Shown one piece after another: positions 1-64,000 of a stretch of DNA of 64,000 nucleotides. The notes below the pieces were generated by a model that made no database searches, was not told where the DNA came from, and saw only the letters and a list, made by a program, of their open reading frames with translations. The stretch is from contig NC_008044.1 of assembly GCF_000014065.1 (NCBI RefSeq), forward strand, positions 2,999,501 to 3,063,500, written 5' to 3'. The translations under genes and the position numbers were made by a program. How positions within the stretch are numbered: position 1 is the first letter of the stretch; every line of letters starts with the position of its first letter. The stretch comes from Ruegeria sp. TM1040 (GTDB lineage Bacteria > Pseudomonadota > Alphaproteobacteria > Rhodobacterales > Rhodobacteraceae).

Positions 1-1
1 G

Positions 2-271
2 CACCCAACGTTGGCCGTGGCCGGAGGTGTCGCTGCCAATACTGAAATCCGGAACGGATTGATGGCTCTATGCTTTGAGTTAGAGACTGATTTTCTCGCA
101 CCCCCTTTGGCGCTTTGCACCGATAACGCAGCGATGATCGCCTATGCAGGACTGGAGCGCTACAAAACCGGAGCGCGTGATGGCATGTCGCTTTCGGCAC
201 GTCCGCGCTGGCCGCTGGATAAAACCAGCCCAGCGCTGATCGGCAGCGGCAAGAAAGGGGCCAAGGCATGA
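2..271 (+). CDS. tsaD: tRNA threonylcarbamoyladenosine biosynthesis protein TsaD, C-terminal end (partial)
   Basis: The reading frame is open from the left edge and ends at a TGA overlapping the gpsA start (ATGA). The visible 89 residues contain the family's C-terminal signature: a glycine-rich VAGGVAAN nucleotide-binding stretch followed by [12 protein letters not shown], where the Asp is a metal/phosphate ligand in TsaD (Gcp/Kae1, ASKHA fold). TsaD transfers the threonylcarbamoyl group to A37 of ANN-decoding tRNAs together with TsaB and TsaE; a tsaE gene lies about 11 kb downstream. The N-terminal two thirds, including the HxxxH metal site, are outside the window. Confidence 0.93.
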
Positions 272-1230
272 GCGTCGCGGTCCTCGGCGCGGGCGCTTTT
301 GGCACGGCATTGGCCATCTCCCTCGCGCGCAAGGCGCCGACAACGCTCTGGTGCCGCAGCAAAGACCATGCAGACGAGATACGCAGCACGCGTGAAAACA
401 CCCGTCGCCTGCCGGGCGCGCCCTTGCCCGATGCTCTGGCCGTCACGTCGGATATTGCCTGTCTTGGCGCCCATGACGTGATCCTGCTTGCTGTTCCGAT
501 GCAAAAAATGCGCGGTTTCCTGACCGCGCATCACGCAGCGCTTTCCGGCAAGACATTGGTAGCCTGCTGCAAAGGCATCGAGCTCGACAGTGGTCTTGGC
601 CCGGTGGCGGTTCTGCGCGACACGGTGCCTGACGCAACTGCAGCCCTGCTGACGGGCCCAAGTTTCGCGGCAGACATTGCCCTCGGCCTGCCAACCGCAT
701 TGACGCTGGCCTGCGATCCGGATGAGACCGGGAAAGCCCTGCAAGCCACCTTGTCCACCGATAACCTGCGCCTCTATCGCACCACCGACCTGACCGGAGC
801 GGAGATCGGCGGCGCACTGAAGAACGTCATCGCCATCGCCTGCGGAGCAGTGATCGGCGCAAGGCTCGGTGACAGTGCCCGCGCGGCGCTCATGACACGT
901 GGCTATGCAGAGATGCAGCGCTTGGCACTGGCCCGCGGTGCCCGGCCGGAAACGCTGGCAGGGCTTTCGGGGTTTGGTGACCTCACCCTCACATGCGGTT
1001 CGGAACTGTCGCGCAATTTTCGCCTCGGTCTGAGCCTCGGCCGTGGAGAGGCCTTTGATCCCTCTATTACGGTGGAGGGCGCAGCAACGGCACGTGCCAC
1101 CGCCAAAACGGCCCAAGAGATGGGATTGGAGATGCCAATCACGCAAACGGTAACCAATTTGTTGGATCAAAGGTTGACGATCTCCGACGCGGCGGATCAA
1201 TTGCTTAAAAGGCCATTAAAAGAGGAATAA
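268..1230 (+). CDS. gpsA: NAD(P)+-dependent glycerol-3-phosphate dehydrogenase
   Basis: Makes sn-glycerol 3-phosphate from dihydroxyacetone phosphate for phospholipid synthesis, in the cytoplasm. The 320-residue protein starts with a Rossmann dinucleotide site ([10 protein letters not shown], about residues 7-16), has the GPSFA segment near 130 and the catalytic Lys in [10 protein letters not shown] (Lys185), then the conserved RGYAEM and [12 protein letters not shown] segments. Length is close to the usual 320-340. Its ATG overlaps the tsaD stop by 4 bases, so the two are translationally coupled; a YciI-like gene follows after 1 base. Confidence 0.96.
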
Positions 1231-1231
1231 A

Positions 1232-1504
1232 ATGCTCATTGCATTGATTGCCCGCGACAAACCCGACCATCTGCAGACGCGCCTCGACAATCGTGCGGCG
1301 CATCTCGCCTATATCGAAGAGACCGGCGTTGTTGCGCAGGCGGGCCCGCTTTTGGACCAAAACGGCGAGATGGTTGGCTCTCTGGTGATCCTCGACGTGG
1401 AGGACATGGCCGCCGGTGAAGCCTGGGCCGCAAACGACCCCTACAACAAGGCCGGACTCTTTGAGGCCGTTGAACTTATCACCTGGAAGAAGGTGATCGG
1501 CTGA
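1232..1504 (+). CDS. YciI-like family protein
   Basis: A 90-residue protein with the whole-length YciI fold signature: MLIALIARDKP at the start, RAAHLAYIEE with the conserved His, AGPLLDQNGEMVGSL and EAWAANDPYNKAGLFE near the end. The family is a ferredoxin-like dimer with a His/Asp putative active site, and its cellular role is not established. An AGAGG ribosome binding site lies just upstream inside the end of gpsA. It sits between gpsA and the EVE-domain gene, whose ATG shares a base with its stop (TGATG), so it belongs to the tsaD-gpsA operon. Confidence 0.88.
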   Translation: MLIALIARDKPDHLQTRLDNRAAHLAYIEETGVVAQAGPLLDQNGEMVGSLVILDVEDMAAGEAWAANDPYNKAGLFEAVELITWKKVIG

Positions 1505-1926
1505 TGGCGTATTGGCTGTTCAAATCCGAACCAAACACCTGGGGCTGGGACGATCAAGTCGCCAAAGGGGAAGCTGGTGAGGAATGGGACGGCGTGCGCA
1601 ACTACCAGGCCCGCAACTTCATGCGGGAAATGAAACTGGGCGACCGCGGATTCTTCTATCACTCATTGAAAGAAAAATCCGTGGTTGGCATTGTCGAGGT
1701 CTGCGCCAAATCCCACCCGGACAGCACAACAGATGATCCGCGTTGGGACTGCGTGGACATCAAAGCCATTCGCCCGTTTGTAAAACCGGTCTCCCTTGAT
1801 CAGATCAAGTCGAACCCGATGCTTGAGAACATGGTTCTTGTCAAAAACTCGAGGCTCTCGGTGCAACCGGTGACAGATGCGGAGTGGCAAGAGATCTGCA
1901 AGATGGGGGATACACCTGCAGATTGA
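1504..1926 (+). CDS. EVE domain-containing protein
   Basis: A 140-residue protein that is one EVE domain (PUA-like fold). The diagnostic start MAYWLFKSEPNTWGWDD, the segment WDGVRNYQARNFMREM and the stretch GDRGFFYHS are all present. EVE proteins bind modified bases in DNA or RNA in several systems; the ligand of this housekeeping-type bacterial version is not known. The start codon overlaps the YciI stop, so it is the last clearly coupled gene of the tsaD-gpsA-yciI-EVE set. Confidence 0.92.
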   Translation: MAYWLFKSEPNTWGWDDQVAKGEAGEEWDGVRNYQARNFMREMKLGDRGFFYHSLKEKSVVGIVEVCAKSHPDSTTDDPRWDCVDIKAIRPFVKPVSLDQIKSNPMLENMVLVKNSRLSVQPVTDAEWQEICKMGDTPAD

Positions 1927-1979
1927 CCCGGCGAGCAAAACTGGCATGCTGACTCTGACAAATGTCTGCGAGGAATGGC

Positions 1980-2375
1980 ATGGAAATTCTCAGCGTAATT
2001 GCCGCGACCATCGCGGCCTTTGTTGCGGGCGCGGCCTATTATGGTGCGCTGGCTGAGCCTTGGATGGCGGCATCAGGCGTCGAACGAGATGAAAACGGCA
2101 AACCCAAAGGCGGCCAGAATCCAAGTGTTTTTGCCTTTGCCTTCCTTTGCCAACTGGTTGTTGCGGGCATGATGCGCCATGTCTTCAGCCTCTCTGGGAT
2201 TGAAACACTCGGTGCAGGGCTTCTCGCTGGAATGGGCGTGGGGCTGTTCTTCATCACCCCCTGGATCGCGCTTAACAATCTCTACGGCATGAGGCCACGT
2301 CAGCTGACCATTATCGACGGTGGATATGCAAGCCTCGCCTGCAGCATCATGGGAGCGGTTCTGGCGCTGATATGA
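1980..2375 (+). CDS. DUF1761 family membrane protein
   Basis: A 131-residue membrane protein with four hydrophobic segments (about residues 2-22, 50-66, 75-95 and 113-130). The AAYYGALAEPWMAASG segment after the first helix is typical of DUF1761. No function is known. I chose the ATG at 1980 because a GAGGA site lies 5 bases before it; an in-frame ATG 18 bases earlier has no such site. A strong hairpin with a T run follows the stop. Confidence 0.8.
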   Translation: MEILSVIAATIAAFVAGAAYYGALAEPWMAASGVERDENGKPKGGQNPSVFAFAFLCQLVVAGMMRHVFSLSGIETLGAGLLAGMGVGLFFITPWIALNNLYGMRPRQLTIIDGGYASLACSIMGAVLALI

Positions 2376-2397
2376 CTCTGAGTGTTGTACCAAAGCA

Positions 2398-2426
2398 AAA
2401 GGCCGCTGCTGATGCCGCGGCCTTTT
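2398..2426 (+). terminator. Rho-independent terminator after the DUF1761 gene
   Basis: Perfect inverted repeat AAAGGCCGC ... GCGGCCTTT with a 10-base loop, followed by a T run. It lies 23 bases after the DUF1761 stop and ends the tsaD-gpsA transcription unit. The A run on its left also makes it usable from the opposite strand. Confidence 0.8.
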
Positions 2427-2575
2427 CCCACTCAACGCCCACTCCCAAAGCGATCGCCAGTGATACTCGCAATAGTTGCGCTTACCTTTGTGTATCCAAT
2501 CGACGGCCACACAGGCAACGCTCATGATTTTAAAATCTTTTTAAAACGCAAGCGAAGTACGGAGCTGCGCTTTGT

Positions 2576-2917
2576 TTAGCTGTAGACCGATTCTTTTCCA
2601 AAATGCTTGGTCAGCATGTAGTACACAACTGCGCGATACTTGTTGCGTTCTGATTTTCCGTAAGTCTCCACGACCAGGTTGATCGCCTCCATCAGCTCCG
2701 GCCCATCGCTTAGACCCAGCTTCTTGATCAAGAAGTTGTTCTTCACGGTTTCCAGCTCTTCGGGTTGACTGGCGGCAACGGTGGAGGCGTCCGCATTGTA
2801 GATCGCCGGACCACAGCCGATTGTCACCTTGGTCAAAAGATCCATGTCTGGCGTCACGCCACATTTGTTCTGCAGATCAGCCGCATATTGCGCAATCAGC
2901 TCATCTCGTTTGCCCAT
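2576..2917 (-). CDS. DUF2853 family protein
   Basis: A 113-residue soluble protein starting MGKRDELIAQYAADL and ending NKYRAVVYYMLTKHFGKESVYS, a pattern I recognise as DUF2853, small proteins of unknown function in alphaproteobacteria and bacteroidetes. The middle has TPDMDLLTKVTIGCGPAIYNAD. The open frame extends 25 codons further upstream, but a GGGAG site 8-12 bases before the ATG at 2917 supports the shorter form. It stands alone between the terminators of its neighbours. Confidence 0.8.
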   Translation of the reverse strand: MGKRDELIAQYAADLQNKCGVTPDMDLLTKVTIGCGPAIYNADASTVAASQPEELETVKNNFLIKKLGLSDGPELMEAINLVVETYGKSERNKYRAVVYYMLTKHFGKESVYS

Positions 2918-3090
2918 CGCTTCACTCTCCCATTCTGGACGTGTTCTTACATTCAGCATTACTGAATTTTTACGGTAGGCAGGTTTTGACATGCGACAAA
3001 GGGTATTTCTGCGCCCAAAACATCAAAAATGAGCTCCGGCTCACGTCACGAGAGCGCATCTCGACAAATTATCCTCAAGCCGTTACCAAG

Positions 3091-3118
3091 AAAAACCCGG
3101 CACACAGGCCGGGGTTTT
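3091..3118 (-). terminator. Rho-independent terminator of ahcY
   Basis: Read on the minus strand: AACCCCGGCC, a 5-base loop, GCCGGGTTTTT. It lies about 25 bases past the ahcY stop codon. Confidence 0.85.
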
Positions 3119-3141
3119 CCAAATCATCAAATGAGACACGA

Positions 3142-4527
3142 TCAGTAACGATAGTGCTCCGGCTTGAACGGACCTTCGGGCTTCACACCGATGTAAGCCG
3201 CTTGTTCGGGTGTCAGCTTGGTCAGCTTTGCACCGACGCGCTCCAGATGGAGGGCTGCCACTTTCTCGTCGAGGTGCTTGGGCAGAATATAGACCTTGTT
3301 GTCATATTGATCGCCACGGGTCCAAAGCTCGATCTGCGCCAGCACCTGATTGGTGAAGGATGCAGACATCACAAACGACGGATGCCCGGTTGCATTCCCG
3401 AGGTTCAGCAGACGCCCCTCAGAGAGGAGAATGATCCGATTGCCCGAGGGCATCTCGACCATATCCACCTGATCTTTAATGTTGGTCCACTTGTGGTTCT
3501 TCAGGTTTGCGACCTGAATTTCATTGTCGAAGTGACCGATGTTGCCGACGATGGCCATATCCTTCATCTCGCGCATATGCTCGATGCGCAGGATGTCTTT
3601 GTTGCCGGTGGTGGTGATGAAGATGTCGGCGTCCAGCGCCTCCTCCAAGAGTACCACCTCGTAACCGTCCATGGCCGCCTGAAGGGCACAGATAGGATCT
3701 GCTTCGGTTACTTTCACGCGTGCACCAGCACCGCTGAGGGACGCCGCAGAACCTTTGCCCACGTCACCGTAACCACAGACAACGGCAACCTTGCCCGCCA
3801 TCATGGTATCGGTGGCGCGACGGATACCGTCCACGAGGCTCTCTTTGCAGCCGTATTTGTTGTCAAATTTCGACTTGGTAACGGAGTCGTTTACGTTGAT
3901 CGCCGGGAAGGGAAGTTGGCCCTGTTTGACAAGCTCGTAAAGACGGTGAACGCCGGTGGTTGTCTCCTCGGAAACGCCTTTGATCTGGTCGCGCATCTTG
4001 GTGAACCAGCCCGGAGACTGCTCCATCCGCTTTTTGATCTGCGCCTTGATGACTTCTTCTTCTTCGGAGGTGGGAACCGAAATGATGTCTTCTCCGGCCT
4101 CTGCCCGTGCGCCCAGCAGGATATAGAGCGTCGCGTCGCCGCCGTCATCGAGGATCAGGTTCGGGCCTTCGGGGAATTGGAAAGACCTGTCGAGGTAGTC
4201 CCAATGCTCTTCGAGGCTCTGGCCTTTGATTGCAAAGACCGGAATACCTGCCTCGGCGATCACCGCGGCTGCGTGGTCTTGGGTCGAGAAGATATTGCAG
4301 GATGCCCAGCGCACATCTGCGCCCAGCGCCACCAGCGTCTCAATCAGGACGGCCGTCTGAATCGTCATGTGCAGCGAGCCAACGATACGGGAGCCTTTCA
4401 GCGGCTTTTCTTCACCATATTCCTTGCGCAACGCCATCAGGCCCGGCATTTCAGTTTCTGCAATGTCCAGCTCTTTGCGGCCAAAGCCCGCCAGCGAGAT
4501 GTCCTTGACGATATAGTCTCCGGCCAT
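3142..4527 (-). CDS. ahcY: Adenosylhomocysteinase (S-adenosyl-L-homocysteine hydrolase)
   Basis: Splits S-adenosylhomocysteine into adenosine and homocysteine, relieving product inhibition of methyltransferases; cytoplasmic, NAD-dependent tetramer. The 461-residue product has [17 protein letters not shown] near the start, [15 protein letters not shown], the substrate segment [11 protein letters not shown] (about 195-205), the NAD-binding loop [12 protein letters not shown] (about 225-236) and the C-terminal family end [13 protein letters not shown]. The ATG at 4527 was chosen over one 17 codons upstream because CGGAGC precedes it and the protein then aligns with the usual start. The 266-base gap to the divergent HD gene holds its promoter. 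No recognisable SAH or SAM riboswitch was seen there by eye. Confidence 0.97.
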
Positions 4528-4793
4528 TTTTTGCTCCGTTTGAGATTTCCACAGGATTCTTGGGTGTGGAGGTAACACCGCAAAGGTTGATAAGCAACGA
4601 AGATGGGGCTGGGGGACCTACACCCCGGTGGATCATCGCGCAGCTTTCGCTGTTGTTTTTTTGGCTTGCCTGACCTTGAAAGCTCAAACTCTGCATCCGG
4701 GGCTAGCGAGCTGCATCAGGACCTACCTCTACCTTGGACTGCAGGTTTGCAACCACACGGCAGGAAGAGTAGCTAGAGCCCAGCAAGACAAAC

Positions 4794-5402
4794 ATGGACC
4801 AGATCATGCCTGCAAAATCCCCCCGCGCCTGGCAACGTATGCTTTCCGGGCGACGTCTTGATTTGCTGGATCCCACGCCAGTCGACATAGAAATCGAGGA
4901 CATTGCGCATGGGCTGGCCTTTGTGGCGCGCTGGAACGGACAGACGCGAGGCGATTTTGCCTATTCGGTGGCAGAGCACTCGCTGCTTGTTGAGGAACTG
5001 CACGGTCGCATGTTTCCCAAAGCCCCGATCAAGTGGAAACTCGCAGCCCTCCTGCATGACGCGCCAGAGTATGTGATCGGCGATATGATCTCCCCTGTCA
5101 AAGCCGCTGTTGGCCCGGGCTACGGGGAGCTTGATGACCGCCTGACTTCCGCGATCCACATCCGCTTTGGCCTGCCCGCTTCGCTTCCCAAGACTGTGAA
5201 AGCGCAAATCAAACGCGCGGACAAAGTCTCAGCATGGATGGAAGCAGTTCAGATCGCGGGGTTTTCCGAAGCCGAGGCGACAAAGTTCTTTGGCAGACCC
5301 AATCCAGACTTGATCGAAGGGCTTGATATCCATTTGCGCCCGCCTGTGGAGGTGCGCCGGGATTTTGTCAGTCGCCACGAAGCCTTGCTGAAGCTGTTGT
5401 AA
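4794..5402 (+). CDS. HD-domain phosphohydrolase (YfbR-like)
   Basis: A 202-residue cytoplasmic protein with an HD metal-dependent hydrolase domain: SVAEHSLLV supplies the first His, LLHDAPEYVIGD the HD pair, and ADKVSAWMEA the last Asp. This arrangement resembles YfbR-type 5'-nucleotidases; the substrate cannot be read from sequence. It is divergent from ahcY and ends 2 bases before the convergent GT61 gene. A start 4 codons further in (4806) is possible; neither has a strong ribosome binding site. Confidence 0.8.
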   Translation: MDQIMPAKSPRAWQRMLSGRRLDLLDPTPVDIEIEDIAHGLAFVARWNGQTRGDFAYSVAEHSLLVEELHGRMFPKAPIKWKLAALLHDAPEYVIGDMISPVKAAVGPGYGELDDRLTSAIHIRFGLPASLPKTVKAQIKRADKVSAWMEAVQIAGFSEAEATKFFGRPNPDLIEGLDIHLRPPVEVRRDFVSRHEALLKLL

Positions 5403-5404
5403 AG

Positions 5405-6622
5405 TTAGCCGTCGTTTTGCGCAGCGGCGCGAGCCTGCCTGCGGGCGTGTCTTGCTGCGCGACGGGCGCGACGCTCCGCCCGTTCCTTTTCCTCGCGCGC
5501 CTTGCGAAACGCGGGGGACTCGACAAAGCGATCACTTTTAATGCCTTTGTCTTTGAGCACCTGATTGCGCGCGGCGTCATCCAGCACCGGCCAGTTTTTC
5601 CCACCCGAAATAAAGCCTGCCTCGTGGAGCGCCCGGCCGATAACAGAATGATCCAGTTCCCCAAAGCTCAGACGGCTGGAGCGTTGATTGTTCTTGGGCA
5701 CCCATTCCGTGCGTAATGCACCAATCACCAAGGGGTCGCACTTGCAGAAGTAACGTACGTTGTCGGTCAACAGCGTATGCGCGGTGGATTTGCGCCGCAG
5801 AACCATCGCAACCTTCTGATCGGGCCGCCCCACCATTGCATAAAGATGCAGCGCGGAACCATCAGCCGCGATCACCTTGCGCGCCGCCTTGTAGCGCGCC
5901 AGCTGCTCCGACAGGGTATGTTCCTGTGGGTGGAAAATCTCGTAGCCCTCCGCCGCGAGGAAGGCTTCCATCTGCTCTTCGCCCAACAGCCCGCCCTTGC
6001 CGAGCCCCAGCTTGGAGCGTGAGATGTAGATCTTCTCCGGCCCCTCGGGTTTGATGTCGCGCGCAAAACGGGCATGGATCGCGTTGCGGTACTTGGGCGT
6101 TGCCTCGGTAATCCTCCCAAGGCCAAACCCCTGCCCGGGGATCACAAGTTCCTCAACCAGAGACGGATCCGCTGCAACGCGGATTGGCAGGTCCCTCTGC
6201 ATGAGATCGACGAATTCGGCCTGAAACCCGCGCACCTGATCTCTGACGGCGGGGCGTTTTGGAATGAACAACACCCCATCCACCGGCGCATCCAGTTCTG
6301 ACAGCGCCCAGAGACGGGCGGTGCTTTCGACCAGAAAGTGCCCGAAATGCGCCCATAGCACGCCACCCCACAGCCAACGTCCAGAGATTTTTTCCGCAAA
6401 CTCCGAGGGTTTTGGAGGTTCTGTCGTGATGGGTCGATGCCTGCGCCACAAGGCACCCTCAGCACAATAGCTGCCGTCCTCGCGCAAAAGACCGGCGGCC
6501 TGCACGAGGTTGCTCTCGACCGGAGGCACCACCGTCACATTGCGCAGCACCGAGATGCTTTCCGACCAGCCGCCCTCCGGCGAGGGAGGCGTGGTCGGTG
6601 CCGGGTGTTCAGTTGCGCACAT
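5405..6622 (-). CDS. Glycosyltransferase family 61 (DUF563) protein
   Basis: A 405-residue soluble protein with the GT61 pattern: FGHFLVESTARLWAL near residue 95, a central IYISRSKLGLG strand, and the C-terminal KVIAADGSALHLYAMVG core where family members bind the nucleotide sugar. GT61 enzymes add sugars to surface polysaccharides or glycoproteins; the acceptor is unknown. The last 40 residues are a very basic tail rich in Arg, Ala and Glu, likely a charged helix. It starts 8 bases after the regA stop on the same strand, so it probably reads through from senC-regA. Confidence 0.8.
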   Translation of the reverse strand: MCATEHPAPTTPPSPEGGWSESISVLRNVTVVPPVESNLVQAAGLLREDGSYCAEGALWRRHRPITTEPPKPSEFAEKISGRWLWGGVLWAHFGHFLVESTARLWALSELDAPVDGVLFIPKRPAVRDQVRGFQAEFVDLMQRDLPIRVAADPSLVEELVIPGQGFGLGRITEATPKYRNAIHARFARDIKPEGPEKIYISRSKLGLGKGGLLGEEQMEAFLAAEGYEIFHPQEHTLSEQLARYKAARKVIAADGSALHLYAMVGRPDQKVAMVLRRKSTAHTLLTDNVRYFCKCDPLVIGALRTEWVPKNNQRSSRLSFGELDHSVIGRALHEAGFISGGKNWPVLDDAARNQVLKDKGIKSDRFVESPAFRKAREEKERAERRARRAARHARRQARAAAQNDG

Positions 6623-6630
6623 CCGGTGGC

Positions 6631-7185
6631 TTACCTTGGGCTGCGCTTGGCTAGGATGCGTTGCAGGGTCCGACGGTGCATATTCAAACGCCGCGCTGTT
6701 TCAGACACGTTCCGATCGCAGAGCTCATACACGCGCTGGATATGTTCCCAGCGGACACGATCAGCGCTCATCGGGTTTTCAGGGGGCGGGGGCAATGCGT
6801 CATCACCAGCCAGAAGAGCATTGGTAATGTCCGTCGCATCCGCGGGCTTCGACAGATAATCGGTCGCACCAATCTTGACTGCAGCAACAGCCGTTGCAAT
6901 TGCGCCATACCCGGTCAGGACGACGATGCGGCTGTCGGGGCGTTTTTCCCGCAGGACTTCGACGACATCGAGCCCATTGCCATCCTCAAGCCGCAGATCC
7001 ACAACCGCATATGCTGGCGGACGTGCCGAGACAATAGCCTGACCCGCAGCAACGCAATCGGCTGTCTCCACTGCAAAGCCGCGTTTCTCCATCGCTTTTG
7101 CAAGGCGGCGCAGAAACGGTTCATCGTCATCCACCAAGAGGAGCGAGGGATCAGGTCCGATCTCGGACTGAACTGCTTCGGCCAT
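6631..7185 (-). CDS. regA: Global redox response regulator RegA/PrrA/ActR
   Basis: A 184-residue regulator: receiver domain about residues 14-125 with acidic pocket LLVDDDE, phospho-acceptor Asp63 in VVDLRLEDGNG, and Lys in DYLSKPAD. A proline-rich linker (LPPPPENP) is followed by a Fis-type helix-turn-helix at the end (NVSETARRLNMHRRTLQRIL). The near-invariant HTH and the short linker are hallmarks of RegA/PrrA/ActR, which control photosynthesis, respiration, carbon and nitrogen genes in response to redox state. It lies 80 bases downstream of senC on the same strand, with regB divergent beyond. Confidence 0.95.
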   Translation of the reverse strand: MAEAVQSEIGPDPSLLLVDDDEPFLRRLAKAMEKRGFAVETADCVAAGQAIVSARPPAYAVVDLRLEDGNGLDVVEVLREKRPDSRIVVLTGYGAIATAVAAVKIGATDYLSKPADATDITNALLAGDDALPPPPENPMSADRVRWEHIQRVYELCDRNVSETARRLNMHRRTLQRILAKRSPR

Positions 7186-7265
7186 TCACTTTCCTTCCAG
7201 CGTCAAGCGCATTTGTGTTCAGAGATATACGCCCCGTGACGGAAACGTCAAACCTCTGCCAGATC

Positions 7266-7889
7266 TCAGCTGTTGTCGATAAAACAGGCGACACGGTCCG
7301 CCATCTGCTCTGGCGACACGTCCCGGCGGAAAAAGTCCACAAAACCGTGTTCGGGCAACACGAGGTAGGACATGGTGGTGTGATCTACGAGATAGTAGTC
7401 CTCGTCCCCTTCCTGCGCCTTGTAATAGGTCTTGTAAGCCTGGCTTGCGGCCTTGACCTGCTCGGGGGATCCGGTGAGACCGATCATCTTCTCATGCAGG
7501 TTAAAGGCAAAGTCACCGACCACTTCGGGGGTGTCGCGCTTGGGATCGATCGAAATGAACACCGGGGTCGTCGAATAGCCCCGATCCGCCAGTACATCCA
7601 CAGCCTCGGCGTTACGCGCGGTGTCCAGCGGGCAAACATCAGGGCAGAACGTGTAGCCAAAATACAGAATCGAAGGCTCGGTGATCACATCCTTGTCGGT
7701 CACGGTCTCACCTTTGGCGTTCACCAGCTCAAACGGCCCCCCGATCGCCGCGCTGCCGCCTGCAACAGCACTGGCTCGGCACTGCGCAAATGCATCGTCA
7801 GATGCGCCGCCCCGCAGGGTCAAATACCAAACGCCGCCCAAAAGAGCCGCGACACTGGCAAACGCCAGAATTGCGATATTTCTCATCAT
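7266..7889 (-). CDS. senC: SCO1/SenC (PrrC) family copper chaperone
   Basis: A 207-residue membrane-anchored thioredoxin-fold protein. An N-terminal hydrophobic helix (about residues 3-22) is followed by a periplasmic domain with the copper-binding pair Cys82 and Cys86 in FCPDVC and the distal His in LVDHTTMSY. SCO/SenC proteins help insert copper into cytochrome c oxidase and may relay redox state. I chose the ATG at 7889, preceded by GAGGAAAC, rather than the frame's first start 29 codons earlier. It is divergent from regB and upstream of regA, the order known from Rhodobacter. Confidence 0.93.
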   Translation of the reverse strand: MMRNIAILAFASVAALLGGVWYLTLRGGASDDAFAQCRASAVAGGSAAIGGPFELVNAKGETVTDKDVITEPSILYFGYTFCPDVCPLDTARNAEAVDVLADRGYSTTPVFISIDPKRDTPEVVGDFAFNLHEKMIGLTGSPEQVKAASQAYKTYYKAQEGDEDYYLVDHTTMSYLVLPEHGFVDFFRRDVSPEQMADRVACFIDNS

Positions 7890-8007
7890 GTCTCGTTTCC
7901 TCACAGACCTGAACGGGTCGAGGCACAGGGAAGTCGCACCTCTGTTGATCCCGGTTGGCGCTAGACCTATCAACAATTACCGGTGATGCAACGGGAGCAA
8001 ACGTCAC
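7890..8007. promoter_or_regulatory. Divergent regB / senC-regA intergenic region
   Basis: This 118-base non-coding stretch separates the divergent regB and senC starts and must contain both promoters. An ACGGGAGC site precedes the regB ATG and GAGGAAAC the senC ATG. I see no unmistakable -35/-10 pair. RegA autoregulation at this position is known in Rhodobacter but not readable here. Confidence 0.5.
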
Positions 8008-9405
8008 ATGAGCGAGACCACCCTTGGGTTGATGAGCGGCCAGAAACGCAGCCATTGGGTGCGCCTGCGTACTCTGATCGTTTTGCGCTGGGTTGCAATC
8101 ATTGGCCAGGCCACCGCAATTGGTGTTGCCCAGACCCAATATGACCTGCAGCTTTCGCTCTGGCCTTGCTATCTTGCAATCGGCGTTTCCGCCCTGGCCA
8201 ACCTGGTGGCATGGATCGTTTTTCCTGAAAACAAGCGTCTGACGGAATTTCAAAACTTCCTGATGGTTCTCTTTGATCTGCTGCAGCTGTGCTTTCTGCT
8301 GTACATGACCGGAGGGCTCAACAATCCATTTGCCCTTCTGGTGCTGGGGCCTGTGACCGTTTCCGCCTCGGTGATGCGATTGCGCTCGACGCTGATTATC
8401 GGGACAAGCGCCGTCATTCTCGTGACGCTATTGGTTCCGTGGCATGTGCCGCTTCAAACAGCCGCAGGTGAAATCCTGAAGATGCCCGTGCTTTTTGTGT
8501 TTGGTCACTGGTGTGCTTTGGTCATCGCGATCCTGTTCATGGGGGCCTATTCCTATCGCATCAGTGCAGAAATTCGCTCCATGTCCGATGCGCTTGCCGC
8601 GACGCAGCTGGCACTCTCTCGCGAGCAGAAACTGACAGACCTCGGTGGAGTCGTTGCCGCCGCCGCGCATGAGTTGGGCACCCCTTTGGCCACTATTAAG
8701 CTAACGAGTTCAGAACTTATCGAAGAGCTGGACCAAAATCCGGAACTACAAGACGACGCGCGCCTCATCCGCGAACAGGCCGACCGCTGCCGCGATATCC
8801 TGCGCAGCATGGGACGGGCAGGCAAGGATGACCTGCACCTGCGCCAGACGCCTCTGTCAGCACTGGTACATGAAGCGGCCGAACCACATTTTGAGCGTGG
8901 CAAGGAAATCCGACTGAGCGAGCACCCCGCCGAGGGTGACGCTCTGAACCAGCCAAGTGTTCTGCGCAAACCCGAGATCATTCACGGGCTGCGCAACCTC
9001 GTACAAAACGCCGTTGATTTTGCGCAGTCAAAAGTCTGGATCGAACTGCACTGGAGCGCAGAGACCATCACCGTGCGGATCAGCGATGATGGCAACGGGT
9101 TCCCGGGACATTTGATCGGGCGTTTGGGGGACCCTTTCATGCGCCGCCGCGCCCCCCACGCAGAGCGCGGCAACCGCCCGGAGTACGAAGGCATGGGGCT
9201 TGGCCTGTTTATCGCCAAGACCCTGCTGGAGCGCACAGGGGCACGGCTGAAATTCCTGAACGGTCGTGATGTCGCCATGTCGCCGGACCTCTCGCCGGCA
9301 CAAAGGGGCGCTCTGGTGATCGTGACATGGCCCCGGCGCAAGATCGATGCCGTAAGCGGTGACACCCCTGTGCCGACCGGAGAAAATATTCCGATACAGT
9401 TTTAA
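8008..9405 (+). CDS. regB: Redox-sensing histidine kinase RegB/PrrB
   Basis: A 465-residue membrane kinase with six hydrophobic segments (about residues 20-180). The quinone-sensing motif GGLNNPFALL sits near residue 102. The H-box AAHELGTPLATIKL has phospho-acceptor His221, and Cys261 lies exactly 40 residues later in EQADRCRDILRS, the spacing of the His225/redox-active Cys265 pair of Rhodobacter RegB. An HATPase domain follows with NLVQNAVDFA, DDGNGFP and GMGLGLFIAKTLLE. It phosphorylates RegA under reducing conditions. Both known redox inputs look intact. Confidence 0.95.
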   Translation: MSETTLGLMSGQKRSHWVRLRTLIVLRWVAIIGQATAIGVAQTQYDLQLSLWPCYLAIGVSALANLVAWIVFPENKRLTEFQNFLMVLFDLLQLCFLLYMTGGLNNPFALLVLGPVTVSASVMRLRSTLIIGTSAVILVTLLVPWHVPLQTAAGEILKMPVLFVFGHWCALVIAILFMGAYSYRISAEIRSMSDALAATQLALSREQKLTDLGGVVAAAAHELGTPLATIKLTSSELIEELDQNPELQDDARLIREQADRCRDILRSMGRAGKDDLHLRQTPLSALVHEAAEPHFERGKEIRLSEHPAEGDALNQPSVLRKPEIIHGLRNLVQNAVDFAQSKVWIELHWSAETITVRISDDGNGFPGHLIGRLGDPFMRRRAPHAERGNRPEYEGMGLGLFIAKTLLERTGARLKFLNGRDVAMSPDLSPAQRGALVIVTWPRRKIDAVSGDTPVPTGENIPIQF

Positions 9406-9490
9406 CTATTCACTTTTGGGAAACCAGTTAAACTTCACTTAACCATTGTCATGGAAACTCAACGCAAGGAGAAATAGCGAGGCTGTGTCC

Positions 9491-11041
9491 ATGCAAGAAT
9501 TGATGTCCGTCGAGTGGTTCATTCTGGTGACCCTCTGCATCGCCAGCGCAGCGGTTGCGGTCTGGTTTCTGAACCCCAAGGCCGAGGCCAAGGGGATGGA
9601 GCACGAATTGCTGATCGCCGATGGCCGCACGGATGCGGTTTTCCTATTTGACGACCAGACGCTGATTGCCTGGTCATCGGGCGCGCGCAAGTTCCTCGAT
9701 GACAATGCCGAAGATTTCAGTTGGGGCAAGCTGCGGGACAAGCTGTCGCGCTCCTACCCGGGCCTACCGCAGTCACCCGGTTTCCTGCGCGATGTCGGCT
9801 CCCTGACACTATCTGGCACTGCAGAGGCAGACAACCGCGAGGCCCATTGCGAATGGATCGACGGCGTTACCCGTATTCAGCTGCGCCGCGCCGCCTCGGA
9901 CATCGGCCACGTCGGCGATGATCAGGAACTGACCACCCTGCGTGCAGCCGTGCATCAGGCCCCCTACCCCGTTTGGCTGCAATCCGATGATGCCCGCGTC
10001 ACCTGGACCAACCTTGCCTACGATCGTCTGAACCAGAAAATCCGTGGCCGCGGCAATGATACCTCTGCACCTCTGTTTCCAAACCTCGACGCGCCGATGA
10101 ACAGCGGTCGCGCGGAACGGATCTCCATCGAGCTGCCGGAAACCGACAAGAAGCTCTGGTATAATGTCTCCACCACCGAGACCGAAGCCGGTTGGCTCTG
10201 TCATGCCATGGACGTCAACGCCGTGGTGGATGCTGAGATCGCGCAACGCAACTTTGTGCAGACGCTGGCAAAAACCTTTGCGCAGCTTTCCATCGGCCTT
10301 GCGATCTTTGACCGCAACCGCCAACTGGTCCTGTTCAACCCCGTCTTGATCGACCTCACCGCCCTGCCGGCGAGTTTTCTGAGCTCGCGCCCCAACATGA
10401 TGTCCTTCTTTGACCGCCTGCGCGACCAACGCATGATGCCGGAACCAAAGAACTACTCGAGCTGGCGTCACCAGATGGCGGATCTCCTGGAGGCTGCCGC
10501 CGAGGGCCGCTATCAGGAAACATGGTCTTTGCCCTCCGGGTCGGTCTATTCGGTCTCTGGCCGTCCACATCCTGATGGGGCCATCGCCTTTCTGTTTGAA
10601 GACATCACCGCCGAAATCACTCTGACCCGTCAGTTCCGCTCTGAACTGGAGTTAGGCCAGTCGATCCTCGATCATATCGACGACGCCTTTGCGGTCTTCG
10701 GCGCCGACGGTAGCATGGTCTATTCCAACACCGCCTACCACACGATGTGGAAAACCGACCCCGACGCAAGCTTTGCCAAAATCACCATCACCGATGCCTG
10801 CCGCACCTGGCAGGAGCTCTCGGGACCAACCCCAACCTGGGGTGAAGTGCGCGACTTTGTAGCCGGTGGCACCAGTGATCGTTCTGATTGGTGGTCTCGC
10901 GTGGACATGCGCAACGGTGAGCAGTTGCTCTGCCGCGTGCAGTCGCTCCAGAACGGCTCCGTTATGGTCCGTTTCCAGCAGATCGACCTGCCGCTGGCGC
11001 CGCCAGAACAAGAGCGTTTCGCCGTCCTCAAGGATAGCTGA
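9491..11041 (+). CDS. divL: DivL-type PAS domain protein lacking a histidine kinase domain
   Basis: A 516-residue protein with one N-terminal membrane helix (about residues 7-25) and several PAS-like modules. Recognisable parts are LTTLRAAVHQAPYPVWLQ, FAQLSIGLAIFDRNRQLVLFNP, LRDQRMMPEPKNYSSWR, GRPHPDGAIAFLFEDIT and a last PAS with ILDHIDDAFAVFGADG. These match the DivL family, and divL sits directly before tsaE in many alphaproteobacteria, as here. In Caulobacter, DivL ends in a kinase-like domain that controls CckA and so CtrA. Here the protein stops soon after the last PAS, with no H-box or ATPase domain; a shortened DivL is known in Rhodobacter capsulatus. The ATG at 9491, with GAGG 8 bases before it, was preferred to an upstream start. 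Confidence 0.72.
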   Translation: MQELMSVEWFILVTLCIASAAVAVWFLNPKAEAKGMEHELLIADGRTDAVFLFDDQTLIAWSSGARKFLDDNAEDFSWGKLRDKLSRSYPGLPQSPGFLRDVGSLTLSGTAEADNREAHCEWIDGVTRIQLRRAASDIGHVGDDQELTTLRAAVHQAPYPVWLQSDDARVTWTNLAYDRLNQKIRGRGNDTSAPLFPNLDAPMNSGRAERISIELPETDKKLWYNVSTTETEAGWLCHAMDVNAVVDAEIAQRNFVQTLAKTFAQLSIGLAIFDRNRQLVLFNPVLIDLTALPASFLSSRPNMMSFFDRLRDQRMMPEPKNYSSWRHQMADLLEAAAEGRYQETWSLPSGSVYSVSGRPHPDGAIAFLFEDITAEITLTRQFRSELELGQSILDHIDDAFAVFGADGSMVYSNTAYHTMWKTDPDASFAKITITDACRTWQELSGPTPTWGEVRDFVAGGTSDRSDWWSRVDMRNGEQLLCRVQSLQNGSVMVRFQQIDLPLAPPEQERFAVLKDS

Positions 11042-11082
11042 ACCCGCTTGCGGAGCCTCGCGCTGAACGTCATTGTGGCGCC

Positions 11083-13231
<2,149 letters not shown>

Positions 13232-13232
13232 G

Positions 13233-16166
13233 ATGTTTGATCCGTCTCAAACCAAACCCAGGCTGTTTGCGGTCCCTTGTGGTGTAGATTTCCCACGCGC
13301 ACTTTATGACGGACTCACTGCCCGTTTTGCCGATGCCCTCCCGGAAGAGTTGGCACGGGTCGAGTTGATCCTCAACACGGAACGCATGCAACGCCGCGTG
13401 CGGCAGTTGTTTGACGCAGGACCAGCGCGTCTCTTGCCTCGCATCTCGCTCCTGTCGGGATTGAACAAAGAAGCAAATCTACGTGGCCTGCCACCTGCAC
13501 TGCCTCCGCTGCGCCGCCGTCTGGAGCTTTCGCAGTTGATCGCAAAGCTACTGGATGCGCAGCCCGATTTGGCTGCTCGCGCCTCGCTTTACGATCTTTC
13601 CGACAGCCTGGCCGAATTGATCGACGAGATGCAGAGTGAAGGCGTGAGCACCGATCAGATCCGCGCGCTTGATGTGTCTGATATGTCCGGGCACTGGAAA
13701 CGGGCGCAGGACTTCATCGGCATCGCGGATCAATTTGTGGACATGCACGAAGGTGCGCTCGACGTGAATGCCCGGCAGCGGCAGGTTGTGATGGATCTGA
13801 TCGCAGAATGGGAACAGACGCCACCAACGCATCCCATCATTTTGGCAGGCTCAACCGGGTCTCGGGGCACGACGCTTCTTCTGATGGAGGCGATTGCTCG
13901 CCTACCACAGGGCGCGGTCGTCTTGCCGGGATTTGATTTTGACCAGCCAGAACCCGTCTGGGAGAGCCTGACAGATGGGTTGGTTGCGGAAGATCATCCG
14001 CAATACCGGTTTCACAAACTGATGCGCGACCTTGATCTACGCCCCTCGGATATTTGCCGCTGGGTTGATACAACGCCCCAATCTCCTGCTCGCAATCGGT
14101 TGATTTCTCTCGCACTTCGCCCAGCTCCGGTGACGGATGCCTGGATGAGTGAAGGCCCCTACCTCAAAGATCTGGACCAAGCCACAGAGGCGCTGACGCT
14201 GGTGGAGGCCGCAAATCCCCGAAGCGAAGCCTTGGCTATCGCTTTGCGCCTGCGTCAGGCAGCCGAGGACGGTCAGACCGCAGCCCTGATCACGCCCGAC
14301 CGCATGCTGACACGCCAGGTCTCTGCCGCGCTGGATCGCTGGGACATTCTGCCAGACGATTCTGCGGGATTGCCGCTTCAATTGTCGCCCCCTGGACGGT
14401 TTCTGCGACATGTGGCCGATCTGTTTTGTCGCCCTCTTCAGGCCGATATGTTGCTCACGCTTCTCAAGCATCCGCTCACCCATTCCGGCGCGGAGCGAGG
14501 TCTGCATTTGCTGCACACCCGTGATCTGGAGCTCCATATGCGCCGCAACGGACCGCCCTTCCCGGACTGCGAGAGCCTCAGTGCCTTTGGGAGCACGCGC
14601 GATTTGCAGCCGGGTTGGTCAGATTGGCTAGCGCAGAGCTTTGCCGGTCGAGATCGGACGGGCACGCGCGCCCTGAGTGACTGGGTGTCAGATTTGCGTG
14701 AGACCGCCGAAGGGATCGCAGCAGGATCGCAGGTCGGCGGCACGGGCGAGCTCTGGGACAAAAAAGCAGGGAACGCAGCGCGCGACGTTCTTGAGGAATT
14801 GCAGGCACAATCACCTCACGGTGGCGACATGACCGCGCGCGATTTTGCAGACCTCCTGGGCGCACTCTTGTCGCAGGGCGAGGTGCGGGATCGCGATGCG
14901 CCATATGGATCCATTATGATCTGGGGCACGCTCGAGGCCCGCGTGCAAGGCGCCGATCTTGTTATCCTCGGTGGTCTCAACGAGGGGAGCTGGCCAGAAG
15001 CCGCGCGTCCTGATCCCTGGCTCAATCGTAAATTGCGCCACGAGGCAGGCCTTTTGCTGCCAGAGCGGCGCATTGGCCTATCCGCACATGATTTTCAGCA
15101 GGCTGTCGCAGCGCCCGAAGTCTGGCTCACGCGTGCTGTCCGCTCCGAAGAGGCCGACACGGTCCCGTCGCGCTGGCTCAACCGTATGACTAACCTTCTG
15201 GGAGGTCTACCGGATCAGGGCGGACAAGCCGCGCTGTCGGCCATGCGAATGCGCGGCCAGGTCTGGCTGGATTGGGCAAGCGTTCTTGATGCGCCAGTGC
15301 CAACCCCTCTGAGCCCACGCCCCTCGCCGCGCCCGCCAGTTGCAGCACGGCCCCGTAGATTGACGGTGACAGAAATTCCAAAACTGATCCGTGATCCTTA
15401 TGCGATCTACGCCAAACATGTACTGCGCCTGAAACCCGTGGATCCGCTGCTGCAGGAACCTGATGCACTGCTGCGCGGCACAATCATCCACAAGGTTTTG
15501 GAAGACTTTATAAAATCCGCTCAAGAGCAGCCGGAAAATCTCTCGGCCCGTCACTTCATCGACCACGCTCGACGCGTCCTCGAAACCGAGGTGCCCTGGC
15601 CCGTTGCGCGCACGCTTTGGCTAACCCGCCTAAAGAAAGTGGCCGAAGATTTTGTCACCGGTGAACGACAACGTCAGTCGCGGGCGCGCCCATCAGGGTT
15701 TGAGAAATCTGGCCAGGTCCGTCTTGATCCACTTGATTTCGAAATCGCGGCCAAGGCGGACCGGATCGATGTGGACGAGCGTGGCTTGCTCCATCTGTAT
15801 GATTACAAGACGGGCGACCCGCCTTCGGAAAAACAGCAGAAATCCTTTGAAAAACAGCTTCTGATCGAGACCGCCATGGCCGAACAGGGCGCGTTTTCAG
15901 ACTATGGTGCGGCGCGGGTGGAGCGTGCGCTCTATATCGGGTTAAAGCCTCCGGTGAAGGAGGTTGCCGCACCCATTCTGGACGAGCCACCCGCAAAGGT
16001 GTGGGCGGAGTTGCGCAGTCTGGTTGAGGCGTATTTCGACGCAGAGCAAGGCTTTAGCAGCCGCCGAATGGTACACCGGGATGATTTTGCCGGGGATTAC
16101 GATCACCTTGCCCGCTATGGCGAATGGGATCGCAGTTCGGATCCGGTGCCGGAGGATTTGACATGA
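13233..16166 (+). CDS. addB: Double-strand break repair protein AddB (alphaproteobacterial type)
   Basis: A 977-residue subunit of the AddAB helicase-nuclease that resects double-strand ends and loads RecA. The C-terminal third holds the RecB-type nuclease: RGTIIHKVLEDFI (about residues 751-763) and GLLHLYDYKTG (about 850-860), the latter carrying the catalytic Asp/Lys. The N-terminal helicase-like part has GSTGSRGTTLLLMEAIARLP in the place of a Walker A, which is degenerate as in this AddB subfamily. The ATG at 13233 follows the murU stop by 1 base; a TTG four codons earlier is unlikely. It overlaps addA by 4 bases. Confidence 0.93.
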   Translation: MFDPSQTKPRLFAVPCGVDFPRALYDGLTARFADALPEELARVELILNTERMQRRVRQLFDAGPARLLPRISLLSGLNKEANLRGLPPALPPLRRRLELSQLIAKLLDAQPDLAARASLYDLSDSLAELIDEMQSEGVSTDQIRALDVSDMSGHWKRAQDFIGIADQFVDMHEGALDVNARQRQVVMDLIAEWEQTPPTHPIILAGSTGSRGTTLLLMEAIARLPQGAVVLPGFDFDQPEPVWESLTDGLVAEDHPQYRFHKLMRDLDLRPSDICRWVDTTPQSPARNRLISLALRPAPVTDAWMSEGPYLKDLDQATEALTLVEAANPRSEALAIALRLRQAAEDGQTAALITPDRMLTRQVSAALDRWDILPDDSAGLPLQLSPPGRFLRHVADLFCRPLQADMLLTLLKHPLTHSGAERGLHLLHTRDLELHMRRNGPPFPDCESLSAFGSTRDLQPGWSDWLAQSFAGRDRTGTRALSDWVSDLRETAEGIAAGSQVGGTGELWDKKAGNAARDVLEELQAQSPHGGDMTARDFADLLGALLSQGEVRDRDAPYGSIMIWGTLEARVQGADLVILGGLNEGSWPEAARPDPWLNRKLRHEAGLLLPERRIGLSAHDFQQAVAAPEVWLTRAVRSEEADTVPSRWLNRMTNLLGGLPDQGGQAALSAMRMRGQVWLDWASVLDAPVPTPLSPRPSPRPPVAARPRRLTVTEIPKLIRDPYAIYAKHVLRLKPVDPLLQEPDALLRGTIIHKVLEDFIKSAQEQPENLSARHFIDHARRVLETEVPWPVARTLWLTRLKKVAEDFVTGERQRQSRARPSGFEKSGQVRLDPLDFEIAAKADRIDVDERGLLHLYDYKTGDPPSEKQQKSFEKQLLIETAMAEQGAFSDYGAARVERALYIGLKPPVKEVAAPILDEPPAKVWAELRSLVEAYFDAEQGFSSRRMVHRDDFAGDYDHLARYGEWDRSSDPVPEDLT

Positions 16167-19100
16167 GCCGCAACGCCGCCTCAGAGGCACAGTTTCGCGC
16201 CGCCCGCCCAGATGCCTCTACTTGGCTTGCCGCCAATGCCGGCTCGGGCAAGACCAAGGTGCTCACGGATCGCGTCGCGCGGCTGTTGCTGCGCGGCGTT
16301 GAGCCGCAGCATATTCTCTGCCTGACCTATACCAAGGCGGCGGCGAGCGAGATGCAGAACCGCTTGTTTCAACGTCTTGGGGAATGGGCGATGCTGCCCG
16401 ATGCCAAACTGCGCGCAGCATTGGTGGATCTCGGTGCTGAGGACGCAGCCATAGGCGATGGGCTGGCGCAGGCCAGAACCCTGTTTGCGCGCGCGATCGA
16501 GACTCCCGGTGGTCTCAAGATCCAGACCATTCACTCTTTTTGTTCATCACTCCTGCGCCGTTTCCCGCTTGAGGCCGGTGTCAGCCCACAGTTTACCGAA
16601 ATGGAAGACCGCGCGGCCGCCATGCTGCGCGCCGAGATCGCAGAGGATATGGCGCAAGGCCCGGACGCACATGTTGTAGAAGCGGCCTCCTTCCATATCG
16701 GTGGCCTGGATTTTGAGACCCTGACGGCCGAGATCTGCCGCCGCCAAGCCGGGTTCGACCCGGCGCTGGACCACAACAGACTGGGTGAGGTTTTTGATCT
16801 TCCAGCCGGGTATGACCGTAGCGCGCTGCAAGCCGAGGTTTTCCTAGGCAATGAGGAAGAGATCCTGTCGCGTACCATCGAGATGCTGAAATCGGGCGGA
16901 GCGACGGACACCAAGAACGCTGACAAACTTGCCCGGATCACTGCGGTCACCCCGGATGTGCTCCCCCTTCTGGAAGATGTGTTCCTTACCGGCAAAAGCG
17001 CCAAAGATCCCTTCAGCGCCAAGATAGGCAGCTTTCCCACCAAGAAACTGCGCGAAAGCAACGGTGTCCTGATGGATCAGCTTGAGCCTTTCATGGCGCG
17101 GGTCGAAGCTGCCCGCCCCAAGCGGCTCGCACTGGATGCGATGGAAAAATCCATCGTTCTGCATGATTTTGCCCGGGTTTTTCTGCCCGAATACGAGCGA
17201 CGCAAACAGCTGCGTGGTTGGTTGGACTTTGATGACCTGATCGTCAAAGCCCGAAATCTTTTGAATGATCCCGCGGTTGCAGCCTGGGTGCTCTATCGTC
17301 TGGATGGCGGCATCGACCACATCCTTGTGGACGAAGCGCAGGACACAAGCCCAGTGCAGTGGGATGTGGTTGAAAAGCTCGCACAGGAGTTCACCGCAGG
17401 TGAAGGCGCGCGCGCCGATGTGGAGCGCACGATCTTTGTGGTCGGTGACAAGAAACAGTCGATTTATTCCTTTCAGGGCGCCGACCCGGACGCCTTTGAC
17501 CGCATGCAGGCGGAGTTTGGGAACAGGCTCAAGGACACCGGCGAAGGTTTGCAAAACGCCAGCCTCGCATTTTCCTTTCGATCCTCGGCGGCAATTCTTG
17601 GCCTTGTGGATGTCGTCTTTGACGGAGAACACCGTGCGGGGTTTGCCGACGATGCCAAGCATCAGGCATTCAAGTCCGATTTGCCGGGGCGTGTCGATCT
17701 GTGGCCTTTGGTGGAAAAAACCGATGACGAAGAAGAGCGCGATTGGACCGATCCCGTTGATCGTCCCAGCCCTCGCCACCATTCCGTAATCCTTGCAGAG
17801 CGGATTGCCAATCACATCAAAGAGATGATTGCGCAAGGTGTGACGATCCCCGAAGACGGCCCCGAGCGTGGTACGTTTCAGCGCCGCCCCGTGCATGCAG
17901 GCGATTTCCTGATCCTTGTGCAGCGACGTTCGGATCTCTTTTCCGAGATCATTCGCGCCTGCAAGGCCGCGGGCCTGCCGATTGCGGGCGCGGACCGCCT
18001 GAAGGTGGGCGCGGAACTGGCGGTCAAAGACATTGCAGCGCTATTGCGGTTTCTCGCATTGCCCGAGGACTCCCTGTCGCTTGCCGAGGCCCTGAAATCC
18101 CCGATCTTCGGCTGGAGCGAGCAGCAGCTCTTTGACCTCGCACATCGGCGGAGTGAAATGCACCTCTGGCCTGCGCTGCGAGCACGTTCCGAGGAATTTC
18201 CCCAGACCATGGAAATCCTCAATGATCTACGCCGCCAGGCAGACTTTCTTAGGCCCTATGATCTTATTGAGCGCATCCTGACCCGTCATCTGGGGCGCGC
18301 CAAGATCCTTGGCCGCCTTGGAACGGAGGCCGAAGACGGGATCAACGCGCTGTTGTCGCAGGCCTTGGCCTATGAACGGACCGAAGTGCCAAGCCTCACC
18401 GGGTTCCTTGTCTGGATGCAGACCGATGATCTTGAGATCAAACGACAAATGGGGGCCGCAAGTTCGATGATCCGTGTAATGTCGGTGCATGGATCCAAAG
18501 GGTTGGAAGCACCGATTGTGATCCTGCCTGATACCACCAAACGCCGTCCGTCCCCCGCAGCCGAGGTGATGGAGGTCGACGGCACCCCTCTCTGGCGTAT
18601 GAGCAGCGATCAGATGCCCCCCGCCATGGATGCCGCACGCGTCTTTGCACAGGAAAAGCAGGCCAACGAGCGTCTCCGCCTCTTGTATGTGGCGCTGACG
18701 CGCGCGGAAAAATGGCTCATCGTGGCTGGGGCTGGTGATCTCGATAAGGGGGGTGACAGCTGGTACCAGCGGGTTGAGGCCGCCATGAAAACCATGGGAG
18801 CCCTGCCCTATGACGCGCCCGGCGGAGAAGGCTTACGCTGGGCTCATGGCGACTGGGAAGCCCCCGTCTTTGTGCCATCGGATTTGACCGAAGAAGACGA
18901 AATCACGTTGCCAGAGGTCTTTCGTCGCGCCGCCCCTGCCTATGTCGCGCCAGCGGCCACCCTGCGTCCCTCGGAGGATCTGGGCGGTGCAAAGGCTCTG
19001 CCTGGCGACAGCGGCCTGAGCGAAGAGGACGCCAAAGCGCGGGGCACTGCATTGCACCTCTTGCTGGAGCATCTGCCCAAGCTTCCAGAAGAGGACTGGG

Positions 19101-19528
19101 ACAACCGCGCCGAAGCCATTGCGCAGCATGAGGATTGGAAGGCCCTCTTGGCAGAGGCCCGCCAGGTGCTTTGCTCAGATGACTGCGCAGATATCTTTGC
19201 CCCCGGTACGCTCGCAGAGGTGCCGGTCTCTGCCGATCTGGGCACAGTTCGGCTGCACGGTATCATTGACAGGCTGGTAATTACCCCGGATCGCGTGCTT
19301 GCGGTCGATTTCAAGTCAAACGCCGTGGTCCCGCAAAGCGCCGAAGCCTGTCCAGAAGGTCTGCTGCGTCAGATGGGTGCCTATGATGTCGCCCTGCGCC
19401 AGATCTATCCAGATCGCCAGATCGAGACTGCAATCCTCTGGACGCGCACGGCGACGCTCATGTCACTACCGGTCACCTTGATTACACAGGCCCGTGAACG
19501 GGCGGGTTTCCAGCGACTGGAACCTTGA
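16163..19528 (+). CDS. addA: Double-strand break repair helicase AddA
   Basis: A 1,121-residue UvrD/Rep-type helicase with a C-terminal nuclease. Walker A is AANAGSGKTKVLTDRVARLL (about residues 22-41); CLTYTKAAASEM is motif Ia; HILVDEAQDTSPVQW is Walker B; VVGDKKQSIYSFQGAD is motif III; VMSVHGSKGLEAPIVIL and LLYVALTRAEKWLIV are motifs V and VI. Near the end AVDFKSN carries the nuclease Asp-Lys pair. The ATG overlaps the addB stop, making an obligate AddAB pair. trxA follows 61 bases on. Confidence 0.95.
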   Translation: MSRNAASEAQFRAARPDASTWLAANAGSGKTKVLTDRVARLLLRGVEPQHILCLTYTKAAASEMQNRLFQRLGEWAMLPDAKLRAALVDLGAEDAAIGDGLAQARTLFARAIETPGGLKIQTIHSFCSSLLRRFPLEAGVSPQFTEMEDRAAAMLRAEIAEDMAQGPDAHVVEAASFHIGGLDFETLTAEICRRQAGFDPALDHNRLGEVFDLPAGYDRSALQAEVFLGNEEEILSRTIEMLKSGGATDTKNADKLARITAVTPDVLPLLEDVFLTGKSAKDPFSAKIGSFPTKKLRESNGVLMDQLEPFMARVEAARPKRLALDAMEKSIVLHDFARVFLPEYERRKQLRGWLDFDDLIVKARNLLNDPAVAAWVLYRLDGGIDHILVDEAQDTSPVQWDVVEKLAQEFTAGEGARADVERTIFVVGDKKQSIYSFQGADPDAFDRMQAEFGNRLKDTGEGLQNASLAFSFRSSAAILGLVDVVFDGEHRAGFADDAKHQAFKSDLPGRVDLWPLVEKTDDEEERDWTDPVDRPSPRHHSVILAERIANHIKEMIAQGVTIPEDGPERGTFQRRPVHAGDFLILVQRRSDLFSEIIRACKAAGLPIAGADRLKVGAELAVKDIAALLRFLALPEDSLSLAEALKSPIFGWSEQQLFDLAHRRSEMHLWPALRARSEEFPQTMEILNDLRRQADFLRPYDLIERILTRHLGRAKILGRLGTEAEDGINALLSQALAYERTEVPSLTGFLVWMQTDDLEIKRQMGAASSMIRVMSVHGSKGLEAPIVILPDTTKRRPSPAAEVMEVDGTPLWRMSSDQMPPAMDAARVFAQEKQANERLRLLYVALTRAEKWLIVAGAGDLDKGGDSWYQRVEAAMKTMGALPYDAPGGEGLRWAHGDWEAPVFVPSDLTEEDEITLPEVFRRAAPAYVAPAATLRPSEDLGGAKALPGDSGLSEEDAKARGTALHLLLEHLPKLPEEDWDNRAEAIAQHEDWKALLAEARQVLCSDDCADIFAPGTLAEVPVSADLGTVRLHGIIDRLVITPDRVLAVDFKSNAVVPQSAEACPEGLLRQMGAYDVALRQIYPDRQIETAILWTRTATLMSLPVTLITQARERAGFQRLEP

Positions 19529-19589
19529 CGCCATGTCTGAGCGTCCATAGGTTTCGCTCCAGTTGCCAATCTTCTCAGGAGACATATCC

Positions 19590-19910
19590 ATGTCCACCGT
19601 AGCCGTTACCGACGCCACCTTCGACGCCGAAGTCAAGAATTCCGATGTCCCCGTTGTGGTGGACTTCTGGGCCGAATGGTGTGGCCCGTGCAAACAGATC
19701 GGCCCCGCTCTGGAAGAGCTGGCAGCCGAGTATGGCGACAAGGTAAAAATCGCCAAGGTTGATGTCGACAGCAACCCGAATGCCGCTGCTGCCATGGGTG
19801 TGCGCGGCATTCCAGCTCTGTTCGTGTTCAAGGATGGTCAGGTGGTTTCCAACCGCGCCGGCGCCGCTCCCAAGGCCGCGCTCAAGAGCTGGATCGACGA
19901 ATCCATCTGA
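19590..19910 (+). CDS. trxA: Thioredoxin
   Basis: A 106-residue thioredoxin with active site WCGPC (Cys31/Cys34) in [13 protein letters not shown], the cis-Pro segment [12 protein letters not shown] and a normal C-terminal helix. It is the general cytoplasmic disulfide reductase. An AGGAGA site lies 9 bases before the ATG at 19590, so the longer open frame from 19563 is not used. A strong terminator follows. trxA after addA is the usual order in this family. Confidence 0.97.
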
Positions 19911-19932
19911 TCTGAGACCCAGATAAACATAG

Positions 19933-19964
19933 AAAAGGCGCGTCCCTCGGGAGGCGCCTTTTTT
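19933..19964 (+). terminator. Rho-independent terminator of trxA
   Basis: Inverted repeat AAAAGGCGC ... GCGCCTTTT around a short GC-rich loop, ending in TTTT, 22 bases after the trxA stop. Confidence 0.85.
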
Positions 19965-19990
19965 CATGAGAATGTGGAGAGCCACCCCAC

Positions 19991-20024
19991 AAAAGGAAAA
20001 GCCGCCCTGCGTCAGGACGGCTCT
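19991..20024 (-). terminator. Rho-independent terminator of the DUF1127 gene
   Basis: On the minus strand: AGCCGTCCT, a 5-base loop, AGGGCGGCT, then TTTCCTTTT. It lies 26 bases beyond the DUF1127 stop and back-to-back with the trxA terminator. Confidence 0.7.
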
Positions 20025-20050
20025 TACTTCACCAGATATGTCATCGAGCG

Positions 20051-20245
20051 TTACAGTGCTGCGATGTCGGCACGGGTCAGGCCGATGTCTTCCAGTTGCG
20101 CGTCGCTCAGCTGCGACAGAGCTTTGCGGGTAATGCGGGCTTCGTTCCAGTCAGCAAAGTTGCTGCGCAGGTTGAAGAAGAAATCGACTGCGCGCAGAAC
20201 TGCGACAGAGCCGGCCGGTGCAATGATGTTGCTTGCGTTTGCCAT
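20051..20245 (-). CDS. DUF1127 domain small protein
   Basis: A 64-residue protein whose C-terminal half is the YjiS/DUF1127 pattern: WNEARITRKALSQLSDAQLEDIGLTRADI. In Rhodobacter and Agrobacterium such small basic proteins bind RNA and influence small-RNA turnover, stress and phosphate responses; which role applies here is not readable. The N-terminal half (ANASNIIAPAGSVAVLRAVDFFF) is specific to this subgroup. It is a single-gene unit divergent from hslV with its own terminator. Confidence 0.88.
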   Translation of the reverse strand: MANASNIIAPAGSVAVLRAVDFFFNLRSNFADWNEARITRKALSQLSDAQLEDIGLTRADIAAL

Positions 20246-20425
20246 GATCGTGTTCCTTGATAGATCCAGCCGACTTCATGTCGGTTGTTGATGCGTATTT
20301 AGGTTTGCTTTCTGAGTCTCACAATTGCCCATTTTTCAGCCCCGTATTGCATCCAGCGCATAGCAATTAGGCAGAATTTAAACTTTGCCTCGCGTCCTCC
20401 CCGAGGGATCATCCCCGACCCTGCC

Positions 20426-20454
20426 CTTGTGCCGCGTGGGGGATACTTCCATAT
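20426..20454 (+). promoter_or_regulatory. Putative sigma-32 (heat shock) promoter of hslV
   Basis: CTTGTG at 20426 and TTCCATAT at 20447, separated by about 15 bases, resemble the RpoH consensus (CTTGAA, then CCCCATNT). It lies about 27 bases before the hslV ATG with its ACGGAGG site. The fit is partial, but heat-shock control of hslVU is general. The rest of the 235-base gap to the DUF1127 gene is AT-richer and shows no other clear element. Confidence 0.45.
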
Positions 20455-20480
20455 AGGTCAGCAAAGAAACGGAGGCTTTT

Positions 20481-21038
20481 ATGGCAGAGGATCAATTCCC
20501 CGGCTGGCATGGCACAACCATCATCGGGGTGCGCAAAGGGGACGAGGTAGTCGTCGCAGGGGACGGTCAAGTCTCGCTCGGTCAGACCGTGATCAAGGGC
20601 AGTGCCCGCAAGGTGCGCCGCCTGTCGCCCGGCGGATATGACGTGGTGGCAGGCTTTGCCGGATCGACGGCGGATGCCTTCACCCTCCTTGAGCGGCTCG
20701 AAGCCAAACTGGAGGCAACGCCAGGACAGCTTCAGCGCGCGAGTGTCGAGCTCGCCAAGGACTGGCGCACCGACAAATACCTGCAAAAACTAGAGGCAAT
20801 GCTGATCGTCACCGATGGCAAGGATCTCTATGTCATCACCGGCGCTGGCGATGTGTTGGAACCAGAACATGATGTGGCCGCCATCGGGTCTGGCGGCAAC
20901 TTTGCCCTGGCAGCGGCGCGCGGCATGATGGACAGCGACCGCGACGCAGAAACAGTGGCCCGTGACGCAATGGCGATCGCCTCTGACATCTGCGTCTACA
21001 CCAACGGCAACCTCACGGTGGAGCGCATCGGCAAATGA
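20481..21038 (+). CDS. hslV: ATP-dependent protease peptidase subunit HslV (ClpQ)
   Basis: A 185-residue proteasome-like subunit. The catalytic N-terminal threonine is exposed by removing an 11-residue propeptide: [12 protein letters not shown], with Thr12 as the nucleophile. The usual DGQVSLG and [14 protein letters not shown] segments follow. HslV forms a double hexamer capped by HslU. It has a strong ACGGAGG site. Unlike the common hslVU order, a membrane protein gene (overlapping by 4 bases) separates it from hslU. Confidence 0.96.
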
Positions 21039-22090
21039 TATCGCGCGATGACCTCAGGGCCGCGGTCGGGTCTGGCCTTCTGACCGAAGCACAGGCCGCG
21101 TCCTTGTCGGCCCTCGCGGACAGCCGCCGCGGCGCGCGCGAGGGTCTGGCACCCGGCGATGAACCTTTTGAGTTGTTCAAGGGTTTCAACGAGATTTTCA
21201 TAGTCATCGGCCTTGTGATCCTCGCGATGGGCTGGATTGCAGTCAATACCGCCTCGATGTTCACCGAGATCGTCAATTACCGCACGCAGGCCACCACAGC
21301 TGCGCTTTTTGGCGCGGCAATCCTTTGGGGCCTGTCCGAATATTTTATCCGCCGTCGTCGCATGGTAGCGCCTGCCATTGCCCTATCGGTCATGTTTGCC
21401 GGTAATGCCGCAATGGGCTTTGTCGCTCAGTATGCACAGCCCTTCATGATCGCCCAGCAAGACTACTCTTCGCTGCCAATGGCACTCGGGCTGTCAACAC
21501 TTGCGCTGTTTGTATTCTGGGGGCGCTTCCGCGTGCCATTTGCCATGGCGCTGATTGCGCTCGGTCTCTTTGCCGTAGCGCTGATCGTTGCGGCAGATCA
21601 ATCCGGTGTGCCAACAGAACTCGGTGATCTCTTCCTTCTGAGCGCCAATGGTCCTTTTGCCTGGATTACGCTTGTGGTTGGTCTGTTGGTCTTTGCCGTC
21701 GCCATGGCCTTCGACCTGAGCGATCCTCATCGCGTGACACGGCGCTCAGCACAGGGGTTCTGGCTACATGTGGTTGCGGCTCCCGCGCTAGTGAACACAA
21801 TCGCCCTGTCGCTGCTCACATCCGATCAGGGCGTGCTACTGGCACTGGTTCTTGGCTGCTTTGCGCTCATTGCCATCGTCATTGACAGGCGATCGTTCCT
21901 GATCACCGCAATCGGCTATATCGTGGCGCTGAGTACAACGGTTTTCGACAGCGAGGGCACCGGGATCAGCATCCTGGCGCTTGGCGTGGTTCTGGTGATC
22001 CTTGGCGCCTTCTGGGCCCGGATCCGCGCCGCGCTGCTTTCACTCCTTTCTGGTGTGCTGCCGCTTCATCGGCTGCCACCTTCTCACTGA
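21035..22090 (+). CDS. Unidentified polytopic membrane protein between hslV and hslU
   Basis: A 351-residue protein I cannot assign with confidence; a DUF2157-like relationship is possible. The first 45 residues are soluble ([26 protein letters not shown], then [15 protein letters not shown]), resembling the short N-terminal helical region before many multi-pass DUF2157 proteins. About ten hydrophobic segments follow to the end. Its ATG overlaps the hslV stop (ATGA), and hslU starts 15 bases after its stop, so it must be co-expressed with the HslVU protease. No catalytic motif is visible. Confidence 0.75.
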
Positions 22091-22105
22091 CCTCAAGGGA
22101 TAGAC

Positions 22106-23416
22106 ATGACAGATCTGACCCCCCGCGAAATCGTTTCTGAACTCGACCGGTTCATCATTGGCCAAAAGGATGCCAAACGCGCTGTCGCTGTAGCGTTGCG
22201 CAATCGCTGGCGCCGCAAACAGCTACCGGATGACCTGCGCGACGAAGTGCATCCAAAGAACATCCTGATGATCGGCCCCACTGGCGTCGGCAAGACCGAA
22301 ATTTCGCGCCGCTTGGCGAAGCTGGCGCGCGCGCCTTTCATCAAGGTCGAAGCTACCAAATTCACCGAGGTTGGCTATGTCGGCCGCGACGTGGAACAAA
22401 TCGTGCGTGATCTTGTGGATACCGCAATCGTGCAAACCCGCGAGCACATGCGAGAGGACGTCAAAGCCAAGGCGCATAAAGCCGCCGAGGACCGTGTGCT
22501 CGAAGCGATCGCCGGAACCGATGCCCGCGAGAGCACGCTCGAGATGTTCCGCAAAAAGCTCAAGGCAGGTGAGCTTGATGACACGGTGATCGAGTTGGAC
22601 ATCGCCGATACCTCCAACCCCATGGGCGGTATGTTTGAAATTCCGGGTCAGCCAGGTGCAAACATGGGGATGATGAACCTCGGTGATCTCTTCGGAAAAG
22701 CCATGGGCGGGCGTACCACACGCAAAAAGCTCACCGTTGCAGAGAGCTATGACGTGTTGATCGGGGAAGAAGCGGACAAGCTTCTGGATGATGAAACCGT
22801 AAACAAGGCTGCATTGGAAGCAGTAGAGCAGAACGGGATCGTGTTCCTTGATGAGATCGACAAGGTCTGCGCCCGTTCCGATGCGCGTGGTGGCGACGTC
22901 AGCCGTGAGGGCGTGCAGCGGGACTTGCTGCCGCTGATCGAAGGCACCACTGTCAGCACCAAACATGGCCCAGTCAAAACCGACCATATCCTGTTCATAG
23001 CGTCCGGTGCGTTCCACATCGCCAAGCCTTCTGATCTCCTGCCCGAGCTGCAAGGACGTTTGCCGATCCGCGTAAACCTGCGCGCCCTCAGTGAAGAGGA
23101 TTTTGTGCGCATCCTGACCGAAACCGACAATGCGCTGACACGCCAGTACGAGGCGCTCTTGGGCACAGAAAAAGTCAAAGTGACCTTCACCAAGGACGGG
23201 ATCCACGCCCTTGCGCAGATTGCCGCCGAAGTGAACCACACGGTGGAGAACATCGGCGCGCGGCGTCTCTACACGGTAATGGAGCGGGTCTTTGAGGAGA
23301 TGTCCTTTGCTGCGCCGGATCGATCCGGTGAAGAGATCATCGTAGATGAGCCCTTTGTGACCAAGAATTTGGGCGAATTGACCAAATCCACCGATCTCAG
23401 CCGCTACGTGCTCTGA
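22106..23416 (+). CDS. hslU: ATP-dependent protease ATPase subunit HslU (ClpY)
   Basis: A 436-residue AAA+ unfoldase. The start [34 protein letters not shown] is diagnostic; Walker A is [15 protein letters not shown] (about residues 55-69), Walker B FLDEIDKV (about 249-256), and sensor regions include RLPIRVNL and [13 protein letters not shown]. The end LSRYVL is the conserved tail that docks into HslV. It carries the insertion I-domain at about 110-240. Part of the hslV-membrane protein-hslU operon. Confidence 0.97.
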
Positions 23417-23437
23417 AATCGGAACGCGTATATCTAT

Positions 23438-23467
23438 GCCTTGCCCGACAACACCGCCGGGCAAGGC
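23438..23467 (+). terminator. Strong hairpin after hslU
   Basis: GCCTTGCCC ... GGGCAAGGC around a 12-base loop, 21 bases after the hslU stop. There is no T run, so it may be an mRNA-stabilising or Rho-assisted structure rather than a classical terminator. The next gene begins 28 bases later. Confidence 0.5.
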
Positions 23468-23495
23468 TCATCCGAGGCGCAAAAAAGGGGCCAAC

Positions 23496-24617
23496 ATGAA
23501 GAACGCCATGCTGGTGCTCTGCGTCTTTCTGGGGCTTTCGGCCTGTGCAGATCGCGACCTCATGCCAATTGTGCCGGAGGCCGTTGAAATCGGCACACCC
23601 TATACCGTGTTCTCCACCACCACCCGCGCACAAGAAGCGGATGGCACCTATGGTTTTAGGCGCTCCGAGCAGCTGCGGATGATGGAAATGACCGTGACCA
23701 TCCCGCCAAATCACAGCCCGGGAGAGCTCTCCTATCGCTACAAGAACCCGGACCCACACAAGAATTTTGCAATTGCCGAAGAGCTACCGGTCGCGAGTGT
23801 CAGTGACCTTCGGGCCCGGTTTCTGCGCGAGCAGCGGGAAAACAACTGGCCTCTGCGCGAGGTGACAATCTTTGTGCATGGCTATAACAGCACGCACCCG
23901 GAAACCGCCTATCGCTCGGCGCAAATGGCGCATGACGTAGAACTTCCCGGATCCCTGGTGATGTATTCATGGCCCAGCCGTGGACGTGCTTTCGGCTATG
24001 CCTATGACATCGACAGCATGCTCTTTGCCCGCGACGGGCTTGAGGAGACCGTGCGGCGCGTCAAACAGGCGGGGGCAGAGCGCATCATTCTGGTAGCGCA
24101 TTCCATGGGAACCGCGCTTGCGATGGAGATGTTGCGCCAGGCCGATCTGCGAAATCCCGGCTGGGCGGCCCGCACGCTCAACGGTGGGGTCATCCTGATC
24201 TCACCCGATCTCGATGTGGATGTATTTGAGAGCCAGATGATGGATCTCAAACAGGTTCCGCAGCCATTTGGTGTGATGGTCTCGGAGAAAGATCATATCC
24301 TCAATATTTCCGGTCGACTGCGTGGCACAAGCGAGGGGGAGCGTCTTGGAAATATCAAATCAGCAGAGCGGCTGATGAAATGGCCCATTGAGGTGATCGA
24401 CCTGACAGCATTTAATGCGGATGCAGCCTCTGGGCATTTTGTGGCGGCGACATCGCCTAGTTTGCTGGCGGTCATACGATCCGCCAGCAACGTCAGTCGC
24501 CTGTTCGGCCCAGTTGATCCGACGCTGTTTCAACAGATCCTACCGCAGTCTCAAACCATCGTAACCGACCATGGGAAACTCATGCTCGCCAGGCAGCAAC
24601 GGCAGGAAGAGCGCTGA
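23496..24617 (+). CDS. DUF900-type alpha/beta hydrolase lipoprotein
   Basis: A 373-residue exported protein. MKNAMLVLCVFLGLSAC is a lipoprotein signal with lipobox LSAC, acylated Cys at about residue 17. The body has the alpha/beta hydrolase landmarks VTIFVHGYNS (oxyanion loop) and ILVAHSMGTALAMEML with nucleophile Ser203; LISPDLDVDVF may give the acid and ASGHF the His. DUF900 hydrolases have no assigned substrate. The ATG at 23496 gives the correct lipoprotein N-terminus; an earlier in-frame start at 23436 lies within the hairpin. Confidence 0.85.
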   Translation: MKNAMLVLCVFLGLSACADRDLMPIVPEAVEIGTPYTVFSTTTRAQEADGTYGFRRSEQLRMMEMTVTIPPNHSPGELSYRYKNPDPHKNFAIAEELPVASVSDLRARFLREQRENNWPLREVTIFVHGYNSTHPETAYRSAQMAHDVELPGSLVMYSWPSRGRAFGYAYDIDSMLFARDGLEETVRRVKQAGAERIILVAHSMGTALAMEMLRQADLRNPGWAARTLNGGVILISPDLDVDVFESQMMDLKQVPQPFGVMVSEKDHILNISGRLRGTSEGERLGNIKSAERLMKWPIEVIDLTAFNADAASGHFVAATSPSLLAVIRSASNVSRLFGPVDPTLFQQILPQSQTIVTDHGKLMLARQQRQEER

Positions 24618-24624
24618 GGACACG

Positions 24625-25227
24625 TCAGCGCGTGCGTCTCAAATAGACGTAATATGCGCCTTCGCCTCCATGACTGATATGCGCAGGCGTCACCTGCAGC
24701 ACCGCCTGTGCGAGAGGTTGCAGGGTGAGCCATTGCGGTACCTGATGTCGCAGAACTCCGCGCGGCACTGGCATCGGACCCGGCTCATCGCGGTCCTTGC
24801 CCTTGCCAGTGATCACCAGCACCAGCCGCTTGTTCGAGGCCTGCGCCGACAGGATAAAGCGGGTCAAAGCACCATGGGCGGAGTCCATACGCATCCCGTG
24901 CAGGTCAAGCTTGCCTTCGGGTTTGAGCTTCCCGCGCTTCATCCGGCGAAAAGCTTTTTCATCCATCCGCAAGGGATCAGTGGCGAGTTTGCGCGCCGGT
25001 GAGGCTTTTAGATCATGACCGGGCAGTTTCGCACGGGCTTTGCTGCCTACCTCGAACTGGGGCAGGGGTGCTGGCGCGCTGCGTCGCGGTTTGGGTTTTG
25101 GCAAAGGTGTAGGGGGGTCTGCATGGTCTCCGCCCTTTTTTTCGCGGTTGGCATGCAGCCGTTCAGCGTGTTTCACAACCTGTTGCCAAAGGTCGATCTC
25201 ATCTTCTGTCAGTTTGCGCCGGGTCAT
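24625..25227 (-). CDS. Smr/MutS2-type domain protein
   Basis: A 200-residue protein: an N-terminal helix-rich part (LTEDEIDLWQQVVKHAERL), a proline-rich basic linker, then a C-terminal Smr domain with the signature GKLDLHGMRMDSAHGAL (about residues 113-130) and VITGKGK, then HGGEGAYYVYLRR at the end. Smr domains nick or bind nucleic acid; stand-alone proteins of this SmrA/YdaL type are common in proteobacteria, and ribosome-associated RNA cleavage is known for relatives. The ATG at 25227 shares a base with the mltA stop. Confidence 0.88.
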   Translation of the reverse strand: MTRRKLTEDEIDLWQQVVKHAERLHANREKKGGDHADPPTPLPKPKPRRSAPAPLPQFEVGSKARAKLPGHDLKASPARKLATDPLRMDEKAFRRMKRGKLKPEGKLDLHGMRMDSAHGALTRFILSAQASNKRLVLVITGKGKDRDEPGPMPVPRGVLRHQVPQWLTLQPLAQAVLQVTPAHISHGGEGAYYVYLRRTR

Positions 25228-26285
25228 CACAGATCATCCGGCAACATGGCATAGGCGCGTTGAATGGGCATAAGCACCATCATCCGCCCCGGATCGCGCA
25301 GTTGCCCGGCCTGACGCCCGGCCTCGTCACCGGGCCCAAAGAAAATATCGGCACGCTGCGCGCCTTTGATGGCAGAGCCGGTGTCCTGTGCAATCATCAG
25401 CCGCCGCATCTTGGTCTGCCCATTCTTCTCGATCCAAACGGGGGCGCCCAGCGGCGTATAAGCCGGATCAACCGCTATCGAACGCATCGGCGTGATCGAT
25501 CTGTTCATGGCGCCCAATGGTCCCCGGTTGGAGGGCACTTTGCGCACCTCGCGAAAGAACACATATGAGGGGTTGTGCATCAACAGCTCCATCCCCGGTC
25601 CCGGATTACGGCGAACCCAGTTCTGGATCACACCTGCGCTCACTTGATGCAGGTTGTAGATCCCACGCCGGACCATTTCCTGCCCGATTGAGCGATAGGG
25701 ATGCCCGTTTGCGCCGCCATACCCAAGACGTATCACAGATCCATCTTGGAGTTTGATCCGACCAGATCCTTGAATTTGCAGGAAAAACAACTCAACCGGA
25801 TCATCGACCCAGGCGATTTCCAATCCCCGCCCGTCCATGACGCCAGACGTAAGAATGTCGCGTCTAGACAACCAGGTCGACGACTGGCGGGCCTCTGGGG
25901 GCATCCGATAGACCGGATACTGGAACCGCCCACCTCGCTGGCGCGCTCCGTTGAGTTCAGGTTCGAAATAGCCGGTGAACAGACCTTCTTTTCCGTCTTC
26001 GATCAGAACCGGACGAAAAAACAGCTCAAAGAACGCGCGCGCACCGCTGTCATCTGCGTTCTGGGCCATGGCGCAAAGCGATTGCCAGTCTGCCCCGTCC
26101 ATGTCCATGCAGGTTTCCCGAAAAACGCGAAGGGCCTCGACATGGTTGTCGAGGTCCCAATCAGAGAGCTCTGTGAACTCAAGTATGCGAAGAGACGGCC
26201 CCGTCTCGGATTGCGCTCCGGCGCCGGAAAAAAGGGCTGCGGTTAATAACGCCGCGCCAAGTCCATGCCGAAGCGTCTCCGTCAT
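25227..26285 (-). CDS. mltA: Membrane-bound lytic murein transglycosylase A
   Basis: A 352-residue exported enzyme that cleaves peptidoglycan to 1,6-anhydro-muropeptides. A signal peptide (about residues 1-24, ending GAGAQS) has no lipobox Cys, so this version seems periplasmic. The MltA domain shows FTGYFEPELNG, and the C-terminal 3D domain has IAQDTGSAIKGAQRADIFFG with the catalytic Asp. The ATG at 26285 overlaps the timA stop; the longer frame reaching 26348 lies inside that gene. Middle gene of timA-mltA-smr. Confidence 0.93.
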   Translation of the reverse strand: MTETLRHGLGAALLTAALFSGAGAQSETGPSLRILEFTELSDWDLDNHVEALRVFRETCMDMDGADWQSLCAMAQNADDSGARAFFELFFRPVLIEDGKEGLFTGYFEPELNGARQRGGRFQYPVYRMPPEARQSSTWLSRRDILTSGVMDGRGLEIAWVDDPVELFFLQIQGSGRIKLQDGSVIRLGYGGANGHPYRSIGQEMVRRGIYNLHQVSAGVIQNWVRRNPGPGMELLMHNPSYVFFREVRKVPSNRGPLGAMNRSITPMRSIAVDPAYTPLGAPVWIEKNGQTKMRRLMIAQDTGSAIKGAQRADIFFGPGDEAGRQAGQLRDPGRMMVLMPIQRAYAMLPDDL

Positions 26286-26938
26286 GCGTCCGTTGCCACC
26301 AGCAGCCAATTCGGGTCGCCGGTGCCCATCTGGCGCGAGAAGGTCCAAGTGTCCTTCTGCCGCTTCACGGCTTTGGGGTCACCTTCCACGATTTCACCCG
26401 CGCGGTTGCGCACGGCCGAGGTCAGCTCACCGACAAAGCGCACAGTGATTTCTGCTGTAGAGGTCGCTGTGTCAAAGGTGGCGTCGATGATGCTCGTCTC
26501 GCGCACACCGATGAATTCTGCCTCGATGGTCAACCCCTGATCTTCACGCGCGGACACTGCGTCAACAAAGCTCTGGAAGATATCATCAGAAATAAACGGC
26601 TGAATACCGTCTAGCTCACCGGTTTCGAACCCCATCAAGATCATCTCATAGGCGCCACGGGCACCCTGCACGAACTCGGCCACCTGGAAGGAAGAATCCG
26701 AGCGTTTCATATCGCTCAGCGCCTTTGACTGCGGGCTGCCTTCGTCGACATACGCGATGATGTCATCGTCGGGGCTGCCCTCGATCACCTCAAACTTGCG
26801 CTGCGGGGCGCGTGTTTCGCTGCTGGCAAGCGGGGGCTTTTCAAACCCTTCACGTGTGCCCAGAACGCTTTTTAGGCGCAGGATCAGAAAAACCGCGATG
26901 CCAGCTAGGACCAAAAGCTCAATCAAGGGCGACTCCAT
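26282..26938 (-). CDS. Tim44-like (TimA) inner membrane protein
   Basis: A 218-residue protein with an N-terminal membrane helix (IELLVLAGIAVFLILRL), a short acidic linker, and a C-terminal Tim44-like domain (DSSFQVAEFVQGARGAYEMILMGFETGELDGI to the end). Alphaproteobacterial TimA resembles the mitochondrial import protein Tim44 in its C-terminal domain; its bacterial role is not settled. It is first in the timA-mltA-smr operon and divergent from fxsA. In many alphaproteobacteria it lies close to secB, as here. Confidence 0.88.
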   Translation of the reverse strand: MESPLIELLVLAGIAVFLILRLKSVLGTREGFEKPPLASSETRAPQRKFEVIEGSPDDDIIAYVDEGSPQSKALSDMKRSDSSFQVAEFVQGARGAYEMILMGFETGELDGIQPFISDDIFQSFVDAVSAREDQGLTIEAEFIGVRETSIIDATFDTATSTAEITVRFVGELTSAVRNRAGEIVEGDPKAVKRQKDTWTFSRQMGTGDPNWLLVATDA

Positions 26939-27052
26939 TTATACCTCATCGTCCAATAGGACCTGTCGGTTTGAAACCAACGTGTTCTGCTCTTATGTAG
27001 GTGACAGGCGGGACCAAGTCCACCGTTCAGCCCCAAGGAGAGGACGCCCATC

Positions 27053-27550
27053 ATGCCACTTTTTCTGGCTTTTCTGCTGGTTCCAATCATTGAAATCGCC
27101 CTGTTTATACAGGTTGGCGGTCTGATTGGTCTTTGGCCAACGCTCGGGATCGTCGTTTTGACGGCATTTTTGGGGACCTGGCTGGTGAAAACCCAGGGTC
27201 GGCTGGCGCTTGGACAGCTGCGTGGGTCGTTTGAACGTCTTTCCGACCCGACGGAGCCGCTCGCGCATGGCGCAATGATCCTGCTTGCCGGTGCGCTTTT
27301 GCTCACGCCTGGTTTTTTTACCGACGCTTTCGGCTTTTTGCTTCTGGTTCCCGGTTTTAGGACCCGCGCCTTTGCCTACCTGAGAACCAAGGTGACCGTC
27401 GCCTCCTTTCAGATGGGGCAAGATCCGCGCCAGCATCCTCAACACCCTCGCAAAAGTCCGCAGGGTGACGTCATTGACGGCGATTACGAGGATGTAACGC
27501 CGCGTCCGCGCAATGAGGGGCCATCAGGTTGGGTGGAAGGTCCGAAATAA
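27053..27550 (+). CDS. fxsA: FxsA family cytoplasmic membrane protein
   Basis: A 165-residue membrane protein with MPLFLAFLLVPIIEIALFIQVG at the start, TAFLGTWLVKTQG, AHGAMILLAGALLLTPGFFTDAFGFLLLVPG and a hydrophilic, charged tail. These are the FxsA (suppressor of F exclusion of phage T7) hallmarks. Its normal role is unknown. It is divergent from timA with 114 bases between, and precedes secB by 64 bases. Confidence 0.92.
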   Translation: MPLFLAFLLVPIIEIALFIQVGGLIGLWPTLGIVVLTAFLGTWLVKTQGRLALGQLRGSFERLSDPTEPLAHGAMILLAGALLLTPGFFTDAFGFLLLVPGFRTRAFAYLRTKVTVASFQMGQDPRQHPQHPRKSPQGDVIDGDYEDVTPRPRNEGPSGWVEGPK

Positions 27551-27614
27551 GACTTTGAGCATGGCTCTCCAAGCTGATAAGCACGCTGCGACACGTTAAA
27601 TTCAGGAGATTTCC

Positions 27615-28109
27615 ATGGCCGAAAATGGCGCAGCCGAAGGCACTGCTCAGCAGCCGCAAGTCCAGATGAACATCCTCGGACAGTTCATCCGCGATCTGTC
27701 CTTTGAAAATGTGATGGCGCAGAAAGGCGTGGGGGGCGAAGTGCAGCCTGACGTGAACGTGCAGGTTGCTCTCGACGCCAAAAAGCGCAGCACCGAGAAC
27801 CAGTACGAAGTCATCACCAAGCTGAACATCGAGTCCAAGAACAAAGCCGGTGGCGAAGTTCTGTTTGTGCTTGAGCTGGAATATGTCGGCATCTTCAACA
27901 TCGCAGGCGTGCCCGAGGATCAGCTTCACCCGTTCCTGCTGATCGAATGCCCGCGGATGCTGTTCCCGTTCCTGCGTCGTATTGTTTCCGACATCAGCCG
28001 CGACGGTGGTTTCCCGCCGCTGAACCTCGACAACATCGATTTTGTTGCAATTTATCGCAACGAGCTGGCCCGTCGTCAGGCAGAAGCCCCTGCCGAAGTG
28101 ACCAACTGA
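27615..28109 (+). CDS. secB: Protein-export chaperone SecB
   Basis: A 164-residue cytosolic tetrameric chaperone that keeps preproteins unfolded and passes them to SecA. Conserved parts are QMNILGQFIRDLSFENVMAQKG, YEVITKLNIESKN, ELEYVGIFNIAGVP and LLIECPRMLFPFLRRIVSDISRDGGFPPLNLDNIDF. AGGAGA precedes the ATG. It sits next to dnaQ in convergent orientation, a conserved alphaproteobacterial arrangement near the origin. Confidence 0.97.
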   Translation: MAENGAAEGTAQQPQVQMNILGQFIRDLSFENVMAQKGVGGEVQPDVNVQVALDAKKRSTENQYEVITKLNIESKNKAGGEVLFVLELEYVGIFNIAGVPEDQLHPFLLIECPRMLFPFLRRIVSDISRDGGFPPLNLDNIDFVAIYRNELARRQAEAPAEVTN

Positions 28110-28139
28110 GCCCTCGCGTTCTGGTCAATTAAAGCTCTG

Positions 28140-28169
28140 GCGCTGCGATCAAAGATCGCGGCGCTTTTT
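28140..28169 (+). terminator. Rho-independent terminator of secB
   Basis: GCGCTGCGATC, AAA loop, GATCGCGGCGC, then TTTTT. It lies between the convergent secB and dnaQ stops, touching the dnaQ stop codon. Confidence 0.88.
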
Positions 28170-28900
28170 CATTCCGAGGTAACAGCCCACAAAGCATCCT
28201 CGCCAAGTTTGCCCACAAACTCGTCGTGGGCCGCTTTTTCCTCGGCCGTCAGCCGAGAGGGCAGGGGCGTCTCACGCGGCGCGGGGCGCCAATTGGTATC
28301 AACTGCGTTTTGTCCACCGCTTGATTGTGCTGAAAGCCCAAAATCCGGCTGCCGGCCTCCGATCAGCTCGAGGTACACATCTGCGAGGATCTCGGAGTCC
28401 AAGAGCGCGCCATGCAGCGTCCGGTTGGAATTGTCGATCCCAAAGCGTCGGCATAGCGCATCCAGCGTTGCCGGAGATCCGGGAAATCGCTTGCGCGCCA
28501 TGGCCAGAGTATCAATAGCCTGATCCATCGGAAGCTGCGGCAGGTTCATCCACCCAAGCTCCGCGTTCAGGAACTTCATATCAAAGCTGGCATTGTGAAT
28601 GACCATCTTTGAATCACGCACAAAGTCCAGGAACGCCTGGCCTACCTCGGCAAAGAGTGGCTTGTCCTTCAGGATCACCTGACCGGGGGCAGGCGGTTGC
28701 GGTGGTTCCAACAGATCGGGACCAATACCATGCACGCCAAAGGCCTCGTGCGGCATCGATCGCTGCGGGTTGATGTAGACGTGGAATGTCTCACCGGTTG
28801 GCATATGATTCAGGAGCTCCACAGCCCCGATTTCGACAATTCGGTCGCCAGAAAACGGGTCAAAGCCTGTGGTTTCCGTATCGAGTACGATTTCACGCAT
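28169..28900 (-). CDS. dnaQ: DNA polymerase III epsilon subunit (3'-5' proofreading exonuclease)
   Basis: A 243-residue protein. The DEDDh exonuclease domain covers about residues 1-175: Exo I REIVLDTETTGFDP, Exo II MVIHNASFDMKFLN, and Exo III around RTLHGALLDSEILADVY with the catalytic His and Asp. The C-terminal tail (about 180-243) is the variable linker that binds the polymerase alpha subunit. The gene overlaps coaE by 8 bases at its start, in the minus-strand maf-aroE-coaE-dnaQ operon beside the origin. Confidence 0.95.
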   Translation of the reverse strand: MREIVLDTETTGFDPFSGDRIVEIGAVELLNHMPTGETFHVYINPQRSMPHEAFGVHGIGPDLLEPPQPPAPGQVILKDKPLFAEVGQAFLDFVRDSKMVIHNASFDMKFLNAELGWMNLPQLPMDQAIDTLAMARKRFPGSPATLDALCRRFGIDNSNRTLHGALLDSEILADVYLELIGGRQPDFGLSAQSSGGQNAVDTNWRPAPRETPLPSRLTAEEKAAHDEFVGKLGEDALWAVTSE

Positions 28901-29486
28901 GCGCCATTCTCCGTTTGATATCCTCTACGACCGCTGTGACCTGCGCGCGGGCATGTTCCATTGTGTCGGTTTCGATCCTGAAGTCGCTGCGCGCCAGCTT
29001 TTCCTCAATCGGCATCTGCTTTGCAAGGATCTGCTCGAACTGCGGCTCCGTCATGGTCCCGCGCGCAAGAACCCTCTGACGCTGCATCTCGGGCGAGACA
29101 AACACGCAGGCCACCGCATCCATTTCCGCCTGAGAACCGGTTTCAAACAAAAGTGGGATGTCGAAAACGAGAATGTCTGCCTCCGCAGCTATACGAAATC
29201 TCTGCCGGTCGGCCTGGACCAGCGGATGAACGATATCCTCGAGCACCTTTAAGACTGATTTATTTAATGAAATCAGTTCTTTCAGGATATCGCGATCCAC
29301 GAATCCCGCTGCCGTCACCTCTGGGAAGGCATCCCCGATAGGCGTGACGGCGGCCCCGCCTTTTGCATAGAGCGCGTGGACGGCTGCATCCGCGTCCCAA
29401 ACCGCACAGCCTGCCTCCTTAAAGAGGGCAGCTGTCGTGGATTTGCCCATCCCGATCGATCCGGTCAGTCCAAGCGAAAAAACCAT
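28893..29486 (-). CDS. coaE: Dephospho-CoA kinase
   Basis: A 197-residue P-loop kinase catalysing the last step of coenzyme A synthesis. The start has SLGLTGSIGMGKSTTAALF (Walker A), then VWDADAAVHALY with the conserved Asp, IVHPLV, and FDIPLLFET followed by a C-terminal lid region RVLARGTMTE. The ATG at 29486 overlaps the aroE stop (TGATG); a TTG one codon earlier is less likely. Confidence 0.95.
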   Translation of the reverse strand: MVFSLGLTGSIGMGKSTTAALFKEAGCAVWDADAAVHALYAKGGAAVTPIGDAFPEVTAAGFVDRDILKELISLNKSVLKVLEDIVHPLVQADRQRFRIAAEADILVFDIPLLFETGSQAEMDAVACVFVSPEMQRQRVLARGTMTEPQFEQILAKQMPIEEKLARSDFRIETDTMEHARAQVTAVVEDIKRRMAHA

Positions 29487-30316
29487 CAAAGAATAGCGTC
29501 ACGCGCGGCGCTGTTGACCTCAGGGCGTTGACCAAACCAGCGTTCAAAGCCCGGTACGGCCTGATGCAACAACATGCCCAGACCATCAACCACAGTACAC
29601 CCAGCCTCTTCGGCGGCCTGCAGAAGCTCCGTTTTGAGGGGGTTATAGACAAGATCCGTGACCACAATACCAGAGTGCAACCCATCCAGTGGCACCCGCA
29701 AACGACGCTGGCCTGTCATTCCAAGAGACGTGGTGTTCACTACGAGACTTGCATCCTCGATCACATTCCCGGCCTCCACCCAGTCCACGGCAGTGACCTT
29801 CGACCCAAATGTCTGCGCCACTTCTTTAGCGCGGGAGCGGGTTCGATTGGTGAGCCGGATCTCGGGAACGCCGGCCTCAATCAGCGATGCGATCACGGCG
29901 CGGCTGGCACCTCCCGCGCCAAAAACGGTCGCAGGCCCCGATTTTGCGTCCCAATCTGGCGCGCCTTCATGGAGGTTGGTAATAAAACCATATCCATCCG
30001 TGTTGTCGGCAACGATGGCGCCATCTTCGTGAAAAATCAGAGTGTTCGCCGCGCCCATCAATTTTGCACGATCCGTCACCTTGTCGGCGATTTCCATGAT
30101 CGACTGCTTGTGCGGGATTGTCACATTCGCGCCTACAAATCCCATTCGTGGCATCATGCGGACAACGGACTCCAGATCCTCTGGTTCCACGTGCATCGGC
30201 ATGTAATGTCCGTCGACTCCATAAGTCTTGAGCCAGTGACGGTGCAACTGAGGAGACTTTGAATGGGCAATCGGGCAGCCAATCACACCAGCAAGCGGGA
30301 TCCTGTTCTCTGTCAT
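29486..30316 (-). CDS. aroE: Shikimate dehydrogenase (NADP+)
   Basis: A 276-residue enzyme reducing 3-dehydroshikimate to shikimate in aromatic amino acid synthesis. The substrate site GCPIAHSKSPQLH is at residues 14-26, and NVTIPHKQ carries the catalytic Lys near 70. NTDGYGF supplies the conserved Asp; VFGAGGASRAV is the NADP Rossmann loop and NRTRSRA the 2'-phosphate clamp. Its ATG overlaps the maf stop and its stop overlaps coaE. Confidence 0.96.
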   Translation of the reverse strand: MTENRIPLAGVIGCPIAHSKSPQLHRHWLKTYGVDGHYMPMHVEPEDLESVVRMMPRMGFVGANVTIPHKQSIMEIADKVTDRAKLMGAANTLIFHEDGAIVADNTDGYGFITNLHEGAPDWDAKSGPATVFGAGGASRAVIASLIEAGVPEIRLTNRTRSRAKEVAQTFGSKVTAVDWVEAGNVIEDASLVVNTTSLGMTGQRRLRVPLDGLHSGIVVTDLVYNPLKTELLQAAEEAGCTVVDGLGMLLHQAVPGFERWFGQRPEVNSAARDAIL

Positions 30317-30912
30317 TGTTCAATAATCCCCTGCAGTCCTAGATAGTTCATGAGCTCCAACATCGGCAAACCCAAGACATTAAAGTAGCTGCCGTCAATG
30401 GTTGTAAACAGCCGCACGCCCTCTTCTTCGAGTTTGTACGCTCCAACCGCATGACGGATGCTCTCCCAGTTACGCTCCACATAGCTCTCCAGATAGGCAT
30501 CGCTGGCCATGCGCATCACCAGCCGCACCTGTCCAACGTGACGCCAGAGGGGCTTGGCATCGCAATAGATCACCGCAGCCGACAAAAGCATATGACGCTT
30601 TCCGCGCATCGCTTTCAACTGCTGCAACGCCTGGTTTTTGTCTTTGGGTTTTGACAGGAGCGTGCCTTCAAAATCGAGCACCTGATCGCAGCCCAGAACC
30701 ATCTCCTCAGGGAACTTTCCCGACACCTTGCGGGCTTTGGCTTCGGCAAGTGTGTCCGCTATATCTCTTGGAGACGCCCCGTCCGCTTCGAGCGCCGTCT
30801 TAATGGCGTCTTCATCCACGCGTGCGACTTCTACTCGAAAGTCGACCCCCGCCTGACGGAGCAGTTTTGCGCGGATCTCAGATCCAGAAGCGAGCAGGAT
30901 GTGGGTACTCAT
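30313..30912 (-). CDS. maf: Maf family nucleoside triphosphate pyrophosphatase
   Basis: A 199-residue Maf protein, which removes pyrophosphate from non-canonical or UTP/dTTP-type nucleotides. Signatures: LLASGSEIRAKLLRQAGVDF at the start, the Lys-rich EAKARKVSGKFPEEMVLGCDQVLDFEGTL segment, and KLEEEGVRLFTTIDGSYFNVLGLPM at the end. The open frame reaches 31032, but the family start and size fit the ATG at 30912. It is the gene directly left of the putative origin. Confidence 0.93.
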   Translation of the reverse strand: MSTHILLASGSEIRAKLLRQAGVDFRVEVARVDEDAIKTALEADGASPRDIADTLAEAKARKVSGKFPEEMVLGCDQVLDFEGTLLSKPKDKNQALQQLKAMRGKRHMLLSAAVIYCDAKPLWRHVGQVRLVMRMASDAYLESYVERNWESIRHAVGAYKLEEEGVRLFTTIDGSYFNVLGLPMLELMNYLGLQGIIEQ

Positions 30913-31330
30913 GTGGAAAACCCTATGGGAAAACGTCTGATCATTCTGGGACGTTTTGTATGATTTTGCACCCTCAACGCAAGGGCGGGAGAAGTTCCGA
31001 ATTCTGGGGTGATTCCTCCGCGATTCCTCCATGGGGGATTGGGATAACTTTGGGGGAGTGGATAACTTCTCTTCTCCCAGCTTGTCCTCCGGTTATCCCC
31101 AGATTCACCTTCGTAAAGGATTTCTTAACGGCTATGTTTTTAAGGCTATTAAGAAGTTATTCACCAAGAAGGCGGAAATGAGGCAGCCACTTTGTCCACG
31201 TTGTGCAGAACCGTACTGATGACTCGATAATCCACTGGTTTAGGGGTGCACTACAAAAACATCATCCTTATAAAACTTATTAATTATATTAGGGTGGCCC
31301 AACGACCCTCCGTACTTGAGGAAACCAGTC
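30913..31330. other. Putative chromosomal replication origin (oriC)
   Basis: A 418-base gene-free segment between maf (leftward) and hemJ (rightward). DnaA-box-like 9-mers (consensus TTATCCACA): TTATCCACT at 31057-31065 (minus), TTATCCCCA at 31093-31101 (plus), TTATCCCAA at 31039-31047 (minus), TTATTCACC at 31157-31165, TTGTCCACG at 31192-31200 and TAATCCACT at 31228-31236. Four GANTC (CcrM methylation) sites lie at 31011, 31022, 31102 and 31221; the first two are in a direct repeat GATTCCTCC. An AT-rich stretch at 31256-31292 could be the unwinding element. Gene orientation diverges here, parS and parAB lie 3-7 kb to the right, and hem/maf neighbours fit alphaproteobacterial origins. No clear CtrA site (TTAA-N7-TTAA) was found. 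Confidence 0.75.
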
Positions 31331-31786
31331 ATGGATCTCACCGATCTGATGTTCACGCTCTATCCATACGTGAAATCGCTTCACATCATGGCAGTGATCA
31401 GTTGGATGGCAGGGCTTTTCTATCTTCCCCGTCTGTTCGTGTATCACGTGGAAGAAGCTGAGAAGGTGAAGGATGTGGCACCGATCTTTCTCACTATGGA
31501 ACACAAGCTCCTCAGAGTGATCATGGGGCCTGCAAGCGTAGTCACGTGGATCGCAGGGCTCTTTATGGTGTTCACACCGGGCTTGGTGGACTGGTCTTAC
31601 GTCTGGCCCTGGACCAAGGGTGCCTCGGTGCTTGCAATGACGTGGTTTCATCATTGGCTGATGTTTCGACACAAGGACTTCAAAGAGGGCAAAAACACCA
31701 TCACAGGCCGCCAGTATCGCCTGATGAACGAGGTCCCAACGCTCTTGATGGTCGTGATCGTGGTCTCGGTGATCTTCAAGTTCTGA
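31331..31786 (+). CDS. hemJ: Protoporphyrinogen oxidase HemJ
   Basis: A 151-residue membrane protein with four helices. The family signatures [25 protein letters not shown] at the start and [25 protein letters not shown] near the end are present; the conserved His and Lys residues take part in haem binding and catalysis. HemJ performs the penultimate step of haem synthesis in bacteria without HemG or HemY. The ATG at 31331 has GAGGAAACC upstream; an in-frame TTG at 31316 is not needed. It flanks the right side of the putative oriC. Confidence 0.93.
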
Positions 31787-31830
31787 AGCGGGGTTTGACT
31801 CACTTCCACAGACCCACTATCTAGCGAGAA

Positions 31831-31856
31831 AGCGGCCCCGACCGGGGATTCCCGCT
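31831..31856 (+). terminator. Hairpin in the hemJ-rho gap, possible terminator or rho attenuator
   Basis: AGCGG CCCC, loop GACC, GGGG (4-base bulge) CCGCT, followed by ATTTCC. The T run is weak. It lies 44 bases after hemJ and 61 bases before rho. In many bacteria the rho leader controls its own expression, so a regulatory role is possible. A TATACT at 31869-31874 could be a -10 element for rho. Confidence 0.4.
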
Positions 31857-31916
31857 ATTTCCGTATTTTATACTGTGATCCCCTCTCAACGCAGAGGGAA
31901 CAAGGGCCGTGTGCAT

Positions 31917-33188
31917 ATGACCGAGCAATCTCTGAACCTTTCTGATCTCAAGGCGCAAAGCCCGAAGGCCCTGTTGGCTATGGCTGAGGAGCTGGAGATC
32001 GAAAACGCCTCCACTATGCGGAAAGGCGAGATGATGTTCCAAATCCTGCGTGAACGCGCGGATGAAGGCTGGAACATCGGAGGGGACGGGGTTCTCGAGG
32101 TCCTGCAGGACGGATTTGGCTTCTTGCGCTCGCCCGAAGCAAACTATCTGCCGGGTCCAGACGATATCTATGTCTCTCCTGACATGATCCGCCAGTTTTC
32201 GCTACGCACTGGGGATACGGTAGAGGGGCAGATCAAGGCACCACTGGAAAATGAGCGCTACTTTGCGCTGACCACGGTGACAAAGATCAACTTTGAAGAG
32301 CCCGAAAAGGCCCGTCACAAGATTGCATTCGACAATCTGACACCGCTCTATCCGGACGAGCGTCTGCAGATGGAAATCGAGGATCCGACGGTTAAGGATC
32401 GCTCAGCACGCGTGATTGACCTTGTCTCGCCGATCGGCAAGGGCCAGCGTTCGCTTATTGTAGCGCCGCCGCGAACCGGTAAGACAGTTCTACTGCAAAA
32501 CATCGCCCATTCGATCGAGCAGAACCACCCTGAGTGCTATCTGATCGTGCTTCTGATCGACGAGCGCCCTGAAGAAGTCACCGACATGCAGCGCTCCGTC
32601 AAAGGCGAGGTCGTGTCCTCCACGTTTGACGAACCCGCAGCGCGCCACGTGGCGGTTTCCGAGATGGTCATTGAAAAAGCCAAGCGTCTGGTCGAACATA
32701 AACGTGACGTTGTGATCTTGCTCGACTCGATCACGCGTCTCGGCCGTGCTTTCAACACGGTTGTTCCATCGTCAGGCAAGGTTCTGACTGGTGGTGTGGA
32801 TGCAAACGCTCTGCAACGTCCCAAGCGCTTCTTTGGGGCTGCGCGGAATATCGAAGAAGGTGGCTCTTTGACGATCATCGCGACCGCGCTTATCGACACG
32901 GGCAGCCGTATGGACGAGGTTATCTTTGAAGAATTCAAGGGTACGGGTAACTCTGAGATCGTTCTGGATCGCAAGATTGCAGACAAGAGGGTCTTCCCTG
33001 CGATCGACATTCTCAAGTCGGGAACGCGGAAGGAAGACCTCCTGGTCGACAAAGGCGATCTGGCAAAAACCTTTGTGTTGCGTCGCATCCTGAATCCGAT
33101 GGGGACCACCGACGCAATTGAGTTCCTGCTGTCTAAGTTGAAGCAAACAAAGACAAACTCAGAGTTTTTTGACTCGATGAACACCTAA
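31917..33188 (+). CDS. rho: Transcription termination factor Rho
   Basis: A 423-residue RNA-dependent ATPase hexamer. N-terminal Rho domain ([25 protein letters not shown]), the primary RNA-binding cold-shock fold with [24 protein letters not shown] (about residues 62-85), and the motor with P-loop VAPPRTGKT (about 181-189), Walker [17 protein letters not shown], the Q loop and the R loop [13 protein letters not shown]. Length is typical. The ATG at 31917 gives the usual N-terminus; a GTG 14 codons upstream is unlikely. Confidence 0.97.
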
Positions 33189-33218
33189 ACGGGGTAGGGC
33201 GGAGAAAGAGGCCATCCC

Positions 33219-34505
33219 ATGGAGACGATCTTTGCGTTGGCCACCGCCCAAGGAAAGGCCGGTGTCGCCGTTATACGTGTATCCGGTCCGCATGCGATCG
33301 AGATCGGCGAAAAACTAACGCGCAGGACGCTACCTGCGCGAGGTATGATATTTTCAAAATTGAAAGATAGCGCAGGTGAGATCCTTGATGAGGCTCTGGT
33401 CTTGTCGTTTACGTCACCTGACAGCTTCACCGGCGAAAATATCGTAGAGTTTCAATTACATGGCAGCATAGCTGTCGTATCTGCAGTGATGTCTGCGATT
33501 GAGGAAACCGGTGTTGCGCGTCTTGCGGACCCCGGAGAGTTTACCCGCCGGGCGTTGGACAACGGAAAGCTCGATCTAACTCAGGTTGAGGGCCTTGCTG
33601 ATCTTATTGATGCGGAGACGGAAGCTCAAAGAAAACAGGCGCAGGTCATCCTTGCAGGCACACTGGGGGATCTGGCAGACCGTTGGCGAACAGATCTTAT
33701 TCGTGCGGCGTCCCTGATTGAGGTTACAATCGATTTCGCGGACGAAGAAGTACCTGTGGATGTCACGCCAGAGGTAAAGCAGCTTCTTTCTGGCGTATTG
33801 CACGACATTGAAAAAGAGGTCGATGGCGTTGCTATTGCCGAGCGCATTCGCGAGGGTTTTGAAGTGGCTATTGTCGGCTCGCCCAATGTCGGAAAGTCGA
33901 CGCTCCTCAATGCGCTTGCTGGGCGCACCGCAGCGATCACATCTGAGTATGCGGGAACAACGCGCGATGTGATCGAGGTTCGAATGGACCTCGCTGGCCT
34001 ACCAGTTACCTTATTGGATACGGCCGGACTGAGAGAGACTGACGATCATGTTGAGGGGATTGGTATCCGTCTCGCGCAGGAGCGCGCAGAAAGGGCTGAC
34101 ATCCGCGTATTCCTGGCCGAAGAGGATGAGAGTTTCTCAATTCAGATGCGAGAAGGGGATCTCCGACTGCTTCCGAAGGCGGATGAGCGACGGTCTGCGA
34201 AGGGCGCGATTTCTGGCAGAACAGGGCAGGGCGTAGATGACTTGGTATCGCGTATATCGGATACCCTTAGAAATCGGACTGCCCATGATGGTATTGCGAC
34301 AAGAGCACGGCATCGGGAGACGATGAACCGTGCTGTGCTGAGTTTGCGCCAAGCGATTGAAGTCGTTGAACAGGGGCCCGAGTTTTATGACCTGGCAGCT
34401 GAGGACATGAGATCGGCGATCCGAGCGCTAGAGTTGCTAGTGGGTCGGATAAATGTAGAGAATCTTCTGGATGAGATTTTCTCGAGTTTCTGTTTGGGAA
34501 AGTAA
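33219..34505 (+). CDS. mnmE: tRNA uridine-5-carboxymethylaminomethyl synthesis GTPase MnmE
   Basis: A 428-residue GTPase that, with MnmG, modifies the wobble uridine of tRNAs. The N-terminal tetrahydrofolate-binding domain starts METIFALATAQGKAGVAVIRVSGP; the helical domain contains ALDNGKLDLTQVEGLADLIDAET; the G domain has GSPNVGKSTLLNAL (about residues 219-232), DTAGLRETDD (G3) and the switch GTTRD. The C-terminal FCLGK carries the conserved Cys. The stop is 12 bases before the likely mnmG start, with an AAGGAG site between. Confidence 0.97.
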   Translation: METIFALATAQGKAGVAVIRVSGPHAIEIGEKLTRRTLPARGMIFSKLKDSAGEILDEALVLSFTSPDSFTGENIVEFQLHGSIAVVSAVMSAIEETGVARLADPGEFTRRALDNGKLDLTQVEGLADLIDAETEAQRKQAQVILAGTLGDLADRWRTDLIRAASLIEVTIDFADEEVPVDVTPEVKQLLSGVLHDIEKEVDGVAIAERIREGFEVAIVGSPNVGKSTLLNALAGRTAAITSEYAGTTRDVIEVRMDLAGLPVTLLDTAGLRETDDHVEGIGIRLAQERAERADIRVFLAEEDESFSIQMREGDLRLLPKADERRSAKGAISGRTGQGVDDLVSRISDTLRNRTAHDGIATRARHRETMNRAVLSLRQAIEVVEQGPEFYDLAAEDMRSAIRALELLVGRINVENLLDEIFSSFCLGK

Positions 34506-34517
34506 GGAGTGTTTCAC

Positions 34518-36388
<1,871 letters not shown>

Positions 36389-36392
<4 letters not shown>

Positions 36393-37006
36393 GCGATGGT
36401 CGAGGAAACTTGGAACTTGATGTTTCACGTGAAACATTAGAACGACTGATGGTCTTCTCAGAGGTCCTTAAAAAGTGGAACCCGAAGATCAACCTGGTTT
36501 CTAGAAAGAGCATCGACGATCTTTGGACCCGTCACATTCTGGATAGCATTCAAGTCTTTGATGCCGCTCCAGAGGGCGGGGCTTGGCTAGATATCGGGAG
36601 CGGTGGTGGACTTCCTGGCATTATTGTCGCGATTTTGGCAGCGGAAAAGTCACCGGATACTCGGATTACGCTAATGGAGAGTGATCTGAGAAAATGTGCT
36701 TTCCTGCGTAATGCAGCACGAGAGTGCGGTGTGTCAGTAACGGTTAAGTCGAAACGTATCGAGAGTGCCCCAGAAGAAAATTGTGACGTCTTATCTGCAC
36801 GCGCGTTGGCCGATCTTGATAATCTCTTGGGGTTTGCTGAACGTCATCTCGCCGAAAATGGTACAGCGATGTTTCCGAAGGGCGCGAACTGGAAAAAAGA
36901 GGTGGATAACGCGCGCAAGAGATGGCGGTTTGAGTGCGATGAGATTACAAGTGTAACTGAGCCTGGTGCTGTCATCCTCAAGATAAAGGGAGTAGAGCGT
37001 GTCTGA
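36389..37006 (+). CDS. rsmG: 16S rRNA (guanine-527-N7)-methyltransferase RsmG (GidB)
   Basis: A 205-residue SAM-dependent methyltransferase that modifies G527 of 16S rRNA; its loss gives low-level streptomycin resistance elsewhere. Visible: [32 protein letters not shown], the SAM-binding [13 protein letters not shown] (about residues 66-78) and [15 protein letters not shown] second parS site encodes part of its N-terminus (DVSRETL). The ATG overlaps the mnmG stop and the 3' end overlaps parA by 8 bases. Confidence 0.95.
36421..36436. other. parS: parS centromere site 2
   Basis: A second perfect TGTTTCACGTGAAACA palindrome, inside the rsmG reading frame (codons 11-16), 1,911 bases from site 1 and about 560 bases before parA. 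Two exact copies of a 16-base palindrome this close are not expected by chance. Confidence 0.94.
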
Positions 37007-37811
37007 CTTTTCCCGTTTTGGAGTCCCCCGGATCATTGCGATCGCTAACCAAAAGGGGGGCGTGGGAAAAACGACTACTGCGATTAACCTCGCCGCCGCT
37101 TTGGTAGAGGAGGGGATGCGTGTTTTGCTGGTTGATCTCGATCCCCAAGGGAACGCGTCGACAGGACTGGGCGTCGAAGTTGATGACAGAGAGCACACGA
37201 CTTATGATCTGCTGGTTGAGGAAGCAGAACTCTCACAGGTGATCCGCGAGACAGATCTAGAGGATCTTTGCATTGTCCCGGCAAACGTAGATCTAAGCTC
37301 TGCTGACATCGAGTTATTTTCTAACGAAAAACGGAGCTTTCTTCTCCACGACGCCCTGCGTCAACCAGCTATGACGGAATATGATTGGGACTATATCCTG
37401 ATTGATTGCCCGCCGTCGCTCAATCTCCTGACTGTGAACGCAATGGTTGCCGCACATTCAGTGCTGATTCCGCTACAGAGTGAGTTCTTTGCTCTCGAAG
37501 GTTTGTCCCAACTCATGCTCACGATCCGTGAGGTCCGACAAGCTGCTAATCCTCAGTTGCGCATCGAAGGTGTCGTTTTGACGATGTATGATCGTCGAAA
37601 TAACCTGTCCCAGCAGGTTGAACAGGATGCACGGGATAATCTCGGGGATCTCGTGTTTCGGACAAAGATCCCAAGAAATGTGCGGGTAAGCGAGTCACCA
37701 TCCTACGCGATGCCGGTACTGAATTACGATCCAAGCTCTCTTGGAGCAAAAGCTTATCGTCAATTAGCTGGTGAGATTATTGCCAACCACCAAGACATCG
37801 CGGCACAATAA
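36999..37811 (+). CDS. parA: Chromosome partitioning ATPase ParA (Soj)
   Basis: A 270-residue deviant Walker ATPase. After a short N-terminus, IIAIANQKGGVGKTTTAINLA (about residues 12-32) is the deviant P-loop with the signature Lys; LLVDLDPQGNAST is the A' motif; YILIDCPPSLNLLTVNAM is Walker B. No N-terminal HTH is present, as in chromosomal ParA. It starts at GTG with GGGAG 7 bases before. It forms an operon with parB and drives segregation of the parS-origin region. Confidence 0.96.
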   Translation: MSDFSRFGVPRIIAIANQKGGVGKTTTAINLAAALVEEGMRVLLVDLDPQGNASTGLGVEVDDREHTTYDLLVEEAELSQVIRETDLEDLCIVPANVDLSSADIELFSNEKRSFLLHDALRQPAMTEYDWDYILIDCPPSLNLLTVNAMVAAHSVLIPLQSEFFALEGLSQLMLTIREVRQAANPQLRIEGVVLTMYDRRNNLSQQVEQDARDNLGDLVFRTKIPRNVRVSESPSYAMPVLNYDPSSLGAKAYRQLAGEIIANHQDIAAQ

Positions 37812-37829
37812 GAAAAAGAGGGGCGAACA

Positions 37830-38729
37830 ATGGCAGATAAAAAGACTAAACCGCGTGGCTTGGGTCGTGGCTTGTCGGCGTTGATGGCAGACGTAAATGC
37901 GGATCCGGTGAGCACTGAAGGAGGACGACAGCCCCGAAATGCTGAAATCCTCGTTCCTATCGAAAAAGTGCAGGCGAATCCGGATCAGCCGCGTCGCCAA
38001 TTCCTCCAAGAGGACCTGGATGATCTTACCGCATCCATCAAGGAGAAGGGTGTTCTCCAGCCGCTCATTGTTCGCCCGCGTGATGGTGGCATCTATGAAA
38101 TCGTAGCTGGTGAGCGCCGCTGGAGAGCGGCGCAAGCTGCTCAACTCCATGAGGTGCCTGTGCTCATCCGAGATTACTCGGATGTTGAGATGCTCGAAGT
38201 TGCCATTATCGAGAACATTCAGCGGTCTGACCTAAATGCACTTGAAGAGGCCCAGAGCTATAAGCAACTGATGGACAAGTTCGGCCATACGCAGGAAAAG
38301 ATGGCGGAGGCGCTCGGGAAGAGCCGCAGCCACATTGCGAACTTGGTTCGCCTACTGCATTTGCCTGAGGATGTTCAGTCACTTGTTCTGGATCGCAAGT
38401 TGTCTGCCGGCCACGCCAGAGCGTTGATTACTTCTGACAATGCCTCGGAGCTCGCAAAGAAAATCGTAAAGGGCGGTCTGTCTGTGCGGGCCACGGAGTC
38501 GCTTGTAAAGAAAGATGCGGCAGGGACTACATCTTCGTCTAATTCACGCAAAGCAAAACCGCAGGCAGACAAGGACGCGGATACGCGAGCGCTGGAGAAT
38601 GACTTGTCAGCGATGATCCGTATGAAGGTATCGATTGACCACAAACCCGGTGGCGAATCTGGGGTTGTGACGATTTCCTACGAGACTTTGGATCAGTTGG
38701 ATGATCTGTGTAATCTGCTCAGCCGTTAG
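37830..38729 (+). CDS. parB: Chromosome partitioning CTPase ParB (Spo0J)
   Basis: A 299-residue parS-binding protein. The basic N-terminus PRGLGRGLSALMADV contains the ParA-stimulating Arg-rich motif; the CTP-binding domain has NPDQPRRQFLQEDLDDLTASI and GERRWRAAQAAQL (about residues 92-104). The central HTH domain contains MAEALGKSRSHIANLVRLLHLPE, and a low-complexity linker leads to the C-terminal dimerisation domain. An AAGAGGGG site precedes the ATG. Its targets are the two parS sites upstream in mnmG and rsmG. The 3' end overlaps a convergent gene by 11 bases. Confidence 0.96.
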   Translation: MADKKTKPRGLGRGLSALMADVNADPVSTEGGRQPRNAEILVPIEKVQANPDQPRRQFLQEDLDDLTASIKEKGVLQPLIVRPRDGGIYEIVAGERRWRAAQAAQLHEVPVLIRDYSDVEMLEVAIIENIQRSDLNALEEAQSYKQLMDKFGHTQEKMAEALGKSRSHIANLVRLLHLPEDVQSLVLDRKLSAGHARALITSDNASELAKKIVKGGLSVRATESLVKKDAAGTTSSSNSRKAKPQADKDADTRALENDLSAMIRMKVSIDHKPGGESGVVTISYETLDQLDDLCNLLSR

Positions 38730-39072
38730 GGCGTGACCAAATGAAGATCATGACCCCTCCAAGCGTAAGGCCCTGAATAAGCAGGACATGTGTCGGGACA
38801 TTCAGGATGATCGAAATAGAAAAAACAGCGGCGACCGAAAGGGTGGCCGCTTTTTTTGCGGATGGACCGATGGCGCCACGTTCGTTCCAATCTAGGATCA
38901 TCGGGCCAAATGTTGCATGTGAGAGCAACCAGTCATGCAGACGTTCTGACGATCTTGCAAAAAAGAAAGCTGCCAGTAACAAGAAGGGCACGGTTGGCAA
39001 CAGCGGCAGCACGACTCCAACCCCTGCCAAAAGAACGCTCGTCAGACCAAGGCAGAGGTAAATAAATCTCAT
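38719..39072 (-). CDS. DUF454 (YbaN) family inner membrane protein
   Basis: A 117-residue membrane protein beginning MRFIYLCLGLTSVLLAGVG and continuing VLPLLPTVPFLLLAAFFFARSSERLHDWLLSH, the pattern of the YbaN/DUF454 family, with a third and fourth hydrophobic segment near the end. No function is known. It starts 3 bases after the hemW stop on the same strand and its 3' end runs 11 bases into the end of parB on the other strand. Confidence 0.9.
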   Translation of the reverse strand: MRFIYLCLGLTSVLLAGVGVVLPLLPTVPFLLLAAFFFARSSERLHDWLLSHATFGPMILDWNERGAIGPSAKKAATLSVAAVFSISIILNVPTHVLLIQGLTLGGVMIFIWSRPNG

Positions 39073-39075
39073 ATA

Positions 39076-40230
39076 TCAATCCGTTAGCAGCTCTCGCAGG
39101 ACCGCGTTGAGTACCGCGCGCCCTTGAGACGTAGCCCGTAGCCGTGACCCGTCCAGATCTAACATGCCGAGGTTACAAAGCTCTTGAATTTTGGATGGCG
39201 AGAGCGGCTTTTGAGCGAGGGCAGTATGCCGATCCAGATCTACACCTTCGAACAGACGCAGCCCCATCATCATGTGTTCATTCACCTGATCTTCTGAGTT
39301 CAAAGCATCAAAGGGCAATAGCCCATTGCCTTGTTCCACTGCAGAGAGCCATGCGCCAGGTGCGCGGGGTGCCTCTGTGGCGAAACGGGTTCCGTTCAAC
39401 GTGATGCGACCGTGAGCGCCCGGACCGATCCCAACGTAGTCGCCATATCGCCAGTAGATCAGATTGTGGCGGCTTTCTGCGCCCGGACGGGCGTGGTTGG
39501 AAATCTCATAGCCAGGCAATCCATACAATTCACAGATCTCTTGGGTCGCGAGATACATATCTGCGGCGTGATCATCGGTGGGCAGATCCCGCAGCTTGCC
39601 GCGGGCATAGCGATCCCCAAAGGCGGTGCCGTCTTCGATCGTGAGCTGATAGAGCGAGAGATGATCAATCGCCATGCTCAAGGCCTCTGAAAGCTCGGCC
39701 TTCCATGCGTTCAATGTCTGGCCCTGGCGCGCATAAATGAGATCAAAGCTCACACGATCAAAACAGTTTCGCGCAACGTCGAAGGCTTTGCGGGCCTCTT
39801 CAACGGAGTGGATGCGTCCGAGACGCCGCAGATCCTCATCATTGAGCGCTTGGATCCCCATTGAGATCCGGTTGACGCCCGCATCTCGGTAACCCGCAAA
39901 ACGACCGGCTTCTACCGATCCTGGATTGGCCTCCAAGGATATTTCAATGTCATTTGCAAAGGTCCAGTTCTCGCGTGCAGCTTCGATGACAGCGGCGACG
40001 GTATCTGGATGCATAAGGGATGGCGTCCCGCCACCAAAGAAGATCGAGTTCAGGAGGCGATCGGGGAGCAATTCTCCCATGCGGCGCAGCTCGGCCTGAT
40101 AGGCGGTCACCCAGGCTGATTGGTCGATCTGGGAAACCACATGGCTGTTGAAATCGCAGTAGGGGCATTTGGCCTGACAGAACGGCCAATGCACATAGAG
40201 ACCAAAGCCCCCATTCCGCCAATCATCCAC
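39076..40230 (-). CDS. hemW: HemW-type radical SAM haem chaperone
   Basis: A 384-residue radical SAM protein. GFGLYVHWPFCQAKCPYCDF carries the Cys-X3-Cys-X2-Cys cluster motif with the HemW-specific aromatic before the last Cys; IFFGGGTPSL and EISLEANPGSVE follow, and a HemW C-terminal domain has NLIYWRYGDYVGIGPGAHGR. Earlier annotated as coproporphyrinogen oxidase-like, this family binds haem and delivers it to respiratory enzymes. The GTG at 40230 lies in the end of rdgB; a TTG six codons earlier is the alternative. Confidence 0.93.
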   Translation of the reverse strand: MDDWRNGGFGLYVHWPFCQAKCPYCDFNSHVVSQIDQSAWVTAYQAELRRMGELLPDRLLNSIFFGGGTPSLMHPDTVAAVIEAARENWTFANDIEISLEANPGSVEAGRFAGYRDAGVNRISMGIQALNDEDLRRLGRIHSVEEARKAFDVARNCFDRVSFDLIYARQGQTLNAWKAELSEALSMAIDHLSLYQLTIEDGTAFGDRYARGKLRDLPTDDHAADMYLATQEICELYGLPGYEISNHARPGAESRHNLIYWRYGDYVGIGPGAHGRITLNGTRFATEAPRAPGAWLSAVEQGNGLLPFDALNSEDQVNEHMMMGLRLFEGVDLDRHTALAQKPLSPSKIQELCNLGMLDLDGSRLRATSQGRAVLNAVLRELLTD

Positions 40231-40837
40231 CAAAGCAACCCTGCACAAATTTTGCGAGGGCCCGACCGCGGTGGCTTATGCGGTTTTTCTCGTCTTTGTC
40301 GAGTTGTGCGCAGGTCACATCGTAGCCTTCGGGCATGAACATCGGATCATAGCCAAAGCCACCTTCGCCTCGGATCGGCCAGACGAGGCTTCCGGCCATG
40401 ACGCCCTCGAAGACTTCGTCATGACCATCAGGCCATGCGAGGACCAAGGTGCAACGGAACTGCGCCGTGCGCGGGGCATCGGGACCTTTTGCGGTAATTT
40501 CATCATTGGCGCGGGTCATCGCCTTCATGAAATCGCGCCCGTTGTTGGTCTCGGCCCAGTCAGCGGTGTATACCCCGGGCGCTCCGTCCAAAGCGTCGAT
40601 GGTGATCCCACTGTCATCCGACAGCGCCGGGAGGCCCGTTGCCTTGGCTGCAGCATGTGCCTTGATGCGGGCGTTCCCGACAAAGGTGTCCTCGGTTTCC
40701 TCGGGTTCGGGCAAGTTCAACTCGCCGGCACCCACAACCTTGACACCGAAGGGGGCGAGGATCTCGGTGATCTCGCCTAGTTTGCCTTCGTTGTGGGTGG
40801 CGACGAGCAGAGTGTCGCCGTTAAATTTCCGGGTCAT
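40223..40837 (-). CDS. rdgB: XTP/dITP pyrophosphatase (Ham1/RdgB)
   Basis: A 204-residue enzyme removing inosine and xanthosine triphosphates from nucleotide pools. [18 protein letters not shown] at residues 9-26, then the catalytic [39 protein letters not shown] and [11 protein letters not shown] are the family's motifs. Start overlaps the rph stop (ATGA); the hemW start lies within its last codons. Part of rph-rdgB-hemW-DUF454. Confidence 0.96.
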
Positions 40838-41547
40838 GCGCAGGCGGCCTTTTGCATTTCCGCCAGCTCGGATGTTCCTTTAGCCGCGAGATCCATTAGT
40901 TCGTTCATCTGATCGCGAGAGAAAACAGACCCCTCGGCGCTCATCTGGACCTCGATAAGTTTGCCGGATCCAGTCATGATAAAGTTGCCGTCAACGCCCG
41001 CTTCGGAATCTTCGGGGTAATCAAGATCAAGCACGGGTTGGCCAGCGTAGATCCCGCAGGAGATTGCGGAGACGGGATCGACAAGAGGATCCATGGTAAC
41101 ATCGCCGGCCTTCATCAGCTTGTTGACAGCCAGACGCAGCGCAACCCAACCACCGGTGATCGAGGCACAGCGCGTACCGCCATCGGCCTGGAGCACGTCG
41201 CAGTCGACGGTGATCTGACGTTCACCCAAGGCCACGCGGTCGACGCCTGCGCGCAGGGCGCGTCCAATGAGACGCTGGATCTCGACGGTGCGGCCACCTT
41301 GCTTGCCCGACGCCGCTTCACGCCGCATCCGGGTATTGGTGGCGCGGGGCAGCATGCCGTATTCTGCTGTAACCCAACCAAGGCCAGAGCCTTTGATGAA
41401 CGGCGGAACACGGTCTTCGATGGTTGCGGTACACAAAACGTGCGTGTCACCCATCTTGATCAGGCAGGAACCTTCTGCATGTTTGGTAAAGCCGGTTTCA
41501 ATGGAAACGCTGCGCATTTCATTCAGGGCACGTCCAGAGGGTCGCAT
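40834..41547 (-). CDS. rph: Ribonuclease PH
   Basis: A 237-residue phosphorolytic 3'-5' exoribonuclease that trims tRNA 3' ends. [35 protein letters not shown] opens the protein; [32 protein letters not shown] and [19 protein letters not shown] follow. The ATG at 41547 is the family start; the open frame 21 codons further upstream lies in the intergenic region. The divergent hrcA starts 138 bases away. Confidence 0.96.
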
Positions 41548-41685
41548 GTGGATATCCTTTTGTTGTTGCCCCGTCGATACCGCTCGTGGGGTTGGCGATG
41601 CAAGGGTCATTGACCATATCTAGAGATGCGCTTTAGTGACAAATGAGAGGGACTACGGCGATTGGCCGACAGCATCGGGTAAGAG

Positions 41686-42750
41686 ATGACGGACGCGAAC
41701 TCAATTCTTCAGGACATGAACGACCGCTCTCGAGAGGTGTTTCGGATCCTGGTTGAAAACTACCTTGATACGGGTGGTCCGGTTGGTAGCCGCACGTTGA
41801 CGCGCTCTCTGAGCGAGAAGGTGAGCGCGGCTACCGTTCGAAATGTCATGCAGGACTTGGAATATCTTGGTCTTCTGGACAGTCCGCATGTCAGCGCGGG
41901 ACGTATTCCGACGCAGATGGGGCTGCGTCTGTTTGTCGATGGTCTATTGCAAATGGGAGACCCGAGCCGCCAGGATCGGGAGATGATCGACCGCACGCTT
42001 GGGGACAATTCAAGCGATGTTGGTGGGATGCTCGACCGGGTTGGGGCGGCTCTTTCAGGTGTCACGCATGGGGCATCGCTTGTGTTGACTCCCAAACACG
42101 AAGCAGAGCTGCGCCATATCGAATTTGTGTCTTTGGCTCAGGACCGCGCGCTGGTGGTACTGGTGTTTTCCGACGGGCATGTGGAGAACCGTTTGTTTAC
42201 GCCACCTCCCGGACAGACTCCGAGCTCGATGCGCGAGGCTGCGAATTTCCTCAATGCCCTGATCGAAGGGCGGACCCTGAGCGACGTGCGCAAGGATGTT
42301 CAGGGGGAAATCGAACGGAGGCGTCAGGAGATCGATTCCCTCGCGCACGAAATGATCGAAAGCGGGCTCGCTGCCTGGGAAGACGAGGGCAGCGATCAGG
42401 CGCGCTTGATCGTGCGCGGGCGGGCGAATCTCTTGTCAGAGGACGGCGCGCCGGATGAATTGGAAAAGATCCGCAGCCTGTTTGATGACCTGGAGCGCAA
42501 GCGAGACATTGCCGAATTTCTCGAACTGACCGAAGAAGGTGACGGTGTGCGCATTTTTATCGGCTCAGAGAACAAACTTTTCTCACTTTCGGGTTCCTCT
42601 TTGGTGGTGTCTCCTTATATGAACGCTGATCGAAAGATCATCGGTGCGGTCGGGGTGATCGGCCCCACGCGCCTGAACTACGGACGGATTGTGCCGATCG
42701 TGGACTATACGGCACAACTGGTCGGGAAAATGGTATCCGACCGGAGCTAG
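41686..42750 (+). CDS. hrcA: Heat-inducible transcription repressor HrcA
   Basis: A 354-residue repressor with an N-terminal winged helix: MNDRSREVFRILVENYLDTGGPVGSRTL and VSAATVRNVMQDLEYLGLLDSPHVSAGRIPT are diagnostic. The central dimerisation region and C-terminal GAF-like part (VFIGSEN, VVSPYMNADRKIIGAVGVIGPTRLNYGRI) follow. HrcA binds CIRCE elements before groESL and related operons. I see no CIRCE inverted repeat upstream of hrcA itself. grpE follows after 9 bases. Confidence 0.95.
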   Translation: MTDANSILQDMNDRSREVFRILVENYLDTGGPVGSRTLTRSLSEKVSAATVRNVMQDLEYLGLLDSPHVSAGRIPTQMGLRLFVDGLLQMGDPSRQDREMIDRTLGDNSSDVGGMLDRVGAALSGVTHGASLVLTPKHEAELRHIEFVSLAQDRALVVLVFSDGHVENRLFTPPPGQTPSSMREAANFLNALIEGRTLSDVRKDVQGEIERRRQEIDSLAHEMIESGLAAWEDEGSDQARLIVRGRANLLSEDGAPDELEKIRSLFDDLERKRDIAEFLELTEEGDGVRIFIGSENKLFSLSGSSLVVSPYMNADRKIIGAVGVIGPTRLNYGRIVPIVDYTAQLVGKMVSDRS

Positions 42751-42759
42751 AGGTGGATT

Positions 42760-43323
42760 ATGGCAGAGCCCAAGAACGAAGACTTTTTGGACGATATCGA
42801 GGCGGCCGAAGCCGAGGAGCTGTCGGCTCAGACCGAGGAATTTGACGACGAAGCGCTGGAGCTGGACAGCCTGCGTGCGGAGCGTGACGATTATAAGGAT
42901 CGCTTTATGCGGGCGCTTGCGGACGCCGAAAACGCGCGTAAACGCGGCGACAAGGCGCGGCGCGAAGCAGAGCAATACGGCGGCTCCAAGCTGGCCCGTG
43001 ACATGCTGCCGGTCTACGACAACATGAAGCGTGCGGTTGAGGCGGCTACAGAAGAGCAAAAGGCTGTCTCAGCGGCGCTCATCGAAGGGGTCGAGTTGAC
43101 CATGCGCGCGCTTCTGGACGTGTTCCAGAAACATGGCATCCAAGTGGTTTCGCCCGAGGTCGGAGACCGATTTGACCCGCAGGTGCATGAGGCCATGTTC
43201 GAAGCGCCGGTTCCAGGCACAAAGGCCGGTGACATTATTCAGGTGTCAGCCGAAGGCTTCATGTTGCATGACCGCCTGCTCCGGCCTGCTCAGGTTGGTG
43301 TGTCGTCAACACCCGCATCCTAA
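42760..43323 (+). CDS. grpE: Nucleotide exchange factor GrpE
   Basis: A 187-residue cochaperone that releases ADP from DnaK. An acidic N-terminal tail (residues 1-45, rich in Glu and Asp), a long coiled coil (about 45-105, DRFMRALADAENARKRGDKARREAEQ) and the C-terminal beta domain with FDPQVHEAMFEAPVPGTKAGDIIQV are visible. dnaK and dnaJ are not in this window. Three successive hairpins separate it from convergent mutS. Confidence 0.95.
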   Translation: MAEPKNEDFLDDIEAAEAEELSAQTEEFDDEALELDSLRAERDDYKDRFMRALADAENARKRGDKARREAEQYGGSKLARDMLPVYDNMKRAVEAATEEQKAVSAALIEGVELTMRALLDVFQKHGIQVVSPEVGDRFDPQVHEAMFEAPVPGTKAGDIIQVSAEGFMLHDRLLRPAQVGVSSTPAS

Positions 43324-43328
43324 AAGAA

Positions 43329-43362
43329 ATGGGCCCTGACGGGCCCATGCCTCCGGCGGAGG
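43329..43362 (+). terminator. Tandem hairpins after grpE
   Basis: ATGGGCCC, loop TGAC, GGGCCCAT (43329-43348) is directly followed by CCTCC GGC GGAGG (43350-43362) and TATTT. The second hairpin with its TATTT and downstream AAAAGATGAA looks like a short intergenic motif I have seen repeatedly near gene ends in Rhodobacteraceae. No long T run is present, so termination strength is uncertain. Confidence 0.5.
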
Positions 43363-43378
43363 TATTTAGAAAAAGATG

Positions 43379-43409
43379 AAAGGGCGGCCGTTTCGGACCG
43401 CCTTTCTTC
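43379..43409 (-). terminator. Terminator of mutS
   Basis: On the minus strand AAAGGCGG ... CCGCCCTTT forms a stem with one bulged base, followed by CATCTTTTT. It begins within a few bases of the mutS stop. Confidence 0.6.
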
Positions 43410-46061
43410 TTAACCCTTGCTTACGTCCTTGAGCCGATAGAGTGTTTCGAGTGCTTCACGTGGGGTGAGGTCATCGGGAAAGATCTCTTCGAGGAGCTTT
43501 TCTACCGGCGAGGGGCCTTGGGCGGGTTTGGGCTGCGGCGCTGGCGCGGCTGCAAACAACGGCAGGTCATCGATTTGTACCTTTCCGGCACCGCCACCTT
43601 CGCGGCTGCTTTTCTCCAGCATATCGAGGACGCTGCGCGCCCGTGCCACGACCGAGGCAGGTAGACCGGCAAGCTGTGCCACCTGCACACCATAGGAACG
43701 ATCCGCTGCGCCCTTTTTGACCTCATGCAGGAAGATGACTTCGCCTTCCCACTCTTTGACCGAGACGGTTGCATTCTCGACACCGGTGAGTTTTGTCGCG
43801 AGTTGCGTCAATTCGTGATAGTGCGTTGCAAAGAGCGCCCGGGAGCGGTTGACCTCATGCAGATGTTCGAGCGTCGCCCAGGCGATCGATAGGCCATCGT
43901 AGGTTGCCGTGCCACGCCCGATTTCATCAAGGATCACCAGTGCGCGATCATCGGCCTGATTCAGAATGGCAGCGGTCTCTACCATTTCCACCATAAAGGT
44001 CGAGCGTCCACGCGCGAGATCGTCTGATGCGCCAACGCGGCTGAACAACTGGCTGATCATGCCGATATGAGCTGCTTCTGCGGGGACATAGCTGCCCATT
44101 TGAGCAAGCACGGCAATCAGGGCGTTCTGACGCAAGAAGGTCGATTTACCGGCCATGTTGGGCCCGGTGAGAAGCCAGATCGCTGCTCCGTCTTGAGGGC
44201 TGAGATCACAGTCATTCGCCACAAAGCTGTCACCGCCTTGATGGCGCAACGCTTGTTCCACAACCGGATGACGTCCGCCGTCCACGTGAAACGCACGAGA
44301 TGTATCAACGCGCGGTCGGGTCCAGTTTTCCGCGCGTGCAAGATCTGCCAATGCGGTGACCAAATCGATCTCGGCAAACCCGCGCGCGGCCTGATTGAGC
44401 CGCGCAGCGCTGTCTAGAATAGCGCCAGAAAGCCTTTGATAGAGCCGTTTTTCGATCTCAAGCGCCAGATTTCCGGCGTTCAGAATCTTGGTCTCGATTT
44501 CGCTTAGTTCCACGGTTGTGAAACGGACTTGGTTTGCGGTGGTTTGACGATGAATATAGGTGTCTGACATCGGCGCTGACTGCATCTTTGCGGCGTGCGT
44601 CGATGTGGTTTCAATGAAATAGCCAAGCACATTGTTGTGCTTGATCTTGAGTGAGCTGATTCCCGTATGCTCTGCATATTTTTTCTGCAGACCTGCGATG
44701 ACAGAGCGGCCCTCATCTCTGAGGGTGCGCGCTTCATCGAGTTCGCGATCATAGCCTGCTGCGATAAAGCCGCCATCACGGGCCAGCAGGGGGGGCTCGG
44801 CGATCAAGGCGGCATCGAGGAGGGAGAGCAGATCTTGGAACCCTTCGAGGGAGTGTGCCGCATCGCGCAGCAGGGTCGGCAGATCCGGATCCTGTAGTGC
44901 CCGTTCGATGTCTTCGCCTTGGCTCAGGGCGTTGCGAATGGCAGCGAGGTCGCGTGGTCCGCCCCGATCAAGCGCAAGGCGCGAAAGCGCGCGGTCGATA
45001 TCAGGTGTTTTGCGGAGAAGGCCACGCAACGTATCACAGCGAATGGGGTCTTCGACGATCGTATCCAGAGCCTCGAGGCGCGCGGAAATCACGTCGAGAT
45101 TGCGAGAGGGGCTGGAAAGGCGTTGTTCGAGCAGTCGGGCGCCGCCCGGAGTGACGGTGCGATCCACAACAGACAAAAGAGATCCAGCACGTCCGCCAGA
45201 TAGCGAGCGGGTGAGTTCGAGGTTACGCCGGGTTGAGGCGTCGATCTGGACTGTCCGATCCTCGGATTCCTGGAGTGGAGGCTGCAACAGGGGCAGTTTG
45301 CCTTTCTGCGTGATCTCCAGATAGTCCACGACAGCGCCCATGGCCGAGATTTCGGCCCTGTTGAAGGTGCCAAAACCATCGAGCGCGCTCACATTGAACA
45401 GATGGCAGAGACGTTTTTCTGCAGCGGTACTGTCAAAGCTTGCCTTCCCAAGAGGCGTGAGCGGGATTTTGTACTCCTCTGCCAAAGGCAATGTGGCGTC
45501 AAAGATGGGGCCATCTGCAACGATCAGCTCTGATGGGGCAAGACGAGCAAGCTCTGGACTGAGACGCACGCGGGCGACGGGCATGACGTGAAACGCGCCG
45601 GTTGATATATCGGCCCAAGCCAGGGCGGCCTGGTCACGCAGTTCGGAATAGGCCACCAGGAAGTTATGGCGACGCGCTTCGAGCAGGGAATCCTCGGTAA
45701 GCGTGCCGGGCGTCACCAGGCGTACCACGTCACGTTTCACAACGGATTTGGAACCACGTTTCTTGGCTTCTGCGGGGCTTTCAAGCTGCTCGCCCACGGC
45801 AACGCGAAACCCTTTGCGGATCAGGGTCAAAAGATACCCTTCGGCGGCATGCACGGGAACGCCGCACATGGGAATATCCTCGCCTTCGTGTTTGCCCCGT
45901 TTTGTGAGCGCGATATCAAGCGCCTCGGCCGCGTTGACCGCATCCTCAAAGAACATCTCGTAGAAATCGCCCATGCGATAAAACAGGAGCGCATCCGGGT
46001 ATTGCGCCTTGATCTCGAGATATTGCGCCATCATCGGCGTGACAGACATGCGAGCCCCCAT
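43410..46061 (-). CDS. mutS: DNA mismatch repair protein MutS
   Basis: An 883-residue mismatch sensor. The mismatch-binding N-terminus has TPMMAQYLEIKAQYPDALLFYRMGDFYEMFFEDA with the Phe-X-Glu wedge (YRMGDFYEMF); then the connector and lever domains, and the ATPase with WLLTGPNMAGKSTFLRQ (about residues 630-646), SRVGASDDLARGRSTFMVEM, LVILDEIGRGTATYDGLSIAWA and FATHYHELTQL. The C-terminal tail (PLFAAAPAPQPKPAQGPSPVEKLL) links to the dimer end. Starts at 46061 or, with GGGGG close upstream, 46049 are both possible. mutL is not in the window. Confidence 0.97.
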   Translation of the reverse strand: MGARMSVTPMMAQYLEIKAQYPDALLFYRMGDFYEMFFEDAVNAAEALDIALTKRGKHEGEDIPMCGVPVHAAEGYLLTLIRKGFRVAVGEQLESPAEAKKRGSKSVVKRDVVRLVTPGTLTEDSLLEARRHNFLVAYSELRDQAALAWADISTGAFHVMPVARVRLSPELARLAPSELIVADGPIFDATLPLAEEYKIPLTPLGKASFDSTAAEKRLCHLFNVSALDGFGTFNRAEISAMGAVVDYLEITQKGKLPLLQPPLQESEDRTVQIDASTRRNLELTRSLSGGRAGSLLSVVDRTVTPGGARLLEQRLSSPSRNLDVISARLEALDTIVEDPIRCDTLRGLLRKTPDIDRALSRLALDRGGPRDLAAIRNALSQGEDIERALQDPDLPTLLRDAAHSLEGFQDLLSLLDAALIAEPPLLARDGGFIAAGYDRELDEARTLRDEGRSVIAGLQKKYAEHTGISSLKIKHNNVLGYFIETTSTHAAKMQSAPMSDTYIHRQTTANQVRFTTVELSEIETKILNAGNLALEIEKRLYQRLSGAILDSAARLNQAARGFAEIDLVTALADLARAENWTRPRVDTSRAFHVDGGRHPVVEQALRHQGGDSFVANDCDLSPQDGAAIWLLTGPNMAGKSTFLRQNALIAVLAQMGSYVPAEAAHIGMISQLFSRVGASDDLARGRSTFMVEMVETAAILNQADDRALVILDEIGRGTATYDGLSIAWATLEHLHEVNRSRALFATHYHELTQLATKLTGVENATVSVKEWEGEVIFLHEVKKGAADRSYGVQVAQLAGLPASVVARARSVLDMLEKSSREGGGAGKVQIDDLPLFAAAPAPQPKPAQGPSPVEKLLEEIFPDDLTPREALETLYRLKDVSKG

Positions 46062-46112
46062 TTGTCAGGTCGCACGACGTTTACATGGCTCGAGTCGTGA
46101 GGAAAACCCGGC

Positions 46113-46150
46113 AAACAAAATGCCGAGCCCCGCCTGTGCGGAACTCGGCT
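46113..46150 (-). terminator. Rho-independent terminator of the flagellin gene
   Basis: On the minus strand GCCGAG TT CCGC, loop ACAG, GCGG GG CTCGGC, then ATTTTGTTT, 20 bases past the flagellin stop. Confidence 0.8.
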
Positions 46151-46169
46151 TGATGGGATGGTTTCACGT

Positions 46170-47018
46170 TCAGGAGTAGAGAGACCGCAAAGAACCCGGT
46201 GACGCATTGGCAATCGAGAGCGACAGGCCGCTCAATTGCTCTTGCACGCTCAGGGCTTCATAGCGGGTTGCGGCATCTTCCATGTCCGTGTCTGTGAGCT
46301 CGCTGATGCCGAGCCTAACCGCATCGCTCAATTTGTCGAGGAACACGTCCTGCTCGGCCATCTGCTGTGCTCCGGCCCCAAGCGAAGCGGCACCTTCGGT
46401 GGCATACCGCAAGAACCCCTCGATCTCGCCAAGTGCGGTACGCGCCGAGGCAGCATCCGTCACCGTCGTGCGGTTGTTGATGTCAAAGCTGGCGCTGCCT
46501 TCAAAATCCACACTGTCCACGGTGATACTGGACAGCGTCGGCGCATCATCGCCTGAACGATCCTGAGAGGCTGCAACGGTGAGGCTTGTGCCACCATTGC
46601 CGTCAGTGTCTGTCGCCAACAGGTTGACGCCGTTGAAACCGGACGAAGAAATGATCGTGTTGATCTGCTCGGTCTTCTGAGCAAGCTGCTCTTCGATCTT
46701 GCTGTAATCACTGACACCGGAGTTGGCTTGGATCGTCAACTCTTTCATATCTGTCAACAGCGATGTGATCTGCTCAGCGCCAGCGGAAGCGACAGCGACT
46801 GTGGCTTCTCCGATATTCAATCCTTTGGATGTGGCTTCAAAGCCTGCCAGATCGGATCCCATGATCTCTGAGATTGCCCAGATTGCAGCAGAATCTTTGG
46901 CTTTGTCGACTTCCTTGCCGGTGGAGACGTCTTCCTGGACCTCCTCTTTCTCCACCTGTCTGTCGGATAGGACCCGAAGCGCGATCTCCGCGCCCGGATT
47001 TGTGTTGATACTCGTCAT
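46170..47018 (-). CDS. Flagellin family protein (orphan locus)
   Basis: A 282-residue flagellin. The N-terminal D0/D1 helix region has GAEIALRVLSDRQVEKEEVQEDVSTGKEVDKAKDSAAIWAISEIM and SLLTDMKELTIQANSG; ISSSGFNGVNLLATD marks the end of the N-terminal domain. A short variable central part is followed by the C-terminal helix ending LSIANASPGSLRSLYS. The opening differs from the usual N-terminal MxxxNTNxxAxxALxxL by acidic/charged substitutions. No other flagellar gene is near, so this is an additional or specialised filament subunit. It has its own strong AAGGGG site and terminator. Confidence 0.87.
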   Translation of the reverse strand: MTSINTNPGAEIALRVLSDRQVEKEEVQEDVSTGKEVDKAKDSAAIWAISEIMGSDLAGFEATSKGLNIGEATVAVASAGAEQITSLLTDMKELTIQANSGVSDYSKIEEQLAQKTEQINTIISSSGFNGVNLLATDTDGNGGTSLTVAASQDRSGDDAPTLSSITVDSVDFEGSASFDINNRTTVTDAASARTALGEIEGFLRYATEGAASLGAGAQQMAEQDVFLDKLSDAVRLGISELTDTDMEDAATRYEALSVQEQLSGLSLSIANASPGSLRSLYS

Positions 47019-47343
47019 TTGCGCACCCCTTTAATAGCTTAATACCTGGTATGCATGCTTCGTTGGACCGTGCGGGATGATCCCGTCCGGACGGGGGATG
47101 CCGTTCTGACAAATGCGGTCGCACGTTAGGACGCCGCGCCACTTGGGCAGCAAGTGCAGTGAATTAACACAATACAACTGTAGCAAAGCCGCGTCTGAAT
47201 TGGGGCTGAAATTTGACAAACCCTTACGATTTTAAGTCAGGATTTGAAAGAAATGCAAAATAGTGAATTGTGAAAGCCGTGCATTGAGAGGTTTGGCTGG
47301 CTGAGATATGACAGTTTTCGACTAGGAGAGGACGAAGACCGAC
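47019..47343. promoter_or_regulatory. Divergent flagellin / maeB intergenic region
   Basis: A 325-base gene-free stretch containing the promoters of both genes. It holds a perfect 14-base palindrome CCCGTCCGGACGGG at 47082-47095, 64-77 bases before the flagellin start and likely in its leader. An AT-rich part (about 47200-47290) has TTGACA at 47213-47218, a possible -35 for maeB, with TAAGTC-like sequence about 17 bases on. I see no convincing sigma-28 or sigma-54 site. Confidence 0.5.
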
Positions 47344-49599
47344 ATGCCCAAAGCCAAGATTACCGATGAAGAGGCACTGGCCTTTCACTTGGAACCCAGC
47401 CCCGGTAAATGGGAGGTCACCGCGACGGTTCCGATGACCACGCAGCGGGATCTGTCCTTGGCCTATAGCCCCGGTGTTGCGGTGCCTTGCGAAGCCATCG
47501 CTGAAAACCCCGAAACCGCCTATGACTACACAAACAAGGGCAATCTTGTTGCGGTGATCTCCAATGGGACCGCCGTTCTGGGTCTTGGCAACCTCGGCGC
47601 GCTGGGTTCAAAGCCCGTGATGGAAGGGAAATCGGTCCTCTTCAAACGCTTTGCAGATGTGAACTCGATCGACATCGAACTCGACACCGAGGACCCGGAC
47701 GAATTCATCAAGGCGGTTAGACTGATGGGGCCGACCTTTGGCGGCATCAACCTTGAGGACATCAAGGCGCCCGAGTGTTTCATCATCGAACAGAAGCTCA
47801 AGGAAGAGATGGACATTCCGGTCTTCCATGACGACCAGCATGGCACCGCCGTGATCTGCGCCGCCGGTCTGATCAACGCGCTGCATTTATCGGGCAAGAA
47901 GATCGAAGATGTGCGGATTGTCCTCAATGGGGCAGGGGCGGCGGGCATTGCTTGTATTGAGCTCTTGAAATCCATGGGCGCGCGGCACGAAAACTGCATC
48001 GTCTGCGACACCAAGGGCGTGATCTATCAGGGCCGTACCGAGGGGATGAACCAGTGGAAGTCAGCGCATGCGGTGAAGACAGAACTGCGCTCGCTCGAAG
48101 AAGCCATGAATGGCGCGGATGTATTCCTTGGCGTTTCGGTCAAAGGTGCGGTGACGCAGGACATGGTAAAATCCATGGCCGACAACCCGGTTATCTTTGC
48201 GATGGCAAACCCCGATCCGGAAATTACGCCCGAAGAGGCGCATGAGGTTCGCGTGGATGCGATCGTGGCGACGGGACGTTCGGACTATCCGAACCAGGTA
48301 AACAACGTTCTCGGCTTTCCTTATCTCTTCCGCGGAGCGCTCGATATTCATGCCCGGGCCATCAATGATGAGATGAAGATCGCCTGCGCGCATGCTTTGG
48401 CGCGCCTTGCGCGCGAGGATGTGCCGGATGAGGTCGCGCTGGCCTATGGTAAATCCCTGTCCTTTGGTCGCGACTACATCATCCCGACGCCCTTTGATCC
48501 ACGCCTGATCCACCGCATTCCGCCAGCGGTTGCCAAGGCCGGCATGGATACTGGTGTAGCCCGTCGTCCGATCATCGATATGGACGCCTACGAACACGGT
48601 CTGCGCGGACGTATGGACCCGACGCAATCGATCTTGCGCGGTCTCAATGCACGCGCGCGTGCAGCGCAGTCGCGGATGATCTTCGCCGAAGGTGATGATC
48701 CACGCGTTCTGCGTGCAGCCGTCACCTATCAGCGCTCAGGATTTGGCAAGGCTCTGGTCGTGGGACGTCAGGACGACGTCAAAGCCAAACTTGAAGAAGC
48801 GGGTCTGGGCGATGCCGTGCGTGAGCTGGAGGTCGTGAACGCCGCCAATACGCATCACTTTGAAACCTATAAGGATTTCCTTTACGAGAGACTGAACCGC
48901 AAAGGGTTTGATCGCAAGGATATTCACCGTCTGGTGGGGCGTGATAGACATGTGTTCTCTGCGCTGATGCTTGCACATGGACATGGCGACGGTCTGGTTT
49001 CGGGCGCGACTCGCAAGTCTGCGCATGTGCTCGACCGGATCAACCATGTGTTCGACGCAGATGCGGAACATGGTGCCGCTGGGGTCACGGCATTGCTTCA
49101 CAAGGGTCGCATTGTCTTGATCGGAGACACGCTCGTTCATGAATGGCCTGACGAGAATGACCTAGCCACCATTGCAGAGCGTGCAGCTGGTGTGGCGCGC
49201 CACATGGGTCTTGATCCGCGTGTGGCCTTCGTCAGTTTTTCGACCTTCGGCTATCCGGTCTCGGAGCGGGCGGAGAAGATGCATATTGCGCCAACCGTGC
49301 TTGATAAACGCGGTGTAGATTTTGAATACGAAGGCGAAATGACCGTAGATGTCGCCCTCAACGCCAAGGCGCAGGAGCATTATCCGTTCCAGCGCCTGTC
49401 TGGTCCGGCCAATATCCTGGTGGTTCCGGCGCGTCACTCGGCATCGATCTCGGTGAAGCTGATGCAGGAGATGGGTGGTGCCACGGTTGTGGGTCCGATC
49501 CTTTCGGGTGTCGACAAACCGATCCAGATCTGCTCCACCACCTCGACCGCAAATGACGTGCTGAACATGGCCGTTCTTGCGGCCTGCAACATCGGTTGA
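47344..49599 (+). CDS. maeB: NADP-dependent malic enzyme (malic enzyme-phosphotransacetylase fusion)
   Basis: A 751-residue two-domain protein. Residues about 1-430 are malic enzyme: LSLAYSPGVAVPCEAI, the segment FADVNSIDIELDTEDPDEFI, PVFHDDQHGTAVICAAGL and the NADP loop IVLNGAGAAGIACIELL. Residues about 440-751 are a phosphotransacetylase-like domain (GLVSGATRKSAHVLDRI; GPILSGVDKPIQICSTTSTANDVLNMAVLAA). It decarboxylates malate to pyruvate with NADPH; the second domain is regulatory in related MaeB enzymes. Length is typical. It is divergent from the flagellin gene. Confidence 0.96.
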   Translation: MPKAKITDEEALAFHLEPSPGKWEVTATVPMTTQRDLSLAYSPGVAVPCEAIAENPETAYDYTNKGNLVAVISNGTAVLGLGNLGALGSKPVMEGKSVLFKRFADVNSIDIELDTEDPDEFIKAVRLMGPTFGGINLEDIKAPECFIIEQKLKEEMDIPVFHDDQHGTAVICAAGLINALHLSGKKIEDVRIVLNGAGAAGIACIELLKSMGARHENCIVCDTKGVIYQGRTEGMNQWKSAHAVKTELRSLEEAMNGADVFLGVSVKGAVTQDMVKSMADNPVIFAMANPDPEITPEEAHEVRVDAIVATGRSDYPNQVNNVLGFPYLFRGALDIHARAINDEMKIACAHALARLAREDVPDEVALAYGKSLSFGRDYIIPTPFDPRLIHRIPPAVAKAGMDTGVARRPIIDMDAYEHGLRGRMDPTQSILRGLNARARAAQSRMIFAEGDDPRVLRAAVTYQRSGFGKALVVGRQDDVKAKLEEAGLGDAVRELEVVNAANTHHFETYKDFLYERLNRKGFDRKDIHRLVGRDRHVFSALMLAHGHGDGLVSGATRKSAHVLDRINHVFDADAEHGAAGVTALLHKGRIVLIGDTLVHEWPDENDLATIAERAAGVARHMGLDPRVAFVSFSTFGYPVSERAEKMHIAPTVLDKRGVDFEYEGEMTVDVALNAKAQEHYPFQRLSGPANILVVPARHSASISVKLMQEMGGATVVGPILSGVDKPIQICSTTSTANDVLNMAVLAACNIG

Positions 49600-49618
49600 A
49601 CCAGAAGGGAGGCTGCTC

Positions 49619-50491
49619 ATGGCGATCTGGAACCTTGGGTCGATCAACATCGACATGGTCTATTCGCTGCCGCATATGCCGCAGCCGGGCGAGACGCTGG
49701 CAGCCACTTCCTTTGATCAGGGTCTGGGCGGCAAGGGCGCAAATATGTCGGTTGCCGCCGCCCGCGCTGGGGCGCATGCCTGCCATATCGGGGCCATTGG
49801 TCCAGAGGGGAAATGGTGTGTGGATCGGTTGATGGAGTACGGTGTCGATACGCGCCATATCGTGCAAAGCGATACCGCGACCGGTCATGCCATCATCGCT
49901 GTGGATCCGGCCGGTGAAAATCAGATCATCCTCTATCCCGGTGCTAACCGTGGGCTTGGTGCCGATCAGATCGGCCAAGCACTCAGCGCGGCAAACGCAG
50001 GGGATATTCTGCTGATGCAGAATGAGACCAACATGCAGGCCGAGGCCGCAGAGATGGGGCGCAAACTGGGGCTGCGCGTCGCATATGCGGCGGCGCCTTT
50101 TGATGCGGCAGCGGTTCAGGCGGTTTTGCCCTTTGTGGATCTCTTGTTTCTCAACGAGGTCGAGGCGGCACAGCTTCAGGACGCCACAGGAAAACCACCT
50201 CAGGATCTGGGTGTCGACGATGTGATCGTGACACTCGGGGCTGAAGGCGCGCGCCATTTTGACGGTCGCACCGGCGCTGTGAGCGATGTGGCTGCGCAGA
50301 AGGTGACTGCAGTGGATACCACCGGGGCGGGGGACACATTCACCGGATATGTTCTGGCTGCGCTGGATCGCGGATTACCGATGGCGCAGGCCATGGCGCA
50401 GGCCTCGCGGGCCGGAGCCTTGATGGTTACACGTCACGGAGCGGCAGATGTTATCCCGGACCTCAAAGAGGTTCAGGACGCCAAATTCTGA
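49619..50491 (+). CDS. PfkB-family (ribokinase-like) sugar kinase
   Basis: A 290-residue ribokinase-fold kinase. The N-terminal WNLGSINIDMVYSLPHMPQPGET and GGKGANMSVAAARAG give the substrate-binding region (ribokinase type), and VDTTGAGDTFTGYVLAALDRG holds the catalytic Asp and anion hole. Ribose is the likely but unproven substrate, as no ribose transporter is adjacent. The ATG at 49619 has AAGGGAGG 6-8 bases before it, within 20 bases of the maeB stop. Confidence 0.88.
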   Translation: MAIWNLGSINIDMVYSLPHMPQPGETLAATSFDQGLGGKGANMSVAAARAGAHACHIGAIGPEGKWCVDRLMEYGVDTRHIVQSDTATGHAIIAVDPAGENQIILYPGANRGLGADQIGQALSAANAGDILLMQNETNMQAEAAEMGRKLGLRVAYAAAPFDAAAVQAVLPFVDLLFLNEVEAAQLQDATGKPPQDLGVDDVIVTLGAEGARHFDGRTGAVSDVAAQKVTAVDTTGAGDTFTGYVLAALDRGLPMAQAMAQASRAGALMVTRHGAADVIPDLKEVQDAKF

Positions 50492-50518
50492 CGTCCCTGT
50501 TCTACAGAACCACCAAGA

Positions 50519-50543
50519 AGGGGGCCCTAGCGGCCCCTTTTTT
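50519..50543 (+). terminator. Rho-independent terminator of the PfkB kinase gene (bidirectional)
   Basis: GGGGCC, loop CTAGC, GGCCCC, then TTTTTT. The left flank also gives TTCTT on the minus strand, so it can serve the convergent msrA. Confidence 0.88.
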
Positions 50544-50551
50544 ATGAGTTA

Positions 50552-51223
50552 TCAAAACCCGTAGCTTCCAATGAAAGGCGCATCGCGCCCCCAAAGCTCT
50601 GCAATTCGCGCGTCGCGCCCACAGGCTTTGCGATAGCGGACATAGGCCTTTGACTGGCGTAAGGGTCCAAAACGGGTCAGAACCAGACCCTCTCCCTTGT
50701 AGTAGTCCTGATGGTAGGCTTCGGCCTCATAGAAAGGCGAGGCTTCAAGAATTGGCGTTACAATCTGCTGCCCAAGCTCCGCCTCTGCCTCTGCTTTTAC
50801 GGCTTGTGCAATGGCCTTTTCGTCTTCGTTAGAGACAAAAACAGCAGTCCTATACGGGGCGCCGCGATCGCAGAATTGACCCCCTGTATCCGTAGGATCA
50901 ATGGATCGGAAAAACAGGTCCAAAAGGCTCTCGCGGCTGACGATGGTCGGATCGAAGAGGATTTTGACTGCTTCGTAATGTCCTGTGCGCCCACTGCCGA
51001 TCTGTTTGTAGGTCGGGTTCTCAGTGGTACCACCAGTGTAGCCGGAAATCGCCTCTGACACGCCCCGCACGGATTCAAAATCGCTCTCGACACACCAGAA
51101 GCATCCGCCTGCAACAATGAGCGTGTCCTGAGTTTGCGCGCGCAACGCGCTGCCTTTGGTCAGGACGCCAACGATGATCAGCGCCGCCAATGTGAAATGT
51201 TTGAGTGTGTCCAGACGTCCCAT
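50552..51223 (-). CDS. msrA: Peptide-methionine (S)-S-oxide reductase MsrA, exported form
   Basis: A 223-residue protein with MsrA motif VAGGCFWCVESDFE (catalytic Cys41) and GYTGGTTENPTYKQIGSGRTGHYEAV, plus AYHQDYY and a C-terminal region with Cys for resolution. The first 29 residues (KHFTLAALIIVGVLTKGSALRAQ) look like a cleavable signal peptide, so the enzyme probably repairs oxidised methionine in the periplasm. No msrB is adjacent. Confidence 0.92.
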   Translation of the reverse strand: MGRLDTLKHFTLAALIIVGVLTKGSALRAQTQDTLIVAGGCFWCVESDFESVRGVSEAISGYTGGTTENPTYKQIGSGRTGHYEAVKILFDPTIVSRESLLDLFFRSIDPTDTGGQFCDRGAPYRTAVFVSNEDEKAIAQAVKAEAEAELGQQIVTPILEASPFYEAEAYHQDYYKGEGLVLTRFGPLRQSKAYVRYRKACGRDARIAELWGRDAPFIGSYGF

Positions 51224-51361
51224 GGCATCCTCCTGAAGCGCCGGCCTTTGCCGGTAAAGTCAGGATGCCTGATGGGAAAAACTCCGCCAAGATGATGACA
51301 TCAGAAGTCACGCATCGGTGACGGCAATTTACCGTCATACCAAGAGATCAGAGCCAATGTT

Positions 51362-51643
51362 TCAGCCGATGAGCTTTCCAAGCTTCATCGCAACCCCCAT
51401 ATCGCCAGAGATCTTGATCTTGCCCATCATCACTGCCGTCATCGGGTTGAGCTGCCCGCGCAGCAGCTTTTTCAGATTTTCGGTCGAGAGCCGCAAGGTG
51501 CAATCGGTTGAAAGCTCGTCTGTCGTCACGCGACCATTGTCGAGAACAATCACCCCGTCTGAACCGCAGTCGAACTTCAAGGAGCCATCAAAGCTCTTGC
51601 CATCCAGACCCTTGCGGATGTCTGTCGCGATCTGTTCCAGCAT
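51362..51643 (-). CDS. SCP2 sterol-binding domain protein
   Basis: A 93-residue single-domain protein: FDGSLKFDCGSDGVIVLDNGRVTTDELSTDCTLRLSTENLKKLLRGQLNPMTAVMMGKIKISGDMGVAMKL. The end GKIKISGDMGVAMKLG is the SCP2 signature. SCP2 domains bind lipids or acyl-CoA; the ligand here is unknown. It stands alone between msrA and the DUF1036 gene, same strand, with gaps of 138 and 90 bases. Confidence 0.9.
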   Translation of the reverse strand: MLEQIATDIRKGLDGKSFDGSLKFDCGSDGVIVLDNGRVTTDELSTDCTLRLSTENLKKLLRGQLNPMTAVMMGKIKISGDMGVAMKLGKLIG

Positions 51644-51733
51644 GAGTTTCCCTCCCCATCACGTGTTTCTCACAGCCATAGGTTCAGGGCCGGGGATGTG
51701 ACAAGCGTGACCAAGGGGAAGGACCGGGATTTG

Positions 51734-52120
51734 CTAGTCTGTCAGGTTTTGCGTCCAGTCGAGCGAATTGCCGGTATCGACCTCAAAAAAGCCGCCGGTC
51801 TTGTACCCGCGTGCGGTGCAATTTTCATCGCCGCGGATCGTAAAGACGTCGTTGATGTAGCAAAACGAGTAATCCCCGGTCCAGTTTCCGGTCTTACTCT
51901 CAGCGCGGATATAGTAGTAGCGGTTCTTCAGATCGCCAACGATCGGAATTGCACATTCCCCGGGTTGCAAGGTCCACCAACCTTCGGAGACCCATTCTTC
52001 ACCGTCTTTGTAGCCGATTGAGGCGAAGGCCTCGTTGCCTGTTTCGTTGCAGATCTCGAAATCAGCCAGGGCAGCTGAGCCACAGACCACCATCAGGGCG
52101 CTGACGAGTAAAGGCTTCAT
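51734..52120 (-). CDS. DUF1036 family secreted protein
   Basis: A 128-residue exported protein: signal peptide KPLLVSALMVVCGSAALA (cleavage after about residue 19), then FEICNETGNEAFASIGYKDGEEWVSEGWWTLQPGEC, the DUF1036 core with conserved Cys and Trp residues, and YDFCY-like FCYINDVFTI and ENCTARGYKTGGFFEVDTG. Four Cys remain in the mature part and may form disulfides. Function unknown. Confidence 0.88.
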   Translation of the reverse strand: MKPLLVSALMVVCGSAALADFEICNETGNEAFASIGYKDGEEWVSEGWWTLQPGECAIPIVGDLKNRYYYIRAESKTGNWTGDYSFCYINDVFTIRGDENCTARGYKTGGFFEVDTGNSLDWTQNLTD

Positions 52121-52221
52121 TTTGCCCTCCGAACATAGGTTTCATGCCACTTCAAACCTAGCAAATTTGAGGCAGAGTGCGACAGGTCTTTTTGGACATA
52201 AATTTCCCAGTATCAGGAGAA

Positions 52222-52683
52222 TCAGCCAATTTCACCGAGGGTCAGAGGGCAGGGAGTCCCTTCAAAGAACACTTTGATGATTTCGCCGCATTGTTTGGGC
52301 GCATCTGTTACGGCACCAAAGAGCGTCATCGAGGAGCGTAGTTTTTTGGCGTCGATCTCGCCGAGGATCTCTGCTGCGGTGGTGCCATTGCGCGCGAGCA
52401 TCAGGTCGCATGCCGCAATCAGTCGCTCCCGCAGGACAGGATGCGCGAGGTAGGCCTGCGCTTCGTTCAGATCCTCGAGCCCATAGAGCTGCGACATATG
52501 AGATTGGCCGAGGCTGGCCAACTGGGGAAAGACGAACCACATCCAGTGGCTCGTCTTTTTCCCGGCTTTGAGTTCGGTGACGACATCAGTCCAGACAGCA
52601 TCCTGAGCTTCGACAAACATGTCGAGCTCTTCTTCCAGATCCTCTTCTAAGAACTCTTCTTCGAAGTCGTCATCCATGCTCAT
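52222..52683 (-). CDS. DUF1810 family protein with acidic N-terminus
   Basis: A 153-residue protein. Residues about 20-150 are a DUF1810 domain: MFVEAQDAVWTDVVTELKAGKKTSHWMWFVFPQLASLG, SHMSQLYGLEDLNEAQAYLAHPVLRERL and SMTLFGAV. Its function is unknown; distant similarity to macro-like or NADAR-type proteins has been suggested for the family. The first 21 residues are almost all acidic (DDDFEEEFLEEDLEEELD). Its ATG shares one base with the argG stop (TAATG). Confidence 0.87.
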   Translation of the reverse strand: MSMDDDFEEEFLEEDLEEELDMFVEAQDAVWTDVVTELKAGKKTSHWMWFVFPQLASLGQSHMSQLYGLEDLNEAQAYLAHPVLRERLIAACDLMLARNGTTAAEILGEIDAKKLRSSMTLFGAVTDAPKQCGEIIKVFFEGTPCPLTLGEIG

Positions 52684-53906
52684 TATTTTACTCGACGGTT
52701 GCGCGCTGCCAAAAGCTTCAGACGCAATGCGTTGAGCTGGATGAAGCCCTGCGCGTCTTTTTGATCGTAGGCGCCCGCGTCTTCTTCAAAGGTCACATGT
52801 GCCTCGGAATAGAGCGAGTGTTCGGACCAGCGACCAACCGTTTTTGCGGAGCCTTTGTAAAGCTTTACGCGTACGGTGCCGGTGACGTGCTTCTGGCTCT
52901 CATCAATCAGGGCCTGCAGCATTTCACGCTCCGGAGAGTACCAGAAGCCATTATAGATCAGCTCTGCATAACGCGGCATGATCGAGTCCTTGAGATGGCC
53001 CGCGCCGCTATCGAGGGTGATCTGTTCAATGCCACGGTGTGCTTCGAGCAGGATGTCGCCGCCCGGGGCCTCGTAGATGCCGCGGGATTTCATGCCGACA
53101 AAGCGGTTCTCGACGAAATCCAGACGGCCAATGCCGTGCTTGCGGCCATATTCGTTGAGCTTGGTCAGGATCGTCGCAGGCGACATGGCCTCGCCGTTGA
53201 TCGCAACCGCATCGCCTTTTTCAAAGGTGATTTCGATGAACTCGGGCTCGTTGGGCGCATCTTCCGGGTTTACGGTACGCTGATAGACGTAATCGGGCGC
53301 CATTTCTGCCGGATCTTCCAGAACCTTACCCTCAGAGGAGGTGTGCAGCAGGTTTGCGTCGACCGAGAAAGGCGCCTCGCCACGCTTGTCCTTTGCAATC
53401 GGGATCTGGTTTGCCTCGGCAAATTCCAGCAGTTTGGTGCGCGAGGTCAGATCCCACTCGCGCCAAGGTGCAATCACCTTAATGTCGGGGTTCAGAGCAT
53501 AGGCGGACAGCTCGAACCGGACCTGGTCGTTGCCCTTGCCGGTTGCACCATGGGACACGGCATCAGCGCCAGTTGCCTCTGCGATCTCGACAAGACGTTT
53601 GGAGATCAGCGGGCGCGCAATCGAGGTGCCCAGCAGGTAGAGACCTTCGTAGACCGCATTGGCACGGAACATCGGGAAGACGAAATCGCGGACGAACTCC
53701 TCGCGGATGTCCTCGATAAAGATGTTTTCGGGTTTAATGCCGAGAAGCTCTGCTTTTTTTCGTGCAGGCTCCAGTTCCTCGCCCTGGCCGAGATCGGCAG
53801 TAAAGGTGACAACCTCGCAGCCGTATTCGGTCTGCAACCATTTCAGGATGATCGAAGTATCAAGGCCACCGGAGTAGGCCAGCACAACTTTCTTGGGCGC
53901 GGACAT
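52683..53906 (-). CDS. argG: Argininosuccinate synthase
   Basis: A 407-residue ATP-dependent ligase of arginine synthesis that joins citrulline and aspartate. The P-loop [19 protein letters not shown] is at residues 7-25; [34 protein letters not shown] and [31 protein letters not shown] follow. The C-terminal helix is normal. An AGAGGA site lies 7-8 bases before the ATG. It is first in a two-gene unit with the DUF1810 gene. Confidence 0.97.
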
Positions 53907-54036
53907 GGGTTTTCCTCTTGGTCAGAACGCCAAGGGCCGTAGCGCCTTTTGCCGGAGGTTGCAAGGTTTACGGCTTTTCTGAACTGCTCAAGGTGATACT
54001 GTGGGAAGTAAGTCTATTGATACCGAGGATATTTAA

Positions 54037-54792
54037 GTGACTGGTTGGAAAATATTTTCTCATTCTTTGGGTATGGTACTGCGGAATCTGGGCTGGGCCG
54101 TGCAGATTGCCTTGGTCCCGGTTTTGATAGCTGTCGTCTGCATCGCGGCCCTATTGTGGACGCATGTCGGAGAGCTCATCGCTAGTATGGGACGGCAGGG
54201 CTATGTTCCCAGCGGTGCTTTCATCACCTCAATCTTGCTTAGCGTCGCCATTTTCATCATGGCGCAGCTTTGGGTGTTTGTGAATTGGCACCGCTTTGTG
54301 TTGCTGGAAGAATATCCAACGAGCTGGTTTCCAACTATTCACGGAGACCGCATGCTCGCCTATTTTGGAACAGGTCTTTTGCTCGGTCTCATCATGGCGC
54401 TCGCTTGGATTGCAGGGGGTATCTTTTCCTCGGTGGGTTCGGTACTCGGCTCACCCGTGATCAGCCTCTTAATTCTGTTCATTGTCATGGTCGGGGTAGG
54501 ACTTCTTTTCTTCAGGTTGATGCCAACTCTTCCTGCTGCAGCAATTGGTAACACTCTGAGTTTGCGCGAGTCGTGGGAGGCGACGAAGGGAACTGCAGGA
54601 ACGGCTGTCGTCCTGTTTATCGTGCTGGTCGGGATTCAGATAGTACTCCAGGCCGTTACAAATTTGTCGATTTACATCTTTGCGCCTCTTGGCCTCGTGT
54701 TCGCACTTGTCTCTGCATTGATCATGACACTGGTCAACGTGTCGATCTTGACCACTGTTTATGGCCACTACGTCCAGGGTCGTTCTATCTGA
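54037..54792 (+). CDS. Unidentified six-helix membrane protein
   Basis: A 251-residue hydrophobic protein that I do not recognise. About six transmembrane segments (residues 18-42, 64-85, 108-132, 138-165, 185-205, 213-240) and a conserved-looking loop GQLWVFVNWHRFVLLEEYP-like segment (AQLWVFVNWHRFVLLEEYP). It begins at GTG with GAGG 8 bases before. It is divergent from argG and precedes ilvA by 72 bases on the same strand. No catalytic motif or transporter signature is visible. Confidence 0.7.
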   Translation: MTGWKIFSHSLGMVLRNLGWAVQIALVPVLIAVVCIAALLWTHVGELIASMGRQGYVPSGAFITSILLSVAIFIMAQLWVFVNWHRFVLLEEYPTSWFPTIHGDRMLAYFGTGLLLGLIMALAWIAGGIFSSVGSVLGSPVISLLILFIVMVGVGLLFFRLMPTLPAAAIGNTLSLRESWEATKGTAGTAVVLFIVLVGIQIVLQAVTNLSIYIFAPLGLVFALVSALIMTLVNVSILTTVYGHYVQGRSI

Positions 54793-54864
54793 AACGGCTC
54801 CAACATCATGCGTGAAACGCTGCGCCCTCTTGCCTTGGGCGTGGCTTTGGGTCACGAAATCCAT

Positions 54865-56091
54865 ATGACCAACTTCAGAACCCAGGCCAAAGCGGCCGAG
54901 GCGGCGATGCGCGATGTCTTCCCGCCCACGCCGCTGCAACGCAACGAACTCCTGTCGCAGCGCTTTGGTGCGGAGATTTACCTCAAACGCGAGGATCTCA
55001 GCCCGGTGCGCTCCTACAAGATTCGCGGCGCGCTCAACGCGATGCGAAAGCAGACCAGCAAGGATCTGTTTGTCTGTGCTTCGGCGGGAAATCACGCGCA
55101 GGGCATGGCTTACATGTGTCGGCAAATGGACAAACGGGGTGTGATCTTTATGCCGGTGACCACACCTCAGCAGAAGATCCAGAAGACCCGCATGTTTGGC
55201 GGTGACAACGTCGAGGTGCATCTGATCGGGGATTACTTCGACGATACATTGTCCGCCGCGCAGGCGTGGTGCGCAGAAAAAGGAGGGTATTTCCTCTCTC
55301 CTTTTGACGACGCGGATGTCATCGAAGGTCAGGCATCAATCGCAGTGGAAATCGAGGCGCAACTCGGCAAGGCGCCGGATCATATCGTTCTACCGGTGGG
55401 CGGCGGGGGTATGTCCTCTGGCGTGGTTCGGTATTTTGGCGAGGATGTGCATGCGCTTCTTGTGGAGCCTGAGGGCGGCGCCTGCCTGAAGGCGGCGCTT
55501 GAGGCAGGTCATCCCACACCGCTCAACCGGGTGGATACCTTTGTGGACGGCGCCGCCGTTGGCAAAATTGGCGAGCGGCCTTTTGATATTTTGCGCAGCG
55601 TGCCGTTGCCGGATGTCCTGACTGTGTCAGAGGACCGGATCTGCACCACCATCCTCGAGATGCTCAATGTCGAAGGTATCGTTCTGGAACCTGCAGGCGC
55701 GCTCGCCGTCGAGGCGCTGGGCGACCTGCGCACATGGATTAAGGGTAAGACCGTGGTTTGTCTGACTTCCGGCGGGAACTTTGATTTCGAGCGACTGCCA
55801 GAGGTCAAGGAACGGGCGCAGCGCTATTCCGGGGTGAAGAAATACTTCCTGCTGCGCCTGCCGCAACGTCCCGGCGCGCTCAAGGAATTCCTGAACATTC
55901 TTGGGCCGGATGATGACATCGCACGTTTTGAATACATGAAGAAGTCTGCGCGCAACTTCGGCTCGGTCCTGATCGGGATCGAGACCAAGCGCCCAGAGAA
56001 CTTCGCGCCGCTGTTTGCGCAACTGGATGCGGCGGGTTTCACCTACACCGACATCACAAATGACGAGACACTGGCGCAGTTCGTGATCTGA
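54865..56091 (+). CDS. ilvA: Threonine deaminase (threonine ammonia-lyase)
   Basis: A 408-residue PLP enzyme converting threonine to 2-oxobutanoate for isoleucine. The PLP Lys is Lys52 in SPVRSYKIRGALNAM; SAGNHAQGMAYMC binds the substrate and GGGGMSSGVV the PLP phosphate. Residues about 325-408 form one ACT-like regulatory domain (LPQRPGALKEFLNIL), as in the shorter feedback-controlled form. The ATG at 54865 fits the family start MTNFRTQAKAAEAAMR; an in-frame ATG at 54808 adds 19 residues and has no better ribosome site. Confidence 0.93.
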   Translation: MTNFRTQAKAAEAAMRDVFPPTPLQRNELLSQRFGAEIYLKREDLSPVRSYKIRGALNAMRKQTSKDLFVCASAGNHAQGMAYMCRQMDKRGVIFMPVTTPQQKIQKTRMFGGDNVEVHLIGDYFDDTLSAAQAWCAEKGGYFLSPFDDADVIEGQASIAVEIEAQLGKAPDHIVLPVGGGGMSSGVVRYFGEDVHALLVEPEGGACLKAALEAGHPTPLNRVDTFVDGAAVGKIGERPFDILRSVPLPDVLTVSEDRICTTILEMLNVEGIVLEPAGALAVEALGDLRTWIKGKTVVCLTSGGNFDFERLPEVKERAQRYSGVKKYFLLRLPQRPGALKEFLNILGPDDDIARFEYMKKSARNFGSVLIGIETKRPENFAPLFAQLDAAGFTYTDITNDETLAQFVI

Positions 56092-56122
56092 GAAGATGAA
56101 GCAACACGTTGCGCCGCGTCGT

Positions 56123-56446
56123 CTATGCCAGTTCTCGGACGTTTTGGAGGAAGCTCGTCTTGGAAGCTGTATAGCTCGACATCACCCGGGTCAGGTCGAC
56201 CGCATCGGCCTGACCGGTAGCTGCCATCCGCTCACCCTGAAAGCAAAGATCAGAGAACTCTTGGAACCCAAGGTTGAGTGCACTGCCCTTGAGGAAATGC
56301 AGATCCTGCTCCAGCTGGGATCGGTCGCCGGATTTCAGCTTGTTTATGACGTCCTCAACTTCTTCGAGAAAGAGTTCGATCACCTCCTCAAAGCCGTCGT
56401 CTCCGACTTCTTCTTTCAACTCACGTACGCGTGGCCAATCAATCAT
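56123..56446 (-). CDS. Histidine phosphotransfer (Hpt) domain protein
   Basis: A 107-residue four-helix Hpt protein with phospho-accepting His50 in QDLHFLKGSALNLG. No kinase domain is attached, so it must receive phosphate from a separate kinase or regulator. GGAAGAAG precedes the ATG at 56446; an ATG 11 codons further upstream is less likely. It is divergent from a receiver/PP2C phosphatase gene 174 bases away and convergent with ilvA. Confidence 0.88.
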   Translation of the reverse strand: MIDWPRVRELKEEVGDDGFEEVIELFLEEVEDVINKLKSGDRSQLEQDLHFLKGSALNLGFQEFSDLCFQGERMAATGQADAVDLTRVMSSYTASKTSFLQNVRELA

Positions 56447-56619
56447 TGTCTTCTTCCAGCAGCTTCGGGCGAGACACATCTAGCCTATGTCAAAGCGAGT
56501 AAAAGTATAGTAAAGAACAAAAAATCGACTAAAAGTTTATTTTTCATCAGCTATTAAGTTGATCAGGTGTTTTCTAAGAAGGTCACAAGGGGACACGCCG
56601 CGTTAATGAGGGATTGTCG

Positions 56620-57891
56620 GTGCTGCCAGAGCATTCAATTGAAGGTGAAGACGTGCCTGTAAGCGGGTCCATCCGACGAGTGTTGGTGGTGGACGATAGC
56701 CGCTTGCAGCGTCGAATCCTTGTCGCTTCCCTCAAGAAGTGGGGCTTTGACGTCGTCGAAGCCGAGAGCGGCGAGGATGCGATGGACATCTGCCGCGCCG
56801 ATCCGCCTGATCTCATCCTGAGTGACTGGATGATGCCGGGGATGAACGGCATTGAATTTTGCCGCGCCTTTCGCGCCGACTCGCATGAAACCTATAGCTA
56901 CTTTATTCTGCTGACCTCAAAGAGCGAGAAAAACGAAGTAGCAGAGGGGCTTGATGCCGGCGCGGATGATTTTCTGACCAAGCCTGTAAGCTCGGACGAG
57001 CTGCGCGCCCGTATCTCTGCGGGGGAGCGGATCCTGCGTATGCAGCGCGAACTCTTTGAGAAAAACCGGATTGTGTCGGAAACGCTGGATGAGTTGCAGA
57101 CCGTATATGATGCGATCGACAAGGACCTTATTCAGGCCCGCAAGATCCAGGAATCTCTGGTTCCGGAGCTGACCCGTGCTTTCGGCGCGTCAGAGGTAAA
57201 CCTGCTGCTGAAGCCCTGTGGACATATCGGTGGTGATCTGGTCGGAATGTTCTCGCCGGGGATCAATCGCCTCGGCTTTTACTCCATCGATGTTTCGGGA
57301 CATGGCATCACCTCCGCGATGATGACCGCACGGCTGGGGGGCTATCTGTCCTCGACCTATTTCGACCAGAACGTCGGAATGGAAAAGAAATTCAACCGTT
57401 TCTACGCTCTGCGCCCCCCGGAAGAGGTTGCGAGTGTCCTGAATGCCCGTTTGATTGCCGACACCGGGATCGAAGAGTATTTCACGATGGCCTACTGCAT
57501 CGCGGACCTGCGCACGGGCGTCATCAAGATGGTTCAGGCCGGCCATCCTCACCCACTGCTTTTGCGCGCGGATGGCTCGATGGAGTTCATTGGCAAAGGC
57601 GGGGTGCCGGTCGGGCTCGTGCCCGATGTTGCCTATGAGCAAGAAGAATTTGTGATGGAGAAGGGTGACAGGCTGCTTCTCTATTCAGATGGTTTCACAG
57701 AAGCGCATCTCAAAGACGGATCTATGCTCGACACCGAAGGCCTGGTCGAGTTGGTCAACCGCTGTGACCCAAGGCGCAGCGGCAAGGAATTCCTCGACGA
57801 CCTCTATTGGCACCTCACGCAAGTGATGGGCGATGACAAAGGGCTGGAGGACGATATTTCTGCCACCCTGTTTGAGTTTCAAGGCCCTTAG
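56620..57891 (+). CDS. Response regulator with PP2C (SpoIIE/RsbU-type) phosphatase output
   Basis: A 423-residue protein. A receiver domain covers about residues 18-135: [12 protein letters not shown], phospho-acceptor Asp69 in [13 protein letters not shown], and [10 protein letters not shown] coiled coil (about 140-175, [38 protein letters not shown]) links to a SpoIIE-type Ser/Thr phosphatase with [35 protein letters not shown] and [13 protein letters not shown], then [13 protein letters not shown] at the end. The metal-binding Asp residues are present. Such proteins usually dephosphorylate an anti-anti-sigma factor. Start is unclear: GTG at 56620 has GAGGG about 8 bases before; GTG at 56653 is an alternative. 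Confidence 0.88.
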
Positions 57892-57897
57892 GGGCAG

Positions 57898-58356
57898 TCA
57901 AACATACCGCGCCAGCAGCGCCGCAAAATGTCGATCCCCCGCGTTACCCAGAACCGAAACTGCGTCATTGACCGGCATCCACAATGCGCGGTGACCCGCT
58001 TCAACGGGGGCGCTGCGCTGCAGGACGGGGCGGGCGCAATAAATATGACACAGTTTTTCGGCCCAGAGGTCATACTCCGGCATGTAGACGAACCGACGAA
58101 ATGCGCCGATGCGTCGGGGACTGGCGATGGCCCAACCCGTCTCTTCATAGACCTCGCGATGGAGCGCAGGCAGCGGCGATTCGCCCGGATCGATCCCGCC
58201 GCCAGGAAGCTGGATATCGGGCGCCGGACTATACTGGCAGGTCAACAGCAACTGACCATCGCGGGGCAGCAGAGCATACGCGCCGGGGCGCAGCCGATAG
58301 GTTTGATCCCTGCGCGGCACCTCTCCAAAACGTCTGATCACCTCTCTCCCCTTCAC
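57898..58356 (-). CDS. Nudix hydrolase
   Basis: A 152-residue Nudix protein with box GGGIDPGESPLPALHREVYEETG (about residues 52-74), intact including the REVYEETG metal ligands. The N-terminal RLRPGAYALLPRDGQLLLTCQYSPAPDIQLPG suggests the substrate is not simply a nucleotide sugar; it is not identifiable. Ends 7 bases from the convergent PP2C gene and is divergent from hslO. Confidence 0.87.
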   Translation of the reverse strand: MKGREVIRRFGEVPRRDQTYRLRPGAYALLPRDGQLLLTCQYSPAPDIQLPGGGIDPGESPLPALHREVYEETGWAIASPRRIGAFRRFVYMPEYDLWAEKLCHIYCARPVLQRSAPVEAGHRALWMPVNDAVSVLGNAGDRHFAALLARYV

Positions 58357-58417
58357 TCTGATGCTGAAAAGCCTATATAGCGTCGGTATGCCAACAGCCG
58401 GCCGTTAAGGAAACCCC

Positions 58418-59395
58418 ATGACACTTGGTTCAAAAATCGCGTGGGACGACACCGTCCTGCCCTTCCAGCTTGATGCATCCGACATGCGTGGCCGCGTGGC
58501 GCGGCTGGACGGTGTGTTGGATGGTATCCTGAAACAACACAATTATCCGCAACCGGTCGAGGCACTGGTGGCTGAGATGGCGCTGCTTACTGCGCTGATC
58601 GGTCAGACCATGAGCCTGCGTTGGAAGCTGTCTTTGCAAGTTCAGTCCAAGGGAGCGGTGCGGATGATTGCTACCGATTACTACGCCCCCGAAAAGGAAG
58701 GCGAGCCTGCCCGAATTCGCGCCTATGCGAGTTTTGACGCTGATCGTATCACGGATGGCGCTCCTTTTGCCCAACTGGGCGATGGCTACTTCGCAATCCT
58801 GATCGATCAGGGTGGAGGAACGAAGCCCTATCAAGGGATTACGCCGCTGGCGGCAACGTCTTTGTCGGAATGTGCGCAGGCCTATTTTGCGCAGTCCGAA
58901 CAGCTGCCGACGCGTTTTTCGCTCAGCTTTGGCAAGTCCTCCGAGCCGGGCAAGCCCGAGCACTGGCGCGCAGGTGGCATCATGCTGCAGCATATGCCCA
59001 AGGCCTCTCCGTTCGCCGCTGAGGCCAGTGGCACTGGGGATGTCTTGACCGCCTCTGATCTGGTCTCCGGCGAAGAAGAAGAAAACTGGAATCGCGTCAA
59101 CATCTTGCTGGAAACGGTCGAAGATCTTGAGCTGATCGGCCCCTCGGTATCGCCCAGCGAGCTGCTTTTGAGGCTGTTCCATGAGGAGCGGCCACGGGTT
59201 TATGACGCGCAATCTGTCCGTTTCGGCTGCACATGCTCCGAAGAACGGGTGCGACAGAGCCTGTCGATCTATTCCGCAAAGGATATCGGAACAATGACCA
59301 CCGAGGACGGGCGCGTCACCGCGGATTGTCAGTTCTGCGGCGCGCATTACGATCTTGATCCGGCGACGGTTGGTTTCGACGCGGCAGGGGACTGA
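58418..59395 (+). CDS. hslO: Redox-regulated chaperone Hsp33
   Basis: A 325-residue chaperone activated by oxidative unfolding. The four zinc Cys are in FGCTCSEERVR and DCQFCG near the C-terminus, the CxC and CxxC pattern of Hsp33. N-terminal parts include LDASDMRGRVARLDGVLDGIL, and VQSKGAVRMIATDYY. A TAAGGAAA site precedes the ATG. The following Nudix gene begins 5 bases after its stop, and cca overlaps that gene. Confidence 0.95.
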   Translation: MTLGSKIAWDDTVLPFQLDASDMRGRVARLDGVLDGILKQHNYPQPVEALVAEMALLTALIGQTMSLRWKLSLQVQSKGAVRMIATDYYAPEKEGEPARIRAYASFDADRITDGAPFAQLGDGYFAILIDQGGGTKPYQGITPLAATSLSECAQAYFAQSEQLPTRFSLSFGKSSEPGKPEHWRAGGIMLQHMPKASPFAAEASGTGDVLTASDLVSGEEEENWNRVNILLETVEDLELIGPSVSPSELLLRLFHEERPRVYDAQSVRFGCTCSEERVRQSLSIYSAKDIGTMTTEDGRVTADCQFCGAHYDLDPATVGFDAAGD

Positions 59396-59400
59396 TCCCG

Positions 59401-60000
59401 TTGAGCGCGCTTGCGGAGACCATCGCCAAGGCGCTGACACGCGCTCGCACGGAAACGTCGGATTTCGATCTAAACCCGGAAACCGTGCTGCCTGCGGGGC
59501 GGAAGTTGCGCCCCGCGGGTGTGCTCGTCGGAATTGAGACCTACGGCGCAGTGCCACAGGTCGTCCTGACAAAGCGCTCCTCCGTGCTCAAACACCACCC
59601 CGGCCAGATTGCCTTTCCCGGTGGCAAAGTGGACCCAACGGACAATGACGCGACTGCTGCCGCCCTAAGGGAAGCGTGGGAAGAAATCGCGTTGCCGCGA
59701 GAGCTGCCTCGAATCCTCGGTCATTTGCCCTGCCACGAAACCGTGACAGGGTTTCAAGTGACCCCCGTGGTTGCGGTCATAGATCAGCCGTTCGAGGCTC
59801 GTGCCGAGGCGGGCGAAGTGGCAGAGGTCTTTCGGGTGCCGCTTTCTCATGTTCTTGATATTGAACGATATCAGATACAATCTCGACGCTGGCGCGGCAC
59901 AAAACGGTTCTACTTTGCGGTGCCATTTGGCCCCTATTACATCTGGGGGGCAACCGCGCGTATGTTGCGCGGATTTGCTGCGATCATGGACACTCGATGA
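59401..60000 (+). CDS. CoA pyrophosphatase (Nudix, NudL-like)
   Basis: A 199-residue Nudix hydrolase of the CoA pyrophosphatase type: VVLTKRSSVLKHHPGQIAFPGGKVDPTDNDATAAALREAWEEI carries both the CoA-specific LxxHxGQIAFPGG and the Nudix box (AALREAWEEIAL). The start appears to be TTG at 59401, with AGGGGA about 9 bases before; no ATG is near. Its stop overlaps the cca start (ATGA). Confidence 0.9.
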   Translation: MSALAETIAKALTRARTETSDFDLNPETVLPAGRKLRPAGVLVGIETYGAVPQVVLTKRSSVLKHHPGQIAFPGGKVDPTDNDATAAALREAWEEIALPRELPRILGHLPCHETVTGFQVTPVVAVIDQPFEARAEAGEVAEVFRVPLSHVLDIERYQIQSRRWRGTKRFYFAVPFGPYYIWGATARMLRGFAAIMDTR

Positions 60001-61157
60001 AGATTGATGAACCCTGGCTCCATTCTCCTGCGACGCGCAAACTCTGCGATGCGCTGACCTCTGCCGGAGCGGAAATCTATTTCGTCGGCGGTTGCGTGCG
60101 CAATGCCCTCCTTGGGGAGCCTGTTTCGGATCTCGACCTTTCCACCAGCGCGACACCGCAATATGTCACCGAGGCTGCGGAGCAAGCGGGTCTTAAGGTC
60201 ATACCAACTGGGATCGAGCACGGCACTGTCACGGTGGTGGTGGATGGAGACCCCTTTGAAATTACTACCTTTCGCAGGGATGTCGCGACCGATGGGCGCC
60301 GGGCGGTCGTAGCATTTGCCACGGAGATCTTAGAGGACGCGCGACGGCGCGACTTCACAATGAACGCCCTCTATGCGCGCCCCACTGGCGAAATTGTCGA
60401 CCCTCTCTCGGGGTTCGAAGACCTCAGGGCGCGCCGGGTGCGGTTTATCGGGGACGCCACGCGACGGATCCAAGAGGACTACCTGCGCATCCTGCGATAT
60501 TTCCGTTTTCACAGCTGGTATGGCGATGCCGAGGCCGGGTTTGACCCCGAGGCATTGGCTGCGATCGCCGCTACGCAGGAGGGGCTGGATCATCTATCGC
60601 GTGAGCGGGTTGGCGCAGAGATCATGAAGCTTCTGTCTTCGTCCAACCCAGCGCCCTCGGTCGCGACCATGCGTCAGATCGGTGTGCTGGCGCATGTCTT
60701 GCCTGGTGCGGATGACCGTGCGCTTGCCCCCCTTATTCATCTCGAGGCAGATCTGCCAGCAGAGGCGGAAACGCGCCTTGCAGCACTTGGTGGAGAAGAT
60801 CTTCAAAATACCCTTCGACTGAGCAAGGCGAGCGCGGCGCGCGTCACGCTCTTACGGACGCTTGCGACCGGGACCGCCACTGCGGCAGAGATTGCCTATC
60901 GTCAAGGTGTCGACACGGCAAAACGCGCCATGATGTTGCGGTCGGCATTGTTTGAGATGCCAGTTTTGCCCGATCTAGAGTCTGATATTGCACTTGGTGC
61001 AGTCGCTGAGTTCCCGATTTCAGCCAAAGATCTGATGCCTCATGTGCAGGGTGCAGCACTTGGACGAGCGCTTAGAACGCTCGAAGCAGAGTGGATCAGG
61101 AGTGGTTTTCAAAGCGACAGGGAAACGCTTTTGAAGCGGCTGCCGGATCTCAACTAA
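59997..61157 (+). CDS. cca: CCA tRNA nucleotidyltransferase / poly(A) polymerase family protein
   Basis: A 386-residue class II nucleotidyltransferase. FVGGCVRNALLGEPVSDLDLSTSATP has the DxD metal ligands in SDLDLS; then EIATFRRDV-like EITTFRRDVATDGRRAVVAFA, RRDFTMNALYARPTGEIVDPLSGFEDLRARRVRFIGD and RIQEDYLRILRYFRFHSWYG. It adds or repairs the 3' CCA of tRNAs, though some relatives are poly(A) polymerases. Last gene of hslO-nudix-cca. Confidence 0.93.
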   Translation: MKIDEPWLHSPATRKLCDALTSAGAEIYFVGGCVRNALLGEPVSDLDLSTSATPQYVTEAAEQAGLKVIPTGIEHGTVTVVVDGDPFEITTFRRDVATDGRRAVVAFATEILEDARRRDFTMNALYARPTGEIVDPLSGFEDLRARRVRFIGDATRRIQEDYLRILRYFRFHSWYGDAEAGFDPEALAAIAATQEGLDHLSRERVGAEIMKLLSSSNPAPSVATMRQIGVLAHVLPGADDRALAPLIHLEADLPAEAETRLAALGGEDLQNTLRLSKASAARVTLLRTLATGTATAAEIAYRQGVDTAKRAMMLRSALFEMPVLPDLESDIALGAVAEFPISAKDLMPHVQGAALGRALRTLEAEWIRSGFQSDRETLLKRLPDLN

Positions 61158-61236
61158 GTGCCTTGAACGATGCCATGGATTGAAACGCGTGACAAAGCGC
61201 GCGGGTCACGCTACCCATAAAGCGTGGAACACACAT

Positions 61237-61297
61237 GGCAGGAGGAATGCTGATGTATTACGGGATCTGGAACGACATTTAACGTCCGAGTCCTGCC
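61237..61297 (+). promoter_or_regulatory. Possible leader structure before the ABC transporter genes
   Basis: GGCAGGA (61237-61243) can pair with TCCTGCC (61291-61297), spanning a 9-codon open frame and covering its ribosome binding site. ACGGG (61260-61264), inside that frame, could instead pair with CCCGT (61296-61300). Competing pairings like this occur in attenuators, but this is only seen by eye and may be chance. Confidence 0.3.
61253..61282 (+). CDS. Possible 9-residue leader peptide
   Basis: ATG at 61253 with an ideal AGGAGG site 7 bases before it opens a 9-residue frame (MYYGIWNDI) that stops at TAA. It lies 102 bases before the first ABC half-transporter gene. The excellent ribosome site, better than most real genes here, is the only reason to propose it; there is no run of one amino acid typical of amino acid attenuators. 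Confidence 0.3.
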   Translation: MYYGIWNDI

Positions 61298-61384
61298 CGT
61301 AGGGTGAATCGGGGACTTCGGTCGCCGCCTTTTACCATGCCTATCGCATTCTTCCAGACTTGCTCAATTTGATGGAGCAGCCCC

Positions 61385-63223
61385 ATGTTTCGCTTCTTTG
61401 AAAATCTCATAAACCCCTATTGCGACTATCCGGAAACGGATGTTCCACCGACCCGGCTCTGGCCATTCATGCGAGAGTACGCCCGTCCTTTCCGGTCTGT
61501 CTTTTGGATGGCGGGGCTGATGTCCATTGTTGTCGCCGCAATCGAAGTTGGCTTGATCTCTTATATGGGGCGGGTTGTGGACATCCTTGCAGGCCCCCCG
61601 GAGGAAGTCTGGGCCACGCATGGCACAGAGCTGATCGGGATGGCCCTGTTCATCCTCTTGGTGCGACCGGTGTTGCAGCTGGTGGATGTGTTGCTGCTCA
61701 ACAATACGATTTTGCCGAACTTCGGCACGCTGATCCGCTGGCGCGCGCATAAACATGTCCTGCGGCAGTCCGTGGGTTGGTTTGAAAACGATTTTGCAGG
61801 GCGCATCGCCAACCGTATCATGCAAACGCCGCCCGCTGCGGGCGAGGTCGTATTTCAGGTCTTTGATGCGATCACCTTTGCGCTGGCTTATCTGATCGGT
61901 GCGGCGGTATTGCTCTGGGGTGCTGATCCACGTCTGTTGATGCCGCTCATCATCTGGTTTGTGCTATATGCAGCCCTGATCCGTTGGACCATCAAGCGGG
62001 TGGGACCGGCGAGCCAGGCCGCATCGGATGCGCGTTCCACTGTGACCGGGCGGGTTGTGGACAGCTATTCCAACATTCATTCAGTGAAAATGTTTGCCCA
62101 CCACAGCCGCGAGCTCGACTACGCCAAAGATGCCATCGAGAACACGCGCCGCACCTTTCAGGCGGAAATGCGGATCTTTACGATCATGGATGGCGTTCTT
62201 GTGTTGTTGAATGGCCTCCTGATTGTCGGGGTTGTGGGTTGGGGCATTGCGCTCTGGATGCAGGGACTGGCTTCGGTGGGAGTTGTGGCAGCTGCAACCG
62301 CCTTGACGCTGCGGCTGAACGCGATGACCGGATGGATCATGTGGGCACTTACCAGCTTCTTCCGTCAACTCGGGGTCGTGGCCGAAGGCATGGAAACGAT
62401 TGCGCAACCCATCGAGTTGGTGGACACCGAGGATGCCAAACCTTTGCATCTCAGTAAAGGAGAGATCACCTTTGACGCGCTGTCTCATCACTACGGGCGG
62501 GGCGCGGGCGGGCTTGATCGGCTTAACCTTACGATCCACCCGGGAGAAAAGGTCGGCCTTGTTGGGCGCTCTGGTGCTGGCAAGTCCACCCTCGTGATGC
62601 TGCTGCTCAGGTTCTATGACCCCGAGGAAGGGCGCATTCTGATCGACGGGCAGGATATATCGCAGGTGCTTCAGGATAGCCTGCGCCAGCATATCGGGAT
62701 GGTGCAGCAAGACAGCTCGCTCCTGCATCGCTCGGTCTGCGATAATCTTCTCTATGGTCGCCCCGATGCATCCGAAGAAGAGATGATCGCAGCTGCCCAG
62801 AAGGCTCACGCGCATGACTTCATTCTTGATCTCGAAGACCCCCAGGGGCGCAAGGGATATGACGCCCATGTCGGCGAACGTGGGGTGAAGCTCTCCGGTG
62901 GGCAGAGACAGCGGGTGACGCTGGCGCGTGTAATTTTGAAAGATGCACCCATCCTTTTGCTGGACGAGGCGACCTCTGCGCTCGACTCAGAGGTCGAGGC
63001 CGCCATCCAGGAGACGCTCTATGGCATGATGGAGGGCAAAACGGTGATCGCCATCGCGCATCGACTTTCGACCATCGCGCAGATGGACCGGATTTTGGTG
63101 CTCAATGAGGGAAAAATCGTCGAACAGGGTACACACGAAGCGCTTTTGTCAGAGGGTGGCCTATATGCACAGTTCTGGGCGCGCCAATCGGGCGGGTTCC
63201 TGAATATAGAGGCCGCAGAATGA
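61385..63223 (+). CDS. ABC transporter, fused permease/ATPase (half-transporter 1)
   Basis: A 612-residue exporter-type half-transporter: six membrane helices in about residues 40-330, then an ATPase with Walker A GLVGRSGAGKSTLV (about 394-407), signature LSGGQRQRVTLARV, Walker B ILLLDEATSALD and H-loop AIAHRLST. All ATPase motifs are canonical. It is coupled to a second, similar half-transporter (ATGA overlap), suggesting a heterodimer. Substrate is not identifiable; MsbA/multidrug-like exporters are the closest in arrangement. GGAG precedes the ATG. Confidence 0.9.
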   Translation: MFRFFENLINPYCDYPETDVPPTRLWPFMREYARPFRSVFWMAGLMSIVVAAIEVGLISYMGRVVDILAGPPEEVWATHGTELIGMALFILLVRPVLQLVDVLLLNNTILPNFGTLIRWRAHKHVLRQSVGWFENDFAGRIANRIMQTPPAAGEVVFQVFDAITFALAYLIGAAVLLWGADPRLLMPLIIWFVLYAALIRWTIKRVGPASQAASDARSTVTGRVVDSYSNIHSVKMFAHHSRELDYAKDAIENTRRTFQAEMRIFTIMDGVLVLLNGLLIVGVVGWGIALWMQGLASVGVVAAATALTLRLNAMTGWIMWALTSFFRQLGVVAEGMETIAQPIELVDTEDAKPLHLSKGEITFDALSHHYGRGAGGLDRLNLTIHPGEKVGLVGRSGAGKSTLVMLLLRFYDPEEGRILIDGQDISQVLQDSLRQHIGMVQQDSSLLHRSVCDNLLYGRPDASEEEMIAAAQKAHAHDFILDLEDPQGRKGYDAHVGERGVKLSGGQRQRVTLARVILKDAPILLLDEATSALDSEVEAAIQETLYGMMEGKTVIAIAHRLSTIAQMDRILVLNEGKIVEQGTHEALLSEGGLYAQFWARQSGGFLNIEAAE

Positions 63224-64000
63224 AGCTTGGAAACCTGATCGACGCATTTCAACCCGCTGATGGTCCGCCGCCACAGACATTGGGGGCGTTCTTGCGCTGG
63301 TGTCTCTCCGGCGCTTGGCCAATGCTGGTAATTGCGGCGATCTGCTCTGCGCTTGCGGGCGGGATGGAGGCGGGAACGGCCTTTATCCTCGGCAAGGTGA
63401 TCGACACAGCGATTGCCAGCGGGCCGGAGGGGTTCTTTGGTGCCAATATTGGGGTCATTTTCGCAGCTTTGGCGTTTTTCTTGCTCCTCAGGCCTCTGCT
63501 CTTTGGCCTCTCTGCGGCGACCAACGCGATCATTTTGCAGCCGAACGTCAATCCATTGGTTCTATCGCGCCTCAATCGTTGGACATTGGGGCAGTCCGTC
63601 CGTTTCTTCGACGATGATTTCGCTGGTCGTATCGCACAAAAGCAGATGCAGACCGCCAGCGCCGTGACCTCCGTTGTGACCGAAGTCATCAATGTGGTCG
63701 CCTTTGCATTGGCGTCGCTTGTGGGGGCGATGGTGTTGCTCGGTTCCGTCGATCTGCGCATCACCCTGCTGTTTGTGGTCTGGTTGGTTGCGTATTTTGC
63801 CCTGATCCGCTGGTTTTTGCCGCGCATCCGGAAAAAGTCGGCCCATCGTGCGGGCGCGCGTGCCAATGTGTCCGGGCAGGTGGTCGACACCATCACCAAC
63901 ATCAAGACGGTACAGCTATTTGCGCATTCTGCGCATGAGGAACGCAGCGCCCAGGATGCCATGGTGACATTTCGCGACCGGGCGCTCGAATTTGGGTATC
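63220..64000 (+). CDS. ABC transporter, fused permease/ATPase (half-transporter 2), partial
   Basis: The first 260 residues of a second half-transporter, cut by the right window edge. The ATG at 63220 overlaps the stop of the first gene. The visible part is the transmembrane domain, with at least four hydrophobic segments and the family phrase SVRFFDDDFAGRIAQKQMQTA, which parallels GWFENDFAGRIANRIMQTP in half-transporter 1. Motifs of the ATPase domain lie beyond the window. Confidence 0.9.
   Translation, partial: MKLGNLIDAFQPADGPPPQTLGAFLRWCLSGAWPMLVIAAICSALAGGMEAGTAFILGKVIDTAIASGPEGFFGANIGVIFAALAFFLLLRPLLFGLSAATNAIILQPNVNPLVLSRLNRWTLGQSVRFFDDDFAGRIAQKQMQTASAVTSVVTEVINVVAFALASLVGAMVLLGSVDLRITLLFVVWLVAYFALIRWFLPRIRKKSAHRAGARANVSGQVVDTITNIKTVQLFAHSAHEERSAQDAMVTFRDRALEFGY

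Follow-up and report, generated by a model that had tools for sequence, protein, structure and literature searches.

Where does replication of the Ruegeria sp. TM1040 chromosome begin, and which DNA element would start it? The genome comprises 4,153,699 bases in three contigs, and the stretch of DNA analyzed here, hereafter the window, covers 64,000 bases (positions 2999501 to 3063500) of the contig of 3,200,938 bases, denoted C3. A preliminary description of the window had singled out a 418-base segment without genes, located between maf and hemJ, as the probable chromosomal origin, with genes diverging from it. The gap is delimited by the start codon of maf on the minus strand (position 30912) and the ATG of hemJ (31331), and no credible gene was detected within 30913-31330, so that the ORFs and the orientations of the two flanking genes bear out both points (Table 1). 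Beyond maf lie dnaQ, coaE, and aroE, and beyond hemJ are rho, mnmE, mnmG, rsmG, parA, and parB. Comparison of the window with Rfam at gathering scores and a tRNA scan yielded no matches. The segment is almost certainly the chromosomal oriC, a reading that is favored because the GC-skew minimum falls at this site and because its DnaA boxes are conserved in relatives; the density of the boxes, the nearby parS sites, and the conservation of the gap support the original proposal as well. The origin of a Roseobacter-group chromosome is thereby placed to within a few hundred bases.

Table 1 Features of the predicted origin region, in window coordinates; percentages refer to the same place in 108 aligned gaps and, for DnaA boxes, to a box with ≤2 mismatches
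Feature	Position	Strand	Basis or conservation
maf (Maf-like nucleotide pyrophosphatase), left flank	30313..30912	-	NCBIfam TIGR00172, 121.9 bits (cut-off 117.15)
DnaA box TTTTCCACA, 1 mismatch	30912..30920	-	81%
Predicted oriC, gene-free gap maf/hemJ	30913..31330		Skew, boxes, conserved gap
GANTC site	31011..31015		27% (background 4%)
GANTC site	31022..31026		39%
DnaA box TTATCCCAA, 2 mismatches	31039..31047	-	38%
DnaA box TTATCCACT, 1 mismatch	31057..31065	-	46%
DnaA box TTATCCCCA, 1 mismatch	31093..31101	+	72%
GANTC site, not conserved	31102..31106		6%
Weak DnaA box TTATTCACC, 2 mismatches	31157..31165	+	21%
Weak DnaA box TTGTCCACG, 2 mismatches	31192..31200	+	29%
DnaA box TTCTGCACA, 2 mismatches	31202..31210	-	74%
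GANTC site	31221..31225		26%
Anchor DnaA box TAATCCACT, 2 mismatches, adjoins tract	31228..31236	+	91%
Second, tandem box position, unrecognizable in the window	31239..31247	+	22%
Conserved trinucleotide tract CTACAAAAACATCATCCT, proposed DnaA single-strand loading tract	31251..31268	+	Family alignment
AT-rich stretch, proposed duplex unwinding region	31269..31296		Base composition
hemJ (protoporphyrinogen oxidase), right flank	31331..31786	+	NCBIfam TIGR00701, 125.8 bits, slightly under the cut-off (138.05)
parS, exact TGTTTCACGTGAAACA	34510..34525		Exact match
parS, exact	36421..36436		Exact match
parA	36999..37811	+	Top matches ParA-type partition ATPases, under their cut-offs
parB	37830..38729	+	Pfam ParB_N, HTH_ParB, and ParB_C

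Cumulative GC skew had been named as a check on the proposed origin, and its minimum falls at the segment, at position 30853, 60 bases from the gap, whether the 64-kb window or 104 contiguous kb is considered. The remainder of the chromosome was sampled as 19 stretches of 20 kb rather than plotted whole. From 3.06 Mb via position 1 to 1.22 Mb, all nine sampled stretches have positive skew; from 1.40 to 3.00 Mb, nine of ten are negative. The sampled skew therefore flips at the gap and again between 1.22 and 1.40 Mb, near a dif-like site with one mismatch at position 1344020, which is separated from the gap by 47% of the circle (1.51 and 1.69 Mb by the two arms). Replication starts at dnaA in many bacteria, and in TM1040, dnaA is located at C3:66, where the deposited numbering begins. 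An origin beside dnaA would demand a skew switch there; instead, the skew is positive on both sides of position 1 (0.016 before it, at 3.15 Mb, and 0.055 and 0.050 beyond it), and the switch lies at the candidate gap, about 170 kb off. An origin at dnaA was accordingly rejected as exceedingly improbable.

Several local features of base composition were also recorded. The one sampled stretch with the wrong sign for its arm, C3:2800001-2820000 (+0.016), perhaps represents an inversion or an island, and one of the four 8-kb window pieces to the left of the gap likewise has wrong-sign skew (3015501, +0.008). TA skew is noisy, with no clean switch. Across mnmE-mnmG-rsmG-parA-parB (window positions 33001-39000), GC content drops to 0.49-0.54, compared with 0.54-0.61 in most of the window, and skew climbs to between +0.08 and +0.14. 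Dif-like sites, searched with ≤2 mismatches to what we take to be the dif pattern, occur once per contig (C1:76380, C2:712328, and C3:1344020), each with one mismatch, so that XerCD dimer resolution may be available to the two smaller replicons as well.

DnaA boxes were defined as matches to TTATCCACA with ≤2 mismatches. Eight such boxes are located within 30912-31330, three of them with one mismatch. The preliminary description had listed six, two with one mismatch; the boxes themselves stand, whereas both counts were too low. The box at 30912, which begins one base outside the originally delimited segment, is included among the eight. The background consisted of 8,701 windows from the 19 sampled chromosome stretches and the analyzed window, with the gap excluded; none contained at least three boxes at ≤1 mismatch (mean 0.04, maximum 2), and none contained eight at ≤2 mismatches (mean 0.75, maximum 6). 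Four GANTC sites, the sites of CcrM, are packed into about 215 bases of the gap, a density of at least four that is reached in 24 of 8,720 windows, the gap's own included; three of the sites recur at a shared place in 26 to 39% of the relatives' gaps and the window's combined, and one recurs in 6%. The direct repeat GATTCCTCC has copies at 31011 and 31022. Finally, the 45 bases from 31247 are 80% AT, a value attained by 1.6e-5 of 45-base windows when the gap's own is counted. The GANTC cluster, the repeat, and the AT-rich stretch had all been pointed out previously.

The expected proximity of parS and parAB to the segment was likewise recovered. The whole genome contains two exact parS sites, both 3 to 5 kb from the gap, and no others at up to two mismatches. 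In this respect, TM1040 resembles Hyphomonas, where parAB lies about 7 kb from hemE (PMC6650430). Both parS sites are embedded in the 5' ends of ORFs: that at 34510 starts one base past the initial G of the GTG codon listed as the mnmG start, and that at 36421 starts 32 bases past the first base of the rsmG start. A published set of Rhodobacteraceae origins, from the same family by inference, was positioned from skew, a local dip in GC, and parAB proximity; in the parts compared, these origins are software predictions presented without anatomy (PMC6699656). One of the three "DnaA box" motifs given there, TGTTTCACG, corresponds to one half of the parS palindrome, and some published Rhodobacteraceae origins may have been drawn towards parS by this motif.

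Conservation of the gap was examined in loci obtained from a HemJ scan of named genomes (80, the best of 91) and from 150 family genomes (30). Among the named matches listed, the HemJ of Epibacterium sp. Ofav1-8 (97%) and that of Tritonibacter mobilis (96%) come nearest. Three loci were left out: one at a contig end (L041), one without a maf match (L121), and TM1040's own copy (L100). The resulting 108 gaps (the window and 107 relatives) span 321 to 452 bases, with a median of 403; in 80 sequences, the coefficient of variation of the gap length is 0.046, compared with 0.28 for the hemJ-rho gap. Mean column conservation does not distinguish the two gaps overall (0.50 versus 0.52), and columns at ≥0.8 conservation number 54 of 418 in the gap versus 17 of 88 in the hemJ-rho gap; what counts in the comparison is therefore the constant length and the boxes that stay in place. 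At the eight box places of the window, a box with ≤2 mismatches is found in 21 to 91% of the 108 gaps (background, 1.5%; maximum, 6.5%), the conservation in relatives that the original proposal called for. The clearest conserved block other than a box is CACTACAAAAACATCATCCTT, at 31249-31269. One locus, L032, titled Nocardioides marinus DP1N28-1, carries a maf-oriC-hemJ region of the Rhodobacteraceae type with 81% HemJ identity; this record is probably mislabeled or contaminated.

The gap can be compared with Caulobacter crescentus Cori and Rickettsia oriC, which belong to the hemE/COG1806 type (PMC1914354). The size of about 400 bp, the gene neighborhood, the DnaA boxes, and the AT-rich part are all shared with these origins, but in TM1040 neither hemE nor COG1806 flanks the gap. 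An exact CtrA site, TTAAN7TTAA, is absent from the window's gap and present in 17 of the 108 gaps; because of this absence, control of the TM1040 origin by CtrA, as in Caulobacter, was rejected.

The conserved block contains a tract of triplets, the core pattern of which has a single exact copy in the genome. The strand complementary to 31251..31268 reads 3'-GAT GTT TTT GTA GTA GGA-5'; thus, its first triplet is 3'-GAT-5', and the third, 3'-TTT-5', lacks G. Of the 86 aligned family sequences, 70 begin the tract with CTA (3'-GAT-5'), and the lag-3 identity of the tract is 0.61, compared with 0.31 in shuffles. A box with ≤2 mismatches ends 12 to 14 nt before the tract in 74 of the 86 sequences and 0 to 4 nt before it in 22; 12 sequences show both spacings, and 2 show neither. 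The basal unwinding system (BUS) of Bacillus subtilis consists of DnaA boxes followed by 3'-GAT-5' DnaA-trios (PMC6669920, PMC10721633, PMC8287927); the spacing between box and trio peaks at 10 to 13 bp, and the boxes are often tandem, the upstream one nearer the consensus (PMC8287927). The gap has the same layout on one strand, namely, an anchor box, a spacer in the 10- to 14-nt range (about 13 nt, able to hold a second box), a same-side tract, and then AT-rich DNA. Unlike in the B. subtilis BUS, the first G is kept and the middle A is not.

A profile of the anchor box and tract, built from 86 dereplicated sequences, was used to follow the element through changes of gene order. It matches 131 of the 150 family genomes at E ≤ 0.1, leaving 19 without a match. 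Twenty-two family matches were mapped, comprising 20 of the 23 with a profile match but weak or no HemJ and 2 with HemJ about 1.1 kb off; in all 20 mapped genomes without a HemJ match, the element sits between maf and rho. Across the class, 139 of 193 genomes match at E ≤ 1, mostly weakly. Of the best 18 matches outside the family, 17 map to this neighborhood, and one (L167) has none of the neighbor genes. Intermediate arrangements persist in some relatives: maf-ori-hemE-hemJ (L169) and maf-PF03618-ori-hemE-hemJ (L170) within the family, and maf-PF03618-ori-hemE-hemJ-rho (L152) and maf-PF03618-ori-hemE-ferrochelatase-hemJ-rho (L151) outside it. In the last three, hemE and COG1806 (PF03618) both flank the origin, as in the Caulobacter type, and the cluster order still seen in relatives is maf-COG1806-ori-hemE-(hemH)-hemJ-rho. 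In TM1040, hemE is a single-copy gene 361 kb from the gap, COG1806 is absent from the genome, and hemJ, the next gene of that cluster, is directly beside the gap.

Because the element is kept between maf and rho, hemJ, or hemE across the mapped genomes other than L167, these data support an origin that stayed in place while neighboring genes were lost, apparently in the order COG1806, then hemE, then hemJ, as judged from few intermediates. The preliminary description had raised the possibility of an unmoved origin with a different haem gene beside it, which is supported and refined here in that hemE and COG1806 are gone from between maf and hemJ. Changed origin-flanking genes are thereby explained as gene loss beside a stationary origin, extending the Caulobacter/Rickettsia arrangement (PMC1914354). 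The same maps bear on whether the tract serves the downstream haem gene as a promoter or leader. Its position would suit such a role, given that the tract ends about 60 bases before hemJ and elsewhere mostly starts 50 to 200 bases before hemE, but the element is retained upstream of each of hemE, hemJ, and rho, the last in the 20 mapped family genomes without a close HemJ. A haem-gene leader is therefore highly improbable and was rejected, as the tract outlasts changes of the downstream gene.

A wider test drew on 92 further families of the class, each represented by one genome, and covered the 450 bases upstream of hemE; a family was included if hemE was listed and the contig was long enough, and in some of these, hemE may no longer lie at the origin. 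With a simple C-W-W score, the hemE-upstream regions stood apart from shuffles only moderately (29% versus 2% at score 16), and therefore, a motif was trained on half of the families and evaluated on the rest against dinucleotide shuffles. The held-out motif is significant at p ≤ 0.05 in 64 of the 92 families (at p ≤ 0.01 in 54%), and 94% of these 64 tracts begin 50 to 200 bases before hemE; in 28 families, no significant tract was found upstream of hemE at p ≤ 0.05. Learning seeded with the published NAN rule led to the same motif in a rotated register, as did one of six random starts, and the other five produced poorer motifs. On the strand opposite the box consensus, read 3' to 5' in the 64 families, the first base is G (0.86), the middle base is T (0.40), A (0.32), or G (0.28) and never C (0.00), and the third is T (0.66) or A (0.28). 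Thus, the class-wide tract retains the first G rather than the middle A.

The published BUS rule was implemented in our own code as a box with ≤2 mismatches to TTATCCACA, a spacer of ≤16, and at least three NAN triplets, leaving out the exceptions for tandem and species-specific boxes. In this form, it finds nothing in the window's block and is satisfied in 24 of the 86 family blocks and in 38 of the 92 hemE-upstream regions, compared with 17% of shuffles. Four NAN triplets, TAG TAG GAA TAT, do occur in the window in a different register, at a distance of 24 nt from the anchor box. Under a looser version of the rule with a longer spacer, CAT-type tracts could be read as NAN; pure CAA- and CCA-type tracts cannot.

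The DnaA protein itself offers a possible reason for the relaxed middle base. The B. subtilis complex grips the guanine through Arg202 and Glu228 and the middle adenine through Asn187, and a middle T or G works worse there than A or C (PMC10721633). The DnaA of TM1040 was aligned with a reference chain, with positions counted from the DD-Q motif, and 71 DnaAs were compared: that of TM1040, the 30 best-scoring of 193 class genomes, and 40 chosen mainly for clear tracts. The reference chain, 8btg_A, is one that we take to be the B. subtilis DnaA complex structure, with which the residue letters and numbers agree. Of the guanine-reading positions, 202 is Lys and 228 is Glu in 71 of 71 proteins. 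At the adenine-reading position 187, Tyr (62) or Phe (6) is present in 68, and the other three carry Asn (2) or His (1); the TM1040 protein has Tyr there, which is Tyr206 in its own numbering; in the two genomes with Asn187, no tract was found at p ≤ 0.05.

Given that the guanine-reading residues are kept and that Tyr or Phe replaces the adenine-reading Asn, DnaA of this class would read the tract as 3'-G[T/A/G][T/A]-5' rather than 3'-GAT-5'. A change of Asn187 with an intact guanine reader, such that the middle adenine is no longer selected, predicts origin tracts of this form, and the observed tracts agree (G kept, middle relaxed), except that C is never used. We consider such a shifted DnaA-trio code in Alphaproteobacteria, with the first G captured and the middle adenine unselected through the change at residue 187, a tentative proposal that falls somewhat short of even odds; two observations count against a higher rating, namely, the complete lack of C at the middle base and the off-register NAN run in the window. 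The match between residue and tract is a correlation across one class. If the proposal is correct, the published search rule often misses alphaproteobacterial tracts, a class-wide rule would tie one DnaA residue to its base in origin DNA, and the shifted code could improve origin prediction in Alphaproteobacteria. Among the open-licence papers listed, no description of a DnaA-trio variant in Alphaproteobacteria was found; the supplementary tables of PMC8287927 may list predictions for this class.

Strand composition may also shape the tract, since the middle C is at 0.00 although C is the single change that B. subtilis tolerates there, and since the whole strand is C-poor. Taken further, the oriC assignment could hold while the tract is low-stability, strand-biased DNA with a three-base period, the bases of which are not read by DnaA. 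The tract does adjoin the AT-rich stretch, 28 of the 92 families lack a significant tract, and the middle T, A, and G occur in similar shares with C rare at all three triplet positions, all of which would be expected of such DNA. Conversely, the three-base periodicity is well above that of composition shuffles, the motif is recovered in held-out families (64 of 92, nearly always within the 50- to 200-base range ahead of hemE), the opposite strand scores lower in 78 of 92, NAN-seeded learning arrives at this motif in a rotated register, and the distance to the anchor box is fixed. On balance, passive low-stability DNA appears rather unlikely, and the tract is probably a DnaA loading and unwinding element.

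In the preferred scheme, DnaA would occupy the box cluster of the gap, and a DnaA oligomer would grow out of the anchor box (31228-31236) along a single strand of the tract (31251-31268) and open the AT-rich DNA at 31269-31296. Forks would then depart in both directions, and ParABS would next segregate the origin region. Taken jointly, an oriC at this site, the DnaA-tract mechanism, and ParABS segregation very likely provide the best explanation of the locus; the origin itself is ordinary, and the new point is the conserved tract and its putative reader. A variant of the layout occurs in L066 and L078, both Marivivens, and in L092 (a MAG), where about 14 bases between the anchor box and the tract are absent and the box abuts the tract, as would fit the loss of one tandem box position.
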